Positions 1 through 64,000 of a stretch of 64,000 nucleotides of DNA are shown here, piece by piece; the first letter of the stretch is position 1; every line of letters starts with the position of its first letter. The DNA is from Pelagibacteraceae bacterium AG-430-F16. Lineage in GTDB: Bacteria; Pseudomonadota; Alphaproteobacteria; Pelagibacterales; Pelagibacteraceae. A model generated the notes under the pieces. It was not told the DNA's origin. It was given only the letters and a program-made list of their open reading frames with translations, and searched no databases. Where the stretch lies: NCBI GenBank assembly GCA_003213015.1, contig QCOG01000003.1, positions 1 to 64,000 of the forward strand, in the 5' to 3' direction. Position numbers and translations under genes: made by a program.

Positions 1-50
1 TCATTAATATTAGCAGCATCACATCTAAATAAAATTTTAACTGACATCAT
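1..50 (-). CDS. 5' end of a PseG-like sugar-nucleotide hydrolase or related glycosyltransferase (partial)
   Basis: Only the first 16 or so codons lie in the window, read leftward from ATG at 50 (a second ATG follows at 47). The peptide begins MMSVKILFRCDAANIN. The KILFRCDA start resembles the N-terminus of PseG-type UDP-sugar hydrolases and related GT-B proteins (family pattern: RxDxxxxIGxGH). It is divergent from the aminotransferase to its right, and sugar aminotransferases and PseG commonly sit together in nonulosonic acid clusters. The assignment rests on very few residues plus context, so it is tentative. Confidence 0.4.
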   Translation of the reverse strand, partial: MMSVKILFRCDAANIN

Positions 51-120
51 TTTTTAATTTGTGAAGAGATTTAAACAAGTTTTAATTGTATTTGATTATT
101 TACTAGTTTATATAACAATT

Positions 121-1308
121 GTGGCAAAAAAAAAATTCATTTCTTTTGGACAACCATTTCTTGGGAAAGAAGAGATTGATTCAGTAAAAAAAGTAATTAA
201 CTCTTCTTGGTTAGGTACTGGTAAGATTACGCAACAATTTGAAAAAGATTTTTCGAATTTTAAAAAAACTAAATTTGCTATATCAGTTAACTCATGTACA
301 GCCGCACTCCATTTATCCTTGTTATCAATGAATTTAAAAAAAACTGATGAAGTAATTACTACTCCAATGACCTTTGCATCTACCATTAATAGTATCATTT
401 TATCTGGAGCTAAACCAGTTTTAGCTGATATATCGAAAAATGATTTTAATATTGATCCAAAGGAAATAATTAAGAAGATAAATAAAAATACGAAAGCTAT
501 TTTAATTGTTCATTTTGCAGGATTACCGTGTGACATGGGTGAAATAATTAGAATTTCAAATAAATACAAAATTAAAATAATTGAGGATTGTGCCCATGCA
601 ATTGAGTCAAAATATAAAAACAAAGAGGTTGGAAATTTTGGCTATTCTGGATGTTATAGTTTTTACTCAAATAAGAATATTACGACTGGTGAAGGTGGTA
701 TGCTAACTTGTAAGGATAGGAAATTAGCAGAAATAGTAAAAATTATGCGCTTACACGGAATGAGTAGAGATGCATGGAAAAGATACATGCCAGATAACAC
801 TCCTAAGAATTTGCCTTATCAACATTATGATATTTTACACACTGGATTAAAATATAATATGATAGATTTAAATGCAGCTTTAGGAATAAAACAGTTAGAT
901 AAAATTAATTACATGTGGAAAAAAAGAAAGAGGCTGTATGATACTTATTATAATGAATTAAAAAATTATCCAATTAAATTACAAAACAACCATAAATATA
1001 ATTATAAACATGGGTATCATTTATTTTTATTTGTTTTTGATACCAATAAGTTCAAACAAAAAAATATAAGAGATATATTTTTAAAATATCTTAATGAAAA
1101 TAAAATAGGTGGTGGCGTACATTATAGGTCAGTAACAAATATGAAAAATTATAAATCTTTATTTAATTGGAACAAAAAAACGTGCCCAAATGCCCATCAA
1201 ATCGGTGATAGTATCGTTAGTCTTCCATTATATCCAGGGCTTAGCTTAATCGATCAAAAATATATAATAGAAAAAGTAAAAAAATTTATAGAAAAAAAAA
1301 TTATATGA
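121..1308 (+). CDS. DegT/DnrJ/EryC1/StrS-family sugar aminotransferase
   Basis: PLP-dependent aminotransferase that would transfer an amino group to a keto-sugar nucleotide for a surface polysaccharide. The start GTG at 121 gives about 395 residues opening AKKKFISFGQPFLGKEEID, the usual family beginning; an in-frame GTG at 61 would add 20 unaligned hydrophobic residues. Visible family features are the N-terminal GQPFLG and WLGTG segments, the EDCAHA stretch with the PLP-ring aspartate near residue 156, and SFYSNKNITTGEGG with the Schiff-base lysine near residue 185. It overlaps the next gene by ATGA. The divergent PseG-like start hints at a 4-amino-sugar or nonulosonic acid branch, but the substrate cannot be read from sequence. 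Confidence 0.88.
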   Translation: MAKKKFISFGQPFLGKEEIDSVKKVINSSWLGTGKITQQFEKDFSNFKKTKFAISVNSCTAALHLSLLSMNLKKTDEVITTPMTFASTINSIILSGAKPVLADISKNDFNIDPKEIIKKINKNTKAILIVHFAGLPCDMGEIIRISNKYKIKIIEDCAHAIESKYKNKEVGNFGYSGCYSFYSNKNITTGEGGMLTCKDRKLAEIVKIMRLHGMSRDAWKRYMPDNTPKNLPYQHYDILHTGLKYNMIDLNAALGIKQLDKINYMWKKRKRLYDTYYNELKNYPIKLQNNHKYNYKHGYHLFLFVFDTNKFKQKNIRDIFLKYLNENKIGGGVHYRSVTNMKNYKSLFNWNKKTCPNAHQIGDSIVSLPLYPGLSLIDQKYIIEKVKKFIEKKII

Positions 1309-2117
1309 AATGTAAAATCTGTGACGAAATTATAAATCTGAATAAATCGTATTTATATACACATAATAAGATAAGATATTATAGATGCAATAATTGTTTA
1401 TTTGTATTCCAGTATCCTTTACCAAATAATCAAAAATTAAAAGATCTTTATAGTAAAGAATATTTTAATCAAAATTATCTGAAAAAAAATAATGATTTTA
1501 AATTAAGAAAAATTCAATATAAACTAGATAAAAAAATAATCTTAAAATATTACAAAGATAAAAAAAATAACAAAATATTAGATTATGGTTGTGGGAATGG
1601 TACTTTTTTAAAGTTATTTAAATCAACAAAAATTGGTTATGACTTTAATGAGGATGCCAGGGTAGATACCAGCATAAGAAGAGTTTCTATAAAAAAAGTT
1701 TTTGAAGAAAAATATGATTTAATAATTATGAGAGGTGTGATTGAACATATTCCAAATTTTGAGGAAATAATCAAAAAACTCTCAAAATGTGTAAATAAAA
1801 ATGGTTTATTTTTTATAACTGCAACACCCAACTCTAATAATTTAACATTTTTTTTATCTAATAAAGATTTTAATCAAAATCACCCTGGACACTTATTTCA
1901 TTTTAATAATGTAAATTTAAGTTTACTTTTTTTAAAAAATAGTTTTTTAAACATTGTAATGAGGTATGAATATTTAGATACACCATATGCAAATTTATAC
2001 AATGATTTTAAAAATTTAAGAATACAACTCAAAACATATAAAAAAAAAATAAAAAAAATTTCTCCACCAGGCGTTGGAAATATGATGACAGCTATTTTTA
2101 AGAAATTAGCTAAATAA
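1305..2117 (+). CDS. SAM-dependent methyltransferase with N-terminal CxxC pairs
   Basis: 270-residue class I methyltransferase. The N-terminus has two CxxC pairs (CKIC near residue 3 and CNNC near residue 28), a small zinc-ribbon-like start common in sugar C-methyltransferase-type proteins. SAM motif I is seen as LDYGCGNGTFLKLF near residues 93-106, and a post-motif MRGVIEHIPNFEEI follows. The ATGA overlap with the aminotransferase implies co-translation. It probably methylates a sugar or glycan intermediate; the acceptor is unknown. Confidence 0.75.
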   Translation: MKCKICDEIINLNKSYLYTHNKIRYYRCNNCLFVFQYPLPNNQKLKDLYSKEYFNQNYLKKNNDFKLRKIQYKLDKKIILKYYKDKKNNKILDYGCGNGTFLKLFKSTKIGYDFNEDARVDTSIRRVSIKKVFEEKYDLIIMRGVIEHIPNFEEIIKKLSKCVNKNGLFFITATPNSNNLTFFLSNKDFNQNHPGHLFHFNNVNLSLLFLKNSFLNIVMRYEYLDTPYANLYNDFKNLRIQLKTYKKKIKKISPPGVGNMMTAIFKKLAK

Positions 2118-2120
2118 TTA

Positions 2121-3668
2121 ATGATAGATAAAAATTTTTTTTATAAAAAATTTAAATTTTACGAAAAAAAAAAAAATTCTCTTGGAAATTTGCTATTTAT
2201 AGATCGAGAAAGAATTGATACTCTATTTCAATTTTCAATATTTTCTTTAGCTTTATCAAATAAATTTAAACTAAATACAATAATTTTGACGGATCAAAAA
2301 CCTAATAGTATGATCGTTAATACATACATAAAACTAGGTTATAATAGTTTCATAAGTGGTTTTTCAAAAAAAAAAATATTTTCAAATCCGTTTTTATTAT
2401 TAGTTTCTTTATATTATTTCACTGTTTCATTAATAAAAATTAAAATTAATGGATTTAATTGGTTAATAAATAAATTTAATATTAATGATATTCTTATAGG
2501 AGACTTAATTCACGATACAAATATTCGTTATGAACAAAGATTTATAAATCCAAAATTAGATTTTTATTTTTTAAAGATACACTTTACCAGCATTTTCAGA
2601 TTTTTAATAATTCAAAAATATTTAAAAAAATTGGAAATTAAAAAAATTTTGATTGGAACTGAAACAGGCTCAAGAAATCATGGTCTTACTTTGAGAATTG
2701 CCACTAAATTGAAGATTAAAAATTACGCTTATTTTAGACTTAGCAAAAACGGTGTTAGCATAATTTCTTATGATAAAAATTATTATAAAAATGGGATTGA
2801 CTGTATAAGTTTAAAAAAATTTAATCATGTATCTTCAAAAATTTCTCAAAAAAAAGTAAATAATTTTTATAAAAATAGAATTAAATTTAAAACAAACAAT
2901 TGGTATACAAATCAAGATTATGTGATTTCAAATCAAAATAATATCAAAGGTTATGAATTTTTAAAAAACCTACATAAAGAAAAGAAAAAAAAATTTTTAT
3001 TTGCGAGCCACGCTTTTGCTGACGCACCTCATGCATCAGGAAAATTTATATTTAATGACTATTATGAACAATTCACAGAAACACTTAAATTCGCAAATAA
3101 ATCAAATGAAAATATAATTTGGATTTTTAAAAATCATCCCAATTCAAGGCTTTATGGAGAAAAAAAAATTTTCAAGGATTTAATATCTAAATATAAAAAA
3201 GATAACATTTTTCTTTGTCCAGAAAAAGTCCCAGTCCAAGATTTACTTGATGTTTGTGATGTTGTAATAACAGGAAGGGGCACTATAGGAATAGAATTTG
3301 CATGCTTAGGAAAAAAAGTAGTAACAGCTGGTTCATCCCCATATTCAAAAATAGGAATTGCATACGAAGCAAAAAATAAAAAAAGTTATTTCAAATATAT
3401 TGATGATATTATTAAGTCTCAAAATTTCAAAAAATCAAAAAAAATCGAAATTAATGCTAAAAAACTTTTATATATATTTGAGAATAGCTTAAATGTTCAA
3501 ACAATAAAAAGTAAAGATCTTTCAAAAGACAAAAAGTATAAAACTTTTTTAAATTCTATTTATACTAAAAATTTTAAAAGAAATTCGATTTTTTTATTAT
3601 TTAGTAAAATTTTACAAGATGGCATAACAAATTCAGAAATTTATAGAAAATTAATTAAAATTATTTAG
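2121..3668 (+). CDS. Capsule/surface polysaccharide biosynthesis protein (GT-B-like)
   Basis: 515 residues, third gene of the leading plus-strand group and 3 bp after the methyltransferase. The C-terminal half has the features of KpsC/CDP-glycerol-transferase-like GT-B proteins: a FKNHPNSRLYG segment, a DLLDVCDVVITGRGTIGIEFACLGKKVV segment typical of the nucleotide-sugar half, and a preceding SHAFADAPH loop. The N-terminal half is Lys/Asn-rich and not recognisable. It probably transfers or polymerises a surface glycan; donor and linkage are unknown. Confidence 0.6.
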   Translation: MIDKNFFYKKFKFYEKKKNSLGNLLFIDRERIDTLFQFSIFSLALSNKFKLNTIILTDQKPNSMIVNTYIKLGYNSFISGFSKKKIFSNPFLLLVSLYYFTVSLIKIKINGFNWLINKFNINDILIGDLIHDTNIRYEQRFINPKLDFYFLKIHFTSIFRFLIIQKYLKKLEIKKILIGTETGSRNHGLTLRIATKLKIKNYAYFRLSKNGVSIISYDKNYYKNGIDCISLKKFNHVSSKISQKKVNNFYKNRIKFKTNNWYTNQDYVISNQNNIKGYEFLKNLHKEKKKKFLFASHAFADAPHASGKFIFNDYYEQFTETLKFANKSNENIIWIFKNHPNSRLYGEKKIFKDLISKYKKDNIFLCPEKVPVQDLLDVCDVVITGRGTIGIEFACLGKKVVTAGSSPYSKIGIAYEAKNKKSYFKYIDDIIKSQNFKKSKKIEINAKKLLYIFENSLNVQTIKSKDLSKDKKYKTFLNSIYTKNFKRNSIFLLFSKILQDGITNSEIYRKLIKII

Positions 3669-3684
3669 ATGATAATGTTTGCTA

Positions 3685-3771
3685 TTAATAAGTATTCTTA
3701 AATAAATCATTATAAAGAGTTAAAATATTATTTTCTTTTAATTTATCAATTATTACTGGCAAAATATTTTT
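3685..3771 (-). pseudogene. Possible C-terminal remnant of a polysaccharide-deacetylase-like gene
   Basis: Between the capsule-type gene and the ABC exporter, the minus strand reads 28 sense codons then a stop, with no start of its own. The peptide (KNILPVIIDKLKENNILTLY and 8 more residues) resembles the last helix/strand of NodB-type deacetylases, where LPxIIxxLK and a following TL strand are common. It is in a different frame from the ABC gene and overlaps its last codons. This fits a recombination scar, but 28 residues could be chance in such AT-rich DNA. Confidence 0.3.
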
Positions 3772-5503
3772 CTAATTCTTTGTTATTATTAATTACCTGA
3801 TCTTTTAATCCAAAATCTAAAATTTTACCCTCATTAAAAATAGCTAATTTATTACAAATATTCAAAGTGTTAAGTCTATGAGCAATCAGTATTATAATAT
3901 CTATATTTTGTTTTTGTAAATTTTTCATAATTTTATTTTCACTTTCATAATCAAGCTCACTAGTAGGTTCATCTAAAATTAATAAACTTGGTTTACTATA
4001 AAAAGCTCTCGCTATTCCAATTCTTTGTTTTTGTCCTCCTGAAATTTGGCTGCCATCTTCTCCAATATTTTTATCTTGTTTTATTTTATACAATTCTTTT
4101 AAATCAGAAAATGAAATCACTTTATTCATCAAATCATTATCAAAATCATGTCCTAAAGAGATATTTTCCCTTAAGTTATCATCTACTAAATTTATTGACT
4201 GTGGAACATAAGAGATATCAAAATTTTCAAAACTACCTTCAACTATTTGATTGTTGTTTATATAAATATTTCCTCTACTTGGTTTTAGTAACCCTAAAGT
4301 TAAATCAGCAAAAGTAGTCTTTCCACTCCCACTTTTTCCCAAAACACCAAGAATATCACTTTTTGACAGCTCAACATTTATATCCTTGATTGAAAAATTT
4401 TTTTTATCATCACCATAATTAAAGAAAACATTTTTGAACTTTAAACTATTAATTCTTATTTTTTTTTTCGGCAAATTTTTTTTTGGATAAATAATTTTTA
4501 GATTTAAGTAATTATTAATTATTTCTAATGAGTGCAAATTGGATGTAATGTTATTTAGATTTATATTTAAGCTTGTTATAGACGGCAACATTCTTATCAC
4601 AGATAATGAAATAAAACTTATAATTGCAATTAATCTTTCTTGGGGCAATGAAGTATTCATAAAGAAGTATATTAATAAACATAAACCTATTACGGCAAAA
4701 ATCTCTAGTAACAATCTTGGCAAAGCGGCAAGAATATTTTGAAAAAAACTTGTATTCAATGATCTTAAAACAAATTTTAATGACCTATTAGAAAAATAGT
4801 TTTCAAGGTTTCTAATTTTAATAAATTTAATATTATTGAAAGTCTCAACAAGATTTTTTAATAAAATTGAATTAAATTTAGTTAAATCTAGGCCTAATAA
4901 ATAAAGTTTTTTTTTTAATAATGAAAATAAAACAAAAGAAAAAAAAATAAAAATAGAAAATATTATAATTGTTAATTTCCAATTAATAATAATTATGCTA
5001 GATAATAGTAATATTATTAATAAAGTTTCTTTTAAAACATTTATTATAGAAAAAAAAACACCGGTAAATCGGACAACTTCTTCTTTGATATCATGAATTA
5101 TCTTTGTTTTTTCTTTAGTAAGAAAATATTCATAATTAATCAAAATATTTCTATTTAACACTTTTTTTGAAATCGAATACCCAAAAATAACTTTAAATTT
5201 GTTAAATAGATAAAGGTTAACAAAAAGTATTAAATTTTTTGAAATAAAAAAAATAGGAATTAATATTAAAAATATATTTAGAATTTGGCCATTAGTTAAA
5301 TTTTCGAAATAATTTAAAAAATCATATTTGTTTAATAACTTTAAAAATCCATTTGTATCTGACAACATCATTACAAATGACCCCAAAATTCCGATCCCAA
5401 CTATTTCAATGAAGGAGACAAGTATAGAAGCAAATAAAATTAAAAAGAAAATAATTTTAATTTTGTTGTCTAAAATTGAAAATGATTGTCTAATTAGATT
5501 CAT
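3746..5503 (-). CDS. ABC exporter, fused permease and ATPase (MsbA/PglK-like flippase)
   Basis: 585-residue half-transporter. The N-terminal ~320 residues carry about six membrane segments. The ATPase domain follows: Walker A GKSGSGKT (389-396), a Q-loop near 435, signature QISGGQKQR (about 487), Walker B LLILDEPT (about 507) and the switch histidine in LIAHRL (about 542). All catalytic motifs are intact, so it should be active as a homodimer. Within a glycan island the likely job is flipping a lipid-linked oligosaccharide, in the manner of PglK; no Wzx-type flippase was seen in the window. Lipid A transport is an alternative. Confidence 0.85.
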   Translation of the reverse strand: MNLIRQSFSILDNKIKIIFFLILFASILVSFIEIVGIGILGSFVMMLSDTNGFLKLLNKYDFLNYFENLTNGQILNIFLILIPIFFISKNLILFVNLYLFNKFKVIFGYSISKKVLNRNILINYEYFLTKEKTKIIHDIKEEVVRFTGVFFSIINVLKETLLIILLLSSIIIINWKLTIIIFSIFIFFSFVLFSLLKKKLYLLGLDLTKFNSILLKNLVETFNNIKFIKIRNLENYFSNRSLKFVLRSLNTSFFQNILAALPRLLLEIFAVIGLCLLIYFFMNTSLPQERLIAIISFISLSVIRMLPSITSLNINLNNITSNLHSLEIINNYLNLKIIYPKKNLPKKKIRINSLKFKNVFFNYGDDKKNFSIKDINVELSKSDILGVLGKSGSGKTTFADLTLGLLKPSRGNIYINNNQIVEGSFENFDISYVPQSINLVDDNLRENISLGHDFDNDLMNKVISFSDLKELYKIKQDKNIGEDGSQISGGQKQRIGIARAFYSKPSLLILDEPTSELDYESENKIMKNLQKQNIDIIILIAHRLNTLNICNKLAIFNEGKILDFGLKDQVINNNKELEKYFASNN

Positions 5504-5602
5504 AGATAATTAATGTATTAGATGCATTAGTTACTCTTTAATTTTGTTTGAATTATGAGACAAATTTATTAAGCGTATAAATAATTTTTACTTAGTTTAT
5601 TT

Positions 5603-6307
5603 TTACTCACCCCCACTTATAGAGAGATTTTCTCCAGTTATAAAAGTATTTTCTTCAGATAATAAATAAAACATATATTTTGAAATTTCTATCGTTGAGG
5701 CAAATCTCTTAATTGGTATTAATTTCTTTCTTTTGTTCAGATTTTTTTTTGAAATTTTCTTATGTATCTTGGTGTTGGTTACACCAATTATTAAACTATT
5801 AATCAGAACATTTTTTGTTGCCCAATTTTTATATTCTCCTGGTATAAACTGGTTAGCTTTTTTAGATAAAGAGTAATTAAATGTGGTTTTGCCTCCACCA
5901 TATTTAACTCCAATACTCGATGTTAGTAAAATTCTTCCAAATTTATATTTTAACATATTTTTAATTATTTTTTGAATTATATAATATGGAATAATTGTAT
6001 TAATCTTCATAGTATTAACCAATTGATTTATTGAAAAGTTATAAAAAGTATTATTATCAATGTGCCCTGTTAAATTTATAAATGAGTCTACTTTTTCGTA
6101 TTTTAAAAAACCGATTATCTTTTCTATAGTTTCAATATTGTTAAGAAAGTTTAATTTAAAGAGTTTTAGTTTTTTATTTTTAATTTTTTTTAAGTTAAGA
6201 GAATTTGAATTATAATGCGCTAATACTTTCCAATTATTCTTTAAAAAAATTTTTGTTAACTCTACTCCAATATCTGAACTCGCACCTAAAATCAAAATTT
6301 TTTTCAT
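5603..6307 (-). CDS. Short-chain dehydrogenase/reductase
   Basis: SDR oxidoreductase of about 234 residues. The ATG at 6307 begins KKILILGASSDIG, whose GxSSDIG is the Rossmann nucleotide-binding motif; a longer in-frame start at 6346 would run well into the upstream gene. The catalytic serine and YSLSKKAN (YxxxK) triad elements are present, and the C-terminus EENTFITGENLSISGGE matches the classical SDR ending. It is last in a three-gene minus-strand cassette behind a radical SAM enzyme, with only one base between that stop and this start. It probably reduces or oxidises a sugar or similar intermediate. Confidence 0.85.
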   Translation of the reverse strand: MKKILILGASSDIGVELTKIFLKNNWKVLAHYNSNSLNLKKIKNKKLKLFKLNFLNNIETIEKIIGFLKYEKVDSFINLTGHIDNNTFYNFSINQLVNTMKINTIIPYYIIQKIIKNMLKYKFGRILLTSSIGVKYGGGKTTFNYSLSKKANQFIPGEYKNWATKNVLINSLIIGVTNTKIHKKISKKNLNKRKKLIPIKRFASTIEISKYMFYLLSEENTFITGENLSISGGE

Positions 6308-6308
6308 T

Positions 6309-7187
6309 TTAACTTTTATTCCATGCAGTAGCGTGTTTTTTTCCAATTAAAGTTCCTGTCACATCACAAGTATCACATGGTGAAAATTTTCTATCACCAT
6401 TGATTAATTTTTTTCTACTTTCATTCGAGATTTTTGAAAGCCATATTTCTTTAAAGCTTTTAGTATTCAAATTACCAAGTTTTCTTTTTTTCCCCCAGTC
6501 GTGAGGGCACATTAACACATCACCATCATAATCTAGAAAGAAAGTATAACTAGGATAAAAACAAGGCACATTTAAAGACTCTGTTAACTTGGAAATTTTA
6601 TGTTCAGCTTTTTCCATCATACCAGCTCTATTACTTAATGTGATACCAAAATCTTGTTCTGGAGGTAAATATCTATGTCTTATAAAGTACTGATCTTCTC
6701 TTAAAAAGGCTTTCTCACAAAGTTTTTGAAACTTAATTACATCTTCAGGTCCATCATACACACTTATTAATAATTTATTAAGACCTGATTCAAAAAGTTT
6801 TTTTAGTCTATTTATATTAAGAACATCACCATTGGTTACAATCTCAATGTTTGAAAACTGTAACGCAGTCCTACAAATTTTAATTAAATTGTATATATTT
6901 TTATCGAGTAAAGGTTCCACAAATCCTGAAAATCGGATAGTACCTTTAAAATTATAACTTTTTAATTCCGTTACTAACTTTAAAATTAAATTAGTATTAA
7001 TAAATTCCTTTACATCAAGAAAGTCTTCCGCACTTCTTGGACAAAAAGAACATTTTCTATTACATGTACCAGACTCACTTATTTCTATTTCAGATGGAAG
7101 CGGTATATTAGTATCAGGAAAATATTGAAAAAGCTCATTACTTTTCTGAGATTTTTTTTTTATGTAAGGATCTATAAATTTTTTCAT
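6309..7187 (-). CDS. Radical SAM / SPASM-like enzyme
   Basis: 292 residues with the radical SAM cluster motif CxxxCxxC at C42, C46 and C49 (CNRKCSFCP), which binds a 4Fe-4S cluster and SAM. Further cysteines at about 209, 227, 271 and 274 (CPHDWG, CDTCD) fit a C-terminal SPASM/twitch region binding an auxiliary cluster. The segment RFSGFVEPLLD fits the radical SAM barrel (G/E motif). It overlaps the upstream gene by ATGA. Radical SAM enzymes in polysaccharide loci usually make dehydro, epimerised or branched sugars, or act on an amino-acid-like substituent; the substrate here is unknown. Confidence 0.85.
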   Translation of the reverse strand: MKKFIDPYIKKKSQKSNELFQYFPDTNIPLPSEIEISESGTCNRKCSFCPRSAEDFLDVKEFINTNLILKLVTELKSYNFKGTIRFSGFVEPLLDKNIYNLIKICRTALQFSNIEIVTNGDVLNINRLKKLFESGLNKLLISVYDGPEDVIKFQKLCEKAFLREDQYFIRHRYLPPEQDFGITLSNRAGMMEKAEHKISKLTESLNVPCFYPSYTFFLDYDGDVLMCPHDWGKKRKLGNLNTKSFKEIWLSKISNESRKKLINGDRKFSPCDTCDVTGTLIGKKHATAWNKS

Positions 7188-7885
7188 TCAAAAGTTTTTA
7201 TATCTAAATACTTTATATTTGCATTTTTTTCTAATTCTTTATCAATAGTATATAATCTATCTTTGTAAATTTTTTTCAAAAAAAATATAAGTTTTTTGTC
7301 AACGTTGGCTCTTTTCGAGTATCTTGTTGTATTTTTTGAGTAGAAGTGACCTCCACCTTGCATTCCTATTCCAGAAATTATTACTTTAGACTGATCATTT
7401 TCTTTAAGTGCATACAGAATTGCAAAAAAACCTGTTGATACTCCATTAATCATTCCTTTTCTAACAAAATTTATTAAATGTTTTAATTGCATTAAAAACG
7501 TATTTTCATAAAAAAATTCTGCCAATAAAATATTTAATTTTCCAAATTTGAAAAAATTTGATTGAAATTTAATTTGCTCATTTAATGTCAAATATTTTGT
7601 AGTTGGTTTTTTTAAAAAATTATAATTTTTAAAAGGTACGAAACCTGACCTTGATACTATTTCGTCTATATTTGAATTTAAAACTCGATTTTGTACATCT
7701 AAATTTTTTTCAAATTCTTTTCCACCTACAATAGAAATTATTTTAGTATTAGCATACTTTTTGATATATGCCGATCCTTTTTCAGCAGCTCCATTCGCAG
7801 TATATATTTTTTTAACTTTTAAATTTGGTAATTTTGAGCCAGGTTTTGATCCCAGAACTAAAACAAATTCATCTTTTCGAAGCAT
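7184..7885 (-). CDS. Rossmann-fold protein resembling GT42/Maf (DUF115)-like glycosyltransferase domains
   Basis: 233-residue protein, first gene of the minus-strand cassette. It opens with VLVLGSKPGSKLPNLK, a VLGxxPS-like loop, and carries VIISGIGMQGGGHFY near residue 170. This layout is seen in sialyltransferase GT42 and Maf/DUF115 proteins, which use CMP-activated keto-acid sugars. The C-terminal half of the aldolase fusion at 8697 shows the same layout (IIGSGPG then AGFDGYD). No exact family can be named. A CMP-sugar transferase is inferred from similarity and from the nearby kdsB-type gene. Confidence 0.45.
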   Translation of the reverse strand: MLRKDEFVLVLGSKPGSKLPNLKVKKIYTANGAAEKGSAYIKKYANTKIISIVGGKEFEKNLDVQNRVLNSNIDEIVSRSGFVPFKNYNFLKKPTTKYLTLNEQIKFQSNFFKFGKLNILLAEFFYENTFLMQLKHLINFVRKGMINGVSTGFFAILYALKENDQSKVIISGIGMQGGGHFYSKNTTRYSKRANVDKKLIFFLKKIYKDRLYTIDKELEKNANIKYLDIKTFE

Positions 7886-7987
7886 TATGTTGTTAAATTT
7901 TGTTTTTAATTAATTATAATGTATAAATTAATTTTATTCTTACATCAATTATTATAAATAATTAACTCTTTAAAAATTTAAAATATA

Positions 7988-8710
7988 ATGATTATTGAAT
8001 TTTTTGGTCCACCGTGTTCAGGAAAAACTTTTTGCTCAAGAATTTTAGAAAAAAATTTAGATAATTTATTACCGACTAACGAAATAATTCCAAAATATGC
8101 AAATAAGTTATTAAAATTAAGTTCTTTTGAAAAAATTTCTTTAAAATATTTTTTGTTGATTAAAAAAAAAAGAACAAAATATTCTTTAAGAAAAGGTGAA
8201 AAAATTAAAAGTAAACAAAAAAAATTAATTAAAAATTATTTTTATATTTCATACAAAAAGATTTGCAAAAAACTTTTTTTAATGTTTAAAAAATCGAATC
8301 CAAAATTTGTTAATCTTTATATAAACGAGATAAAATTATCTCCTAAAAATAAAAAAATTTATTATGATTGGTTTATTGAACATTCAGCAAAATATTATTT
8401 AGCAAATAAATTTTTAGAAAATAAAGTGATAGTATTCGATGAGGGGTTTTTACAAAGAATATTTACGTTACTTAAATTAAGGAAAAATTATGATAAGAAA
8501 ATATTAGAATTCCTTAAAGTAATCAATTTGCCTAATTATATTATTTATTTGAATAATAAACCAAATAAATTGCATATAAGGTCAAAAAAAAGGAGCCAAA
8601 GAAATAAAAATGCTTTTAACTATAATAGTTTAGCTGAAGTTAAAAGTTATCAAAAACTAACCAATTCTATGGTAAAAACTTTATATAAAATTCAAAATGA
8701 TAAAAAATAA
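7988..8710 (+). CDS. P-loop NTPase, putative small-molecule kinase
   Basis: 240 residues starting IIEFFGPPCSGKTFCSRIL, where GPPCSGKT (residues 7-14) is a Walker A loop. VIVFDEGFLQR near residue 150 may be the Walker B/acidic region, and the Arg-rich RSKKRSQRNK near 198 resembles the lid arginines of nucleotide or sugar kinases. It heads a plus-strand group and its end overlaps the aldolase gene by 14 bp, so it is probably co-translated with it. It may phosphorylate the substrate or product of the aldolase; that role is inference. Confidence 0.55.
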   Translation: MIIEFFGPPCSGKTFCSRILEKNLDNLLPTNEIIPKYANKLLKLSSFEKISLKYFLLIKKKRTKYSLRKGEKIKSKQKKLIKNYFYISYKKICKKLFLMFKKSNPKFVNLYINEIKLSPKNKKIYYDWFIEHSAKYYLANKFLENKVIVFDEGFLQRIFTLLKLRKNYDKKILEFLKVINLPNYIIYLNNKPNKLHIRSKKRSQRNKNAFNYNSLAEVKSYQKLTNSMVKTLYKIQNDKK

Positions 8711-10307
8711 ATTTTCTCACCTAGATTGCACGTTAAGGGATGGAGGGTATTATAATAATTGGAATTTTGGATCCAATTTAATTCAACGCTATTTAGATAT
8801 TATGGCAGAAATTAATATCGATTATGTTGAAATTGGGTTTAGGTCATTAGATAATAAAGAATTAAAAGGACCTTGCGCGTACTCTACAGATGAATTTATT
8901 AATAGTTTTAAAATACCTAAAAAATTAAATATTGCTGTAATGATAAATGCATCAGAGATTGTAAGATATTCAAGTGTAAAAAAAAATATCGATATTGTAA
9001 AAAAATTATTTAAAAAATCATCAAAAAGTAAAATTAAATTAGTTAGAATAGCTTCACACTATTATGAAATTGAAAAATTGCCTCCAATAATTAAAAAAAT
9101 AAAATCATTAGGATATAAGATAGCTTTAAATTTAATGCAAATTTCAGATAGATCTGATTTTGAAATAAAAAATTTTTGTACATTGGCAAAAAAAAATAAA
9201 GTCGATGTTATTTATTTTGCTGATAGCACGGGTAGTTTGGATAGAGAGAAAACAAAAAAAATTTCTCAATTATTTAAAAATTTTTGGAACGGTGATTTGG
9301 GTATTCATTCTCATGATAATATGGATAAGGCAATGGAGAATACAATAACGGCTCTAAGTAATGGGGTGAATTGGGTAGACTCTACAGTATTAGGAATGGG
9401 AAGAGGACCAGGAAATATAAAAACTGAAAATTTATTAATTGAACTTGGAAAAAAACAAAAAAAAAAAATTAATTTAACAAATCTATTAAGATTAGTTGAT
9501 GATGATTTTGAAAAAATGAAAAATAAATACAGATGGGGTAGTAATCCATATTATTACTTAACTGGATTGTACGGCATACATCCAACTTTTGTTCAAGAAA
9601 TGCTGGAAATAAAAAGTTTTACAAGCTCAGAAATTTTAACAATTATAGACCATCTTAAAACAATCGGTGGAAAACAATTTAGTAAAGATTTAATCGCAAC
9701 TTATAAACAAAATTTTACTGGAAGTAGTAATGGCACTTATATCCCTGAAAAAAATTTGAAGAATAAAGAGGTTTTGATCATTGGATCTGGACCTGGAATT
9801 AAAAAAAATAAAAAAAATGTGGAAAAATTTATCAAAATTAATAAACCCTTTGTAATTGTTCTAAATTCACAAAAAAATATCAATTCAAAACTAATTAATA
9901 TAAGAGTTTTATGCAACATATTGAGATTATTGACAGACCATCAATCTTTTAAGTATTTACCTCAAAAATTAGTTTTACCTTATCAGAGACTCTCAAATTC
10001 AATAAAAAAAAAATTTCAAAAGGTAAAAAAACTTGATTTTGGAGTTGAAATAAAAAATAATTCTTTCAAGTTTAAAAAATCTTCAGCAATAATTCCCAAT
10101 TCGCTAGCAATATCATACGCTTTAGCAATAGCAAATAGTGGAAAAGCGAAAAGGATATATCTTGCTGGTTTTGATGGTTACGATATTAACAATCCAAAAA
10201 GGTTAGAGATGGATCAATTATTTTTATTATATAATTCTTTGAAATCTAAATGCGAAATTTTAAGTATTACACCTACAGAATATGATATAAAATTAAAATT
10301 GATTTAA
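8697..10307 (+). CDS. Aldolase (HMGL/DmpG-like TIM barrel) fused to a Maf/DUF115-like Rossmann domain
   Basis: 536 residues in two parts. Residues about 5-330 form a DRE-TIM-type aldolase: HLDCTLRDGGYYNNW at the start (catalytic DCTLRDGG, metal Asp and Arg), GIHSHDNMDKA near 200 with the metal histidines, and GMGRGPGN near 241. Residues about 355-536 form a Rossmann-like domain with IIGSGPG, a LPNSLAIS-like segment and YLAGFDGYD, as in Maf/DUF115 proteins. The kdsB-like gene follows by 14 bp. I infer synthesis of a keto-acid (ulosonic type) sugar by aldol condensation, CMP activation by the next gene and possibly transfer by the second domain. The carbon skeleton is unknown. Confidence 0.65.
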   Translation: MIKNKFSHLDCTLRDGGYYNNWNFGSNLIQRYLDIMAEINIDYVEIGFRSLDNKELKGPCAYSTDEFINSFKIPKKLNIAVMINASEIVRYSSVKKNIDIVKKLFKKSSKSKIKLVRIASHYYEIEKLPPIIKKIKSLGYKIALNLMQISDRSDFEIKNFCTLAKKNKVDVIYFADSTGSLDREKTKKISQLFKNFWNGDLGIHSHDNMDKAMENTITALSNGVNWVDSTVLGMGRGPGNIKTENLLIELGKKQKKKINLTNLLRLVDDDFEKMKNKYRWGSNPYYYLTGLYGIHPTFVQEMLEIKSFTSSEILTIIDHLKTIGGKQFSKDLIATYKQNFTGSSNGTYIPEKNLKNKEVLIIGSGPGIKKNKKNVEKFIKINKPFVIVLNSQKNINSKLINIRVLCNILRLLTDHQSFKYLPQKLVLPYQRLSNSIKKKFQKVKKLDFGVEIKNNSFKFKKSSAIIPNSLAISYALAIANSGKAKRIYLAGFDGYDINNPKRLEMDQLFLLYNSLKSKCEILSITPTEYDIKLKLI

Positions 10308-10321
10308 TCTCAACATATGTA

Positions 10322-11056
10322 ATGAAATATTATTTAATTATACCAGCCAGATTTAAATCAAAGAGACTTCCAGGCAAGCCACTTAAAGATATATGTGGAA
10401 TTCCTATGATTATAAGAACATTTGAACAATGTGAGAAAATAATTGATAGAAAAAAAATTATAGTCGCAACTGACAATAAAAAAATAAAAAATTTATGTGA
10501 AAAATATAAAATTCAAGTAATAATGACTTCATCCAAATGCTTGACTGGGACTGATAGAGTCGCTGAGGTAGCAAAAAAACTTAGAGCAGATTTTTATTTA
10601 AATGTTCAAGGAGATGAACCACTCTGCAACCCTTTAGATATTAAAAAAATTTTATTATCTGCAAAAAAATACCCTAATAGTATTATCAATGGATATACAT
10701 CCATTAAGAACAAAAATGAATTTTTTTCACCCAATATCCCAAAAGTAATTTTTAGGAATAATGGAAACTTGTTGTATCAATCTAGAGCTCCAATACCCAC
10801 AACAAAAAAAAAAAAATTTATTAAAGCCTGGAGACAGGTTTGTATATATTCTCTACCACATAAGTCTCTTATGATGTTTGAACAACAAAAAAAAAAAACC
10901 ACAATAGAAAACATTGAAGATTTAGAGCTATTGAGATTTTTAGAATTAGGCTTTGAAGTAAAAATGATTAAAATGTCAAATGTATCTGTTTCAGTTGATA
11001 CTATTAGTTCTTTAAATTTAGTAAGAAAAATTTTACGAAAAAAAAAGAAAATATAG
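10322..11056 (+). CDS. kdsB: CMP-keto-acid sugar cytidylyltransferase (KdsB type)
   Basis: 244 residues, the normal length for 3-deoxy-manno-octulosonate cytidylyltransferase. The N-terminal signature IPARFKSKRLPGKPL binds the CTP phosphates, and NVQGDEPL near residue 95 carries the catalytic acidic pair. It couples CTP to a 2-keto-3-deoxy sugar acid in the cytoplasm. Placed directly behind an aldolase, it may serve a special island sugar rather than core Kdo, and a second housekeeping kdsB could exist elsewhere. The symbol denotes the family; the substrate is not proven. Confidence 0.8.
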   Translation: MKYYLIIPARFKSKRLPGKPLKDICGIPMIIRTFEQCEKIIDRKKIIVATDNKKIKNLCEKYKIQVIMTSSKCLTGTDRVAEVAKKLRADFYLNVQGDEPLCNPLDIKKILLSAKKYPNSIINGYTSIKNKNEFFSPNIPKVIFRNNGNLLYQSRAPIPTTKKKKFIKAWRQVCIYSLPHKSLMMFEQQKKKTTIENIEDLELLRFLELGFEVKMIKMSNVSVSVDTISSLNLVRKILRKKKKI

Positions 11057-11057
11057 A

Positions 11058-12260
11058 ATGAAAGTATTACATATAGTTGGAGGCTCCTCAAACAGTGGAG
11101 CTTATAAAGGTACAGAAATTTTACATAATGCTTTACTGAAACTAAATATTGAGTCAAAGATCTTAAATAACAACCCATCAAATATAAAAAATAAAGAAAT
11201 TATTTTTTTGAAAATGAATTTTTTCCGCAGAATTTTAAATCGTTTTTTTATGATTATAGAAAAAATTTTAAAAACATTTTTTCTTCATACTCCTCGATCT
11301 ACCTTTTCACTTTGTTTATTTGGGAATGATATTACCAAATTAGATGCATACAAAAACGCAGATATTATCCATATTCATTGGCTAGGAGAGGGTTTTATAA
11401 GTTTAAAATCTATCTCTAAAATAAAAAAACCAGTTATTTGGACTATGCGAGACATGTGGCCATTTACTGGTGGATCTCATTATACTATAGATTTTAAAAA
11501 TTATGAAAATGGACTTATATCAAAAATAATCAAAAATTATAAAAAAAAAGTTTATCAAAATAAAATACAATTTGTTGCAATAAGTAATTGGTTAAAATTA
11601 AAAGCGATTGAAAGTGATGTATTAAAAGATCAAGAAGTTTTAAAAATATATAATAACATTAAGCTTGATGATTTTAAAATAATAAAAAAAGATTTTGCGC
11701 TTTTCAATCTCAATATTAAAACCAAAAAAAAAATAATTTTATACGGTGCAATAAATCCTCAAAGTACAAGAAAAGGCTGGGAAATATTTGTAGAGGCTAT
11801 TAGGAAAATTGATAAATCAAAATATTTATTGCTTATTTTTGGCAAGTTTTGGTCAGAAGATGTCCTGAAAAGTACAGGTATAGAGTTCAAATCATTAGGA
11901 TTTGTAAATGATAAAAGAACACTCAATTTTGTTTACTCTTGTGCAGATTTGTTTGTTTTCACCTCTATACAAGAAGCGTTTGGAAAAACTTGGGCGGAGT
12001 CAATGGCATGCAACACACCTGTGGTTTGTTTCAAAAATACTGCATGTGCAGAAATAATTGATCATAAAATTAATGGATATGTAGTTGAAGGATTGAATCC
12101 TGAAAATTTAATTAAAGGAATAGATTGGACGGCAAATAAAATAAATAAAGAAAATAATGATAATAAAGTTAGGGATAAAATAATTGATCTTGATTCAAAA
12201 GTAATAGCAAAAGAATACATTAATTTATATTCAAAAATTTTAAAAAAAAAAACTATATAA
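11058..12260 (+). CDS. Glycosyltransferase family 4
   Basis: 400-residue GT-B transferase. The N-terminus MKVLHIVGGSSNSGAYKGTEIL is the usual acceptor-side start with a glycine-rich loop. The C-terminal half shows the GT4 donor region: ILYGAINPQSTRKGWEI, FVYSCADLFVFTSIQEAFGKTWAES with the ExFG...E motif, and CAEIIDHKINGYVVEG. It starts 2 bp after kdsB, so it belongs to that operon. Its last 8 bp overlap the end of the convergent GT4 gene on the other strand. The two are similar in plan (TMRDMW / TLHDMW, IIDHKINGY) and may be distant paralogues. Confidence 0.88.
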   Translation: MKVLHIVGGSSNSGAYKGTEILHNALLKLNIESKILNNNPSNIKNKEIIFLKMNFFRRILNRFFMIIEKILKTFFLHTPRSTFSLCLFGNDITKLDAYKNADIIHIHWLGEGFISLKSISKIKKPVIWTMRDMWPFTGGSHYTIDFKNYENGLISKIIKNYKKKVYQNKIQFVAISNWLKLKAIESDVLKDQEVLKIYNNIKLDDFKIIKKDFALFNLNIKTKKKIILYGAINPQSTRKGWEIFVEAIRKIDKSKYLLLIFGKFWSEDVLKSTGIEFKSLGFVNDKRTLNFVYSCADLFVFTSIQEAFGKTWAESMACNTPVVCFKNTACAEIIDHKINGYVVEGLNPENLIKGIDWTANKINKENNDNKVRDKIIDLDSKVIAKEYINLYSKILKKKTI

Positions 12261-13476
12261 TACTACTATAAAATTTCTTATATTCTTCTGCTATTATCTC
12301 AGAAGAAAATTTTGCTTTAAGGACTTTTAAATTTTTTTCCATATCTTCTTGTTTTAAATTTTGCAAGCACCAGTCAATACCTCTTGCGAAATCCTCAGTA
12401 TCTCCCTCTTTTGCTATATATCCATTAATTTTATGATCAATTATTTCAGATATACCATTATTTTCAAAACATATTGATGGCAAGCAACAACTAGCAGCTT
12501 CTAGAACAGTTTGTCCAAAAGACTCTTGAATGCTGGGAGCTAAAAATAAATCACACGCAGAATATAAAATTTTTAAATCTTGAGAATTAGGGCTAATCTC
12601 TTCAAAATAAATTTTATCAAATTTATTTATTTTTTCTAATTTTTTGCAATTTCTACCAAATACAATTAATAAACTATTACTATCATCAAGAATATTAAGA
12701 ATACTTTCAATAAGATTGTAACCTTTTCTCTTAAGATCAATTTTTTCTGAACCAATCAAAATTACTTTTTTATTTTCAGATATATTTAAAATATTTCTTG
12801 CAATATTTCTTTTCATTGGTTTCCAAAAACTAAAATCAATAGGAAGCGGAATTTTAAGTAATTTCTTATTTTTAAGTAAAAAACTTTTTTTTGCATTATT
12901 AAGCTGCCAATTACTTGTGGCTATGATGTTAAGGTTATCTGGATAGTTTTTTTTTTTTAAATTCCAGCAATATTTTTCAAAATCATATCCACTTAATTCT
13001 TTTGGTTTATTATTTTTATTATACCCCTCAATAAATCTGAAATTTTTTGTGTAATGCTCTGATCCAGTATAGGCCCACATATCATGCAAAGTCCATACTA
13101 TTGGTTTATTAATTTTCTTAAGATCCTTAATTGGAATTAAGTTATTTCCTATCCAGTGTAAATTAATGATATCGCAACTAATCCTATTTATTTTTTTGAC
13201 AAAATTATTTGGTATTAAATTATAGGAATTGGAGTCATATCTTTCTTTTTTCTCTAAATTTCCAATTTTTCGATTTATAGAATTTAATATCTTCCATTTT
13301 ACCTCTTCAAAAGTAGATTTTGGACCAATAACATCTTTATGATCTAAATATTTTTCTGCTACGACTATTTTAGAATCTACATCTATTTTTTTTTGTGCAT
13401 CATGAATCCTTTTTACAGCAATCGCCGCTCCTCCCTTGATATCTGAGTAATTTATGTGAAGAACTTTAATTGACAT
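12253..13476 (-). CDS. Glycosyltransferase family 4
   Basis: 407 residues. The GT-B fold is indicated by the start VLHINYSDIKGGAAIAVKRI (GGA acceptor loop), TLHDMWAYTGSEHY near 130, and the donor-side LYSACDLFLAPSIQESFGQTVLEA and GISEIIDHKINGYIA. It is the second gene of a minus-strand pair, overlapping the FkbM-like gene start-to-stop by 11 bp. It should add a sugar to the growing surface glycan on the cytoplasmic face. WcaC-like colanic acid transferases share the WTLHDMW segment; donor unknown. Confidence 0.88.
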   Translation of the reverse strand: MSIKVLHINYSDIKGGAAIAVKRIHDAQKKIDVDSKIVVAEKYLDHKDVIGPKSTFEEVKWKILNSINRKIGNLEKKERYDSNSYNLIPNNFVKKINRISCDIINLHWIGNNLIPIKDLKKINKPIVWTLHDMWAYTGSEHYTKNFRFIEGYNKNNKPKELSGYDFEKYCWNLKKKNYPDNLNIIATSNWQLNNAKKSFLLKNKKLLKIPLPIDFSFWKPMKRNIARNILNISENKKVILIGSEKIDLKRKGYNLIESILNILDDSNSLLIVFGRNCKKLEKINKFDKIYFEEISPNSQDLKILYSACDLFLAPSIQESFGQTVLEAASCCLPSICFENNGISEIIDHKINGYIAKEGDTEDFARGIDWCLQNLKQEDMEKNLKVLKAKFSSEIIAEEYKKFYSSII

Positions 13477-14377
13477 TATATTTAAATAATTTTTTAAATA
13501 AAATAATAGGAGTATAAAGTAAAAATTTAATTTTTTTGTATTTAATTTTTGAATCTATTTTATTATAAATTTCGTCAAGATGCCTATCTTTTTTATAACA
13601 TTTTTTTAATATTTCCCTTGCCTCAAAAAGTTTATCATTTTTAACTAAGTAAAAAACTTTCAACAAAGCAGATCTTAAATCCAAACTTTTATTTAAAAAT
13701 ACTACGTTTGAGTAAACTTTAGTTGGATTATTAAAACTAAATAAAATTTTTTTTTCATAACTTGAAATATTTTTATTATTAACTTTGAAATTATATCCAA
13801 ATTTCATATCATTAAACTCAAATGTTTTGGATAGAAATTTAAACACATCTGAAATTTTATCAGCTTTTTTATAAAAACTGAAAAAACCAGGCTCAATGTC
13901 GATAATCGATATATTGTTTCTAATTTTACTTTTTAAACTTTTTATTATTTTTAAGTCAAGTCCTTGAACGTCAATTATAAACCAATCTATATATTCAATT
14001 TTTCTTTTTTTTAAAAAATCGTTAATGGATATTGTTTTGACTAATCTTTTCTTTTTTACCTTAAATCTATGAGAAAAATACCAATTTTTAAAATATATTT
14101 CATCTGGCTCAAGAAGACTTGAGCAGTCAGGGTCATCTGTTTCATAGAAAATACTTTTACCATTTTTATAGGAAATAATTGAGCTATCAGAAATATATTT
14201 TTTGAAAACTTTTTTATTAACCAAACTTGATTTGTTCCCATCAATTGAAACTAAAATAGAATTATGAGATACATCAGACCAAACTTTAAAATTTGAACCT
14301 GCGGATCCCAAATGCATAAATAACATAGGTCTTTTTTTAAAAATACCATGTTCAGAAATTTTTTTGGAAATACTCAA
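13466..14377 (-). CDS. FkbM-like methyltransferase domain protein
   Basis: 303 residues. The middle IEYIDWFIIDVQGLDLKIIKSL matches the conserved IDFLKIDVQGxELxVL block of FkbM methyltransferases, and LFMHLGSAGSNFKVW at the N-terminus fits a weakened SAM motif I. A DDPDCSSLLEP segment matches the usual FkbM NxxxSSL block. About 70 extra Lys-rich C-terminal residues follow. The divergent motif I leaves open whether it still binds SAM. It is transcribed ahead of a GT4, so a role in O-methylating a glycan is likely. Confidence 0.65.
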   Translation of the reverse strand: MSISKKISEHGIFKKRPMLFMHLGSAGSNFKVWSDVSHNSILVSIDGNKSSLVNKKVFKKYISDSSIISYKNGKSIFYETDDPDCSSLLEPDEIYFKNWYFSHRFKVKKKRLVKTISINDFLKKRKIEYIDWFIIDVQGLDLKIIKSLKSKIRNNISIIDIEPGFFSFYKKADKISDVFKFLSKTFEFNDMKFGYNFKVNNKNISSYEKKILFSFNNPTKVYSNVVFLNKSLDLRSALLKVFYLVKNDKLFEAREILKKCYKKDRHLDEIYNKIDSKIKYKKIKFLLYTPIILFKKLFKYNVN

Positions 14378-14422
14378 TTTTATTTTTGTAATTTATAACT
14401 TATAAATATATACATATATTAA

Positions 14423-15460
14423 ATGATTAAAAACGTTAAACTTTTTCTATCAAAAATCAAATCAAGTAAAACTTGGTATTATTTTTTGCTATATATATTT
14501 ATACCAATTTATAACTTTTTGTGGGAATTCCTATTCAATTTTCAAGGTAAACTTTACTACTATTTATGGAAATCTAAAAAAAAGGAGTCATTTGATCTGG
14601 AGAATAACGATAAATTGATTGTAGAAAATGATCCAAATTTTAAAAAAATAGCTAATGATCTGAGATCATATATTGATGAGGATTTTCAAAAAAAAGAAAT
14701 AATTAGATTTAATAAAAATTTAAATTTAAGTACAGGGGTTAACAAATTTGAGGACTATAGAGTTAATGTTTTTCCTCTACTCCCATCAGAGTTGAAACAT
14801 AAAATAATAAATTTTGCTATTATGGAAAAAAATTTATCAACAGCTACGAATCATTTAAAAGTATTTCCAGTAATTGGTAAGATATATCTATTTTTAAATT
14901 TTCCAGTTGCTGAAACAAAGGAAAGAGGTGCTATGCTTTGGCATAAGGACGACTTTGGATATAAAAGCTTAGATTTATTTTTAGCAATTAATGATATCGA
15001 TGAAGAAAATGGACCATTGTATTTTATTAAAAGACGGGAACCATTGGGTGTATTCTACAAATTAACTAATGTGATAGCAAATGCATTACCTGGAGAAAGA
15101 AATAAGATAAATATTAAAAATTTTTCAAAGCATTTTTCAAATGAAAGTATTGATGCTCTAAAAGGACCTGCGGGAAATGGGATTTTTGTAGATAGTTTTA
15201 CAACCTATCATAGAGGTGGACACTGCACTTCAAAAAATAGGATTATGTTAAGGATTTGTTATCAGACACCAGATAGCATTGATGTACAAAACAAAATCAG
15301 TGAAAATGGATTTTATTTTTTTCCAGACCTAAAGAAAGAAAATACAAAAGACATTTTTCATAAATATTTATTATTTAAAAAACTTAATTTTTTTTGGAAA
15401 TTTATAAAACTACCTTGGTTTTTAATGAGAATATATAGAATCTTACATTTTAAAACATAA
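14423..15460 (+). CDS. Phytanoyl-CoA-dioxygenase-like Fe(II)/2-oxoglutarate oxygenase
   Basis: 345 residues. The non-haem iron triad is visible: HxD in LWHKDDFG (near residues 174-177) and the distal histidine in TYHRGGHC (near 258), with an arginine in IMLRICY that fits 2-oxoglutarate binding. DEENGPLYFI matches the PhyH-family region between the metal ligands. The first 50 residues are hydrophobic and basic and could tether it to the membrane. It stands alone on the plus strand between two minus-strand groups. In a glycan island it probably hydroxylates a sugar or lipid substituent; the substrate is unknown. Confidence 0.7.
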   Translation: MIKNVKLFLSKIKSSKTWYYFLLYIFIPIYNFLWEFLFNFQGKLYYYLWKSKKKESFDLENNDKLIVENDPNFKKIANDLRSYIDEDFQKKEIIRFNKNLNLSTGVNKFEDYRVNVFPLLPSELKHKIINFAIMEKNLSTATNHLKVFPVIGKIYLFLNFPVAETKERGAMLWHKDDFGYKSLDLFLAINDIDEENGPLYFIKRREPLGVFYKLTNVIANALPGERNKINIKNFSKHFSNESIDALKGPAGNGIFVDSFTTYHRGGHCTSKNRIMLRICYQTPDSIDVQNKISENGFYFFPDLKKENTKDIFHKYLLFKKLNFFWKFIKLPWFLMRIYRILHFKT

Positions 15461-15461
15461 A

Positions 15462-17354
15462 TTATTTCAATAATTTTTGAAACTTCAAAAATTCTATTTT
15501 TTTTCCAAAGTATCTTGCTCCATCGTAGGACCAATGATCTTGATCTGAATAAAGTAATATATCATTAATAAATACAACACAATTTGGATTACAATTCAGT
15601 AATGATTTGTCAAAAAAACGAGCTTTAGTAATTTTTGTTTCAGATTCAATTTTTTCATTTATCTTAGCTAGATCATTATTATAATTTTGGGCATACTTAT
15701 TTACTTCATTTCCTCTTTTAAAATAGAGTGTTGGAACATCATAAAATTTTTGTCCGTTTCCTACTATGATAATATTTGGATTAAATTTTTTAAAATATTC
15801 TATGAGCTGACCAAAATTTGTATTAATCGGCCATCTGGATCCTAATATCAAATTATCAACTTCTTTTAATATATTAAAATTTTTTTCATTTAATACAATT
15901 TCACAACTGTTGCGTCTATTCAAAATTTTAAAATTTATTACATCTATTATTTTATCATTAAAATTTTTTCTTTTAAAACAATATAGATATTCAAAATCTA
16001 TATAATCAATATCATAAATATTCTTAACAGAATCAATTGTATTTAGAGCCATATAAAAATCAAATGCATGACTATTACCCAGAATCATAATTCTTTTTTT
16101 ATTTTTTTTTCCATTAAAAAATTTTTTTTCATTATTTTGTCTTGATAAAATTTGGCTCTCTTCTAGATTTCTTTTTTTAACACCATCAAGCGTTGTATTT
16201 ATAATATTATCTTTATAAAAAGAATTATAATTGAAATTGAAATTTTTCTTTTCAATTAGATATTGTGAAAAAATTATTGTAGTAAATACAAATAAAAATA
16301 GTCCAAATAATAAGCTGTTGAAGTTTAGTTTTTTTTTATTTTTATAATATCTAAAGGGTTTTTCGAAATATTTGTAAATAAAGTTTGAACAAATAATTAT
16401 CATTATTATTAAAAAAATTTTTTCTAAATATGAAATAGATCCCATTTTTTGGTAGCTGTAAAATATCAAAAAAGGCCAATGGAGCATGTAAATGGTATAA
16501 CTTTTTGAACCTAAGAATTGAATGCTATTAGATTTTAAATATCTGCCGAAATTTTTCGTGTCAGAAAATCTTGAATAAATGATTAATGCGGCACCAAAAC
16601 ATGGAACCAAAGCATAGGCTCCTGGAAAACTAAAATTACTACTAAAAAAGAACGCTGAAAAAAAAATTATACTTAATCCTAGAAAGAAATAAATAATACT
16701 TCTTTTTGGGCATGTTTTAGGAATGAGGAAAAATAATATAGATCCAACTACAAACTCATATATACGAAAACCCGTAAAATAAAAAAAAGAATCTGTTCTA
16801 GATGAGTAAAGTGTTGAAAGCAAAATAGAAAAAATGAAAATTAATAACAGAATATAAATAATTTTAGTCTTAAATAAATTTTTAGTTAATAAAATTATCA
16901 GTGGCCAAATTAAGTAAAACTGGATCTCTACTGCTAGTGACCAAGTATGCAAAAGGGGTTTAAAAAGTTTTTCATGATCAAAATATCCGGCCTCAGAAAA
17001 AAATAATAAATTTGATGTTCCAAATATTGAGAATAAAGAGGATGTTATTAATCTATTCAGATGAATTGGAGACAATATAAATAATCCAACAATAATGCTT
17101 ATCAATACAGTAAAAAGAATTATTGGCAATAATCTTCTTAATCTTTTGAGATAAAATTTATATAAGTTAAAGTTTCTCTCTTGAAGAATAATTGATGTAA
17201 TTAAATAACCACTAATTACAAAAAATATATCTACTCCAACAAAGCCACCACCTAAATTAAATAAATTAAAATGGAAAAATACTACAAATAAAACCGATAC
17301 TGCTCTTAAAAATTCAATTTCATAGTTTTTATTTTTTAGGATACTAGTTTTCAT
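15462..17354 (-). CDS. AT3-SGNH O-acyltransferase (OafA/OatA-like)
   Basis: About 630 residues from the ATG at 17354 (an in-frame start at 17462 would add a hydrophobic stretch without family resemblance). The N-terminal domain has about 10 membrane segments with the Acyl_transf_3 hallmarks EFLRAVSVLFVVFFHF (catalytic His) and GGGFVGVDIFFVISGYLI. The C-terminal SGNH domain shows ILGNSHAFDFY (nucleophile Ser) and DQDHWSYDGA (Asp/His). Such proteins move acetyl groups across the inner membrane and esterify O-antigen or other glycans in the periplasm. It sits alone on its strand and abuts the convergent dioxygenase by 1 bp. Confidence 0.9.
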   Translation of the reverse strand: MKTSILKNKNYEIEFLRAVSVLFVVFFHFNLFNLGGGFVGVDIFFVISGYLITSIILQERNFNLYKFYLKRLRRLLPIILFTVLISIIVGLFILSPIHLNRLITSSLFSIFGTSNLLFFSEAGYFDHEKLFKPLLHTWSLAVEIQFYLIWPLIILLTKNLFKTKIIYILLLIFIFSILLSTLYSSRTDSFFYFTGFRIYEFVVGSILFFLIPKTCPKRSIIYFFLGLSIIFFSAFFFSSNFSFPGAYALVPCFGAALIIYSRFSDTKNFGRYLKSNSIQFLGSKSYTIYMLHWPFLIFYSYQKMGSISYLEKIFLIIMIIICSNFIYKYFEKPFRYYKNKKKLNFNSLLFGLFLFVFTTIIFSQYLIEKKNFNFNYNSFYKDNIINTTLDGVKKRNLEESQILSRQNNEKKFFNGKKNKKRIMILGNSHAFDFYMALNTIDSVKNIYDIDYIDFEYLYCFKRKNFNDKIIDVINFKILNRRNSCEIVLNEKNFNILKEVDNLILGSRWPINTNFGQLIEYFKKFNPNIIIVGNGQKFYDVPTLYFKRGNEVNKYAQNYNNDLAKINEKIESETKITKARFFDKSLLNCNPNCVVFINDILLYSDQDHWSYDGARYFGKKIEFLKFQKLLK

Positions 17355-17397
17355 AGATTTATAAATAATTATTAGTTTTATAATTTTTATATATATT

Positions 17398-18258
17398 ATG
17401 ATAACTATTATTAAGATAGATTTAAAATTGGATTTATATGATAAAATGAAAAATTTGTACAAAATTAGATTTAAAAATGATGATTTAGAAGGTGGAAAAA
17501 ATCTGACAAAGCAGATTAAAAACCAACCTCTTTTTACTATTATTACAGTTGTTTTAAATCAAGAAAAACATTTAGAAACTGCAATACAAAGTCTCCTCAA
17601 ACAAAAAATAAATAATTACGAGTATATTCTTATTGATGGGGGATCAACGGATAATACATTAAAGATTATTAGAAAATACAATAATAAAATTTCTTACTGG
17701 GTTAGCCAAAAAGACAAAGGTATTTATGATGCGTTTAATAAAGGAATGTTATTGGCCAAAGGCAAATACATCGGAATTTTAAATTCTGATGACAAGTACA
17801 CAAAAAAAGCATTGGAAATAATAAAAAAATATATAATTAAATTTCCAGAAAAAGATTTTATATTTGGCAGCGTTAAAAAACATTGGGGTGTATTACATGG
17901 ATATAATCCAAAAAAAATAACTTACTCATGGGGTTTTTATACTAGTCATTCGACTGGATTTTTCATCAAAAGATCATCAGCTAAAAAAGTGGGATTATAT
18001 AATATTAAATATAAATACCATGCAGATTATGACTATTTTTACAGAATGATTGTGCTCAAAAAAATGGATGGTGTCGCTACAAAAAAAAAAGAAGTAGTCG
18101 GAATATTTAGAAGAGGAGGATTTTCGAGTAAAATAAGTTATAGAAAATTATTCTTTGAGGAACTTAAAATTAGATATAATAATAAACAAAATGTTTTAAT
18201 AATAACTATAATAGCTGTATTTAAGTTTTTTAAACATTTTAGAAAAATAATTAAATGA
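17398..18258 (+). CDS. Glycosyltransferase family 2 (WcaA-like)
   Basis: GT-A transferase of 286 residues from ATG 17398, or 270 from ATG 17446; neither has a clear ribosome site, and family similarity begins at PLFTIITVVLNQ. The donor-binding FTIITVVLN, ILIDGGSTDNTL, DKGIYDAFNKGM and ILNSDD (DxD) blocks are all present within the first ~140 residues. The basic tail is typical of membrane-associated members. It overlaps the epimerase gene by ATGA, so a uronic-acid-type donor made by that enzyme is possible but unproven. Confidence 0.88.
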   Translation: MITIIKIDLKLDLYDKMKNLYKIRFKNDDLEGGKNLTKQIKNQPLFTIITVVLNQEKHLETAIQSLLKQKINNYEYILIDGGSTDNTLKIIRKYNNKISYWVSQKDKGIYDAFNKGMLLAKGKYIGILNSDDKYTKKALEIIKKYIIKFPEKDFIFGSVKKHWGVLHGYNPKKITYSWGFYTSHSTGFFIKRSSAKKVGLYNIKYKYHADYDYFYRMIVLKKMDGVATKKKEVVGIFRRGGFSSKISYRKLFFEELKIRYNNKQNVLIITIIAVFKFFKHFRKIIK

Positions 18259-19217
18259 AGATTTTAGTTACAGGTTGCGCGGGTTTTATAGGATTTCATT
18301 TATGTAATAATCTAGTCAATAAGCATATTAGGATATTTGGAGTCGACAATTTAAATGATTATTACTCACCTTCTATAAAAAAATCGCGTTTGTCTATCTT
18401 AAAAAAAAATAAAAATTTTAGATTCTACAAAAAAGATATTTCAAATTATGAAGCAATTGAAAAAATATTTGCAAAAAATAAATTTGATATAATTTTTAAC
18501 TTAGCAGCTCAGGCAGGTGTAAGATATTCAATAGAAAATCCAAGAGAGTACATAAAATCAAATATTCTTGGTTTTTGTAACTTAATCGAGCTGGCAAGAT
18601 TAAACGATGTGAAAAAATTTTTTTATGCGTCTTCAAGCTCTGTTTATGGTGAAAAAAGAACTTTTCCATTAAAAGAGAATCAAGCTATTCACCCAACAAA
18701 TACTTATTCTTTAAGCAAAAAAAATAATGAGGAAATTGCAGAAATATATAGCAATTATTATAAAATTAAATTTGTAGGTTTAAGGTTTTTTACAATTTAT
18801 GGTGAATGGGGAAGACCAGATATGTTGATATTGAAATTCATATCCTCAATAAAAAAGAAAAAAATTTTTTTTTTAAATAACTTTGGAAATCATTATAGAG
18901 ATTTTACTTATATAAATGACGTGATTAAAAATTTAAAAATTCTTTTATTTATGAATTTAAAAAAAAAACATGAAATATATAATGTTTGTTCGGGAAAACC
19001 TGTAGATATAAAGTATATTCTTCGTAAATTAACAAAACAGTTTGGAAATCCTATTATAAAAAAAAGAAAAAAATTAAATGCTGATGTTTTAAAAACCCAT
19101 GGATGCAATAATAAACTAAAGAAAAAAACTAAATATTATAATTATACTAATATTGATGATGGTTTAAAGAATTTGGTAGATTGGGCCAAAAATAAGAAAA
19201 ATATTCAAAATTATTAA
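18255..19217 (+). CDS. NAD-dependent epimerase, UDP-glucuronate 4-epimerase-like
   Basis: 320-residue extended SDR. GCAGFIGFHL at residues 7-16 is the GxxGxxG NAD site, FNLAAQAGVRYS near 79 and SSSSVYGE near 122 fit the active site, and TYSLSKK gives the YxxxK pair. VDNLNDYYSPSIKKSRL and RFFTIYGEWGRPDML are characteristic of UDP-glucuronate 4-epimerases (LspL/Cap1J type). It would make UDP-galacturonate from UDP-glucuronate. The usual C-terminus is slightly short. It is paired with the GT2 gene by an ATGA overlap. Confidence 0.85.
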   Translation: MKILVTGCAGFIGFHLCNNLVNKHIRIFGVDNLNDYYSPSIKKSRLSILKKNKNFRFYKKDISNYEAIEKIFAKNKFDIIFNLAAQAGVRYSIENPREYIKSNILGFCNLIELARLNDVKKFFYASSSSVYGEKRTFPLKENQAIHPTNTYSLSKKNNEEIAEIYSNYYKIKFVGLRFFTIYGEWGRPDMLILKFISSIKKKKIFFLNNFGNHYRDFTYINDVIKNLKILLFMNLKKKHEIYNVCSGKPVDIKYILRKLTKQFGNPIIKKRKKLNADVLKTHGCNNKLKKKTKYYNYTNIDDGLKNLVDWAKNKKNIQNY

Positions 19218-19271
19218 TTTTAAAGTAATCTTTAAGTATAAATTTCGACATAATAAAAAAAAATTATTGCA

Positions 19272-20363
19272 TTATTTTAAATCAACTAATTTTAAATATT
19301 TTTCTAAATTTAATTTAAAATCAAATCTATTTAAGGCTCTATGTGCCTTTTTGAGCATTGCCCTTGCTTTTTTTTTGTTATCATTAAAATAAATAATTTT
19401 TAGACCGAGGCTTTTGTAATCACCCACATTGAACAATAATCCTCCCTTACCATTTAATAAAATTTCTTTTGGACCAGTACGACAATCACTTGAAATTACA
19501 AATTTTTTTAAAACCAAACTCTCTAAAATTACATTTGGTAAACCCTCATACTTAGAGCTTAATATAAAAAGGTTAGCCTGTTTAATCAATGGATAAGGAT
19601 TATTTGTGAAATTTATAATTTTTACAGATTTTTTTAAATTATTTTTTTCAATATAATTTTTTAGCTTCTCTTTTAAAATACCTTTCCCAACTATACAGGC
19701 CTCAAATTTTATTTTTTTTTTGATAAAGTTTAATGATTTTAAGAACGTAAGCTGATCTTTTTGTTCGGTAAACCTTCCAATGTTTAATATCTTAAGTTTT
19801 TTAGATGAACTAAATATATTTATTGATTTTTTTTTAGATTTTTTCTTAATTTGTTCTGTATTTAGTGGGTTATAAATGCATGAAGCATTTATATTTAACT
19901 CCCTTTTTAAATCTTTTTTAAATTCCAAACTATTTACCATAATTTTGTCTGATAATTTTAAAACTAATTTAAAAATTATTCTTTTAAATATATTTCTCGA
20001 CCATCCAACTGGTGCGGTATTAGATCTCGCAATGACTTTTACTAACAATAATTTACACAATAAAATACAATAGACGTTAGCTTGAAAGGAAAATACTATA
20101 GGTCTTTTATTTTTAAAAATTTCTTTTATAAGCAGTAGTAAAGCAAGAAAGTACTTTATTCTTCTACCAAGGTTATCCCATTTTTTGGACTTAAAAGTAA
20201 TTATTTTGATAGATTTATCAAATCTATTAGAATATTTTCTAGAGATAGTAACGACTTTTAAGCTAGCAACATGTCTGACCAAATGATTACATACTAAAAA
20301 TAAATTTTTTTCAACACCCCCACCTTCGATCGAAGGCATAAAAACAATCAAATCATTATTCAT
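19272..20363 (-). CDS. Glycosyltransferase family 4
   Basis: 363 residues. VFMPSIEGGGVEKNLFLV at the N-terminus is the GGVEK acceptor loop, ARSNTAPVGW follows near residue 116, and the donor half shows ILNIGRFTEQKDQLTFLK, ANLFILSSKYEGLPNVILES (EGxPxxxxE) and GKGGLLFNVGD. This pattern is common in N-acetylgalactosamine or rhamnose transferases of O-antigen clusters. It is a single minus-strand gene, divergent from the next GT4 and convergent with the epimerase. Confidence 0.88.
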   Translation of the reverse strand: MNNDLIVFMPSIEGGGVEKNLFLVCNHLVRHVASLKVVTISRKYSNRFDKSIKIITFKSKKWDNLGRRIKYFLALLLLIKEIFKNKRPIVFSFQANVYCILLCKLLLVKVIARSNTAPVGWSRNIFKRIIFKLVLKLSDKIMVNSLEFKKDLKRELNINASCIYNPLNTEQIKKKSKKKSINIFSSSKKLKILNIGRFTEQKDQLTFLKSLNFIKKKIKFEACIVGKGILKEKLKNYIEKNNLKKSVKIINFTNNPYPLIKQANLFILSSKYEGLPNVILESLVLKKFVISSDCRTGPKEILLNGKGGLLFNVGDYKSLGLKIIYFNDNKKKARAMLKKAHRALNRFDFKLNLEKYLKLVDLK

Positions 20364-20390
20364 TATTAAATTGGTAAAAAAACATTCATT

Positions 20391-20419
20391 TTGTTATTAG
20401 ATGCTAGACAAGATATTTA
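20391..20419 (+). promoter_or_regulatory. Possible sigma-70-type promoter for the 20445-23569 operon
   Basis: In the 81-bp divergent spacer, TTGTTA at 20391-20396 and TATTTA at 20414-20419 are separated by 17 bp, 26 bp before the ATG at 20445. Matches to AT-rich consensus boxes are easy to find in this genome, so this is only a candidate. Confidence 0.3.
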
Positions 20420-20444
20420 TTTATTATAGAAATACAATAGTGAA

Positions 20445-21599
20445 ATGAAAAAAAGTGTTGTGTATTGGTCTCCATGTCTTGATAAAGTTGGAACTATTAA
20501 ATCAACGTTGAATTCAGCAATATCACTTGCAAAATATTCTAAAGACTACGATGTAACAATTATTAATGTATTTGGTGAATGGAGTAGTCACTATAAGTAT
20601 TTAGAACAAAATAACGTAAAATTACAAAATCTCACTTTTGATTATTATAACTTATTACCCAAAAAAGGTTTCTTAAAAAGCAGACTTTCTTATATCATCA
20701 TTTTTTTAATTTCCTCAATTCCTCTATTATTATTAATTAAAAAAAAAAAACCTGATTATTTAATTATTCACTTAATCACATCTTTACCTTTATTTCTGTT
20801 AAACTTTTTCAAACTTAAAACACAAGTCATTTTAAGAATCTCTGGATTTCCGAAAATGAATTTATTAAGAAAAAAACTGTGGATAAAATCGCAAAATAAA
20901 ATTTTCAAAATTACTTGTCCTACTGAACAATTAAAAAACGATTTGATAACTAAAAATATATTTAAAGATGAAAAAGTTGAGACCTTATTTGATGCAATAA
21001 TAAATGTAAAAGATTTAATTCAAAAAAAAAATAAAATCGATTTTAAAGATTCCGGAAAGATACAAAAAAATTTTTTTTTATCAGCAGGAAGATTTACTAG
21101 ACAAAAAAACTATATTTATTTGATAAGAGAATTTGGAAAATTTTCGAAGTTACACCCAGACGAAAAGCTATTTATTGTTGGAAAAGGTGAACTTAAAAAA
21201 AAAATGCAAGATGAGATAATAAAATTAAATTTATCCAACCACATAAAATTGCAAAATTATAAAGAAAATATTTATCATATTATGAAAAATTCTAAGTGCT
21301 TTATTCTCTCCTCACTTTGGGAAGAGGTAGGATTTGTAATGGTTGAGGCCTCTTTTTGTAATAATTTTATTATTTCAAGTAATTGTAAAAACGGGCCTGA
21401 GGAGTTTTTAGATAATGGTTTAGGAGGTTTAATTTTCAACAATAATGAAAAAGATGAATTATGTAAAAAACTCATAGAGTTTAAAAAATTGAATGATGCA
21501 ACTATTTTAGAAAAAAAAATATTAGCCAAAAAAAAATGTTCGAATTTTACAATGTTCAATCACTATAAAAAGCTAAATTATATTTTAAATAATAAATAG
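20445..21599 (+). CDS. Glycosyltransferase family 4
   Basis: 384 residues of GT-B type. The opening VVYWSPCLDKVGTIKS is the acceptor side, ILRISGFPKMN lies near residue 130, and the donor side has FLSAGRFTRQKNYIYLI, SKCFILSSLWEEVGFVMVEA and GGLIFNNNE. The E...E pair of the donor site is present (EEVGFVMVE). It is the first gene of a tight four-gene group: the methyltransferase begins on the very next base after its stop. Confidence 0.85.
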   Translation: MKKSVVYWSPCLDKVGTIKSTLNSAISLAKYSKDYDVTIINVFGEWSSHYKYLEQNNVKLQNLTFDYYNLLPKKGFLKSRLSYIIIFLISSIPLLLLIKKKKPDYLIIHLITSLPLFLLNFFKLKTQVILRISGFPKMNLLRKKLWIKSQNKIFKITCPTEQLKNDLITKNIFKDEKVETLFDAIINVKDLIQKKNKIDFKDSGKIQKNFFLSAGRFTRQKNYIYLIREFGKFSKLHPDEKLFIVGKGELKKKMQDEIIKLNLSNHIKLQNYKENIYHIMKNSKCFILSSLWEEVGFVMVEASFCNNFIISSNCKNGPEEFLDNGLGGLIFNNNEKDELCKKLIEFKKLNDATILEKKILAKKKCSNFTMFNHYKKLNYILNNK

Positions 21600-22292
21600 A
21601 TGAAGCCTTTTAATTTAAATAGGAATTTAGCACAACTTGCATTGTTACAAAGAATAGAACTTGCTGATGATAAATTGAAAAAAGTAAGAAAAATATTTGG
21701 AAGATACTTATTTTCAAAAATTTTTTCAAAATATTTAATTGATGTCCAAAAGATTTCAGAAAATTATATGGATGTAATGATAAAAGAATTAAATACCATA
21801 AATGAGTTTGTTATAGGAAAAAAATTTTTTTTAAGTATTGGTGCTGGTATTGGTGGTTTGGAGCTTTTAATTCTAAGGTCTATAACTAATTCACATATTT
21901 CTTTTATAGAAAAAGATTATGTATCTAATAAGGTAAAATATGGTTGGGACAATTTAAACAGAGAGGCATACAATGACCTAAACCAACTAAATTTTTTTCT
22001 TAAAAGTAATGAAATATCAAAAGAACGATATAAAATATTCGACTCTGATAAAAAAAATTTTCCAACAAATAAGTTTGATGTAATATTTTCCATCTATTCA
22101 TTAGATTACCATTATGATTTTCAAATATATTCAGATTATCTTAAAAAAGTGATGAAAAAAGAGTCCATATTGATATTTGATACCATAAGACCTAAATTTT
22201 TTGAAAATATTTTTGAAAATGTTAAAATAATTAAGGAAGACCTGAATACAGTTCATAAATCAAAAAGAATAGCATGTACAGGATTTAAATGA
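21600..22292 (+). CDS. SAM-dependent methyltransferase (sugar O-methyltransferase-like)
   Basis: 230 residues. FFLSIGAGIGGLELLIL near residues 79-95 is SAM motif I (GAGIGG), followed by HISFIEKDYVS with the acidic ribose-binding residue, and FDVIFSIYSLDYHYDF as motif II/post II. The first 75 residues are helical and unassigned. It lies between a GT4 and the ligase-like gene, and its last bases overlap the latter by ATGA. It probably methylates a glycan residue, possibly as a chain cap; this is inferred from context. Confidence 0.7.
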   Translation: MKPFNLNRNLAQLALLQRIELADDKLKKVRKIFGRYLFSKIFSKYLIDVQKISENYMDVMIKELNTINEFVIGKKFFLSIGAGIGGLELLILRSITNSHISFIEKDYVSNKVKYGWDNLNREAYNDLNQLNFFLKSNEISKERYKIFDSDKKNFPTNKFDVIFSIYSLDYHYDFQIYSDYLKKVMKKESILIFDTIRPKFFENIFENVKIIKEDLNTVHKSKRIACTGFK

Positions 22293-23569
22293 AATTTGCA
22301 GACAACATAAAAATTAGTTTACCAATAATATTATTTTCTATTTTACCTATTTCAATAATAATTGGCTCGAGTTTTTCATTGATCAATACTGTTTTACTTG
22401 GCTTGTGCTTTGTATTAATTTATTTTTCCAAAAGTAATATTAAGATAAATGATTTTAAACCTATATTTTTTTTAGTAATTCTATACTTTTATCTAATATT
22501 TAATTCATTAATTTCGGTTGATATAACATCGGGAATTTATAGAAATTTTGGATTCGTAAGATTTATTCTTTTTTTTTTAATAGTGAATTATATTTTTTTT
22601 ATCAATGAAAAAAACTTTAATATCTTAAAAATTTGGACAACAATTTTTTTTGTAGTTTTAATGGATGTATACATTGAGAGATTTACAGGTAGTAACATAC
22701 TTGGATTTGGAAGATCAGAAATTGATGGAATTCCCCAACTTAACCCTGAAAGAGTTATAAGTTTTTTTAGAACTGAACCTATAGTTGGCGCATATTTATC
22801 TGGGTTTTGTTTTATAGTGTCAGGCTACATTTTAAATTACTTAAAACCAAAAAAGATTTTAAAAATATTTGGTTTTTTTATTGTTTTAATTAGTTTAGTT
22901 GGAATAATATTGACTGGTGAAAGATCAAATGGTTTGAAAGCTTTAATCGGATTTTTAATTTTTATTTCTATAATAGATTATGTAGAATTCAAAAATAAAA
23001 TTCTAATTTTTCTATCCATCTTTGTAATTTTCTTTCTCACAATAAGTTTTTCGGATTACGTAAAATTTAGATATGTTGACCAATTTTATAACTTAATAAA
23101 GACAAAAGATAAAAGAGAATATTTTTTTGAAAATAATTTATATTTTAAACTTTATAAGTCAGGAATACATGTCTTTAAAAATAATCCTTGGCTTGGTGTA
23201 GGAAATAAGAATTATAGGGTCGAGACATGTAATGCTAAAAAAATTTCCATCCATAAAGAATATTGGTGCTTAACTCATCCTCATCAAGTTTATATAGAAA
23301 TGTTATCTGAACATGGAATTATTGGAACAACAATAATAATTTCAATAATTTTCTACCTAATGTTTCGAATAATAAGAAAAATAGTTGACAGCAGAAACTA
23401 TATCCAAGCTGGTTGTCTGGTTTTTTTATTGGTTAACTTTGTTCCATTATTGCCGAGCGGTGCTTTTTTTAATAATTTCAATATAACTTTATTTATGATA
23501 AATTTTTCGTTAATGTATGCAGTAAATAAACAAACTAATATTTTTCAAAAAAATGAAATAAATATTTAG
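22289..23569 (+). CDS. O-antigen ligase / polymerase-like membrane protein (Wzy_C family)
   Basis: 426 residues with about 10-12 membrane segments. The hallmark region is the large periplasmic loop with FKNNPWLGVGNKNYR (near 299) and HPHQVYIEMLSEHGIIG (near 330), matching the Wzy_C consensus NPxxGxGxxxF ... HxxxxxxLxExGxxG. LTGERSNGLKALIGF near 211 carries the arginine often needed for activity. It either joins O-antigen to lipid A-core (WaaL) or polymerises repeat units (Wzy); sequence alone does not decide. It is last in its operon, directly before tRNA-Val. Confidence 0.85.
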   Translation: MKFADNIKISLPIILFSILPISIIIGSSFSLINTVLLGLCFVLIYFSKSNIKINDFKPIFFLVILYFYLIFNSLISVDITSGIYRNFGFVRFILFFLIVNYIFFINEKNFNILKIWTTIFFVVLMDVYIERFTGSNILGFGRSEIDGIPQLNPERVISFFRTEPIVGAYLSGFCFIVSGYILNYLKPKKILKIFGFFIVLISLVGIILTGERSNGLKALIGFLIFISIIDYVEFKNKILIFLSIFVIFFLTISFSDYVKFRYVDQFYNLIKTKDKREYFFENNLYFKLYKSGIHVFKNNPWLGVGNKNYRVETCNAKKISIHKEYWCLTHPHQVYIEMLSEHGIIGTTIIISIIFYLMFRIIRKIVDSRNYIQAGCLVFLLVNFVPLLPSGAFFNNFNITLFMINFSLMYAVNKQTNIFQKNEINI

Positions 23570-23579
23570 GTTTAATTTC

Positions 23580-23654
23580 GGGCCGTTAGCTCAATAGTAG
23601 AGTACTGCATTGACATTGCAGGGGTAGTTGGAGCGTAACCAACACGGCCCACCA
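23580..23654 (+). tRNA. tRNA-Val (GAC) with altered D- and T-loops
   Basis: 75-nt cloverleaf including an encoded CCA. The acceptor stem (23580-23586 with 23644-23650) is a perfect 7 bp. The D-stem is GCTC/GAGT, the anticodon stem CTGCA/TGCAG and the T-stem GTTGG/CCAAC. The anticodon loop TTGACAT gives GAC for valine. The loops are odd: the D-loop is AATAGTA (only one G of the usual GG) and the T-loop is AGCGTAA instead of TTCRANN. All stems are intact, so it may be functional. Confidence 0.8.
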
Positions 23655-23699
23655 ATTTTAAATCAACTTAATGATTGGGTAAATGAATTAAACATTAAT

Positions 23700-24605
23700 A
23701 TGCTTAATAACGATTTCAAAAATAAAAAAGTAGTTTTTGCGGGATGTGCAAGAGATTGTGAAAAATACTTAGAGAAAACACTAAGTAATATAGATTATTA
23801 TACTTCACTTTTTGAAAAGAGTTATCAAATAATTGTTGAAAATGGCTCAAAAGATAGAACTAGAGAAATATTAAAATCAAAAAAAAATCCAAATTGTTAT
23901 TACTTGTTTGATGATAATTTAGATCAATATAAAACAAGGGGCGAAAGGTTAGAAAGAGCTAGAAATAAAATAATTGAAAAAATTAAAAGTGAACCTGACC
24001 TTCGTGATTGTGACTTATTGGTAATCTTAGATTGTGATGATACTGGAGAATATAGAATAAATAACGAAAATATTTCAAAATCCTTAGAGTTTTTATTTTC
24101 AAAAAAAAATATTGCAGGTATTTTTGCAAATCAATTGGGCACTTATTACGATATGTGGGCCTTAAGAGATGAAAAATATTGTAAAAACGATTTTTGGGCA
24201 GAAATCCTTCAGAATATATGCACCAAACTCTACCCCATTGATCAAACTAGTCCTAAAATTTTAGAGGAAGTAAATGACAATTACATAAAAAAAAAAACTT
24301 ACTCATTTAACATTAATCAAGACCCAATTAATGTTTATTCTGCTTTTGGTGGATTTGGTATTTACAAAATGAAAAATGTACTTAATAACAAAAGACTTTA
24401 TGAGGGGACACAAACAATTGATCTAAAATTTAAAGATAACACTACAACCAAGGTAAAATTTCAAAAATGCGAGCATGTAAATTTCAATTTCGGATTTATT
24501 GATCAAAATTGTGAGTTATATATTTTGCCTTACTTAATTAACAGAGACTTTATAGATATAACATTCCACCCACAGGTTGCTATTAAATTTATTATTAAAA
24601 ATTAA
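23700..24605 (+). CDS. Glycosyltransferase, CMT1/GT69-like GT-A protein
   Basis: About 301 residues from ATG 23700; the open frame continues upstream into the tRNA only through a TTG, which is not a credible start. KKVVFAGCARDCEKYLEKTL, IIVENGSKDRTREIL and LLVILDCDDTGEY form a GT-A donor fold with a DxD-like DCDD. FANQLGTYYDMWALRDEKYC and VYSAFGGFGIYK resemble the cryptococcal mannosyltransferase-1 (GT69) type. It stands alone between two tRNA genes. Activity as a glycosyltransferase is likely; donor and acceptor are unknown. Confidence 0.6.
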   Translation: MLNNDFKNKKVVFAGCARDCEKYLEKTLSNIDYYTSLFEKSYQIIVENGSKDRTREILKSKKNPNCYYLFDDNLDQYKTRGERLERARNKIIEKIKSEPDLRDCDLLVILDCDDTGEYRINNENISKSLEFLFSKKNIAGIFANQLGTYYDMWALRDEKYCKNDFWAEILQNICTKLYPIDQTSPKILEEVNDNYIKKKTYSFNINQDPINVYSAFGGFGIYKMKNVLNNKRLYEGTQTIDLKFKDNTTTKVKFQKCEHVNFNFGFIDQNCELYILPYLINRDFIDITFHPQVAIKFIIKN

Positions 24606-24669
24606 ATCAATTTATTTTTTATACTTGTAAGAGTAAGTTTATTGATATAAATAAATAATTGCCTCTTTA

Positions 24670-24746
24670 GGGCCTGTAGCTCAGTTGGTTAGAGCAGTAC
24701 ACTCATAATGTATTGGTCCCAGGTTCGAGTCCTGGCGGGCCCACCA
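24670..24746 (+). tRNA. tRNA with CAU anticodon (Met elongator or Ile2)
   Basis: 77-nt cloverleaf with encoded CCA. The acceptor stem is GGGCCTG/CGGGCCC with one G-T pair, the D-loop has the normal GG, the anticodon loop is CTCATAA (CAT), and the T-loop TTCGAGT is canonical. CAU can be elongator Met or lysidine-modified Ile2; sequence inspection alone did not settle it. The 3' end is 1 bp from the stop of the convergent GT2 gene. Confidence 0.92.
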
Positions 24747-24747
24747 A

Positions 24748-25449
24748 TCAAAATAAAATTTGTGAATAAAATTTTTTTAAAATCATTGATACTAGATCCA
24801 TTACAATTTTTAAACTCATTTTACTTTTACCTTTAATTCTGCTGTCAAAATTTATATTAACATCAATGATCTTAACTCTTTGATTTTTAACGTAAATTAG
24901 ATCTAACAATATTTTATAGCCTTTTTTGATCAATTTTTTTTGAGATTTGATAAAAACCTCTTTTTTGAACATAAAAAAACCACTCATTGGGTCTGATGTT
25001 TTTCTACCTAATAAAAAATTTACTAGTAATATTAGCATCCTTGATGCGAAAAGCCTTAAGAAATTAAGGTTATGTTTTTTTTTTTTAAATAAATCGCGAG
25101 TGCCAATAACAAAATCTGGATTACCCCCGAAAAATGTATAAAAAATTTTTTTTATATCACTAGGTTTATGTTGTAAATCACCATCCATAACAATTATATA
25201 TTTAGAACTTGCTTTTTTAAACCCCTCTATACATGATTTTGATAAATCTCTCTCTTTTTTTCTGATTATGTGTTTAAAATTTTTTTTTTTAAATCTTTTT
25301 AGAGTCGTAGATGTTCCATCATTAGAACTATCATCCACAATAATTAGTTCAAATTTTACGTTTTCAAGTTCTTTGTAAATCTTAGGGATAAGAATTCTTA
25401 AATTTTTTGCTTCATTGTAAACAGGAATTACTATTGTAAATTTATCCAT
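24748..25449 (-). CDS. GT2, dolichol-phosphate mannose synthase-like (polyprenyl-phosphate glycosyltransferase)
   Basis: 233 residues. FTIVIPVYNEAKNL, LIIVDDSSNDGT and IVMDGDLQHKPSDI (DxD) are the DPM1 signature blocks, followed by DPMSGFFMFKK near 160. It is the short form lacking C-terminal membrane helices. Such enzymes charge polyprenyl phosphate with a sugar that GT-C transferases then use in the periplasm. Multi-pass membrane proteins at 57007 and 61936 are possible partners, though unlinked. It lies just outside the island, downstream of mlaC on the same strand with a 77-bp spacer. Confidence 0.85.
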   Translation of the reverse strand: MDKFTIVIPVYNEAKNLRILIPKIYKELENVKFELIIVDDSSNDGTSTTLKRFKKKNFKHIIRKKERDLSKSCIEGFKKASSKYIIVMDGDLQHKPSDIKKIFYTFFGGNPDFVIGTRDLFKKKKHNLNFLRLFASRMLILLVNFLLGRKTSDPMSGFFMFKKEVFIKSQKKLIKKGYKILLDLIYVKNQRVKIIDVNINFDSRIKGKSKMSLKIVMDLVSMILKKFYSQILF

Positions 25450-25526
25450 ATTTTAAAAACGTATAATAAACTTTAATACGTCAGAATGAAATTAAATCGA
25501 CAATATAAATTAAAATAAAATGATTA

Positions 25527-26120
25527 TTAATTTTCTATAAATTTATTTAAATTCTCAAATAAAGCTTCAATATTTCCATCGTTATTAGCTATTATAGAAT
25601 TAAATTCTTCTTTCTGTGTTCGTGCTAGACTTAACCCCTCAATAACTAAATCTCTGATTAAAGGGTTTTCAGGATCTTTTGTGTAAACTCTCCAATCTAT
25701 TTTGACCTCTGGTCTCTCTGAAGTTCCAATTAATTTTGAATAAACAATTGTATATTTCTCATTTTTGATTTCTTCAGATAAGACTGCTATTTTAGCATCA
25801 GTATATCCTACTAAACGACCTGAAAAACTTTTTAAAAAATAATTTCTAAAAAGTTCTTTATATTGTTTTTTTTGACTATCATTAAGGGTTTTTCTGTATT
25901 TGCCCAAAGTGTATAAAGCAACACCTTCTATATCGACCGACTGTTCTCCTATTTCTTTTAATCTAATAATTTTTTCATCTTCTGAGAGTTTGCTAGACAA
26001 AATATTAGATGCCTCAGACGACAATGAATTAATAAATTCTGATGCAGTTTTTGACCAAGAGTTATTTATCAAAAAAAATAGAATTACTATTGAAACAACA
26101 AAGTTTTTCAAAATCTTCAT
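25527..26120 (-). CDS. mlaC: MlaC, phospholipid-binding periplasmic protein
   Basis: 197 residues with an N-terminal signal peptide (about 22 residues ending near SWSKTA). The body matches the MlaC/Ttg2D family: IRLKEIGEQSVDIEGVALYTLGKYRK, QYKELFRNYFLKSFSGRL, and VDWRVYTKDPENPLIRDLVIEGLSL. MlaC carries phospholipids between the outer-membrane MlaA complex and the inner-membrane MlaFEDB transporter to keep outer-membrane asymmetry. It is directly downstream of mlaA with a 15-bp gap. The ABC components are not in the window. Confidence 0.88.
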   Translation of the reverse strand: MKILKNFVVSIVILFFLINNSWSKTASEFINSLSSEASNILSSKLSEDEKIIRLKEIGEQSVDIEGVALYTLGKYRKTLNDSQKKQYKELFRNYFLKSFSGRLVGYTDAKIAVLSEEIKNEKYTIVYSKLIGTSERPEVKIDWRVYTKDPENPLIRDLVIEGLSLARTQKEEFNSIIANNDGNIEALFENLNKFIEN

Positions 26121-26135
26121 AATTTAAAATTTTTA

Positions 26136-26897
26136 TTAATTTTCTAGAGTATCCCAATCACCATCTTCCATGGCTTCAGTTTTGTCATTCGAATTATTAA
26201 TTTTTTTCTTTCTATCTTGCAGATACAAACTTCTTACTGTTGCATACAAATCAATTGAACTTTTTTCCATAGCATCAAAAGCCTCTAAGTTTTTTGCTCT
26301 AAAATCTACGCCCGACAACCCTTTTGAAAAATAATAATCTGACTCATTTACATAATTTGTGTCGTTCTTTACAGTAATATTATACCAAGCGTCTCCACCA
26401 CTTATTGAAACTAATGAGCCAACAGTATCCCTAACTGTTGAGGGACCCAGCACTGGTAAAACTAAATAACATCCTTCTCCAACTCCCATTACCCCAAGAG
26501 TTTGTCCAAAATCTTCTTTATCACTTTTCTCAAATCCAATTGAATTTGCAGGATCGAAAATACCCACAATACCGATGGTGGTATTAATAATAAATCTTAC
26601 ACTGTTATTTGCAGCAGAACGGAAATCACCTTGAAGTATATTATTTGGTACAGTAATTAAATTTGACAAATTATTCAAAGCGTTACTAGTTCCAGTTCTA
26701 ATTTGGGAAGGTAACATTCTATAACCTTTAGATACAGGTTTAAAAATTGCTTTATCGAGCCCCATATTAAAGGCAAAGGTTGCTCTATTTAAACTTTCGA
26801 AACAATCTTTTGCATCACCATCGTCGCTAGTAGCTTTTTGTGCAACTAAGGATTGTATTAACATTAGCGTTAATAAAGTTGTTAATATTCTCTTCAT
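26136..26897 (-). CDS. mlaA: MlaA (VacJ) outer-membrane lipid asymmetry protein
   Basis: 253 residues. Family blocks are CFESLNRATFAFNMGLDKAI (consensus DPxExxNRxxFxFN), NNLSNLITVPNNILQGD, FIINTTIGIVGIFDPA and EDFGQTLGVMGVGEGCYLVLPVLGPST. MlaA is normally a lipoprotein that extracts mislocalised phospholipid from the outer leaflet. Here the signal sequence (MKRILTTLLTLMLIQSLVAQ) is followed by no cysteine until about residue 32, so there is no lipobox; the protein may be cleaved by signal peptidase I and rely on its own membrane insertion. First gene of the mlaA-mlaC pair. Confidence 0.9.
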   Translation of the reverse strand: MKRILTTLLTLMLIQSLVAQKATSDDGDAKDCFESLNRATFAFNMGLDKAIFKPVSKGYRMLPSQIRTGTSNALNNLSNLITVPNNILQGDFRSAANNSVRFIINTTIGIVGIFDPANSIGFEKSDKEDFGQTLGVMGVGEGCYLVLPVLGPSTVRDTVGSLVSISGGDAWYNITVKNDTNYVNESDYYFSKGLSGVDFRAKNLEAFDAMEKSSIDLYATVRSLYLQDRKKKINNSNDKTEAMEDGDWDTLEN

Positions 26898-26972
26898 TTA
26901 AAATCTGTATATTATATCTTGATGCAAAGTAAATCAGAAATTTGACACCAAAACCAATAAAAACATGAAAAA

Positions 26973-27701
26973 ATGAAAAATATTAAACCCATTTATTCAA
27001 TAAATTTTGATAAAATTGCCAGAAATCCAAAGAATATTATTTATCTAATTTATCATTATACTGGTATGAAATCCGAAAATAATGCAATCAAGAGATTAAG
27101 TAATAAAAATTCGAAAGTAAGCTGTCATTATTTTATAAAAAAAAGTGGAATTATTATTAATATGGTCCCAGATAAATATATTGCATGGCATGCAGGTATT
27201 TCTTGTTGGAGAAAACATCGTAATTTAAATGATAAATCAGTAGGTATCGAGATTCAAAATGCAGGTCATTCAAACCATTACCCACAATTCTCAAAAAAAC
27301 AAATAAAAAGTCTTCTCTACCTGACAAAGATTTTAAAAAAAAAGTACAACATAAAAACTAAAAATTTTTTGGGCCACTCGGATATAGCACCTGAAAGAAA
27401 AAAAGACCCTGGAGAAAAATTTCCGTGGAAATACTTATCTAAATATAAAATAGGTATTTGGTATAATTTACCTAAAAAAACTTCGAAATTAAGAAATATT
27501 GAGGTTTCAAATAATGAAATTAAGCTTTTTTACTTTTATTTAAAGAAAATAGGTTATTGCCTGCAAAAAAAACAATCTAAATATTTAAAATCTATAATAA
27601 AAGCTTTTCAAAGAAGATACAGATCAAAAATAATTAATGGAAAAATTGATAAAGAGTGTTTAGAAATAGCAAAAAACTTAGTAAAATGTGGTTTAAATTA
27701 A
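26973..27701 (+). CDS. N-acetylmuramoyl-L-alanine amidase (AmpD/AmiD type) with peptidoglycan-binding domain
   Basis: 242 residues. Zinc ligands of the Amidase_2 fold are seen in LIYHYTGM (near 27) and GHSDIAPERKKDPG (His near 133 and the KxDPG element), with SCHYFIKKSGIIINMVPD and AWHAGIS between them. The last ~65 residues (LKKIGYCLQ ... IIKAFQRRYR) fit a PG_binding_1 domain. It cleaves the lactyl-amide bond of muropeptides in cell wall recycling or turnover. No convincing signal peptide is present, so a cytoplasmic AmpD-like role is favoured. It is a single gene upstream of rnpB. Confidence 0.85.
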   Translation: MKNIKPIYSINFDKIARNPKNIIYLIYHYTGMKSENNAIKRLSNKNSKVSCHYFIKKSGIIINMVPDKYIAWHAGISCWRKHRNLNDKSVGIEIQNAGHSNHYPQFSKKQIKSLLYLTKILKKKYNIKTKNFLGHSDIAPERKKDPGEKFPWKYLSKYKIGIWYNLPKKTSKLRNIEVSNNEIKLFYFYLKKIGYCLQKKQSKYLKSIIKAFQRRYRSKIINGKIDKECLEIAKNLVKCGLN

Positions 27702-27736
27702 GATTGTAAAATCCGTAAAATTCTATAAAAAAAAAC

Positions 27737-28091
27737 TGCTAGATAAGTGACTTATCGCTTTAAAGTTTTTTAAAGAGGAAAGTCCGGGCTCTACAAAGAC
27801 ACAGTGCCAGTTAATGACTGGCGGGGGAAACCCCAGGGATAGTGCCACAGAAAATAAACCGCCTCATCAAGGCAAGGGTGAAAAGGTGTGGTAAGAGCGC
27901 ACCGGTTGTTTGGTAACAGATAACGCATGGAAAACCCCACTGGGAGCAAGACTGAGTAGAGATGACATTGTGAAAACAAAAAGCAGTCTTTGGCTAGTCA
28001 TCAGGGTTAGTTGCTTGAGCCTTAAGGCGACTTAAGGCCTAGATAAATGATAAGTTTAAACGACAGAACCCGGCTTATAGCTTATCTAGCA
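27737..28091 (+). ncRNA. rnpB: RNase P RNA, bacterial class A
   Basis: P1 is a perfect 11-bp pairing of 27737-27747 with 28081-28091. Downstream of P1 come the conserved 5' element GAGGAAAGTCCGGGCTC (about 27775), GGCGGGGGAAACCCCAGGGA, the CR-II/III type stretch GGTAACAGATAACGC, and the 3' conserved ACAGAACCCGGCTTAT before closure of P1. Together these are the universal RNase P core. The RNA is the catalytic subunit that matures tRNA 5' ends. No strong terminator hairpin follows. Confidence 0.95.
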
Positions 28092-28154
28092 AATCACTAA
28101 AAAAATTTTGTTTCTCAAATGTTCCTTTTCAATATTAGACTTATATTATAGGTA

Positions 28155-28183
28155 TTGACGGTTGCATTAAAAACCCATATATT
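28155..28183 (+). promoter_or_regulatory. mraZ/dcw promoter
   Basis: TTGACG at 28155-28160 and TATATT at 28178-28183 are separated by exactly 17 bp and lie 34 bp upstream of the mraZ ATG. This is the best consensus-like promoter in the window. The -10 box lies between and overlaps the first two MraZ boxes, which is a sensible place for a repressor. Confidence 0.65.
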
Positions 28184-28204
28184 CCCATGAATACCCAAAT
28201 GGGT
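28173..28204 (-). promoter_or_regulatory. MraZ operator: three TGGGN boxes with 10-bp period
   Basis: Read on the minus strand, TGGGT (28197-28193), TGGGA (28187-28183) and TGGGT (28177-28173) are direct repeats each separated by 5 nt, exactly the arrangement bound by MraZ (TGGGN-N5 repeats). A fourth TGGGT in the opposite orientation lies at 28200-28204. The array covers the -10 box and ends 13 bp before the mraZ start, so autorepression of mraZ and control of the downstream dcw genes is expected. Confidence 0.8.
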
Positions 28205-28216
28205 TAATTATGGATT

Positions 28217-28669
28217 ATGTTTTTATCGACGTACGAAAACAATATAGACAAAAAAGGGAGAGTATCTGTGCCTGCGCAATTTAGATCACATTTATCCAGT
28301 TTGGGATTTAATAGTATAATTTGTTTTCCTTCATTTAATCAACAATGCTTAGAAGCTTGGCCCCAAGATAGAATTGAAAAATTATCAGACGCAATTGATA
28401 ACTTAAATCCATTTGAAGAAAAAAAGGATTATTTTGCTACTTCAATTTTATCTGAAAGTGTGAATTTAATTTTTGATACAGAGGGCAGGATATCCTTAAC
28501 AAAAAAACTTCTTCAACATTCAAAAATTAAAACAAGAATTTTATTTATTGGTCTAGGCAAGACCTTCCAAATTTGGGAACCAACATTATTTGAAAAATTT
28601 AAGACGAAAGCTATCAAAAAATCAAATTTAAATAGATCAAGTCTTAAATGGGAAAAAAAGACAAACTAA
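28217..28669 (+). CDS. mraZ: MraZ, transcriptional regulator of the dcw cluster
   Basis: 150 residues, normal length. MFLSTYENNIDKKGRVSVPAQFR is the first SpoVT/AbrB-type half-motif (DxKGRxxxP), and LIFDTEGRISLTKKLLQHSKI is the second. MraZ forms ring oligomers that bind TGGGN repeats upstream of its own gene, and such boxes are present here. Start ATG 28217 is chosen over the out-of-frame ATG at 28210. It is first in the cluster, 16 bp ahead of ftsZ. Confidence 0.95.
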   Translation: MFLSTYENNIDKKGRVSVPAQFRSHLSSLGFNSIICFPSFNQQCLEAWPQDRIEKLSDAIDNLNPFEEKKDYFATSILSESVNLIFDTEGRISLTKKLLQHSKIKTRILFIGLGKTFQIWEPTLFEKFKTKAIKKSNLNRSSLKWEKKTN

Positions 28670-28673
28670 TAAA

Positions 28674-28681
28674 GAGGGGGG
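28674..28681 (+). promoter_or_regulatory. Strong G-rich ribosome binding site of ftsZ
   Basis: GAGGGGGG ends 4 bp before the ftsZ ATG at 28686 and is one of the most G-rich runs in the window. Most genes here have no obvious Shine-Dalgarno sequence, so this suggests ftsZ is translated at a high rate. Confidence 0.6.
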
Positions 28682-28685
28682 CATA

Positions 28686-30128
28686 ATGACAATTAATTTT
28701 AAAACACCAGAGATAAAAGAGCTCAAACCTAGAATACTGGTTTTAGGTGTAGGTGGCGCTGGAGGAAATGCAATAAATAAAATGATCGAAAGTGGATTAC
28801 AGGGCGTTGAATTTGTTGCAGTAAATACTGATGCACAAGATTTAATTCACAGCAAAGCTAAGGCAAAAATACAAATTGGTTTAAATTTAACGAAAGGTCT
28901 AGGTGCTGGTTCAAAAATTGATATTGGTCAAGCGGCTGCAGACGAGTCATTAAATGAAATAGTAAATTGTTTGCAAGGATCAAACATGGTTTTTATAACT
29001 GCAGGAATGGGTGGTGGAACAGGAACTGGATCTGCGCATGTAATTGCGCGAGCGGCAAAAGAACTTAATATTTTAACAGTGGGTGTCGTAACTTTACCTT
29101 TCTTGTATGAAGGTTCATCTCGAATGAGAAGAGCTCAACAAGGTCTAGAAGAATTAAGAAAGCATGTAGATACTATAATAGTAGTTCCTAATCAAAATCT
29201 ATTTAAAATAGCAAACGAGAAAACAACTTTTGAAGAGTCATTTGAACTCTCAAACGATGTATTGTTACAAGGTGTTCAAAGTGTAACAGATTTAATGGTA
29301 CGTCCTGGTCTAGTTAATTTAGACTTCGCCGATGTAGAGTCAATTATGAGTTCAATGGGTAAAGCAATGATGGGCACTGGTGAAGCTGAAGGTGAAAATA
29401 GAGCTATTAATGCTGCTGAACAGGCTATAAGTAATCCTTTAATTGATGACTATTCTTTAAAAGGAGCTAAAGGTTTATTAATAAATATTACTGGTGGCAA
29501 AGATCTAAAACTTTTTGAAGTTGATGAAGTTGTTAAAAAAATTACTTCCGAGGTTGATCCAGAAGTTGAATTTATTAAAGGTTGTATAATTGATCCTTCC
29601 TTAGAAGGAAGATTAAGAGTATCAATTGTTGCAACCTCATTAGATGGACAACAACCTGAATCAAAGTCAGTTATAAATATGGTCCATAGAATTCAGAACC
29701 GAAATCCAGGCTATTCAGATTTTTCAAATTTGAGACCAAGTTACTCTTATGAAATGAATCAAGGATTATCCACTAGTGGAGCTAATGCACTAAAAATACA
29801 AACGAATGATGTCAAAGTCTCAGAGAATGATTTGATGTCTTCTATGTTAGATGAGAAAATGGCAGTAGAAAATTCTATTACAAGTGAATCCGAGAACGAG
29901 GAGAGTTCTCTCGATGAAAAACTGATTTTAAACGATAATGATGCAAATATTTCAAGCGATGAATCTAATGGACTTGAAAACTTCAATTTAGATGCAGAAG
30001 ATCCTCAATTATTTGATGAGAGACAAAGTATAAACTCAGATCATGAGGCAAATATAAATGAGGACAGTGATACAGACGAAGAAGACGAACTTGAAATACC
30101 AGCATTTTTAAGAAGACAAAAAAATTAA
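28686..30128 (+). CDS. ftsZ: FtsZ, tubulin-like division GTPase
   Basis: 480 residues. The tubulin signature GGGTGTGS lies at 109-116, GVGGAGGNAI at 21-30, and the T7 loop region NLDFADVESIM near 210. After the core (about residue 325) comes an acidic linker of about 140 residues, ending in the conserved C-terminal peptide EIPAFLRRQ that binds FtsA, ZipA-like or other partners. It forms the cytokinetic ring. Its place is odd: in most bacteria ftsZ follows ftsA near the end of the dcw cluster, but here it lies between mraZ and rsmH. No second copy is seen after the ftsA-like gene. Confidence 0.98.
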   Translation: MTINFKTPEIKELKPRILVLGVGGAGGNAINKMIESGLQGVEFVAVNTDAQDLIHSKAKAKIQIGLNLTKGLGAGSKIDIGQAAADESLNEIVNCLQGSNMVFITAGMGGGTGTGSAHVIARAAKELNILTVGVVTLPFLYEGSSRMRRAQQGLEELRKHVDTIIVVPNQNLFKIANEKTTFEESFELSNDVLLQGVQSVTDLMVRPGLVNLDFADVESIMSSMGKAMMGTGEAEGENRAINAAEQAISNPLIDDYSLKGAKGLLINITGGKDLKLFEVDEVVKKITSEVDPEVEFIKGCIIDPSLEGRLRVSIVATSLDGQQPESKSVINMVHRIQNRNPGYSDFSNLRPSYSYEMNQGLSTSGANALKIQTNDVKVSENDLMSSMLDEKMAVENSITSESENEESSLDEKLILNDNDANISSDESNGLENFNLDAEDPQLFDERQSINSDHEANINEDSDTDEEDELEIPAFLRRQKN

Positions 30129-30146
30129 TGGTCTTCGAAAAAATAA

Positions 30147-31151
30147 ATGAGTGCCACTATTTTACCGGAAAAAACTTTACATTATCCGGTACTTCTAAAT
30201 GAAGTTATAAATATTATTACCCCTCAAAATGGTGGCACTTTTATAGATTGTACGTTTGGTCAAGGTGGTTACTCAAAAAAAATATTAGAATACCCAAACA
30301 CTAAAGTAATAGCTATTGATAGGGATGAAAACTCGCTACAAATTGCTTCAGATTTAAAAAAAAAGTTTGAAGACAGATTTTCTTTTCACAATATAAGGTT
30401 TAGCCAAATAAAGGACTTGAAAATTGATGGTGAAGTCAAAGGTATAATTTTTGATTTAGGTTACTCTCTAAATCAAATCAAAGATCTCTCAAGAGGTCTA
30501 TCATTTGATAGCAAAGGTGAACTTAATATGAAAATGGGGCTAAATGATTTTTCTGCAAAAGACGCAATAAACAAGTTAGATCAAAAAGAATTAGAGCAAA
30601 TTTTTAAGTATTTCGGTGAAGAAAAAAAATCAAAACTTATATCCAAAAAAATCGTATTTGAGCGACAAAAAAAAAATTTAGATACTCAGGATTTGGTTAA
30701 TATAGTTAAAAGTACAAAAAAAAATTATTATACAAAAACTAACCAAGCAACTAAAGTTTTTCAAGCTTTAAGAATTTTTGTAAACAAAGAAATAAGTGAA
30801 CTCACTAGAGGTTTAAAAGAGTCTGCAAACATTGTCAGTCAAAATGGAATTATATTAACAGTGTCGTTTCATTCGTTAGAGGACAGGATTTGTAAATTTT
30901 TTTTTAATCATCTTTCAAAGCAAGATAAAGTCTCTAGGTACTTACCAGAGAAAAAATTAACAAAAAAGGCATTTAGTCTTATAACGAAAAAACTTATCGT
31001 GCCAAGTTCTAAGGAATTAAAATTAAATCCACCATCTAGATCTGCAAAATTAAGAGCAATTAAGAAAATTGATATATACGAAAATAATAAGAATGTATTT
31101 TTGAAATTTAAAAATTATTTAAATATTGAAAAGTTATCTGAAAAATTATGA
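30147..31151 (+). CDS. rsmH: RsmH (MraW), 16S rRNA C1402 N4-methyltransferase
   Basis: 334 residues. HYPVLLNEVINII, FIDCTFGQGGYSKKIL (SAM motif I), IIFDLGYSLNQI and FHSLEDRICKFFF are the family blocks. The usual DLGVSSxQ motif is altered to DLGYSLNQ. The C-terminal NPPSRSAKLRAIKK matches the normal ending NPRSRSAKLR with one substitution. It methylates the ribosomal P site and is nearly always coupled to mraZ; here ftsZ separates them. The next gene overlaps by ATGA. Confidence 0.95.
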   Translation: MSATILPEKTLHYPVLLNEVINIITPQNGGTFIDCTFGQGGYSKKILEYPNTKVIAIDRDENSLQIASDLKKKFEDRFSFHNIRFSQIKDLKIDGEVKGIIFDLGYSLNQIKDLSRGLSFDSKGELNMKMGLNDFSAKDAINKLDQKELEQIFKYFGEEKKSKLISKKIVFERQKKNLDTQDLVNIVKSTKKNYYTKTNQATKVFQALRIFVNKEISELTRGLKESANIVSQNGIILTVSFHSLEDRICKFFFNHLSKQDKVSRYLPEKKLTKKAFSLITKKLIVPSSKELKLNPPSRSAKLRAIKKIDIYENNKNVFLKFKNYLNIEKLSEKL

Positions 31152-31414
31152 AAAAATATATAATTTTTTTCTGCATTGTTTGTCTAATCATCACAACATC
31201 AATCGTTAAATCATCCACAAGACAATTAGAAAAAAATATATTTATACTCGGGGAAGAAGTGAAAATTTTAGAGGAAAAATTAAATTTTTTGCTTTTAGAA
31301 AATGATTATTTAAGTAACCCAGAAAGATTGATTAGATTAAAAGAAAAATTATTTAAGGATAAATTTTTTCCATTAAATCCAAAAGATATTAAAAAGGTTG
31401 AATTTAATGAATAA
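31148..31414 (+). CDS. ftsL: FtsL-like division protein
   Basis: 88 residues: a short N-terminus, one membrane helix (about 4-20), then a coiled-coil-prone segment (TRQLEKNIFILGEEVKILEEKLN) with the NPERL motif near residue 58, where FtsL proteins have a conserved DPxRxExxA-like stretch. It forms the FtsQLB complex that activates FtsWI. Position between rsmH and ftsI is the normal place. The sequence itself is poorly conserved, so synteny carries much of the call. Confidence 0.75.
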   Translation: MKKYIIFFCIVCLIITTSIVKSSTRQLEKNIFILGEEVKILEEKLNFLLLENDYLSNPERLIRLKEKLFKDKFFPLNPKDIKKVEFNE

Positions 31415-33065
31415 TAATAAAAAAAGATTATATATAATTGAAAATAACGATGAATTTAAATTTTCTGAAAAAAAAAAGATAGTTTCTTTTAATAGAGTTG
31501 CATTCTTGTTTTTTTTTATTCTTTTTATATTTTTACTTTATTCAACTAAGATTGCATATTTAGGATCGAGTACTCCAAAAAAAACATATCAAACGGTAAA
31601 CCAAATTAAAAATTATCGTGCTGATATTGTTGATATTGATGGGAGTTTTATTGGCAAATCAGTGATAACTTACAATGTCGGAGTTAAACCAAAATTAATT
31701 AATGATAAAAAAAAATTTTTGTTAAAACTAAAGTATACTTTTCCTGAATTTGACTTTGAAAAAATTGAAAATAATATTGAGAAGAATAAGTTTTTTTATT
31801 TGAAAAAAAAACTCACTCCTCAAAAATCTGAAGAGATTAAACTATTAGGTGAGAAGTCTTTAGTTCTTGAACCAAAAGTGACAAGAATTTATCCGGATAA
31901 CAATTTGTTTTCACATACGGTAGGCCAGATAGATGATGAAAATTTTGGAGTCTCAGGTATTGAAAAAAGTTTTGACAATTATCTTAAAACAAACACTAAG
32001 CCACTAATTATGACTTTAGACAAAGAAATTCAATATTTGGTTAGACAAGAACTTCTTAATTCTGAAAAAATTTTCAAAAATGTTGGAAGCGCAGGCATTC
32101 TAATGAATATTAATAGTGGAGAGATATTATCGTTGGTATCTTTGCCTGATTTTGACATTAATCTGCGAAAAAATATTTCTGATAAAAAATATATTAATAG
32201 AGCAACTAAAGGAGTCTATGAATTTGGATCAGTTTTTAAGACATTTACAATAGCAGCAGGATTTGATGAAAAATTAATTGAACCAAAAGATATGTTTAAT
32301 AATCTTGAAAAAAAAATTTATTGTGGCGGCAGAACTATTTCTGAATATGATGAAGATTTATCACAAAATTTATCGGTTGAAGAGATCTTGATTAATTCTG
32401 GAAATATAGGGTCTGTAAAAATAGGCCAAAAATTAGGTGTCGATAAGATTAAAAATTTTTTAATTCGAATTGGTATTCTAGGTGATATTGAATTTGATAT
32501 TCCAGAGATTGGAAAACCTATACCTTTTAATTGGGGAAAATGTAAACTATTAACTGTCTCTTTTGGCCATGGTATTACAACTACACTCATACAGCTTGCT
32601 AAAGGCTATGCGATAATATCAAACGGTGGATATGATATTACACCAACCTTGATCAAAGATAAAAATATTGGCTATACAAAAAAAAAGAGAGTTTTAAGTA
32701 CAGATGTAAGTTTAAAAATAAATCAAATTTTAAGAAGAGTAGTAACAGAGGGAACAGCAAGTTTGGCTGATGTGAAAGGATATAATGTTGGGGGAAAAAC
32801 AGGTACCGCACTTATTGTTGAAAACGGAAAATATACTAAAAAAAAAATAAATACTTTTGCGTCAATTTTCCCAATAAATGAACCAAAGTATGTTTTTATT
32901 GTTATGTTGGAAGATACTAAATTATCCAAAAATTATGTTTATAATTATAGAAACAAACCTGGCTCATTTGTTGGCACACCCTTCAATACCGCAGGCTGGA
33001 CTTCAGTAGAGGTAGCAGCAAAAATAATAGAAAAAATAGGACCTATTTTAGCCACAAAATACTAA
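31407..33065 (+). CDS. ftsI: FtsI / PBP3, division-specific peptidoglycan transpeptidase
   Basis: 552 residues from ATG 31407, which overlaps ftsL by 8 bp; an upstream in-frame TTG at 31398 is less likely. There is a single membrane anchor (about 30-52), a dimerisation domain, and a transpeptidase domain with SVFK (S275, K278), SGN (about 331) and KTGTA (about 465). YRADIVDIDG at about 70 is the R1 class B PBP motif with D instead of RG-type residues. It cross-links septal peptidoglycan with FtsW. The C-terminus is normal. Confidence 0.95.
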   Translation: MNNNKKRLYIIENNDEFKFSEKKKIVSFNRVAFLFFFILFIFLLYSTKIAYLGSSTPKKTYQTVNQIKNYRADIVDIDGSFIGKSVITYNVGVKPKLINDKKKFLLKLKYTFPEFDFEKIENNIEKNKFFYLKKKLTPQKSEEIKLLGEKSLVLEPKVTRIYPDNNLFSHTVGQIDDENFGVSGIEKSFDNYLKTNTKPLIMTLDKEIQYLVRQELLNSEKIFKNVGSAGILMNINSGEILSLVSLPDFDINLRKNISDKKYINRATKGVYEFGSVFKTFTIAAGFDEKLIEPKDMFNNLEKKIYCGGRTISEYDEDLSQNLSVEEILINSGNIGSVKIGQKLGVDKIKNFLIRIGILGDIEFDIPEIGKPIPFNWGKCKLLTVSFGHGITTTLIQLAKGYAIISNGGYDITPTLIKDKNIGYTKKKRVLSTDVSLKINQILRRVVTEGTASLADVKGYNVGGKTGTALIVENGKYTKKKINTFASIFPINEPKYVFIVMLEDTKLSKNYVYNYRNKPGSFVGTPFNTAGWTSVEVAAKIIEKIGPILATKY

Positions 33066-33077
33066 GAATTTAAAAAA

Positions 33078-35900
33078 ATGTTATTGGGTAAATTAATTAA
33101 AAATATTAAACCAGCGTACAAATCTGTAAAATTTAATAATATTAGATTCAATAGCTTATGTTGTAAACCGAATGATATTTTTTTTTCTATCCAAGGAAAT
33201 AAATTAAAAGGAAATAATTATATTAAAGACGCTATAAAAAATGGCTCAAAAATTATTGTTTCAAATCTAAACTTTGAGGGATTTAATAAAGAAAAAATTT
33301 TATTTATTAAAAATAAAAATCCAAGAAAAGCATTAGCAGAGGCTGCAAACAATTTTTATAAAAAAAAACCTAAAAATATTATCGCTATAACTGGCACAAA
33401 TGGAAAAACATCAATTGCAAATTTTTTTTATCAAATATTGTCTCTAAGTAAAAAAAAGGTTGCTGCCATAGGAACTTTAGGTGTTTTTTCAAAAAAAATT
33501 AAATTTAAGACAAATAATACAACAATAGATCCAATCAAAATGCATCAAATTTTACAAAAATTAAAAAATTTTGATATTGATAACGTAATTATAGAAGCAT
33601 CAAGCCATGGTTTAAAACAACATAGATTGGATGGATTAAATTTAAAAACTGCATTGTTTACGAACTTGTCAAGGGATCATCTAGATTATCATAAAACTTT
33701 TAAAGATTATTTTAATTCTAAACTTATTCTTTTTGATAAATTGTTGCTTAATAAGGGGAATATAATTTTTGAAAATGGAATATCCCAAGAAAAAGACCTT
33801 AAAAAGATTTCAAAAAAAAAGAAGTTGAAGATTTACAAAATAGGTAGTGAAAATTCCTTCATTAACTTGAAAAAAATCCAAAAAATCAATGATAAGAAAA
33901 GAATTGTTTTTAGTATTTTAAAAAAAGATTATTCATTCCATTCTTATCTAATTGGCAGCATTCAGATTAAAAATTTACTTTTTGCAGTTTTGGCTGCATA
34001 TCTATCAGGCATAAGGATTGATACCATTCTAAAAAATATAAGTAAGATTAAACCTATAAATGGAAGACTAGAGCAGATTGGCAAACTAAAGAATAAATCA
34101 AGAGTAATACTTGATTATGCACATTCTCCAGATGCTTTAAAAACAGTAATATCAAATATAAAAGAAGATTTCCCTTTAAGTAAAATTTCATTAGTATTTG
34201 GATGTGGAGGGGATAGAGATAAAAGTAAAAGACCTTTAATGGGAGGTATTGCAAACAAGTATTGTGATAAAATATATTTAACTGACGACAATCCAAGGTT
34301 TGAAGACCCTAATGTCATAAGAGACCAGATTAAAAGGAAAATTAAGAAAAAAAAATATGTTGAAATTTCCTCACGGGCTCATGCTATCTCAAAAGCTGTT
34401 AGTGAATTAAACTCAGGTGATGTTTTAATTGTTGCTGGAAAGGGACACGAAAATTATCAAGAATATAAAAAAAGACTTTTTTTTTCGGATAAATTAGAGA
34501 TTATTAAAGCTATTAGAAAAAAGAATAATTTATTATCGAATTCCCTTAAAACAAATATATTAATTGAAACTTTCAATAATAAAATTTTAAATAAAAGAAC
34601 TCTAATAAACTCAGTGTCTTTAAACTCCAAAGATGTTAAAAAAAATTCAGTATTTTTTGGGGTGAAGGGTCAAAAATTTGATGGAAACAAATTTGGAATT
34701 GAGGCGATAAAAAATAATGCAATTTTAGCAATTACAAATAAGAAATCTAAAAATTCCAGAAATATATTTAGTAGAAATCCTTTCGAGAAACTAAATAAAT
34801 TTAGCTCAGTTTATAGAAAGTCTTTAGACAGTAATAATATTGCAATAACTGGATCTGCTGGAAAAACATCGGTTAAAGACTTAACTGGATTTTGTCTAAA
34901 TAAATTAGATAAAACACATTATTCAAAAAATTCCTTTAATAATAAATACGGTGTGCCTTTAAGTATTATAAACTCACCTCAATCGACAAAGTTCTCAGTT
35001 TTAGAAGTAGGAATGGATAAAAAAGGAGAAATTGACACTTTAACAAAGCTAATAAGACCTAATCTTGGTTTAATAACAAATATCTCATACGCTCATATTA
35101 AGAATTTTAAGAGTCTAGATGAGATTGCAAAAGCTAAGGGTGAAATAATAAATAATATTTTTCCTTCAGGAGTAATGATCATAAATAAAGACGATAAATA
35201 CTGTAATTATTTCATTTCAAAAGCAAAAATGAGAAATTTAAATATTATTACTTTCAGTAAAAAAAAAAAATTAGCTGATATTGTTTATCTTGGCAGAAAA
35301 AAAATTAAAAATGAATTTTTATGTAAATTTTTGATAAAGGGTGAAACAAAATTTTTTAAAATTCCTAATTATTTAATAAATTTCAAAGAAAATATTTTAT
35401 CTACACTAAGTATTATTTCTAATTATTTTAATATAGATGCATTACCTTTTAATTTATTTTTAAATTTTAAAATCTCACAGAGTAGAGGCTCTATTATAAA
35501 GTATAAAAAAGGAAAAAAAAATTTAACTATAATTGATGAAAGTTATAATTCAAATCCACTTTCATTTAAATTTGCATTAGAAAGATTTGACAAAAAATAT
35601 AAGGGTAGTAATAAAAAATTTATTTTGATTGGAAACATGCTTGAATTAGGAAAATTTTCAAAAAAACTTCATATTCAAATTGCAAAATATATTAATAAGT
35701 CAGACATAAATAAAACTTATGTTTATGGCAACTTTACAAAACATACATTTAACAAATTAAAACCACAAATGAGAGGCAAAATATTGAGCAATAAATTAGA
35801 GATTTTGAATTTGATAAAAAAACAATTACCTAATAACAGTTATTTAATGATAAAAGGATCTAACTCAACTGGATTAAATAAAATAATAAAAAATTTGTAA
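33078..35900 (+). CDS. murE-murF: MurE-MurF fusion: UDP-MurNAc-tripeptide and -pentapeptide ligase
   Basis: 940 residues encoding two Mur ligases in one chain. The MurE half (1 to about 485) has GTNGKT at 106-111, the IEASSHGLKQHRL segment, the meso-DAP specificity motif DNPR at 404-407, and GKGHE near 455. The MurF half (about 495-940) has TGSAGKTS at 591-598, LEVGMDKKGEI near 640, and DESYNSNPLS near 815. It adds meso-diaminopimelate then D-Ala-D-Ala to UDP-MurNAc-dipeptide. No stop or new ATG with a ribosome site marks the join, so a true fusion is favoured. Such fusions are known in some proteobacteria, for example Bordetella. Confidence 0.95.
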   Translation: MLLGKLIKNIKPAYKSVKFNNIRFNSLCCKPNDIFFSIQGNKLKGNNYIKDAIKNGSKIIVSNLNFEGFNKEKILFIKNKNPRKALAEAANNFYKKKPKNIIAITGTNGKTSIANFFYQILSLSKKKVAAIGTLGVFSKKIKFKTNNTTIDPIKMHQILQKLKNFDIDNVIIEASSHGLKQHRLDGLNLKTALFTNLSRDHLDYHKTFKDYFNSKLILFDKLLLNKGNIIFENGISQEKDLKKISKKKKLKIYKIGSENSFINLKKIQKINDKKRIVFSILKKDYSFHSYLIGSIQIKNLLFAVLAAYLSGIRIDTILKNISKIKPINGRLEQIGKLKNKSRVILDYAHSPDALKTVISNIKEDFPLSKISLVFGCGGDRDKSKRPLMGGIANKYCDKIYLTDDNPRFEDPNVIRDQIKRKIKKKKYVEISSRAHAISKAVSELNSGDVLIVAGKGHENYQEYKKRLFFSDKLEIIKAIRKKNNLLSNSLKTNILIETFNNKILNKRTLINSVSLNSKDVKKNSVFFGVKGQKFDGNKFGIEAIKNNAILAITNKKSKNSRNIFSRNPFEKLNKFSSVYRKSLDSNNIAITGSAGKTSVKDLTGFCLNKLDKTHYSKNSFNNKYGVPLSIINSPQSTKFSVLEVGMDKKGEIDTLTKLIRPNLGLITNISYAHIKNFKSLDEIAKAKGEIINNIFPSGVMIINKDDKYCNYFISKAKMRNLNIITFSKKKKLADIVYLGRKKIKNEFLCKFLIKGETKFFKIPNYLINFKENILSTLSIISNYFNIDALPFNLFLNFKISQSRGSIIKYKKGKKNLTIIDESYNSNPLSFKFALERFDKKYKGSNKKFILIGNMLELGKFSKKLHIQIAKYINKSDINKTYVYGNFTKHTFNKLKPQMRGKILSNKLEILNLIKKQLPNNSYLMIKGSNSTGLNKIIKNL

Positions 35901-35902
35901 CA

Positions 35903-36988
35903 ATGTTATATAATATACTTACAAGCTATTCGGATACATATTCATTCCTTAATTTTTTCAATTTTTTAACTGTGAGAACAGGTCTAGCTGTGATTACTGC
36001 AATGATCATAGTTTTTTTAATAGGAGATAAGTTTATTAACTTATTTTCATCAAAAAAAATTACAAATCCTATTCGCTCTGATGGGCCCGAAGATCATTTG
36101 ATCAAAAAAATTGGAACACCAACTATGGGTGGAGTATTAATATTAATAGGTTTATTTACAGGTATTTTTTTGTGGGCTGATTTATTAAATCCATATAATT
36201 GGTTATTAATATTCATCACTTTATCTTTTGGAATTTTAGGGGCATTCGATGATTATAAAAAAATTAAAGATGATAATTCAAATGGGATTTCTTCAAAATT
36301 AAAAATATTAATTCAAATTTTTCTTTGTCTAATTTCATTAATTATTTTTTATAAATTTATAGATTCTGATATTAAAACAAATTTGTATTTTCCATTTTTT
36401 AAAAATTTAGTAATTAACTTAGGGTGGTTTTTTATACCTTTTTATTTGTTTGTCATTGTTGGATCCTCTAATGCGGTAAATCTAACTGATGGTTTGGATG
36501 GATTAGCTACTGTTCCTGTTATACTTGTTGCGGGCTGTTTTGGTTTTATAAGTTATGTGTCAGGAAACGTAATTTTTGCAGACTATTTATTAATTCCTTA
36601 CATAGAGGGTGTAGGAGAAGTTGCAGTTTTTTGTGGAGCAATAATCGGAGCATCAATTGGTTTTTTATGGTTTAATGCGCCTCCTGCTAAAATATTCATG
36701 GGAGACACAGGCTCATTGGCTTTAGGTGGGTCTTTAGGTGCAATTGGAGTAACAACAAAACATGAGATAGTGTTAGCTATTACTGGTGGACTATTTGTAT
36801 TAGAAGCAATTTCAGTAATTGTGCAAGTAATTTCATTCAAACTAACAGGTAAAAGAATTTTTATGATGGCGCCAATTCACCATCATTTTGAAAAAAAAGG
36901 TTGGGCTGAGTCTACAATAGTCGTAAGATTTTGGATTATATCTCTTATTTTGGCGATGATTGGTTTAGCCACTTTAAAATTAAGATGA
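35903..36988 (+). CDS. mraY: MraY, phospho-MurNAc-pentapeptide translocase
   Basis: 361 residues with about ten membrane helices. KIGTPTMGGVLIL, FGILGAFDDYKK (the catalytic DD), SNAVNLTDGLDGLA and MAPIHHHFEKKGW are the diagnostic blocks. It joins the MurNAc-pentapeptide to undecaprenyl phosphate, producing lipid I. It starts 2 bp after the fusion gene and its stop overlaps the murD start by ATGA. Confidence 0.97.
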   Translation: MLYNILTSYSDTYSFLNFFNFLTVRTGLAVITAMIIVFLIGDKFINLFSSKKITNPIRSDGPEDHLIKKIGTPTMGGVLILIGLFTGIFLWADLLNPYNWLLIFITLSFGILGAFDDYKKIKDDNSNGISSKLKILIQIFLCLISLIIFYKFIDSDIKTNLYFPFFKNLVINLGWFFIPFYLFVIVGSSNAVNLTDGLDGLATVPVILVAGCFGFISYVSGNVIFADYLLIPYIEGVGEVAVFCGAIIGASIGFLWFNAPPAKIFMGDTGSLALGGSLGAIGVTTKHEIVLAITGGLFVLEAISVIVQVISFKLTGKRIFMMAPIHHHFEKKGWAESTIVVRFWIISLILAMIGLATLKLR

Positions 36989-38292
36989 AATCTTCAAAGG
37001 TATTCTTTCAAAATAAAAAAATTCTTATTTATGGATATGGTAAAACTGGCAAATCAGCCTTTAACTTTTTGAAAAAAAAAAATAATTTAAAAGTATTTGA
37101 CGATAATTTACTTCTAAAGAATCTTCCTTTTAACAAAAAGTTTATCAGAGGCAGTGATAAAGTAAATAATTTTGACTACATTTTATTAAGTCCCGGGGTA
37201 AACTATAGAAAATGTTTATTATCGAATGAGATAATAAAAAATAAAGAAAAGATCATCTCTGATTTGGATGTATTTTATAAAAGTTTTCCAGAAAATTTTT
37301 TTATCACAATCACAGGAACAAACGGAAAATCAACAACTTGCAAACTTTTATATCAGGTTCTTAAATCTCAAGGAATTCATACGAAATTAGTGGGTAATAT
37401 TGGAAAATCGATTTTATCAAACTATCATTTTTCCAAAAAAACATTATTTGTAGTTGAAGCTTCTTCTTATCAAATCGAATATAGCAAATTTTATAAAACC
37501 AATTTGGCAGTGATTTTAAATGTTTCGATAGATCATTTAGAAAGACATGGTAATTTCAAAAATTATGTCAAAAGCAAAATAAAACTTATTGCAATGCAAA
37601 ATAAAAGTTCTTGCGCTTTTATAGAAAACAAAAATAAAATTGTTGATAAAATATTAAATAAAAAAAAGATTAATTCAAAAGTTTTAAAAGTTGACAAAAA
37701 AATTTATTTGAAGTTTCAAAAATTAATTAAAAATAATTATCTAAATAATAGTGTAAATCAAAAAAATCTTGTCTTTATTTTTAATATTTGCAATTTTTTA
37801 AAAATTAATTTGAAAAAGATTATACCTACATTAAATAAATTTAAAGCTTTAAGATTTAGAAATGAAATTGTGATTAATTATAAAAAGATTAAAGTAATTA
37901 ATGACTCAAAATCAACCTCCTTTTCCTCTACCCAAGAGCTTATAGACGCCAAGAAGAAAACTTTCTGGATTTTAGGAGGATTACCCAAAAAAGGAGATAA
38001 ATTTACTTTGAATAAAAAATGTTGTTTTAATTTAAGGGCCTATATATTTGGAAAAAATTCTGATTTTTTTGCAAAAAAACTTAAGGATAAAGTCCGTTGT
38101 CAAAAGTTTGATAACATGATTTCCGCACTTAAGAAAATCAAAATTGACCTTGAAAAGGAACAAAAACCAAAGGAAAAAATTATTCTTTTTAGTCCCGCCT
38201 CAGCTTCTTTTGACAATTTCAAAAATTTCGAGGAAAGGGGAAGATATTTCAATTCTCAATTAAGAAAAATTGGTATTAACAGGAAAAAATAA
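36985..38292 (+). CDS. murD: MurD, UDP-MurNAc-L-Ala D-glutamate ligase
   Basis: 435 residues from ATG 36985, which overlaps the mraY stop as ATGA; the longer frame from 36931 would intrude 58 bp into mraY. GYGKTGKSAFNFL is the N-terminal Rossmann loop, ITGTNGKSTT the P-loop, VVEASSYQIEY and LNVSIDHLERHGN the middle domain, and NDSKSTSF the C-terminal glutamate-binding region. It adds D-Glu to UDP-MurNAc-L-Ala. Lys-rich, like its neighbours. Confidence 0.95.
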   Translation: MKSSKVFFQNKKILIYGYGKTGKSAFNFLKKKNNLKVFDDNLLLKNLPFNKKFIRGSDKVNNFDYILLSPGVNYRKCLLSNEIIKNKEKIISDLDVFYKSFPENFFITITGTNGKSTTCKLLYQVLKSQGIHTKLVGNIGKSILSNYHFSKKTLFVVEASSYQIEYSKFYKTNLAVILNVSIDHLERHGNFKNYVKSKIKLIAMQNKSSCAFIENKNKIVDKILNKKKINSKVLKVDKKIYLKFQKLIKNNYLNNSVNQKNLVFIFNICNFLKINLKKIIPTLNKFKALRFRNEIVINYKKIKVINDSKSTSFSSTQELIDAKKKTFWILGGLPKKGDKFTLNKKCCFNLRAYIFGKNSDFFAKKLKDKVRCQKFDNMISALKKIKIDLEKEQKPKEKIILFSPASASFDNFKNFEERGRYFNSQLRKIGINRKK

Positions 38293-38295
38293 GAT

Positions 38296-39402
38296 ATGAA
38301 TTTTTCGTTATATAATTGGTGGAAAGATATAGATAAATTTTTATTTTTTTTAGTAATCTTATTAATTTCTTTAGGTATTTTCTTTTCACTTGTTTCAACT
38401 TCTTTAATTGCATCTACCAAACTTGAGACAACAAGTTATTATTTTTTTTTTAAACAATTTATTTACACTTTGATTGGAATATTCACAATTTTCTTTTTTT
38501 CCTTACTTGAAGAAAAAACCTTCTATAAATTATCATTAGCATTTTTCATATTAATATTTTGTACGCTTATTTTAGTTCCAATTTTTGGTGTAGAAGTTAA
38601 GGGTTCTAAAAGATGGATAGATATATTCTTTTTCCCAAGGTTTCAACCAATCGAAATCCTTAAACCATTTTTAATAATCATACTGTCAATGATACTTACA
38701 TCTGAAAAATATTCTAATAAGTATGCAAGATATTTTTTTAGTTTGATTGCTATCATTCCAATTATCCTTTTATTGTTCTTGCAGCCAGATATTGGTCAAA
38801 CATTATTAGTATTATGTCTTTGGTTAAGTCTCATATTTGTTTCAGGTATAAATCTTATATTTTTAATACTTTTTATATTAATTGGTCTATGCACTTTGTT
38901 TCTGATGATTAATCTTATCCCGAAATTGAATTATATAAAATTTAGGATTGAATCATTTTTTGATGTAACCTCCAAAGGAAATTATCAGTCCGAGAGAGCA
39001 TCAGAAGCAATTATGAATGGGGGTTTTTTTGGAAAAGGTATTGGAGAAGGCACTCTAAATGTTAGAGTGCCAGAGGCTCATACAGATTACGTTATTGCCG
39101 TTATAGCCGAGGAATTTGGAATAATATCAATAATAGGAATTATTCTAATATTTCTATGTCTTATTTTTAGAGTTTTCAAAAAAGTATCAACTATAGAAAA
39201 TGAATGTTTCAAATTAATACTTGTAGGCTCTGTATTGTTAATTCTTTTTCAAGTTTTAGTTCATATTGGAGTAAATATTAGATTCTTACCCACAACAGGA
39301 ATGACTTTGCCATTTCTTAGTTATGGAGGTTCCTCTATAATTGGTTCTTCAATACTAATAGGAATAATTTTAAATTTAACAAAGAGAAAAATTAATAAAT
39401 GA
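38296..39402 (+). CDS. ftsW: FtsW, SEDS peptidoglycan glycosyltransferase
   Basis: 368 residues, about ten membrane helices. GSKRWIDIFFFPRFQPIEILKP near 112, FLQPDIGQTLL near 155, HTDYVIAVIAEEFG near 255 with the catalytic-loop aspartate, and TTGMTLPFLSYGGSS near 330 are SEDS signatures. It polymerises lipid II at the septum together with FtsI. The overlap with murG is ATGA. Confidence 0.95.
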   Translation: MNFSLYNWWKDIDKFLFFLVILLISLGIFFSLVSTSLIASTKLETTSYYFFFKQFIYTLIGIFTIFFFSLLEEKTFYKLSLAFFILIFCTLILVPIFGVEVKGSKRWIDIFFFPRFQPIEILKPFLIIILSMILTSEKYSNKYARYFFSLIAIIPIILLLFLQPDIGQTLLVLCLWLSLIFVSGINLIFLILFILIGLCTLFLMINLIPKLNYIKFRIESFFDVTSKGNYQSERASEAIMNGGFFGKGIGEGTLNVRVPEAHTDYVIAVIAEEFGIISIIGIILIFLCLIFRVFKKVSTIENECFKLILVGSVLLILFQVLVHIGVNIRFLPTTGMTLPFLSYGGSSIIGSSILIGIILNLTKRKINK

Positions 39403-40463
39403 GTTCTATGATAATAAGCACTGGTGGGACAGGTGGGCACGTTATTCCAGCTAAGGTATTTTATGATTATTTTAAGGAAAAATTTAAAGTAAAGATAATT
39501 TCAGATAAAAGAGGCCTAAATTTCATTGAAAAAGAAAATTACAACGTGAGTGAAATTCATATCCCACAATTTAAAAAAAATTTAAGTATTATAATATTTC
39601 CTTTTTTTTTAATTGTTTCATTTTTAAAATCCTTATTTTTTCTAAAAAAAGAAAATCCAAAATTGCTATTATCTACAGGCGGATACATGAGTATTCCGCA
39701 CTGCCTCGCAGCAAAAATTTTAAATATTAAAATATTCCTTTTTGAACCAAATTTAGTAATTGGGAGATCTAATCTATTATTGTTAAGATTTTGCAAAAAA
39801 ATTTTTGCGTATGAAAATAATTTAAAAAATTTACCCTCAAAATTTTCACATAAACTTAAAGTAATCAAACCCATAGTCAGAAAAGAATTTTTGAAACAAA
39901 AAAAAACTTTTTCATCTAATAATGGATTAAAAATTTTAATAATTGGAGGAAGTCAAACAGCAAAAAAATTAGACACTATTTTTCTTAAAGATATTTTAAA
40001 AATCTCAAAGATAATAAACTTAACTATATATCACCAAACTAGCAAATCTAACGAAGAATATATAAAAAATTTTTATCAAGAAAACAGTATTGAAAATAAA
40101 GTTTTTACTTTTGAAGATAAATTAAGTGAAATTATGTCGTTATGTAATTTTGCAATTACACGTGCAGGAGCATCAACTTTATCAGAACTTGTTTCCTTAA
40201 AAATCCCATTTTTAGCAATTCCTTTTCCATTTTCAAAAGATGATCATCAATATTTTAATGCAAAGTTTTATGTGGATAAAAATTTTGGTTGGCTTATTAA
40301 TGAACATGAAATTTTTGAAAACTATTTCTATCAATTTTATATAGAAAATATTCAGAACAAAAAAATGTTGGAACACAAGGTAGAAAAAATGAGCAATTTT
40401 ATTTTTGAAGAATTATGGACTGAAAACTTTAATATGATAGAGCGAACTTTTTATGAAAATTAA
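39399..40463 (+). CDS. murG: MurG, lipid II-forming GlcNAc transferase
   Basis: 354 residues of GT28. ISTGGTGGHVIPA at the N-terminus is the diphosphate loop, STGGYMSIPHCLAAK near 90 and EPNLVIGRSN near 117 are the acceptor region, and ITRAGASTLSELVSLKIPFLAIPFP near 252 with DHQYFNAKF is the UDP-GlcNAc site. It makes lipid II on the inner face of the membrane. murC begins 11 bp inside its 3' end. Confidence 0.96.
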   Translation: MSSMIISTGGTGGHVIPAKVFYDYFKEKFKVKIISDKRGLNFIEKENYNVSEIHIPQFKKNLSIIIFPFFLIVSFLKSLFFLKKENPKLLLSTGGYMSIPHCLAAKILNIKIFLFEPNLVIGRSNLLLLRFCKKIFAYENNLKNLPSKFSHKLKVIKPIVRKEFLKQKKTFSSNNGLKILIIGGSQTAKKLDTIFLKDILKISKIINLTIYHQTSKSNEEYIKNFYQENSIENKVFTFEDKLSEIMSLCNFAITRAGASTLSELVSLKIPFLAIPFPFSKDDHQYFNAKFYVDKNFGWLINEHEIFENYFYQFYIENIQNKKMLEHKVEKMSNFIFEELWTENFNMIERTFYEN

Positions 40464-41868
40464 TCTAGGAAAAAAAGAAACAATCCATTTCATTGGTATA
40501 GGAGGCATTGGTATGAGTGGATTAGCATTAATAATGAATCAACTTGGTTTCAAAATACAGGGAAGTGATATTTCAATAAATAAAAATATAGAAAGATTGA
40601 GGAAAAGTGAGATTAAAATTTTTACAAAACATAAAATTTCTAACCTAAACAAAGCTAATATTGTAGTCATATCCTCAGCAATTAAAAATAATAATATTGA
40701 GTTAAACGCAGCCAAGAAAAAAGATTTACCAATTTATAAAAGGGGAGACATGCTTGCACACATGACCTCGCTTAAAAAAAATATTGTTGTGGCAGGTTCT
40801 CATGGAAAAACTACTACGACTTCATTAATTGCAAGTGTTTTTTCAAAAGCAAAATTAGATCCTACAATAATAAATGGAGGTGTGATAAATTCAATTAACA
40901 GTTCAGCTAAACTTGGGAACAGTGAATGGTGTGTGCTCGAGTCTGATGAATCTGACGGTAGTTTTATAAAAGTTCCATTCACTTATTCTATTATTACTAA
41001 TATTGATAGAGAACATATGGATTTTTATAAGTCTGAGGATAATTTAAAAAAATATTTTGCAAAATTTATTTCAAACGTCCCATCTTTTGGCAAAACATTT
41101 TTGTGTATCGATGATGTCAATAATAGAAGCTTACTTAAAAAAAATCTTGTTAAAAACTATTTTACTTATGGTGTTAACAAAGGTTCTAATTTTAGAATTT
41201 CAAATATAAAGTACAAATCAAATAGATCAATTTTTGATCTAATTATTAAGATACCAAATAAAAAAAAGATAAGTATTAAAAATATAGAAATTCCCTTGAT
41301 TGGATTTCATAATATAAGTAATGCTGCTGCAGCATTTGCATTAACTTCTCATATAGGAATAACTACAAACTTAATAAAAAAAAGCCTCAAAGATTTTCAA
41401 GGGGTCGAAAGAAGGTTTAATAAGGTTTTTAATTTTAATGGCGTAACTTTTTTTGATGATTATGCTCATCACCCAACTGAAATTAAAGAGGTTTTAAATG
41501 GTGTAAAAAAAAGCTATTCAAACAAAAAAGTCATATCTATTTTTCAACCACACAGAATTTCAAGACTAAATGATTTAAGTAGTGACTTTAGCAAATCATT
41601 TAAAAATTCAGATCAAGTATTATTATGCCCTGTTTTTAAAGCAGGTGAAAAAATTAAATTGAAATTTAAATATGAAAAATTTGCTAGAGATATATCAAAA
41701 AATTCAAAAGCGTTGGTAATTATGATAAATCAAAAACAAGACCTTGTAAATTTCTTTAAAAACAATTTAAAAGGAAATGAAATTGTAATTGGAATGGGTG
41801 CTGGATCAATATCTGGATGGTTAAAAGAACTAAAAATTTTCTTAAAAAATGAACATGCAAGAATTTAA
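40453..41868 (+). CDS. murC: MurC, UDP-MurNAc L-alanine ligase
   Basis: 471 residues. HFIGIGGIGMSGLALI is the N-terminal Rossmann motif, VAGSHGKTTTTS near 114 the P-loop, VLESDESDGSF near 158 and NIDREHMDFY near 182 the middle domain, and DDYAHHPTEIKE near 338 the C-terminal motif. It starts the peptide stem by adding L-Ala. It overlaps murB by 20 bp. Confidence 0.97.
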   Translation: MKINLGKKETIHFIGIGGIGMSGLALIMNQLGFKIQGSDISINKNIERLRKSEIKIFTKHKISNLNKANIVVISSAIKNNNIELNAAKKKDLPIYKRGDMLAHMTSLKKNIVVAGSHGKTTTTSLIASVFSKAKLDPTIINGGVINSINSSAKLGNSEWCVLESDESDGSFIKVPFTYSIITNIDREHMDFYKSEDNLKKYFAKFISNVPSFGKTFLCIDDVNNRSLLKKNLVKNYFTYGVNKGSNFRISNIKYKSNRSIFDLIIKIPNKKKISIKNIEIPLIGFHNISNAAAAFALTSHIGITTNLIKKSLKDFQGVERRFNKVFNFNGVTFFDDYAHHPTEIKEVLNGVKKSYSNKKVISIFQPHRISRLNDLSSDFSKSFKNSDQVLLCPVFKAGEKIKLKFKYEKFARDISKNSKALVIMINQKQDLVNFFKNNLKGNEIVIGMGAGSISGWLKELKIFLKNEHARI

Positions 41869-42754
41869 AATCTTTAAAGATCAAAACAATTCTAATCTAA
41901 AATTTGATTTCTCTCTTAAAAATTTGAATTGGATGAATATTGGTGGTTCAGCAAAGGTTTTTTTTAAACCAGAAAATTTAAAAGAGCTAATAAGTTTTTT
42001 AAAAATAATACCAAAATATAAAAAACATGTTTTAGGAGCAGGATCTAATCTTTTAATTAGTGAAAATTTGGGGGAAAAAATTTTTATTAAGTTAGGTAAA
42101 AATTTTAGCAATATATCATTGATTGATGACAATAAATTAATTGCTGGCTGTTCATCCTTAGATAAAAATGTTTCTGACTTTGCTTGTGAAAATGGCTTAT
42201 CTGGTTTAGAATTTTTGTCTTGTATACCAGGTTCAGTAGGTGGTGGTATAAGAATGAATTCCGGATGTTTTGGGTCTGAATTTAAAGATTTTTTAGTTTC
42301 AATTCAAGTAGTAGATTTTGAAGGAAGGGTAAGTTCGATTAGAAAAAAAGATATTATTTTTGGTTATAGGGAGTGCAATTTACCTTATGACTTAATCTTT
42401 TTAAGTGCCACATTTGAATGCAAAAAAAGTAACAAGGAATTAATAAGAAAAGAAATTGAAAGATTAAAAAAACTTAAAGAATCATCTCAACCATTAAGAA
42501 TCAAAACTGGGGGGAGTACTTTTAAAAATCCAGTCAAAAGTACTCAAAGGAAAGTTTGGGAACTTATACGTGAAAGTGTGCCTGAAGATATTAGTTTTGG
42601 TGATGCTAAAATTTCATCTAAACATAGCAATTTCTTTGTTAATTCAAAAAATGCCTCTTTTTCTGAAATGAACAATTTAATAAATTTTGTAAGAGACGAG
42701 GTTAAAAAAAAAACAGGTATATCTTTAGATCTTGAGATAGAAATAATAGAATAG
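41849..42754 (+). CDS. murB: MurB, UDP-N-acetylenolpyruvoylglucosamine reductase
   Basis: 301 residues, type I-like FAD enzyme. NIGGSAKVFFKPEN near 31, LGAGSNLLIS near 61, SCIPGSVGGGIRMNSGCFG near 126, GYRECNLPYD near 171 and KTGGSTFKNP near 218 (catalytic Ser) are all clear. It reduces UDP-GlcNAc-enolpyruvate to UDP-MurNAc. A second ATG at 41855 is an equally possible start. Confidence 0.97.
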   Translation: MNMQEFKIFKDQNNSNLKFDFSLKNLNWMNIGGSAKVFFKPENLKELISFLKIIPKYKKHVLGAGSNLLISENLGEKIFIKLGKNFSNISLIDDNKLIAGCSSLDKNVSDFACENGLSGLEFLSCIPGSVGGGIRMNSGCFGSEFKDFLVSIQVVDFEGRVSSIRKKDIIFGYRECNLPYDLIFLSATFECKKSNKELIRKEIERLKKLKESSQPLRIKTGGSTFKNPVKSTQRKVWELIRESVPEDISFGDAKISSKHSNFFVNSKNASFSEMNNLINFVRDEVKKKTGISLDLEIEIIE

Positions 42755-43666
42755 ATGAAAAAAAGGATTCTTATTCTTGGAGGTGGTATTTCAGGGGAAA
42801 GATCTATTAGTCTCAAAACCGCAAAAGCAGTGCAGAGCTGTATAAAAAAAAAATATAATTGCAAAATAGTTGAACCTGATGAGAATTTAACAAAAAAAAT
42901 TGATAGATTTTCTCCCCATGTTGTTTTCAACGCTTTACACGGAAGATTTGGTGAAGATGGTTTCATTCAAACCTACTTAGAAAGTAAAGGGGTTAGGTAC
43001 ACTCATTCGGGTGTCTTTTCCTCTATGATGGCAATGGATAAAGAAATTTCAAAAAAATTATTTATTAGAAATAAAATTTTAACACCAAAATTTCAAAAAA
43101 TAAGAACAAATTTAAATAAAAAAGAAGTTATAAAATTATTAAAAAAAAAAATTAAGTTTCCTGTAGTTATTAAACCAATAAATGAGGGGTCAAGTTTAGG
43201 TGTTTATATTTGTAATGAAAAAAATATTATTAAAAATTTAAAAAAACTTAAAGCTTACGATGAGGTTCTAGTGGAAAAATTTATACCAGGAAGAGAAATT
43301 CAAGTGGCAATACTTGGTAAAAAAAAACTAGGTGTCATAGAGTTAAGACCCAAAAGAAAGTTTTATGATTATAAAGCGAAGTACAGCTCTAAGGCGAAAA
43401 CAAAACATGTTATACCTGTAAATATTAAAAAAAAAGATTATCAAAATGTGATGAATATAGCCTTAAAAGCACATAAAGTTTTAAAGTGTAGGGGAGTGAC
43501 TAGATCTGATTTTAAATTTTACAATGGAAAGTTTTATCTTTTGGAAACTAATACTCAGCCGGGAATGACCAATCTTTCATTAGTTCCAGAAATAGCATTG
43601 TATCATGGTATGAGTTTCTTTTCGTTGATAGACTGGATTATTAAAGATGCTTCAAAAAATAGATAA
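42755..43666 (+). CDS. ddl: D-alanine--D-alanine ligase
   Basis: 303 residues of the ATP-grasp fold. ILILGGGISGERSISLKTA at the start, NALHGRFGEDGFIQTYLE near 64, MAMDKEISKKLF near 92, IKPINEGSSLGVYI near 138 and LLETNTQPGMTNLSLVPE near 258 are the DdlB blocks. The dipeptide it makes is used by the MurF half of the fusion upstream. The gene starts on the base after the murB stop and overlaps ftsQ by 20 bp. Confidence 0.96.
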   Translation: MKKRILILGGGISGERSISLKTAKAVQSCIKKKYNCKIVEPDENLTKKIDRFSPHVVFNALHGRFGEDGFIQTYLESKGVRYTHSGVFSSMMAMDKEISKKLFIRNKILTPKFQKIRTNLNKKEVIKLLKKKIKFPVVIKPINEGSSLGVYICNEKNIIKNLKKLKAYDEVLVEKFIPGREIQVAILGKKKLGVIELRPKRKFYDYKAKYSSKAKTKHVIPVNIKKKDYQNVMNIALKAHKVLKCRGVTRSDFKFYNGKFYLLETNTQPGMTNLSLVPEIALYHGMSFFSLIDWIIKDASKNR

Positions 43667-44324
43667 TAAGAAATATATTTTTTTTTATTTGATAATTTTT
43701 ATAATTTTATCCTCAATACATAATTCTAATTTTAAAAATTATAATTTTTTTACTATTAAAAAAATTGAGGTTGTTGGTTTAAATGAAACTGATAATTTAC
43801 TTTTAGAAAATAAATTAACAAATTTGATTGGATCGAATATTTTTTCACTTAATAAAGAGTCGTTTAAATTAATAAACACTGTAAATTTAATAAAAAGTTA
43901 TAATGTAAAAAAAATATACCCGAATCAAGTAAAAGTTAATCTTGAGCCAGCTGTGGCCATCAGTGTTGTCATATATTTTAATGAAAAAGTTATCTTAGGA
44001 AATAACGGAAAAATAATTTACTTAAAAAACTTACCAAAAAACGTTCCTGAGGTTACTGGAACCAATGATATAAACAAAGTTTTTCAAACTATAAAAATTT
44101 TTAACAAATCTAATTTTGACATTAAAAATATAAAAAAAATTAATTTTTTTCCAAGCGAAAGAATAGATATTGAATTAGAAAATGACAAAAAGATTAAATT
44201 TCCAATTAATTTAACGATTAGAAGTTTAAATTTTAGCAGGAGACTAATTGAAAAGGAAGAATTCAATAAATCAAAAATTATAGATTTGAGAATTCCAGGT
44301 AAGATTATAACTTATGATAAATAA
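43647..44324 (+). CDS. ftsQ: FtsQ / DivIB-like division protein
   Basis: 225 residues: a short cytoplasmic stub, one membrane helix (about 10-25), then a POTRA domain (FFTIKKIEVVGLNETDNLLLENKL ... NVKKIYPNQVKVNLEPAVAISV) and the FtsQ beta domain. The POTRA pattern and position between ddl and ftsA are the basis. It is shorter than the 270-300 residues usual in proteobacteria. It overlaps the ftsA-like gene by 11 bp. Confidence 0.85.
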   Translation: MLQKIDNKKYIFFYLIIFIILSSIHNSNFKNYNFFTIKKIEVVGLNETDNLLLENKLTNLIGSNIFSLNKESFKLINTVNLIKSYNVKKIYPNQVKVNLEPAVAISVVIYFNEKVILGNNGKIIYLKNLPKNVPEVTGTNDINKVFQTIKIFNKSNFDIKNIKKINFFPSERIDIELENDKKIKFPINLTIRSLNFSRRLIEKEEFNKSKIIDLRIPGKIITYDK

Positions 44325-45018
44325 AGATGTCCAAAACTTTTATTTTGCAATAGTGGGTCAAAACCTTCACATTAATTATTTTAGCTCTAAAGATTATGAT
44401 TCCAGTTATCAAAAAAAATACTTAATGCCTGATACTTTAGGTAATAATTTAAACTTGATTATAGTAAAGAAATTTATTTCAGAAAAAATTAAAGATTTTG
44501 AAAAAAATGTTGGAAATTTTATTGAAAAAATTAATTTAATTACTGATGCTCAGTCTGATCAATACTCATTTAGCTTAAAAAATAAATTTGATACTGATAG
44601 AATAAAAGAGACCGATGTTCTAAGACTAATTAGTGATGCAAAGCAACAAATTATAAGAAACAATAAAGATTCTGTTATTTTACATTTGATAGTTGATAAA
44701 TACATAGTCGATGGCGAAGAATATTTAGAGTTTCCTGAGAACGTAAATTATAAGGAATTTGTTGTTGAAGTTAGTTTTATCACAATTCAAAACACAATTG
44801 TAAAAACACTAAATAAAATCTTTAAAGATTGTAATATTGAGGTAAAAAAAATTATCAGCCATCAATATTCAAGTAGATTTGCAGAAAAAACCGATACAAG
44901 TCCTTGTATTGCTGGAAAAAAGGTGAGTGATGGCATTAACCCTTCAGAGGTAATAATTTATAATCTTTATTCTAAAAAGCAGGGTTTCTTTGAAAAAATG
45001 TTCAATTTCTTCAGTTAA
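44314..45018 (+). CDS. ftsA: Reduced FtsA-like protein (1A/1C region plus amphipathic tail)
   Basis: 234 residues, against about 410-420 for FtsA. The segment from about 110 (DVLRLISDAKQQI ... VILHLIVDKYIVDGEEYLEFPENV ... FVVEVSFIT ... CNIEVKKIISHQYSSRF) matches the FtsA 1C (SHS2) domain, whose consensus contains LHxxPxxYxVDG. The N-terminal ~90 residues look like a decayed 1A part without the GT(S) phosphate loop. Domains 2A and 2B, with the second ATP loop and the FtsZ-tail site, are missing. The protein ends KKQGFFEKMFNFFS, like the amphipathic membrane-targeting helix that closes FtsA. It sits exactly where ftsA belongs, between ftsQ and lpxC. Confidence 0.7.
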   Translation: MINKDVQNFYFAIVGQNLHINYFSSKDYDSSYQKKYLMPDTLGNNLNLIIVKKFISEKIKDFEKNVGNFIEKINLITDAQSDQYSFSLKNKFDTDRIKETDVLRLISDAKQQIIRNNKDSVILHLIVDKYIVDGEEYLEFPENVNYKEFVVEVSFITIQNTIVKTLNKIFKDCNIEVKKIISHQYSSRFAEKTDTSPCIAGKKVSDGINPSEVIIYNLYSKKQGFFEKMFNFFS

Positions 45019-45085
45019 ATCTTGTATTGTTTCGTAACATAACTTGTTTTTTCTTTGATTTAACAGATGAATATAAGTTTTTCTG

Positions 45086-46006
45086 ATGTCAATTTTAAAG
45101 CAAAAAACACTAAAAAAAGAAATTAATTTGTCTGGTGTTGGTCTTCATTCTGGAAAAAGTGTTAATATTAAGTTAGTTCCCCAGAAGCCAAATATTGGAA
45201 TATATTTTAAAAGAACTGATTTAACTTCAAACAATATAATTTACCCAAGTGTTTTTAATGTTTCAAATGCTTCATATTGCACAAAGATTTCAAATGAGTA
45301 TGGAGTATCTGTTTCAACTATTGAACATTTAATGGCTGCGTTATATGGGAAAGGTGTAGATAATTTATTAGTAGAAATAGATGCTGAAGAAGTACCAATA
45401 TTTGATGGATCTTCTAAAAATTTTATAGAAGCAATTGATTCAGCTGATTTTGAAATTAGCGACCAACCAATTAAAATTATTACTATAAATAAAGAAATAG
45501 TTTTTAAAGAGGGTGAAAAATCTATCTCCTTTAAGCCAAGTAAAATAAGTTTAGAAATTGATTTTGAGATAAATTTTAAAAATGAACTAATCAACACTCA
45601 AAAAAATAAAATAAACATTTACATGGATGATTTATCTGAAATGTATAATTCAAGAACGTTTTGTTTATATGAGGATATAGAAAAACTCAAAAATTTAAAT
45701 TTAGCTAAAGGCGGTTCTTTGGATAATGCGATTGTTGTTAAACAAAACAAAATATTAAATAAAGAAAAACTTAGAAACGAAAAAGAATTTGTGAATCACA
45801 AGATATTAGATTGTCTCGGGGATCTATATTTGTCGGGTTTCAAAATGGTTGGTAAAATTACTTCTTGTCAAGGTGGTCACCACATCACTAATCAAGGCTT
45901 AAGAAAATTACTTGGTAAAAATGAAAATTTCTCTATAATTGAGCTAAAAGAGAAAAATATTCCGCATTCCTTTTTGAACAAGAATATTCTAAAATCTATC
46001 GCTTAA
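45086..46006 (+). CDS. lpxC: LpxC, UDP-3-O-acyl-GlcNAc deacetylase
   Basis: 306 residues. GVGLHSGKSVNIKLVP, VSTIEHLMAALYGKGVDN (zinc His in EHLMAAL) near 76, EVPIFDGSSKNF near 108, and HKILDCLGDLYLSG near 239 (HKxxDxxGD zinc ligands) are diagnostic. SCQGGHHITNQ carries the catalytic His. It performs the committed step of lipid A synthesis, so this cell makes lipid A. It follows the ftsA-like gene by a 67-bp spacer. Confidence 0.97.
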   Translation: MSILKQKTLKKEINLSGVGLHSGKSVNIKLVPQKPNIGIYFKRTDLTSNNIIYPSVFNVSNASYCTKISNEYGVSVSTIEHLMAALYGKGVDNLLVEIDAEEVPIFDGSSKNFIEAIDSADFEISDQPIKIITINKEIVFKEGEKSISFKPSKISLEIDFEINFKNELINTQKNKINIYMDDLSEMYNSRTFCLYEDIEKLKNLNLAKGGSLDNAIVVKQNKILNKEKLRNEKEFVNHKILDCLGDLYLSGFKMVGKITSCQGGHHITNQGLRKLLGKNENFSIIELKEKNIPHSFLNKNILKSIA

Positions 46007-46044
46007 GATTTATTTTATTAATAATCTTAAAAGTTTAATTACTT

Positions 46045-50583
<4,539 letters not shown>

Positions 50584-50587
<4 letters not shown>

Positions 50588-52638
50588 TTTAATCTTTTTT
50601 GATATCTGATCCATCCTGGACTTCTGAAATTATCATTATCACCATCTATATCTTGATTGAATTCGAAATCCTGATCATCTTTGTCAAGATTGTTATTTTT
50701 CTCAATAAATTTTTCTGGAAGCTCATCTACGAATCTTGATGACAAACTATCGATCCAATCACCTTGGTAAAATCTATTTAATGAAAAAGATATAAAGCTT
50801 AAATCTTTTGCTCTTGTTATACCAACATAAGCAAGACGTCTTTCCTCTTCTAGGCCACTTTGACCTTTTTCATCTATAGATTTCTGATGAGGAAACATAC
50901 CCTCTTCCCAACAAGGAAGAAACACGGCATCAAATTCCAAACCCTTTGATGCATGCATTGTCATTAAATTTATTTTTTCACCTTCCCACTGTTGGTCAAT
51001 AGAGGTAGCTAAAGAAACGTGCTCAAGAAAACTTTCTAAGTTATCAAATTCTTTCATTGCACTTAAAAGTTCCTTAATATTTTCAAGTCTATTTTCATTT
51101 TCTAAATCTTTTTTATCTTTTAAGGACGCAGAATACCCAGACTCATCTAGTATAATTTGCAAGAGTTTGACATGATTTATTTTCTTTATTAAGTGATCAT
51201 TTCTCCATTTCTTAATCATATTTAAAAATGATAAAAGACCTAATTTAGTCTTAGGCTTAATCAAATTTTGAGTGATTAAATTTTGTGAAGCATTCTCTAG
51301 TGATAAATTATTTTTTCTCGCATATTCATTTATTTGCTTGAACGAGCTTTCACCTATAGATCTTTTAGGAACATTTGCAATTCTTTCAAAAGCAAGATCA
51401 TCTTTCTCTTGTTGTATGATGCGTAAATAAGCGATACAATTTTTAATCTCTGCCCTTTCATAAAACTTAGTTCCACCTAGTATTCTATATGGTAGGCCTA
51501 TCTTCAAAAATCTCTCTTCAAATTCCCTTGTTTGAAATATTGCTCTAACAAGAATGGCAATGTTATTGTATGAATATTTTTTTTTTAGTTCGTTTTCAAT
51601 AATATCAGACACACCTATGGCTTCATCTTTACCATTTCTAAAACAATTCAATCTAATTTTCTCACCTTCAGTTTTATTTGAATTCAATTTTTTTCCAAGC
51701 CTATTTTCATTATTAGCGATCAAATGTGATGCAACATTTAAAATGTTTTGAGTTGATCTATAATTATCCTCTAATTTTATGATTTTTGTATCTTCATAAA
51801 CCTTATCAAACTCTAAAAAATTTTTGATCTCTGCACCCCTCCAGCTATAAATTGACTGATCATCATCGCCAACGCAGCAAATGTTATTATGTAATAATGT
51901 TAAATGTTTTAGCCATTTACTTTGAATATAATTTGTGTCTTGATATTCATCTACCAGAATATATTTAAACTTTTTTGCATAAACTTTATTAATGTCCAAA
52001 TTTTCCTCAAAAATTTTAACACAATGGAGAATTAGGTCTCCAAAATCACATGCATTTAAATCAATAAGTTTTTCTTGATATACTTTATAAACTTCTAACA
52101 TATTCTTCTCTAAAATCTGACTTCTTGAAATCTTAACATTTTTTGGATACCAACCAGAATTTTTCCACTTATTAATTAAGGCTAGTATGAAATTTGGAGA
52201 AATTTTTTTGACATCAATATTTTTACTTTTACAAATATTTTTAATTAATCCTTGCTGATCATCTTGATCTATTATAGTAAAATTTTGTGTTAAATTGACA
52301 GCTTTGGCATGTTTTCTTAATATCTTTGCACATATAGAGTGGAATGTTCCAAGCCATGGTAGGCCCACCGCTCTCTTTTTGAGTATTAGACTAATCCTAT
52401 TTTGCATTTCCCTCGCCGCTTTATTAGTAAAAGTTACAGCCAGTATTTCATTTGGAAATGCTAAATTTTTTTCAACAATATTTGCAACTCTTGTTGTAAG
52501 AACCTTTGTTTTACCTGAACCAGCCCCAGCAACAATTAATAGTGGCCCCGATGTATGCAAAACAGCCTCTTTTTGAAATTTATTTAATTTTTTTAGATAT
52601 TCAGAGTTTATCATTTGTTTTAAATCACTATAAGTCAT
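50584..52638 (-). CDS. uvrD: UvrD/PcrA-type superfamily 1 DNA helicase
   Basis: 684 residues. The Q-motif LNKFQKEAVLH is at about 18, motif I VAGAGSGKT near 36, Ia VTFTNKAAREMQNRI, II YILVDEYQDTNYIQ near 217, III GDDDQSIYSWRGA near 245, IV LEDNYRSTQNIL, V LMTMHASKGLEFDAVFLP near 560, and VI EEERRLAYVGITRAKDLSF near 600. It unwinds DNA in nucleotide excision and mismatch repair. The C-terminal Tudor-like region is short. It is divergent from the AsmA-like gene, only 11 bp between starts. Confidence 0.95.
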
Positions 52639-52649
52639 TTTATAGAATA

Positions 52650-54215
52650 ATGAAAAAATTTAAAATTCAATCATTCATACAAAAAAACTTTTTTAAGAAA
52701 AATATACTAAATAAATTGTTTAGTAAATTTTTCGCTTTTTTCAATATGTCTAAAGGCACATGGAACATAAGCTTTAATCAGTTAAAGAAAAAAAACATAG
52801 AAAATTATATACCTGAAAAATTTCAGCTTAATTATGCCCTATTTGTGCTTAGTATTGTATTTTTTTTTTATCTTCTTTACCTATCAATACCAGGGATAGT
52901 CATCAGTGAGAATATCCAAAAAGAATTAGAGGAAAAACTAAAAAAAGAATACAACTTAGACTTTGCACTTACCCCTGATATAAATTATTCGATTCTTCCT
53001 AAGCCACATTACATTATCAATGATGTAGTAATATTCACCCAAAAAATGGGTTATCAAAAAGAGTTTAGTCAAATTAAAAAATTAAAAATTTTTATTAATC
53101 AAAACAATTTTTTTAAGATGAATAATGTGATAAAAAAAATTGAAATCAAAAATGCTAATTTTTTTATCGAAAACTCTGATTTCAAGTTTATCAACAATTT
53201 TTTAGATAAAGGTTTTTCAAAAAGTTCTATAAAAATTTTAAAAAGTAAAATTTTTTATAAAGGTAATGAGGGTCAAATTGTTTCATTTTTCACTCTTGAA
53301 AACATTTTAATTTCTCACGATGAACTAAACAAAGAAAATTCTCTAATTTCTAAAGGTAAAATTTTTAATATACCTTTCACTTTTGACTGGAAATATGACG
53401 AAAGTTTAAATGAAAAAATCACAAAAGTTAGATTTAACCCATTAAAGTTAAGTCTTTTAAACAAATCCAAAAAAGGCGATAAAGTCAAAAATCTGAAAAT
53501 AAATTTTAAAAGATCTAAACTTAATACTGATTATTTTCTTGAGAACGACTCAGTAATTATTAAATCTAAAAGTTCATTTCTCGGCACGAATAAATTTGAT
53601 TATAGCGGAAAAATAAATCTAGATCCTTTCGATTTTCAAATTGAGTCTGAACTTCAAAAATTTGATTTAAACAAAATTATAATAAATAAAAATATACTTA
53701 ACGAAATTTTTTCTCAGGAATTCCTACTTAATGAAAAATTTAACGGTAAGTTAGCAATCAAAAGTAAAAGTTTAAATAATGGAATTTTCTTTAATGAAAT
53801 TTTAATAAATTTAAATTATGTCGGCGAAAAAATTGAATTAAGTAATTCCAAATTACTTAACGAAAAAGTTGGAAGTTTGAAATTAGATTATGGAAATATT
53901 TATTTAGAGGATAATGATATTCTTTTTAAAGGAAAATTCAGTTTTGAAATTTTTAACAAAAAAAGATTTTATAGAAAATTTTTAGTTCCAAAAAAAAATC
54001 AAAAAGATTTAGAAAAAGTTTATTTTGGATTTATTTACAATCTATCAAAGTCCGATGCAAAGATATTTTTTATATCATTAAACGACGACAAACCTGAAAT
54101 GAGTGATAATCTTGATAATCTAATTTATGGTTTTAATAACAATTCTATAACAGTGAATAATTGGATTAGTTTAAAAAGTTTTATCAATAAGATTTTATCA
54201 AACTATCCCGGATAA
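52650..54215 (+). CDS. AsmA-like envelope protein
   Basis: About 521 residues from ATG 52650; the frame stays open back to 52506 inside uvrD, but that stretch is antisense. One membrane helix near residues 60-80 (LNYALFVLSIVFFFYLLYLSIP) is followed by a beta-rich periplasmic body. ALTPDINYSILPKPHYIINDVVIFT matches the AsmA N-terminal pattern in which a LxxLPxPxLxLxxV strand follows the anchor. AsmA-type proteins are proposed bridges moving phospholipid to the outer membrane. No catalytic motif is expected. It is convergent with fumC, overlapping by 13 bp. Confidence 0.6.
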   Translation: MKKFKIQSFIQKNFFKKNILNKLFSKFFAFFNMSKGTWNISFNQLKKKNIENYIPEKFQLNYALFVLSIVFFFYLLYLSIPGIVISENIQKELEEKLKKEYNLDFALTPDINYSILPKPHYIINDVVIFTQKMGYQKEFSQIKKLKIFINQNNFFKMNNVIKKIEIKNANFFIENSDFKFINNFLDKGFSKSSIKILKSKIFYKGNEGQIVSFFTLENILISHDELNKENSLISKGKIFNIPFTFDWKYDESLNEKITKVRFNPLKLSLLNKSKKGDKVKNLKINFKRSKLNTDYFLENDSVIIKSKSSFLGTNKFDYSGKINLDPFDFQIESELQKFDLNKIIINKNILNEIFSQEFLLNEKFNGKLAIKSKSLNNGIFFNEILINLNYVGEKIELSNSKLLNEKVGSLKLDYGNIYLEDNDILFKGKFSFEIFNKKRFYRKFLVPKKNQKDLEKVYFGFIYNLSKSDAKIFFISLNDDKPEMSDNLDNLIYGFNNNSITVNNWISLKSFINKILSNYPG

Positions 54216-55591
54216 GTCATCTTTTTAGGATCAACAATTTTATTAAAATCTTTTTCTGAGATAAGACCAGTCTTCACAGCTTCAACTCTTAATGTTGTTT
54301 TATTTTTAAGTGCAGACTTTGCAATTTTGGCAGCATTATCGTAACCTATTTTGGGCGCTAAAGCTGTGACTAACATTAGTGAATTATTTAAATCCTCACC
54401 AATTTTATTTACATCTGCCTTAATACCTTTAATACAAAATTGTGAAAAATTATTAGAACTGTCTGACAAAAGATCTATAGACTGAAGAATATTGTGAGCG
54501 ATAAGAGGTTTAAAAACATTTAATTCGAACTGTCCTTGAGAACCTGCTAAAGTGATACCTGTATGATTACCAATTACTTTTACGCAAACCATTGTGACAG
54601 CCTCACACTGTGTTGGATTAACTTTCCCTGGCATTATCGATGAACCTGGTTCATTTGCAGGTAATATTAATTCCCCGTAACCAGCTCTAGGACCTGAACC
54701 TAAAAAACGAATATCATTTGCAATTTTCATTAAGCAAACTGCAGTTGTATTTAAAGTACCTGAGAAATTTACAATTGCATCGTGTGCGGCGAGAGCTGCA
54801 AATTTATTTTTTGCAGGATAGAATTTTATTTTTGTTAATTTGCTAATTTCTTTACAAATTTTTACATCAAAATTTTTTTTTGAATTAATTCCCGTTCCAA
54901 CCGCTGTTCCACCTTGAGCAAGATAGAAAATTTCCTTCAATGATGTTTCAATCCTTAAAATACAATCACTTAATTGAGAATAATATCCTGAAAATTCTTG
55001 ACCTAAAGTAAGTGGTGTTGCGTCTTGAAGATGTGTCCTACCAACTTTGACAATATTCTTAAATTGGCTTATCTTTTTTTTTAATTCTTTATTAAGATTT
55101 TTTAAAGATGGAAGTAAATTTTTTTTAGTTTCCATAGCAACAGCAATATGCATTGCTGTAGGAAAAACATCATTTGTTGATTGAGACTTGTTTACATGAT
55201 CATTTGGATGAACTGGTTTTTTTGAACCCTTTTTTCCACCTAAGATTTGAATTGCTCTATTAGCAATTACTTCATTAACATTCATATTAGTTTGCGTTCC
55301 AGATCCAGTTTGCCATACTTTTAATGGAAAATTCCCATTAAGCTTACCTGAAATTATTTCTTTAGATGCAGTTATAATTGCATTACAAATTTTAGTATCA
55401 ATTTGTTTGTCATTTTTGTGAACTTTTGCAGCAGCAAGCTTTACAATAGCAATTGCATTTATTAAAGTTTTGCTTACTAATATTTTTCCTATATCAAAAT
55501 ACTTTTTAGATCTTTCAGTTGAAGCTCCCCAATATTTATCATCATCAACATTGATGGTGCCCATGCTATCTGTCTCTTTTCTAAATTTCAT
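54203..55591 (-). CDS. fumC: Class II fumarase
   Basis: 462 residues, normal length. GSGTQTNMNVNEVIANRA near 103, HPNDHVNKSQSTNDVFPTAMHIA near 132, GRTHLQDATPLTLGQEFSGY near 187, and the catalytic lid GSSIMPGKVNPTQCEA near 316 are all intact. It hydrates fumarate to malate in the citric acid cycle without an iron-sulfur cluster. It lies alone, divergent from the MazG-like gene. Confidence 0.97.
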   Translation of the reverse strand: MKFRKETDSMGTINVDDDKYWGASTERSKKYFDIGKILVSKTLINAIAIVKLAAAKVHKNDKQIDTKICNAIITASKEIISGKLNGNFPLKVWQTGSGTQTNMNVNEVIANRAIQILGGKKGSKKPVHPNDHVNKSQSTNDVFPTAMHIAVAMETKKNLLPSLKNLNKELKKKISQFKNIVKVGRTHLQDATPLTLGQEFSGYYSQLSDCILRIETSLKEIFYLAQGGTAVGTGINSKKNFDVKICKEISKLTKIKFYPAKNKFAALAAHDAIVNFSGTLNTTAVCLMKIANDIRFLGSGPRAGYGELILPANEPGSSIMPGKVNPTQCEAVTMVCVKVIGNHTGITLAGSQGQFELNVFKPLIAHNILQSIDLLSDSSNNFSQFCIKGIKADVNKIGEDLNNSLMLVTALAPKIGYDNAAKIAKSALKNKTTLRVEAVKTGLISEKDFNKIVDPKKMTYPG

Positions 55592-55648
55592 TTGGATAAT
55601 ATATTAAATATTATACATTAAAAGCTATTAGAATCATATAGGAGCATT

Positions 55649-56020
55649 ATGACAAATTTTGAAAAAGTAGGTTTATTTATGAAAACATTTGGCCAAGAGG
55701 TAAAATCTAATGCTAGTTTTTCATCTGACAAAATTAACAAATTAAGAATTGATCTTATCGAAGAAGAACTTGAAGAACTTAAGGATGCAATTAGCAAGAG
55801 AGACCTGAAAGAAACAATAGATGCTCTAACTGACATTCTTTACGTTACGTATGGCGCAGGACATGCATTTGGAGTTAATTTAGATAAATGTTTTGATGAA
55901 GTTCAAAATTCAAACATGAGTAAATTAGGTAAGGATGGCAAACCTATATATAATGAGAATGGTAAAGTGATGAAAGGACCTAATTATTTCAAACCAAATT
56001 TGAATCGATTTCTGAAATAA
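55649..56020 (+). CDS. MazG-like nucleotide pyrophosphohydrolase
   Basis: 123 residues, all-alpha NTP pyrophosphohydrolase type. LIEEELEELKDAI (EExxE) near 34-46 and ETIDALTDILYVTYGAGHAFG (ExxD) near 55 give the four acidic magnesium ligands. The C-terminal SKLGKDGKPIYNENGKVMKGPNYFKP is the extension seen in a stand-alone subfamily that often covers phage and bacterial house-cleaning enzymes. It would hydrolyse a (d)NTP or phosphoribosyl-ATP-like nucleotide; the substrate is unknown. Confidence 0.8.
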   Translation: MTNFEKVGLFMKTFGQEVKSNASFSSDKINKLRIDLIEEELEELKDAISKRDLKETIDALTDILYVTYGAGHAFGVNLDKCFDEVQNSNMSKLGKDGKPIYNENGKVMKGPNYFKPNLNRFLK

Positions 56021-56021
56021 G

Positions 56022-56699
56022 TTAAAACTTTTTAAACAATACGTCTTGATAATGCAATGTTGGAAAAACAAATTTTTTACAAATTTTGAAATTTTGTTTT
56101 AAAAGTAATTTAATTATATCATCAAAATTATTATTTTTATAGTGGTTTCCAAATTGATTTTCGAGTAAGACAAATGGAATCTCTTTCAGTTTCATCTTTG
56201 ATCCCTCAATAACATTTATTTCAAAACCTTCTACATCAATCTTTAAAAGTGCTTTTTTTAAACTTATATTCTCAAAAGTTTTATCTACAGTAATTGTTTG
56301 AATATCGTATTCATCTTCAAAATTTGATTTTGAAAATGTTAAAAAATTTTTAACTTTGAGATATAATGATTTTTCGTTAATTTCAGCTAAAGATGATGCC
56401 ATACTGAGCTTGTTTATCTTTAATTTTTTATATGAAATCTCTTTATCCATTGCATAATTAAACAAATTCACTTTTTGATTATCAGAGAATTTTTCATTTA
56501 ATTTATTAAAGATATTTTTTTGAGGCTCGAACGCATAAAAAGAATTTATCTTTTCTATTTTGAGCATGATTTCAAGAAATTCACCTTTATGAGCACCTAT
56601 ATCTACAATCTTTTCAATATCTAGCTTACTTAAATATCTAGAAATTCTTTTATGATGGAAAGAGTTAAGGGGATTAAATATTTTTTCGATTAAAATCAT
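56022..56699 (-). CDS. FkbM-family methyltransferase
   Basis: 225 residues. IEKIVDIGAHKGEFLEIML near 30 is SAM motif I, INSFYAFEPQKNIF near 53 has the acidic motif II, and KKALLKIDVEGFEINVIEGS near 165 is the FkbM block, with intact motifs unlike the protein at 13466. It probably O-methylates a sugar. Its start is right next to the 3' end of the tmRNA gene on the same strand, so it may be transcribed through from that promoter unless the tmRNA hairpin terminates. Confidence 0.85.
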   Translation of the reverse strand: MILIEKIFNPLNSFHHKRISRYLSKLDIEKIVDIGAHKGEFLEIMLKIEKINSFYAFEPQKNIFNKLNEKFSDNQKVNLFNYAMDKEISYKKLKINKLSMASSLAEINEKSLYLKVKNFLTFSKSNFEDEYDIQTITVDKTFENISLKKALLKIDVEGFEINVIEGSKMKLKEIPFVLLENQFGNHYKNNNFDDIIKLLLKQNFKICKKFVFPTLHYQDVLFKKF

Positions 56700-56701
56700 A
56701 T

Positions 56702-56966
56702 TAAAAGGGGCGTTCTGTTGCCAGGTGCCCCAAAACCCCGTTACTTAATTAATAAATTAATTAAGCAGCAAGAGCAAATTTATCATTTGCAATTATAAAC
56801 AGCCCGTTTCGGTGGAACAATTCCGAACGAAAAAATAGCCTTTAGACATCCGTCGATCCTAGTTCACCCCCGTAAGTTGTAAATGGTGGAGGTGGTGGGT
56901 ACTGCCCCCACGTCCGTAATGTTTATTACGAAATTCGTTTATCGTCATAGTTGGAAAACCAACCCT
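56702..56966 (-). ncRNA. ssrA: Circularly permuted two-piece tmRNA
   Basis: On the minus strand the acceptor piece comes first (about 56966 to 56884) and ends in encoded CCA after the T-arm GTGGG-GGCAGTA-CCCAC. A 12-nt spacer follows, then the coding piece from 56871 starting GGGGGTG, which pairs 7 bp with CACCTCC of the acceptor piece (one G-T). ACTAGGATCGACGGA is the conserved 5' region. The tag reading frame at 56790-56761 encodes ANDKFALAA and a stop. The GGCAGTA T-loop is typical of two-piece tmRNAs. It rescues stalled ribosomes with SmpB. The hairpin GGGGC...GCCCCTTTT near 56706-56731 ends the coding piece. Confidence 0.93.
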
Positions 56967-57006
56967 TTTAATATAATTAATTTATTATAAATTGCATTAT
57001 TTTTTT

Positions 57007-58842
57007 ATGTCAAAAAAGATTAGTCATACTTTTTTATTTTTTTTAGCTATCGTAACAATATTACCTAAATGGGTTATAAGCTGGATATATTTGGACAATT
57101 CAATTTTTGTCGATACGATTTTTAATGTAACAGATTTACAATATTTCCCAATTGTTAAAAGTTTCTCAGAGTTTACCTTTAACCCATCATACTTAGACCA
57201 TGTAAGAGAGAACAGTATACTATCTTTTCCTATTTATAGTATATTAATTCATTCCTTATTTTTTAAAGTAATTGATGTTTACTCGTTCATTGTACTTGAA
57301 TTCTTTTTTCAATTTATTCTTTTGCTTGTTTTTTTTAATTTTATAAAAAATATTTTTGATAATTTCAACTATGCTTTATTTTTTTGTATATTCCTTTTTT
57401 TGATTACTCCAATCTTAAAAATATTACTAATATTTGATTTTCACTTATACTTACAGTTATTATTAAATATCCTAGATGGAAATTTAGGATCTAGGTTTCC
57501 AAGACCACTTTTTACAGGAATTATTTTTTTTTATTTTTTTTATATTCTCTTTCATTTCAAAGATAATATTGAAAAATTTAATTTAAAATATTTTATATTA
57601 GTATTTTTTATTTTAAGTATTCTTTTAAATAGTTTTTTTTATTATTTTATAAACTTTTCTTTACTTTTAATTATATTGTTTTTTAAATATTCAAAAGATC
57701 CTTTTTTTGAATTTTTAAAAAAACAAAAAAAAAATATACTTATAATTTTTCTGACTTTTATTTTTTTTAGCTTTCCTTTTTTATTTCAACTTTATTTTGG
57801 TGAAGAGGACTATTCTGAGAGATTAGGAGCTTTTAACATTGATTTTAATCAAAAAATATATCTCCTTAAATACTATTTTTTAAATTTATTTAGATTTGAA
57901 TTTTTTCTATTGTTGTCATTAAGTTTTTTTACTTATTATTATATTAATAAGAAAAACCACTTTCAAAATAATCAAATTTCAAATATCAATTTATTATTCT
58001 ATTTTGTTATAGCTTCAATTTTTGGTCCACCAATCTTTTTTATATTCTCACCTAAATTAATATCAATTTATCATTTAATAGGAATTCTACTTTCATCTTT
58101 AGTTCTTTATTTAGTTATTTCTCTGACTTTAATTTTAAGTCGCAAATTTTTTTTTAAAAATTATAATATTGTTAAGATTACCTTAATTTTGTTTATTTTT
58201 ATCTTAAATACATATGTTGCAAAAGACGCATATAACAAAAATTATCTCTTGATAACTGAAACCCAAAAAATCCAAAGGTTTCTTCAAAATCAAAACCTAA
58301 TAAAAACTAAAAAAAAACTATTTACTAACGATCCTAAAATTATGAATCTTTGGTTATTTAATAAGAATAATCAATTAGTTATATCCGATGGTTTTACAAA
58401 CTCTTTGAAAAATCAGGACATTGAATTTAATTTTTTACATAGTCTTAAGTACTTTGGGATGACGGATGATGAACTAAAAAATATTTTATCATTGGGGACA
58501 AGTGAGATGAGAAGAGAGCTTCCGATGCTTTTATTTGTTTACAGATATCAAGCTAACTCTCTTTATACATTTTCTGAAATTACTAACTATTCAGGTGATT
58601 TAAAAAAAAATATTAAAAACATATCCCCATTTCAAGCGCAATCACAAATAATGCCTGAAGATGAAAAGAGGAAACTTATAAAACTATATGATAATATCAA
58701 ATTAGATGAGAAATTGATCTCAGATTTAGTAATTATTAGAAAAAATAATAAATTTGATAAATTTGAAAATTTTAAAATACATAATACAAAATATAACTTA
58801 GTTTATTCAAGTAATGTTTATGACATCTTTCAAATTAATTGA
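57007..58842 (+). CDS. Multi-pass membrane protein, possible GT-C-type transferase
   Basis: About 611 residues from ATG 57007 (a TTG at 56992 is in frame). It has some 10-12 hydrophobic helices over residues 5-420, then a soluble C-terminal part of about 190 residues. The first loop after helix 1 has DNSIFVDTIFNVTDLQYFP, acidic as in GT-C glycosyltransferases, and HYFIN-type short loops follow. No recognised motif was found, so the GT-C idea rests on topology. It is convergent with the methyltransferase at 58843. Confidence 0.45.
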   Translation: MSKKISHTFLFFLAIVTILPKWVISWIYLDNSIFVDTIFNVTDLQYFPIVKSFSEFTFNPSYLDHVRENSILSFPIYSILIHSLFFKVIDVYSFIVLEFFFQFILLLVFFNFIKNIFDNFNYALFFCIFLFLITPILKILLIFDFHLYLQLLLNILDGNLGSRFPRPLFTGIIFFYFFYILFHFKDNIEKFNLKYFILVFFILSILLNSFFYYFINFSLLLIILFFKYSKDPFFEFLKKQKKNILIIFLTFIFFSFPFLFQLYFGEEDYSERLGAFNIDFNQKIYLLKYYFLNLFRFEFFLLLSLSFFTYYYINKKNHFQNNQISNINLLFYFVIASIFGPPIFFIFSPKLISIYHLIGILLSSLVLYLVISLTLILSRKFFFKNYNIVKITLILFIFILNTYVAKDAYNKNYLLITETQKIQRFLQNQNLIKTKKKLFTNDPKIMNLWLFNKNNQLVISDGFTNSLKNQDIEFNFLHSLKYFGMTDDELKNILSLGTSEMRRELPMLLFVYRYQANSLYTFSEITNYSGDLKKNIKNISPFQAQSQIMPEDEKRKLIKLYDNIKLDEKLISDLVIIRKNNKFDKFENFKIHNTKYNLVYSSNVYDIFQIN

Positions 58843-59544
58843 TTATTTTTTAATAATAACAAGAAGTGATTTTCCAAAAAACCTGAAAGTTATCAAATCA
58901 AAAATTTTTGATATCCAGATCATTGAGTTCCAAAAGTTTATTTTTTTTTCAAAATTTTTTTTATAGTTTGAGATTAAAATTTTAGATAAAAGAGATAAAA
59001 GAAAACCAACAGTATCGTAATAAACGAAATTAACTTTTTTGAAATCTAAACCTATTAATACCTTTTTAAAATCAGATTTAGAATATCTTCTGAAATGCCC
59101 AACATCTTTATCAAATTCTGAGTAAAGAAATGAAAATGCTGGAACATTTATTATTAAATATCCATCTTTCTTTAACAACTTAATTGCCTTAATTATTTCA
59201 ATTCTATCATTTTTGATATGTTCTAATACATCCAGATATAAAATTGCATCATATTTCTTTTTAGATTTATTAAAAGTTTTATTGAAAAAATTTATTTTTT
59301 TATTTTTTTTAAAATTTTCTTTTAAATTGAAAAAAAGATTTTTTGATGGTTCATATAAATCAATTTTTTTTGGAAAATTTAAATAACCAGATAAATTTCC
59401 ACCATTTCCAGGCCCGACCTCAGCAATTTCACCTCTTAAATACTTTTTAATAAGCGAAAGTTGGTAATTTCTAAAATTTTTTGATCTATCGAAATATTTT
59501 AATTCCCAACCAGGATAGTGTATCTTTTTTTGAATTTTTTCCAT
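58843..59544 (-). CDS. Class I SAM-dependent methyltransferase
   Basis: 233 residues. GEIAEVGPGNGGNLSGYL near 34 is motif I, KIDLYEPSKNLF near 55 the acidic ribose site, YDAILYLDVLEHIKND near 93 motif II, and LLKKDGYLIINVPAFSFLYSEFD near 122 motif III. The block VGHFRRYSKSDFKK near 148 is common in methyltransferases next to GT2 genes of the DPM type. The C-terminus has a hydrophobic patch that could bind membranes. Substrate unknown. Confidence 0.8.
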   Translation of the reverse strand: MEKIQKKIHYPGWELKYFDRSKNFRNYQLSLIKKYLRGEIAEVGPGNGGNLSGYLNFPKKIDLYEPSKNLFFNLKENFKKNKKINFFNKTFNKSKKKYDAILYLDVLEHIKNDRIEIIKAIKLLKKDGYLIINVPAFSFLYSEFDKDVGHFRRYSKSDFKKVLIGLDFKKVNFVYYDTVGFLLSLLSKILISNYKKNFEKKINFWNSMIWISKIFDLITFRFFGKSLLVIIKK

Positions 59545-59562
59545 ATTTCATTAATTTAAATT

Positions 59563-60819
59563 TTAATCCTTAACCGAAAAAATTCCAATTTCCCCCTTAT
59601 TCTCTAAAGCTAGAAATACATGATTTTTAAAATACTTTAAATCTCTAATTCTTTGGCCTATAAAAATCTCCTCATAGTAGACAACTTTATTAAAATTTTT
59701 GTCAAATTTTATCCTGAATAAACAATGTTTGTTAAGCGATGATAAAAGAAAATTTTCTTGCCATTCTTCATTAAAACTATTTGGTACCTTAATTAATTCA
59801 GAAATTCCAATGGAAGGCACAAATGAGAAGATAGGATCCTGGAAACCAAATTGTTTATGAGATTTTTTATAAGTTTCCGCTGACCCATATTTTTTTCCAT
59901 ACGAAGAAATGGGCCACCCATAATTTCCTTTGTAAATAATCTTATTAATTTCATCACCTCCCTTGGGCCCATGTTCAGTTTCAAGTATAACTTCATCTAG
60001 CACAAGTAGCCCTTGGGGATTTCTATGTCCTTTTGAAAATATAAAATTTTTTCCATTATCAAAAGATTTAAAAATTAATTTTCCAAAATTTGAATTATCA
60101 GATTGAGGTTCGTCGTTAGGTCTGTCGGCCACATTATCAGCAATAGAAAATATTAAACCTTTTTTATTTTCAAAAGTTAATGGTTGCATTCTTCCACCTT
60201 GAATAAATTTAGCACACTTATCCTCCCTAAAAAACTCCTCATAGTTAAGATATTTTTTATTTATTTCAGCTTTAGAAATTACAAAATTACGACAATTGTT
60301 TTTATCTTCGATGTAGGATGTAAATATTAAATCACCAATTACCAATGTGTCTAAAACTTTCTTAGGCTTTAAATTACTATCAAGATTTATAATTTCACTT
60401 ATTTCTAACCCATTTTTTGTATTGGAAATATCCAACAAAAAAGATTGGGCATTTGAATTAGTTATCATTAATTTTTCAGTTTGAAAAATATCTATATAAA
60501 AACTTTTATAAACATTTTCTGTTTTCTTAACCTGCTTTTGAAAGTAACCTTTTTCAGCATCCGATAGAAAATTAAGTTTAACTTTTTCAAATTTTAGATT
60601 GATTAATTGTGTTTCTGGAATAAATTTTTCATTATAGTCATTAGAGATTTTTTGAAATGATTTTTTATCAAATATACCTTTGAGGACGACCTGTATTGAA
60701 TTTGGCAAGTAGGGACGATATTTAGCCAATTTACTTTTTGAGATATAGAGTAAAAATACTGCAGAAATAATTAAAAAAATTATAATAATAAATAGTTTGA
60801 ATTGTTTTTTTTTAAACAT
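59563..60819 (-). CDS. PQQ-dependent sugar dehydrogenase-like beta-propeller
   Basis: 418 residues. An N-terminal membrane anchor (about 7-27) leads to a beta-propeller of the glucose/sorbosone dehydrogenase type: GHRNPQGLLVLDEVILETEHGPKGGDEIN near 255-283 and GNYGWPISSYG near 290 match the Asd/YliI consensus (GxRNPQGL, EHGPxGGDE, NYGWP). The PQQ-contacting and calcium-binding residues of that region look conserved. It may oxidise aldose sugars in the periplasm, but whether PQQ is bound is uncertain. It is upstream of the methyltransferase on the same strand, 18 bp apart. Confidence 0.75.
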   Translation of the reverse strand: MFKKKQFKLFIIIIFLIISAVFLLYISKSKLAKYRPYLPNSIQVVLKGIFDKKSFQKISNDYNEKFIPETQLINLKFEKVKLNFLSDAEKGYFQKQVKKTENVYKSFYIDIFQTEKLMITNSNAQSFLLDISNTKNGLEISEIINLDSNLKPKKVLDTLVIGDLIFTSYIEDKNNCRNFVISKAEINKKYLNYEEFFREDKCAKFIQGGRMQPLTFENKKGLIFSIADNVADRPNDEPQSDNSNFGKLIFKSFDNGKNFIFSKGHRNPQGLLVLDEVILETEHGPKGGDEINKIIYKGNYGWPISSYGKKYGSAETYKKSHKQFGFQDPIFSFVPSIGISELIKVPNSFNEEWQENFLLSSLNKHCLFRIKFDKNFNKVVYYEEIFIGQRIRDLKYFKNHVFLALENKGEIGIFSVKD

Positions 60820-60910
60820 TTTTTAATGGATTATTAATATATATACATTAGTCAATTGTCTATTTTGATTACCCTTAAAAGTTGTAAATTAATTCATAAT
60901 TCAATTCGCT

Positions 60911-60940
60911 TTATTGGAAAATATATTTAATTATTATAAT
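60911..60940 (+). promoter_or_regulatory. Possible thyX promoter
   Basis: TTATTG (60911-60916) and TATAAT (60935-60940) are 18 bp apart, 30 bp before the thyX ATG at 60970, with AAAGGA at 60951-60956 as a possible ribosome site. The perfect -10 is suggestive, but the surrounding DNA is nearly all A/T. Confidence 0.35.
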
Positions 60941-60969
60941 AATATTTTATAAAGGATCTCTTTATATCG

Positions 60970-61920
60970 ATGAAATTAACTAAAGAACAAATCTTAGAAA
61001 TTAAAGACCAACAATCGCGAACTAGTCAAACTAAAAGGGTCACTGCTCCTGAACTTGAAAAAATATTATATGAGGCAGTTCCAGTTTTAGATCATGGATT
61101 TATAAGAGTAATAGATTACATGGGTGACGATACATCCATAGTACAATCCGCTAGGGTCTCATATGGCAAGGGGACAAAAAAGGTATCAACGGATAGTGGT
61201 TTAATTAAATATCTAATGAGACACTGGCACAGCACTCCTTTTGAAATGTGTGAAATAAAATACCACATAAAATTACCAATTTTTATTGCAAGACAATGGA
61301 TAAGACATAGAACAGCAAATGTTAATGAATATTCAGCGAGATATTCAATTTTAGACAAAGAGTTTTACTTACCAAAAAATGAACACTTGGCTGCGCAATC
61401 GAAAAATAATCGTCAAGGTAGAGGTGAAGTGCTTAAAGGTGACCAAGCCAAAAAAGTCTTAAATTTATTAAAACAAGATGCGGAAAGAACTTATAAAAAT
61501 TATGAAGATATGCTTAACGAAAGATATGATGGATCTGTTGTAAATGAAAACGAATTAGGTCTTGCTAGGGAACTTGCAAGAATGAATTTAACTTTAAATA
61601 CTTACACTCAATGGTACTGGAAAACTGATTTATTAAATTTAATGAATTTTTTGAGATTGCGAGCTGATCATCATGCACAATATGAAATCAGGGCTTATGC
61701 AGATGTAATGTTAGATACTTTGAAAAAATGGACACCTATTACTTATGAAGCATTTATGGATTATAGAGTTGGAGGTACTGAAGTTTCAGCTAAAGGAAAA
61801 CTTATAGTTCAAAAATTAATCAAAGGAGAAAAGGTTGATATGGAAAATTCCGGGCTATCTAAAAGGGAGTGGAACGAACTAATGTTAGCTTTCGAAATGC
61901 ACGAAAAATTAGTTCAATAA
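60970..61920 (+). CDS. thyX: ThyX, flavin-dependent thymidylate synthase
   Basis: 316 residues. The ThyX motif is [14 protein letters not shown] at 112-125, matching RHRxxSxNExSxRY except that the first Ser is Asn. The N-terminus holds VDHGF-like [16 protein letters not shown] and VQSARVSYG, and [16 protein letters not shown] near 228 is the C-terminal FAD/dUMP block. It methylates dUMP using methylenetetrahydrofolate and NADPH through FAD, in place of ThyA. It stands alone, with a 15-bp gap before the membrane-protein gene. Confidence 0.96.
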
Positions 61921-61935
61921 AAGAAAGAAAATTCT

Positions 61936-63075
61936 ATGGTGAAAAATAAATTTTTTTTTCCTTCTTTTTTTTTAATATTGGTTTTTTTAATTTTTTTTAG
62001 GGCACCTTGTATATTTATTGATCAAGGATACTGGCAAATAAAACATGATTCTTTTTATGAATATTCTTTGCAAAATAATTTTTTAAAATCAATTTTATAT
62101 ATTTATGATTATGGTGGTTATTTCGAATTTACTCGAAATATAATTACTAAATTTGCAACTTATTTTCCAATTTTTTCTCAAAAAATTAGCACTTATCTTA
62201 CATCAATTATTTATTTATTAATTTTTACTTTTCTTTATTTTTCTAAATCGATTTTTTTTTATAACAAACCTTATAAAATTTTATTAATTTTTTTTATTTT
62301 ATTGTCTCCTCCGATGACACCTGAAATATGGCTCACACCAGCCCACTTAAAAGCATATTTTGGAATACTTAGTTTCGTGTTAATTTTTCAAGATTTTACT
62401 GTTTTAGAAAACTTTAAAAAAAAACTGTATAGATCTATTATTATTTTTAGTGGATTAAGTAGTATCTATGCAAGTGTGATTGCTCCAATATTTCTATTAA
62501 AGTTTATACTAGAAAAAAAAAAAGATAATTTTATTAATTTTCTATGCTCATTGTTTCCCCTAATAATCAATATTTTCATTTTCATTTTTTCCTCTAACAA
62601 CGCAGATAGATTTTCATTTAATATTAATAAAATTGAGAGTTTTTCTTATAATATTTTAGTTAGACCTTTTTTTGGAAGTTCCATCCCTAAATTTTTTCAT
62701 AATAAATTTAATTTAAATGGCAATGAAACAATTTTAATTGCTTTAATTTTAGTAATAGTTTTTTCTTTATTTTTTGCTTTTAAAATTTTTCAAAAAAAAA
62801 AAGACAATATAACTATACTCATCATTGCCTCATTTATATTACATTCGGGTTTCGTTTTAGTGGGATCATTATATCCGGATTTTGTGGGTGGTAGATATGC
62901 GGTCATACCAGGAATTGTATTATTAACTTTGTTTATAAGGCTTTTTCAATTAGAAAGTAACTATTTATTTAAATTTATATTTGGTTTTTTTATTTTAACT
63001 TCTCTAACTATTGGAATTTTTGAATTTAAATATTTTACACCTTTACCAAATATAACAGAGTGTAATAATCTATAA
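61936..63075 (+). CDS. Multi-pass membrane protein of unknown function
   Basis: 379 residues with about 9-10 hydrophobic helices. Charged residues are sparse, and short loops such as APCIFIDQGYWQIKHDSFYEYS after the first helix and LTPAHLKAYFG near 136 look conserved-like but match no family I can name. GSLYPDFVGGRYAVIPGIV near 313 lies in a late extracytoplasmic loop, where GT-C and O-antigen-type membrane proteins often keep arginines. It is one base ahead of the GT2 gene, so the two may act together on a lipid-linked glycan. Confidence 0.45.
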   Translation: MVKNKFFFPSFFLILVFLIFFRAPCIFIDQGYWQIKHDSFYEYSLQNNFLKSILYIYDYGGYFEFTRNIITKFATYFPIFSQKISTYLTSIIYLLIFTFLYFSKSIFFYNKPYKILLIFFILLSPPMTPEIWLTPAHLKAYFGILSFVLIFQDFTVLENFKKKLYRSIIIFSGLSSIYASVIAPIFLLKFILEKKKDNFINFLCSLFPLIINIFIFIFSSNNADRFSFNINKIESFSYNILVRPFFGSSIPKFFHNKFNLNGNETILIALILVIVFSLFFAFKIFQKKKDNITILIIASFILHSGFVLVGSLYPDFVGGRYAVIPGIVLLTLFIRLFQLESNYLFKFIFGFFILTSLTIGIFEFKYFTPLPNITECNNL

Positions 63076-63076
63076 G

Positions 63077-63826
63077 ATGAGTAAAATTTCTAATAAAAAA
63101 ATTTATGGTGTTGTAATTTGTTATAATAGTGAGTCAGCTATAAAAGACCTTTACGAAAGAATCGATAAGGAGCTATTTGATAAAATATATTTTTTTGATG
63201 ACAACTCAAAAGATAATTCATATGAAATTGCAAAAAAATTTGATTGGCAAACAGCAAAGAATCAAACTAATTTAGGTCATGGTGGAAACTTAAAAAAAGC
63301 AATTAAAACTGCTTTTGAGGATGGTGCCGATTATGTTTTAGAAATTCATGCTGACAATCAATATGATCCAAATTTAATTTTGAAAGCAAAAGATTTTTTA
63401 GATCAAGATTATGCTTTGATTACCGGATCAAGATTCGTAAACAAAAATCCTTATAAGGAAGAAGGAATGCCTTTTTTAAGATATTTTTCAAATAAGTTCA
63501 TGAGCAGCCTAACAAGTAAACTTTTTTCTATAAAATTAACTGAGTTTCATACAGGATTTAAAATTTTTGGTAGAAGCTTTTACAACAAAGTTCAATTTGA
63601 GTATTGTTCAAACAATTATTTATTTTCTTTTCAGATAATTTTGATGACTAAATTTTTTGATTTAAAATATGGGGAAATAAGTATTTCTGCTGATTATGGT
63701 GATAAAGTAAATTCATGTAATTATTATAATGGGTTTATTTATTTGATATCAAATTTTATTGAAATGTTATATTATTTTTTAGCAAAATCTGAAATTTATA
63801 AAAAAAAAATTTACAAGCCTAAATAA
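63077..63826 (+). CDS. Glycosyltransferase family 2 (DPM-like)
   Basis: 249 residues. KIYGVVICYNSESAIKDL, IYFFDDNSKDNSYEIA, NLGHGGNLKKAIKTAF and VLEIHADNQYDPN (the DxD-type acidic stretch) form the GT-A donor site. TEFHTGFKIFGR near 155 corresponds to the DxxSGFR-like region of polyprenyl-phosphate glycosyltransferases. The donor may be UDP-GlcNAc or GDP-mannose. It is coupled to the membrane protein at 61936. Confidence 0.85.
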   Translation: MSKISNKKIYGVVICYNSESAIKDLYERIDKELFDKIYFFDDNSKDNSYEIAKKFDWQTAKNQTNLGHGGNLKKAIKTAFEDGADYVLEIHADNQYDPNLILKAKDFLDQDYALITGSRFVNKNPYKEEGMPFLRYFSNKFMSSLTSKLFSIKLTEFHTGFKIFGRSFYNKVQFEYCSNNYLFSFQIILMTKFFDLKYGEISISADYGDKVNSCNYYNGFIYLISNFIEMLYYFLAKSEIYKKKIYKPK

Positions 63827-64000
63827 CTTTTTGAGTTTAGAGATATCCGAGAAGGGTTTGGTAGAAATATTTTTTTACCTGATTTTTTTTTCACTAATTT
63901 TTTTTTTGTAAATTCATAAACAGTTTGTATTTTTCCACTAATATTAAGAACACCTTTTTTTCATAATTAATATGATCCCTTTTGAGTCTAAGTATCTCAC
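63811..64000 (-). pseudogene. C-terminus of an RmlD/SDR-like nucleotide-sugar reductase, apparently frameshifted
   Basis: Reading leftward, the last ~45 codons end at 63811 and contain KKGVLNISGKIQTVYEFTKK and IFLPNPSRISLNSK. These resemble the end of dTDP-4-dehydrorhamnose reductase-like SDRs (GxxNIGG...SVYDFA...PxxSSLN). Going upstream the frame meets TGA right at an A7 run (63955-63961). One more A would join it to an open frame reading EILRLKRDHINYEK. Either a real frameshift, a sequencing error or slippage is possible. The gene runs out of the window, and its stop overlaps the GT2 gene end. Confidence 0.4.

Follow-up and report, generated by a model that had tools for sequence, protein, structure and literature searches.

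A conserved short FtsA of Pelagibacter that retains domain I and a C-terminal tail and lacks domain II

The window, i.e., the whole stretch of 64,000 nucleotides analyzed here, carries a dcw cluster in the order mraZ-ftsZ-mraW-ftsI-murEF-mraY-murD-ftsW-murG-murC-murB-ddl-ftsQ-ftsA-lpxC, an order that recurs whether FtsA is short or long, within the reach of each contig; gene names of the operon other than ftsQ, ftsA, and ftsZ were assigned from sequence and order. In the related loci read, as in the window, ftsA holds the place beside ftsQ; in the window it is a short ftsA (44314..45018, plus strand), which encodes 234 aa and, according to Pfam, NCBIfam, and profile comparisons, domain I only. 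Its reading frame overlaps the 3' end of the preceding ftsQ (43647..44324, plus strand; Pfam POTRA_1 over cut-off), and the next downstream gene is lpxC (45086..46006, plus strand), named from sequence and gene order and adjoining ftsA in relatives. The ftsZ gene (28686..30128, plus strand; TIGR00065, 390 bits, over cut-off) lies behind mraZ and not beside ftsA, and it adjoins mraW in all 67 related loci holding both, with short and long FtsA alike, and follows mraZ wherever the locus extends that far. The FtsAs of the genus that we compared with the short form are long (381 to 392 aa, n=22) or mid (363 to 378 aa, n=10), and those of other genera measure 395 to 419 aa in 18 loci, all loci having been picked from match lists and not at random.

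Two side observations concern the same stretch. murE and murF, named from sequence, form a single 940-aa frame (33078-35900); one frame of at least 900 aa is seen in 62 loci, whereas six loci, from genera g5, g9, and g12, have two or three frames instead and locus L131 (g3) shows a split of 122+843. A permuted alphaproteobacterial tmRNA with the tag ANDKFALAA lies at 56704-57001 on the minus strand.

Along the plus strand, the short ftsA can be divided as follows: (i) residues 1 to 85 (44314..44568) are the N-terminal part of subdomain IA by alignment with E. coli and long FtsA, in which the phosphate-1 loop [DE]xG, at about residues 9 to 25, is gone; (ii) residues 86 to 160 (44569..44793) are the IC (1C, SHS2) domain recognized by Pfam SHS2_FTSA, including LHLIVDKYIVDG; (iii) residues 161 to 190 (44794..44883) align as the second part of IA and contain tyrosine 185, which 98% of the 47 short rows retain; (iv) residues 191 to 198 (44884..44907) are the junction of the deletion in alignments of short, mid, and long FtsA, where about 135 to 154 residues of the mid and long forms are absent, so that IIA, IIB, and the phosphate-2 and adenine motifs all fall inside the missing part; (v) residues 199 to 213 (44908..44952) align as the last helix with a GxNxxEV motif, the glutamate of which is present in 47/47 short rows aligned; and (vi) residues 221 to 234 (44974..45015) form the C-terminal FtsA-type tail KKQGFFEKMFNFFS, a presumed membrane helix, whose three phenylalanines are kept in 96 to 100% of the 47 short rows. 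The preliminary description had read this tail as amphipathic. GFFEKxF is well conserved across short orthologues, but the tail is not measurably amphipathic: the hydrophobic moment of the 12 residues before the last was not above that of same-letter shuffles in the short, mid, and other-genus groups and, among the groups tested, exceeded shuffles only in the long FtsA of the genus.

Several comparisons connect the protein with FtsA. The proposed 1C domain was recovered by Pfam SHS2_FTSA (PF02491), which matches residues 93 to 156 at 28.7 bits against a cut-off of 25.4, SHS2 (IC) being the sole Pfam domain over cut-off. The NCBIfam profile TIGR01174 (ftsA) aligns residues 47 to 189 to its positions 45 to 186 of 371 (E 2e-13); the score of 50.2 bits is well under the equivalog cut-off of 175.85, but the four mid and long relatives scanned also remain under it (75 to 103 bits), and this cut-off alone therefore cannot separate short from long. 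A profile built from the window protein together with nine close relatives aligned residues 94 to 189 to residues 101 to 194 of E. coli FtsA (7q6d; E 2.3e-4), and a profile of 34 short FtsAs, compared with one made of E. coli and long Pelagibacterales FtsAs, reached a probability of 99.7 and an E of 7.5e-27 over E. coli residues 6 to 198, a match that is not to E. coli alone since the target profile contains the long relatives. In these alignments, the window protein runs from the N terminus through IC to about E. coli residue 198 and continues with the last helix and the FEKxF tail. The predicted structure is a weak model built on 10 close sequences (mean pLDDT 48.6, pTM 0.38). With it, 15 of the best 18 Foldseek rows were titled FtsA, and the other three were entry 3wt0 ("cell division protein"), which we take to be FtsA (best E 2e-5, TM at most 0.31); VIA-align with the same model returned common alpha/beta folds up to Z 8.9 over residues 79 to 189, with no FtsA among the 50 matches listed. 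The last helices of an actin-like fold return to pack against domain I; hence, the retained part looks like the whole of domain I and the missing part like the whole of domain II. Altogether, family matches, alignments, and the conserved locus bear out an FtsA reduced to 1A/1C plus an FtsA-type tail, without 2A and 2B.

The absence of the ATP loops and of the 2B pocket, also claimed from the first inspection, holds as well: no loops are recognizable and domain II is a gap in the alignment. The phosphate-1 motif [DE]xG is present in 0/47 short FtsAs of the genus compared with 10/10 mid and 22/22 long ones, and PF14450, which covers part of domain II, gave no match in the window FtsA up to E 1. 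The motif calls for caution, however, because among the 18 full-length FtsAs from other genera (L118-L125, L128-L137) only 10 show [DE]xG at the aligned position, which may reflect divergence or misalignment. By descent, the protein belongs with FtsA; judged by its ATP loops, domain II, and equivalog score, it falls outside the definition of FtsA, and "FtsA-derived domain-I protein" is therefore the better name.

The remainder of ftsA was searched for downstream and elsewhere. A frameshift at position 45018 hiding 2A and 2B is excluded, with 67 bases to the start of lpxC and the same short frame recurring in many genomes. More generally, a sequencing or assembly artifact or a frameshift concealing the rest of the gene has a practically negligible probability, because those 67 bases leave no room for it and because a like length is found in many separately assembled genomes, including single-contig ones. 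No full-length ftsA was found elsewhere in the window genome, which is 92.8% complete, and 11 other genomes with short FtsA agree. The window genome has a single SHS2_FTSA match; for PF14450, just one of its proteins exceeds the cut-off, a protein of 344 aa recognized as MreB from its sequence. At the ftsA locus, PF14450 was matched in none of 12 short-FtsA genomes (the window genome and 11 others; five of the 12 are single-contig at 99 to 100% completeness), compared with matches over cut-off in 9/9 mid or long genomes of the genus and in 4/5 genomes of other genera, the fifth giving a weak match. A domain II encoded as a separate gene was considered and rejected, since 11 of the 12 short genomes have only one, MreB-sized, PF14450 match over cut-off and G097 has none; weak matches below the cut-off fell in frames of 529 to 646 aa in G000, G083, and G093.

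The short FtsA is not a one-genome oddity, and many members of Pelagibacter carry it. From 38 rows (23 short, 6 mid, and 9 long, thus leaning to short) we built a profile of the N-terminal part that all forms share, and it found matches in 267 of the 399 genomes of the genus. Among the best 150 of these 267 matches, 114 lie in frames of 231 to 246 aa and 36 in frames of 370 to 406 aa, with none between, frame lengths running from stop to stop; the 114 of the best 150 is not a prevalence, given the short-leaning profile, the 117 further matches, and the 132 genomes without a match, many of which are incomplete. With a single protein as the query, matches were obtained in 90 of 151, and viral contigs yielded no relative. 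Standard annotation can miss the gene: among five short relatives scanned, SHS2_FTSA was over cut-off in one (L143), below it in one (L233), and without a match at E 0.01 in three, these three matching no Pfam family at that threshold and one of them (L145) no NCBIfam family at E 0.001 either.

The short ftsA is under purifying selection and looks like a working gene. Its median dN/dS is 0.153 (45 pairs from ten close relatives), with 0.246 for the closest pair (the window and L065), and among its neighbors ftsQ has a median of 0.238, ddl of 0.074, and lpxC of 0.047 (nine sequences, 36 pairs). Short FtsAs evolve fast and form long branches in trees, which, together with the eroded ATP loop and a frame split in two in one single-contig genome (G078), could point to a vanishing relic, in which the loss of domain II is being followed by decay of the remainder. 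We regard such a decay as improbable, in view of the dN/dS, of the intact 231- to 246-aa frames in 114 of the best 150 matches, and of the preservation of the tail motif and of GxNxxEV over deep divergence. The split frame (L101:16763-17462) consists of overlapping 75- and 174-aa frames and may be a sequence error, a slippage site, or a broken gene. With the gene kept in its place and apparently by selection, FtsA thus seems able to work without its ATP- and FtsZ-binding half.

How the short form came to be distributed was addressed by comparing trees. The neighbor-protein trees (seven proteins, 77 loci; six proteins, 83 loci) place short FtsA in several separate lineages. The starred branches of the six-protein tree force five changes of the short state, and one short clade is rejected by the species data (difference in lnL 321, pAU 2.7e-78, 60 rows). 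These results, as well as the possibility that fast-evolving short proteins attract each other in trees, would suit a history in which domain II was lost repeatedly and independently, always at the same structural joint, a question of history and not of function. In contrast, the ftsA sequences do not require it: they accept one short clade (pAU 0.454), and in the 65-row ftsA tree a single branch parts the short FtsAs from all others (78/95; 80% of 200 bootstraps). Moreover, the ftsA data reject groupings of the species tree, namely, seven mid with 21 short rows (pAU 0.0018), L102 with L104 and L143 (0.022), the window clade with L116/L229 (1.8e-6), and L233 with the long rows (0.017), L233 having been held in the last test with all 17 long rows, a slightly wider grouping than that of the species tree.

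The pair L232 and L233 also speaks against repeated loss. Their ftsA sequences are 60% identical, mutually closest in our table, and joined at 100/98, against the species data, which reject L232 and L233 as sisters (pAU 0.0013). Elsewhere, the identity of the two is 37% for ftsQ, 47% for murG, 62% for ftsW, 63% for lpxC, 70% for murC, 72% for ddl, and 81% for mraY, and these other genes have equal or closer matches elsewhere in the table (the ddl of L233 being tied with others at 71 to 72%). The deletion joint, in addition, is of nearly equal length in all groups shown in the alignment. The conflict between the species and ftsA trees suggests movement of the short allele from one lineage to another. 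Hence, the simplest reading is a single in-frame loss of domain II from a ~370-aa FtsA of the genus followed by in-place replacement between lineages, and we consider repeated loss a somewhat doubtful history. The window clade stands beside a short/mid clade in the 77-locus tree (91) and beside the long L116/L229 in the 83-locus tree (95), and therefore no exact sister is claimed for it. The 77-locus tree was made without L136 and L149 (too few genes) and L167 and L173 (ends missing), the 83-locus tree without L230 (short contig), the ftsA alignments without L101 (split frame), and the 65-row ftsA tree without 14 near-duplicates.

If FtsA has lost its 2B pocket, the ligand of that pocket has stayed. 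As described at first, the FtsZ of the window keeps the EIPAFLRRQ tail (EIPAFLRRQKN, 30093..30125, plus strand), and EIPAFLR[RK]Q is present in all rows with ftsZ, i.e., 39/39 short, 4/4 mid, 14/14 long, and 17/17 from other genera. The tail being conserved in every ftsZ read, what the missing pocket would hold has not changed, and an FtsZ tail altered to suit the short FtsA was discarded as an explanation, no change being seen in the rows read. Two further observations concern the FtsZ C-terminal region. A second conserved stretch, NGLENF/NDLKEF-like, lies in the linker some 30 to 60 residues before the tail in 52/57 rows of the genus and 0/17 of other genera, and, judged from the sequences, it is possibly a second binding motif; PxLF occurs within the last 80 residues in 69/74 rows.

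Partners and other tethers were searched for by family. FtsN, looked for through the SPOR family (PF05036), gave no match in the window genome at E 0.001; across 22 genomes, there were weak matches in eight, seven over cut-off, and the four SPOR frames that were readable among these eight look like lipoproteins, which led us to reject them as the FtsN partner. The FtsQ of the window has only about 9 residues ahead of its hydrophobic stretch. With no SPOR-type FtsN candidate in the window genome and so short an FtsQ N terminus, there is as yet little in favor of the earlier suggestion that the protein connects 1C with FtsN/FtsQ alone. SepF was over cut-off in 0/22 genomes, with weak matches up to E 1 in 7/22, and the Pfam scan of the window FtsA found no SepF domain (PF04472) up to E 1. 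FtsE was over its equivalog cut-off in 0/22 genomes, related ABC proteins being present in 22/22. ZapA was over cut-off in 21/22 genomes, with short and long FtsA alike, and thus does not explain the difference between them. Upstream of it, a frame that looks like a coiled coil by eye overlaps the start of zapA in G000 and G026 (L188, L190) and is possibly a ZapA partner.

In Caulobacter, FtsA arrives late at the division site, and FtsA may thus not be the main FtsZ tether in alphaproteobacteria. If so, the loss of domain II would be tolerable, which favors an adaptor working on the divisome side independently of ATP. The published domain roles can be set beside this. In the passages of PMC8998562 concerned, FtsZ binding lies in 2B, ATP between 1A, 2A, and 2B, and the oligomer contacts between 1A and 1C and between 2A and 2B; in those of PMC7613929, FtsA double filaments of E. 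coli and Vibrio have IC-IC as the lateral and IIA-IIB as the longitudinal contact, and the IA-IC cleft of FtsA binds the FtsN tail. Seen against these roles, what remains in the short FtsA is the divisome side, and what has gone is the side of filament formation and FtsZ binding.

We propose that an FtsA was cut to domain I by in-frame loss, moved between lineages, and now serves as an ATP-independent, membrane-side adaptor of the divisome, a reading to which we give a probability of about one-half and whose functional part we infer. The tail would hold the short FtsA at the membrane, IC-IC contacts would let it cluster, and the IA-IC cleft would bind a short peptide from the cytoplasmic part of a divisome protein; once bound to the peptide, the short FtsA would recruit or activate the septal wall machinery. 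It would do so without the actin-like IIA-IIB contact and without the 2B pocket, and FtsZ would be mainly tethered by something else. This adaptor role is weakened by the lack of a recognized partner (FtsN by SPOR), by the very short FtsQ N terminus, by the lack of a recognized SepF or FtsE tether, by the poor structure model, and by a tail that is not measurably amphipathic, and the fast evolution of the short FtsA could also mean decay.

Alternatively, the short FtsA could still be the main FtsZ tether and hold the tail at a new place, for example the IA-IC cleft or a face bared by the loss of domain II, which we regard as possible, if on the whole doubtful. That the FtsZ tail is unchanged in 39/39 short rows suggests that it still has a binder. 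Neither a SepF- nor an FtsE-type tether is recognized in the 22 genomes, and the allele seems functional in new lineages, as a self-sufficient tether would be; moreover, the FtsN and PilN peptides bind the IA-IC clefts of FtsA and PilM, respectively, in the passages of PMC7613929 devoted to them. However, the tail is equally conserved with long FtsA and may serve other binders, and the only conserved patch specific to the short proteins that we saw is GxNxxEV, itself partly shared with the mid form. In its boldest form, which we judge unlikely, a half-actin FtsA devoid of nucleotide, longitudinal interface, and FtsZ pocket would grip the FtsZ tail, itself unaltered, through a new site that may be the IA-IC cleft, and would spread between species as a replaceable allele. 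A large part of one of the ocean's most abundant bacterial genera would then divide with half an actin, and the ATP cycle and actin-like polymerization of FtsA would be dispensable for its essential work.

Whatever its function, the short FtsA is a real, conserved variant and is undescribed as far as the open PMC literature shows. Judged from titles and abstract starts, the open-access papers listed there include none about a shortened SAR11 FtsA. In the passages concerned, PMC2877005 reports that Pelagibacter shows no ctrA and holds nothing on Pelagibacter FtsA, and the FtsA and Pelagibacter passages of PMC7203096, PMC10580974, PMC10906006, and PMC11994032 do not describe Pelagibacter FtsA. 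The ATP binding, polymerization, and FtsZ grip of FtsA are at the center of current models of division activation. A genus that has species with and without domain II constitutes a natural deletion experiment, in which what the membrane tail and IC do comes apart from what depends on filaments and FtsZ.

Among known systems, the short form resembles FtsA of E. coli and Thermotoga maritima in its place behind ftsQ, in IA and IC, in the last helix, and in the FEKxF-type tail; unlike E. coli FtsA, it has neither IIA and IIB nor the FtsZ-tail pocket nor recognizable ATP loops, and it measures 234 versus 420 aa. It shares its locus with the mid and long FtsAs of the genus, which differ in keeping domain II and [DE]xG (32/32 for the loop); the mid form has a GxNKQEVVIVPKK-GFFEKLFHFF ending common to several short forms, and the window clade is 29% identical to the mid profile in the profile comparison. 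In other bacteria, SepF is a small membrane adaptor of FtsZ that needs no ATP; the short FtsA is like it in size and, as proposed, in its independence of ATP and its place at the membrane, no relation between the two being shown. PilM of the type IV pilus retains domain II and lies in gene surroundings that differ from those of ftsA, two points on which it is unlike the short FtsA. As described in the relevant parts of the sources, a B. subtilis Z-ring can be formed with FtsZ and SepF (PMC11790237), and PilM is like FtsA in having an IC subdomain and an IA-IC cleft that binds a short cytoplasmic peptide (PMC7613929).
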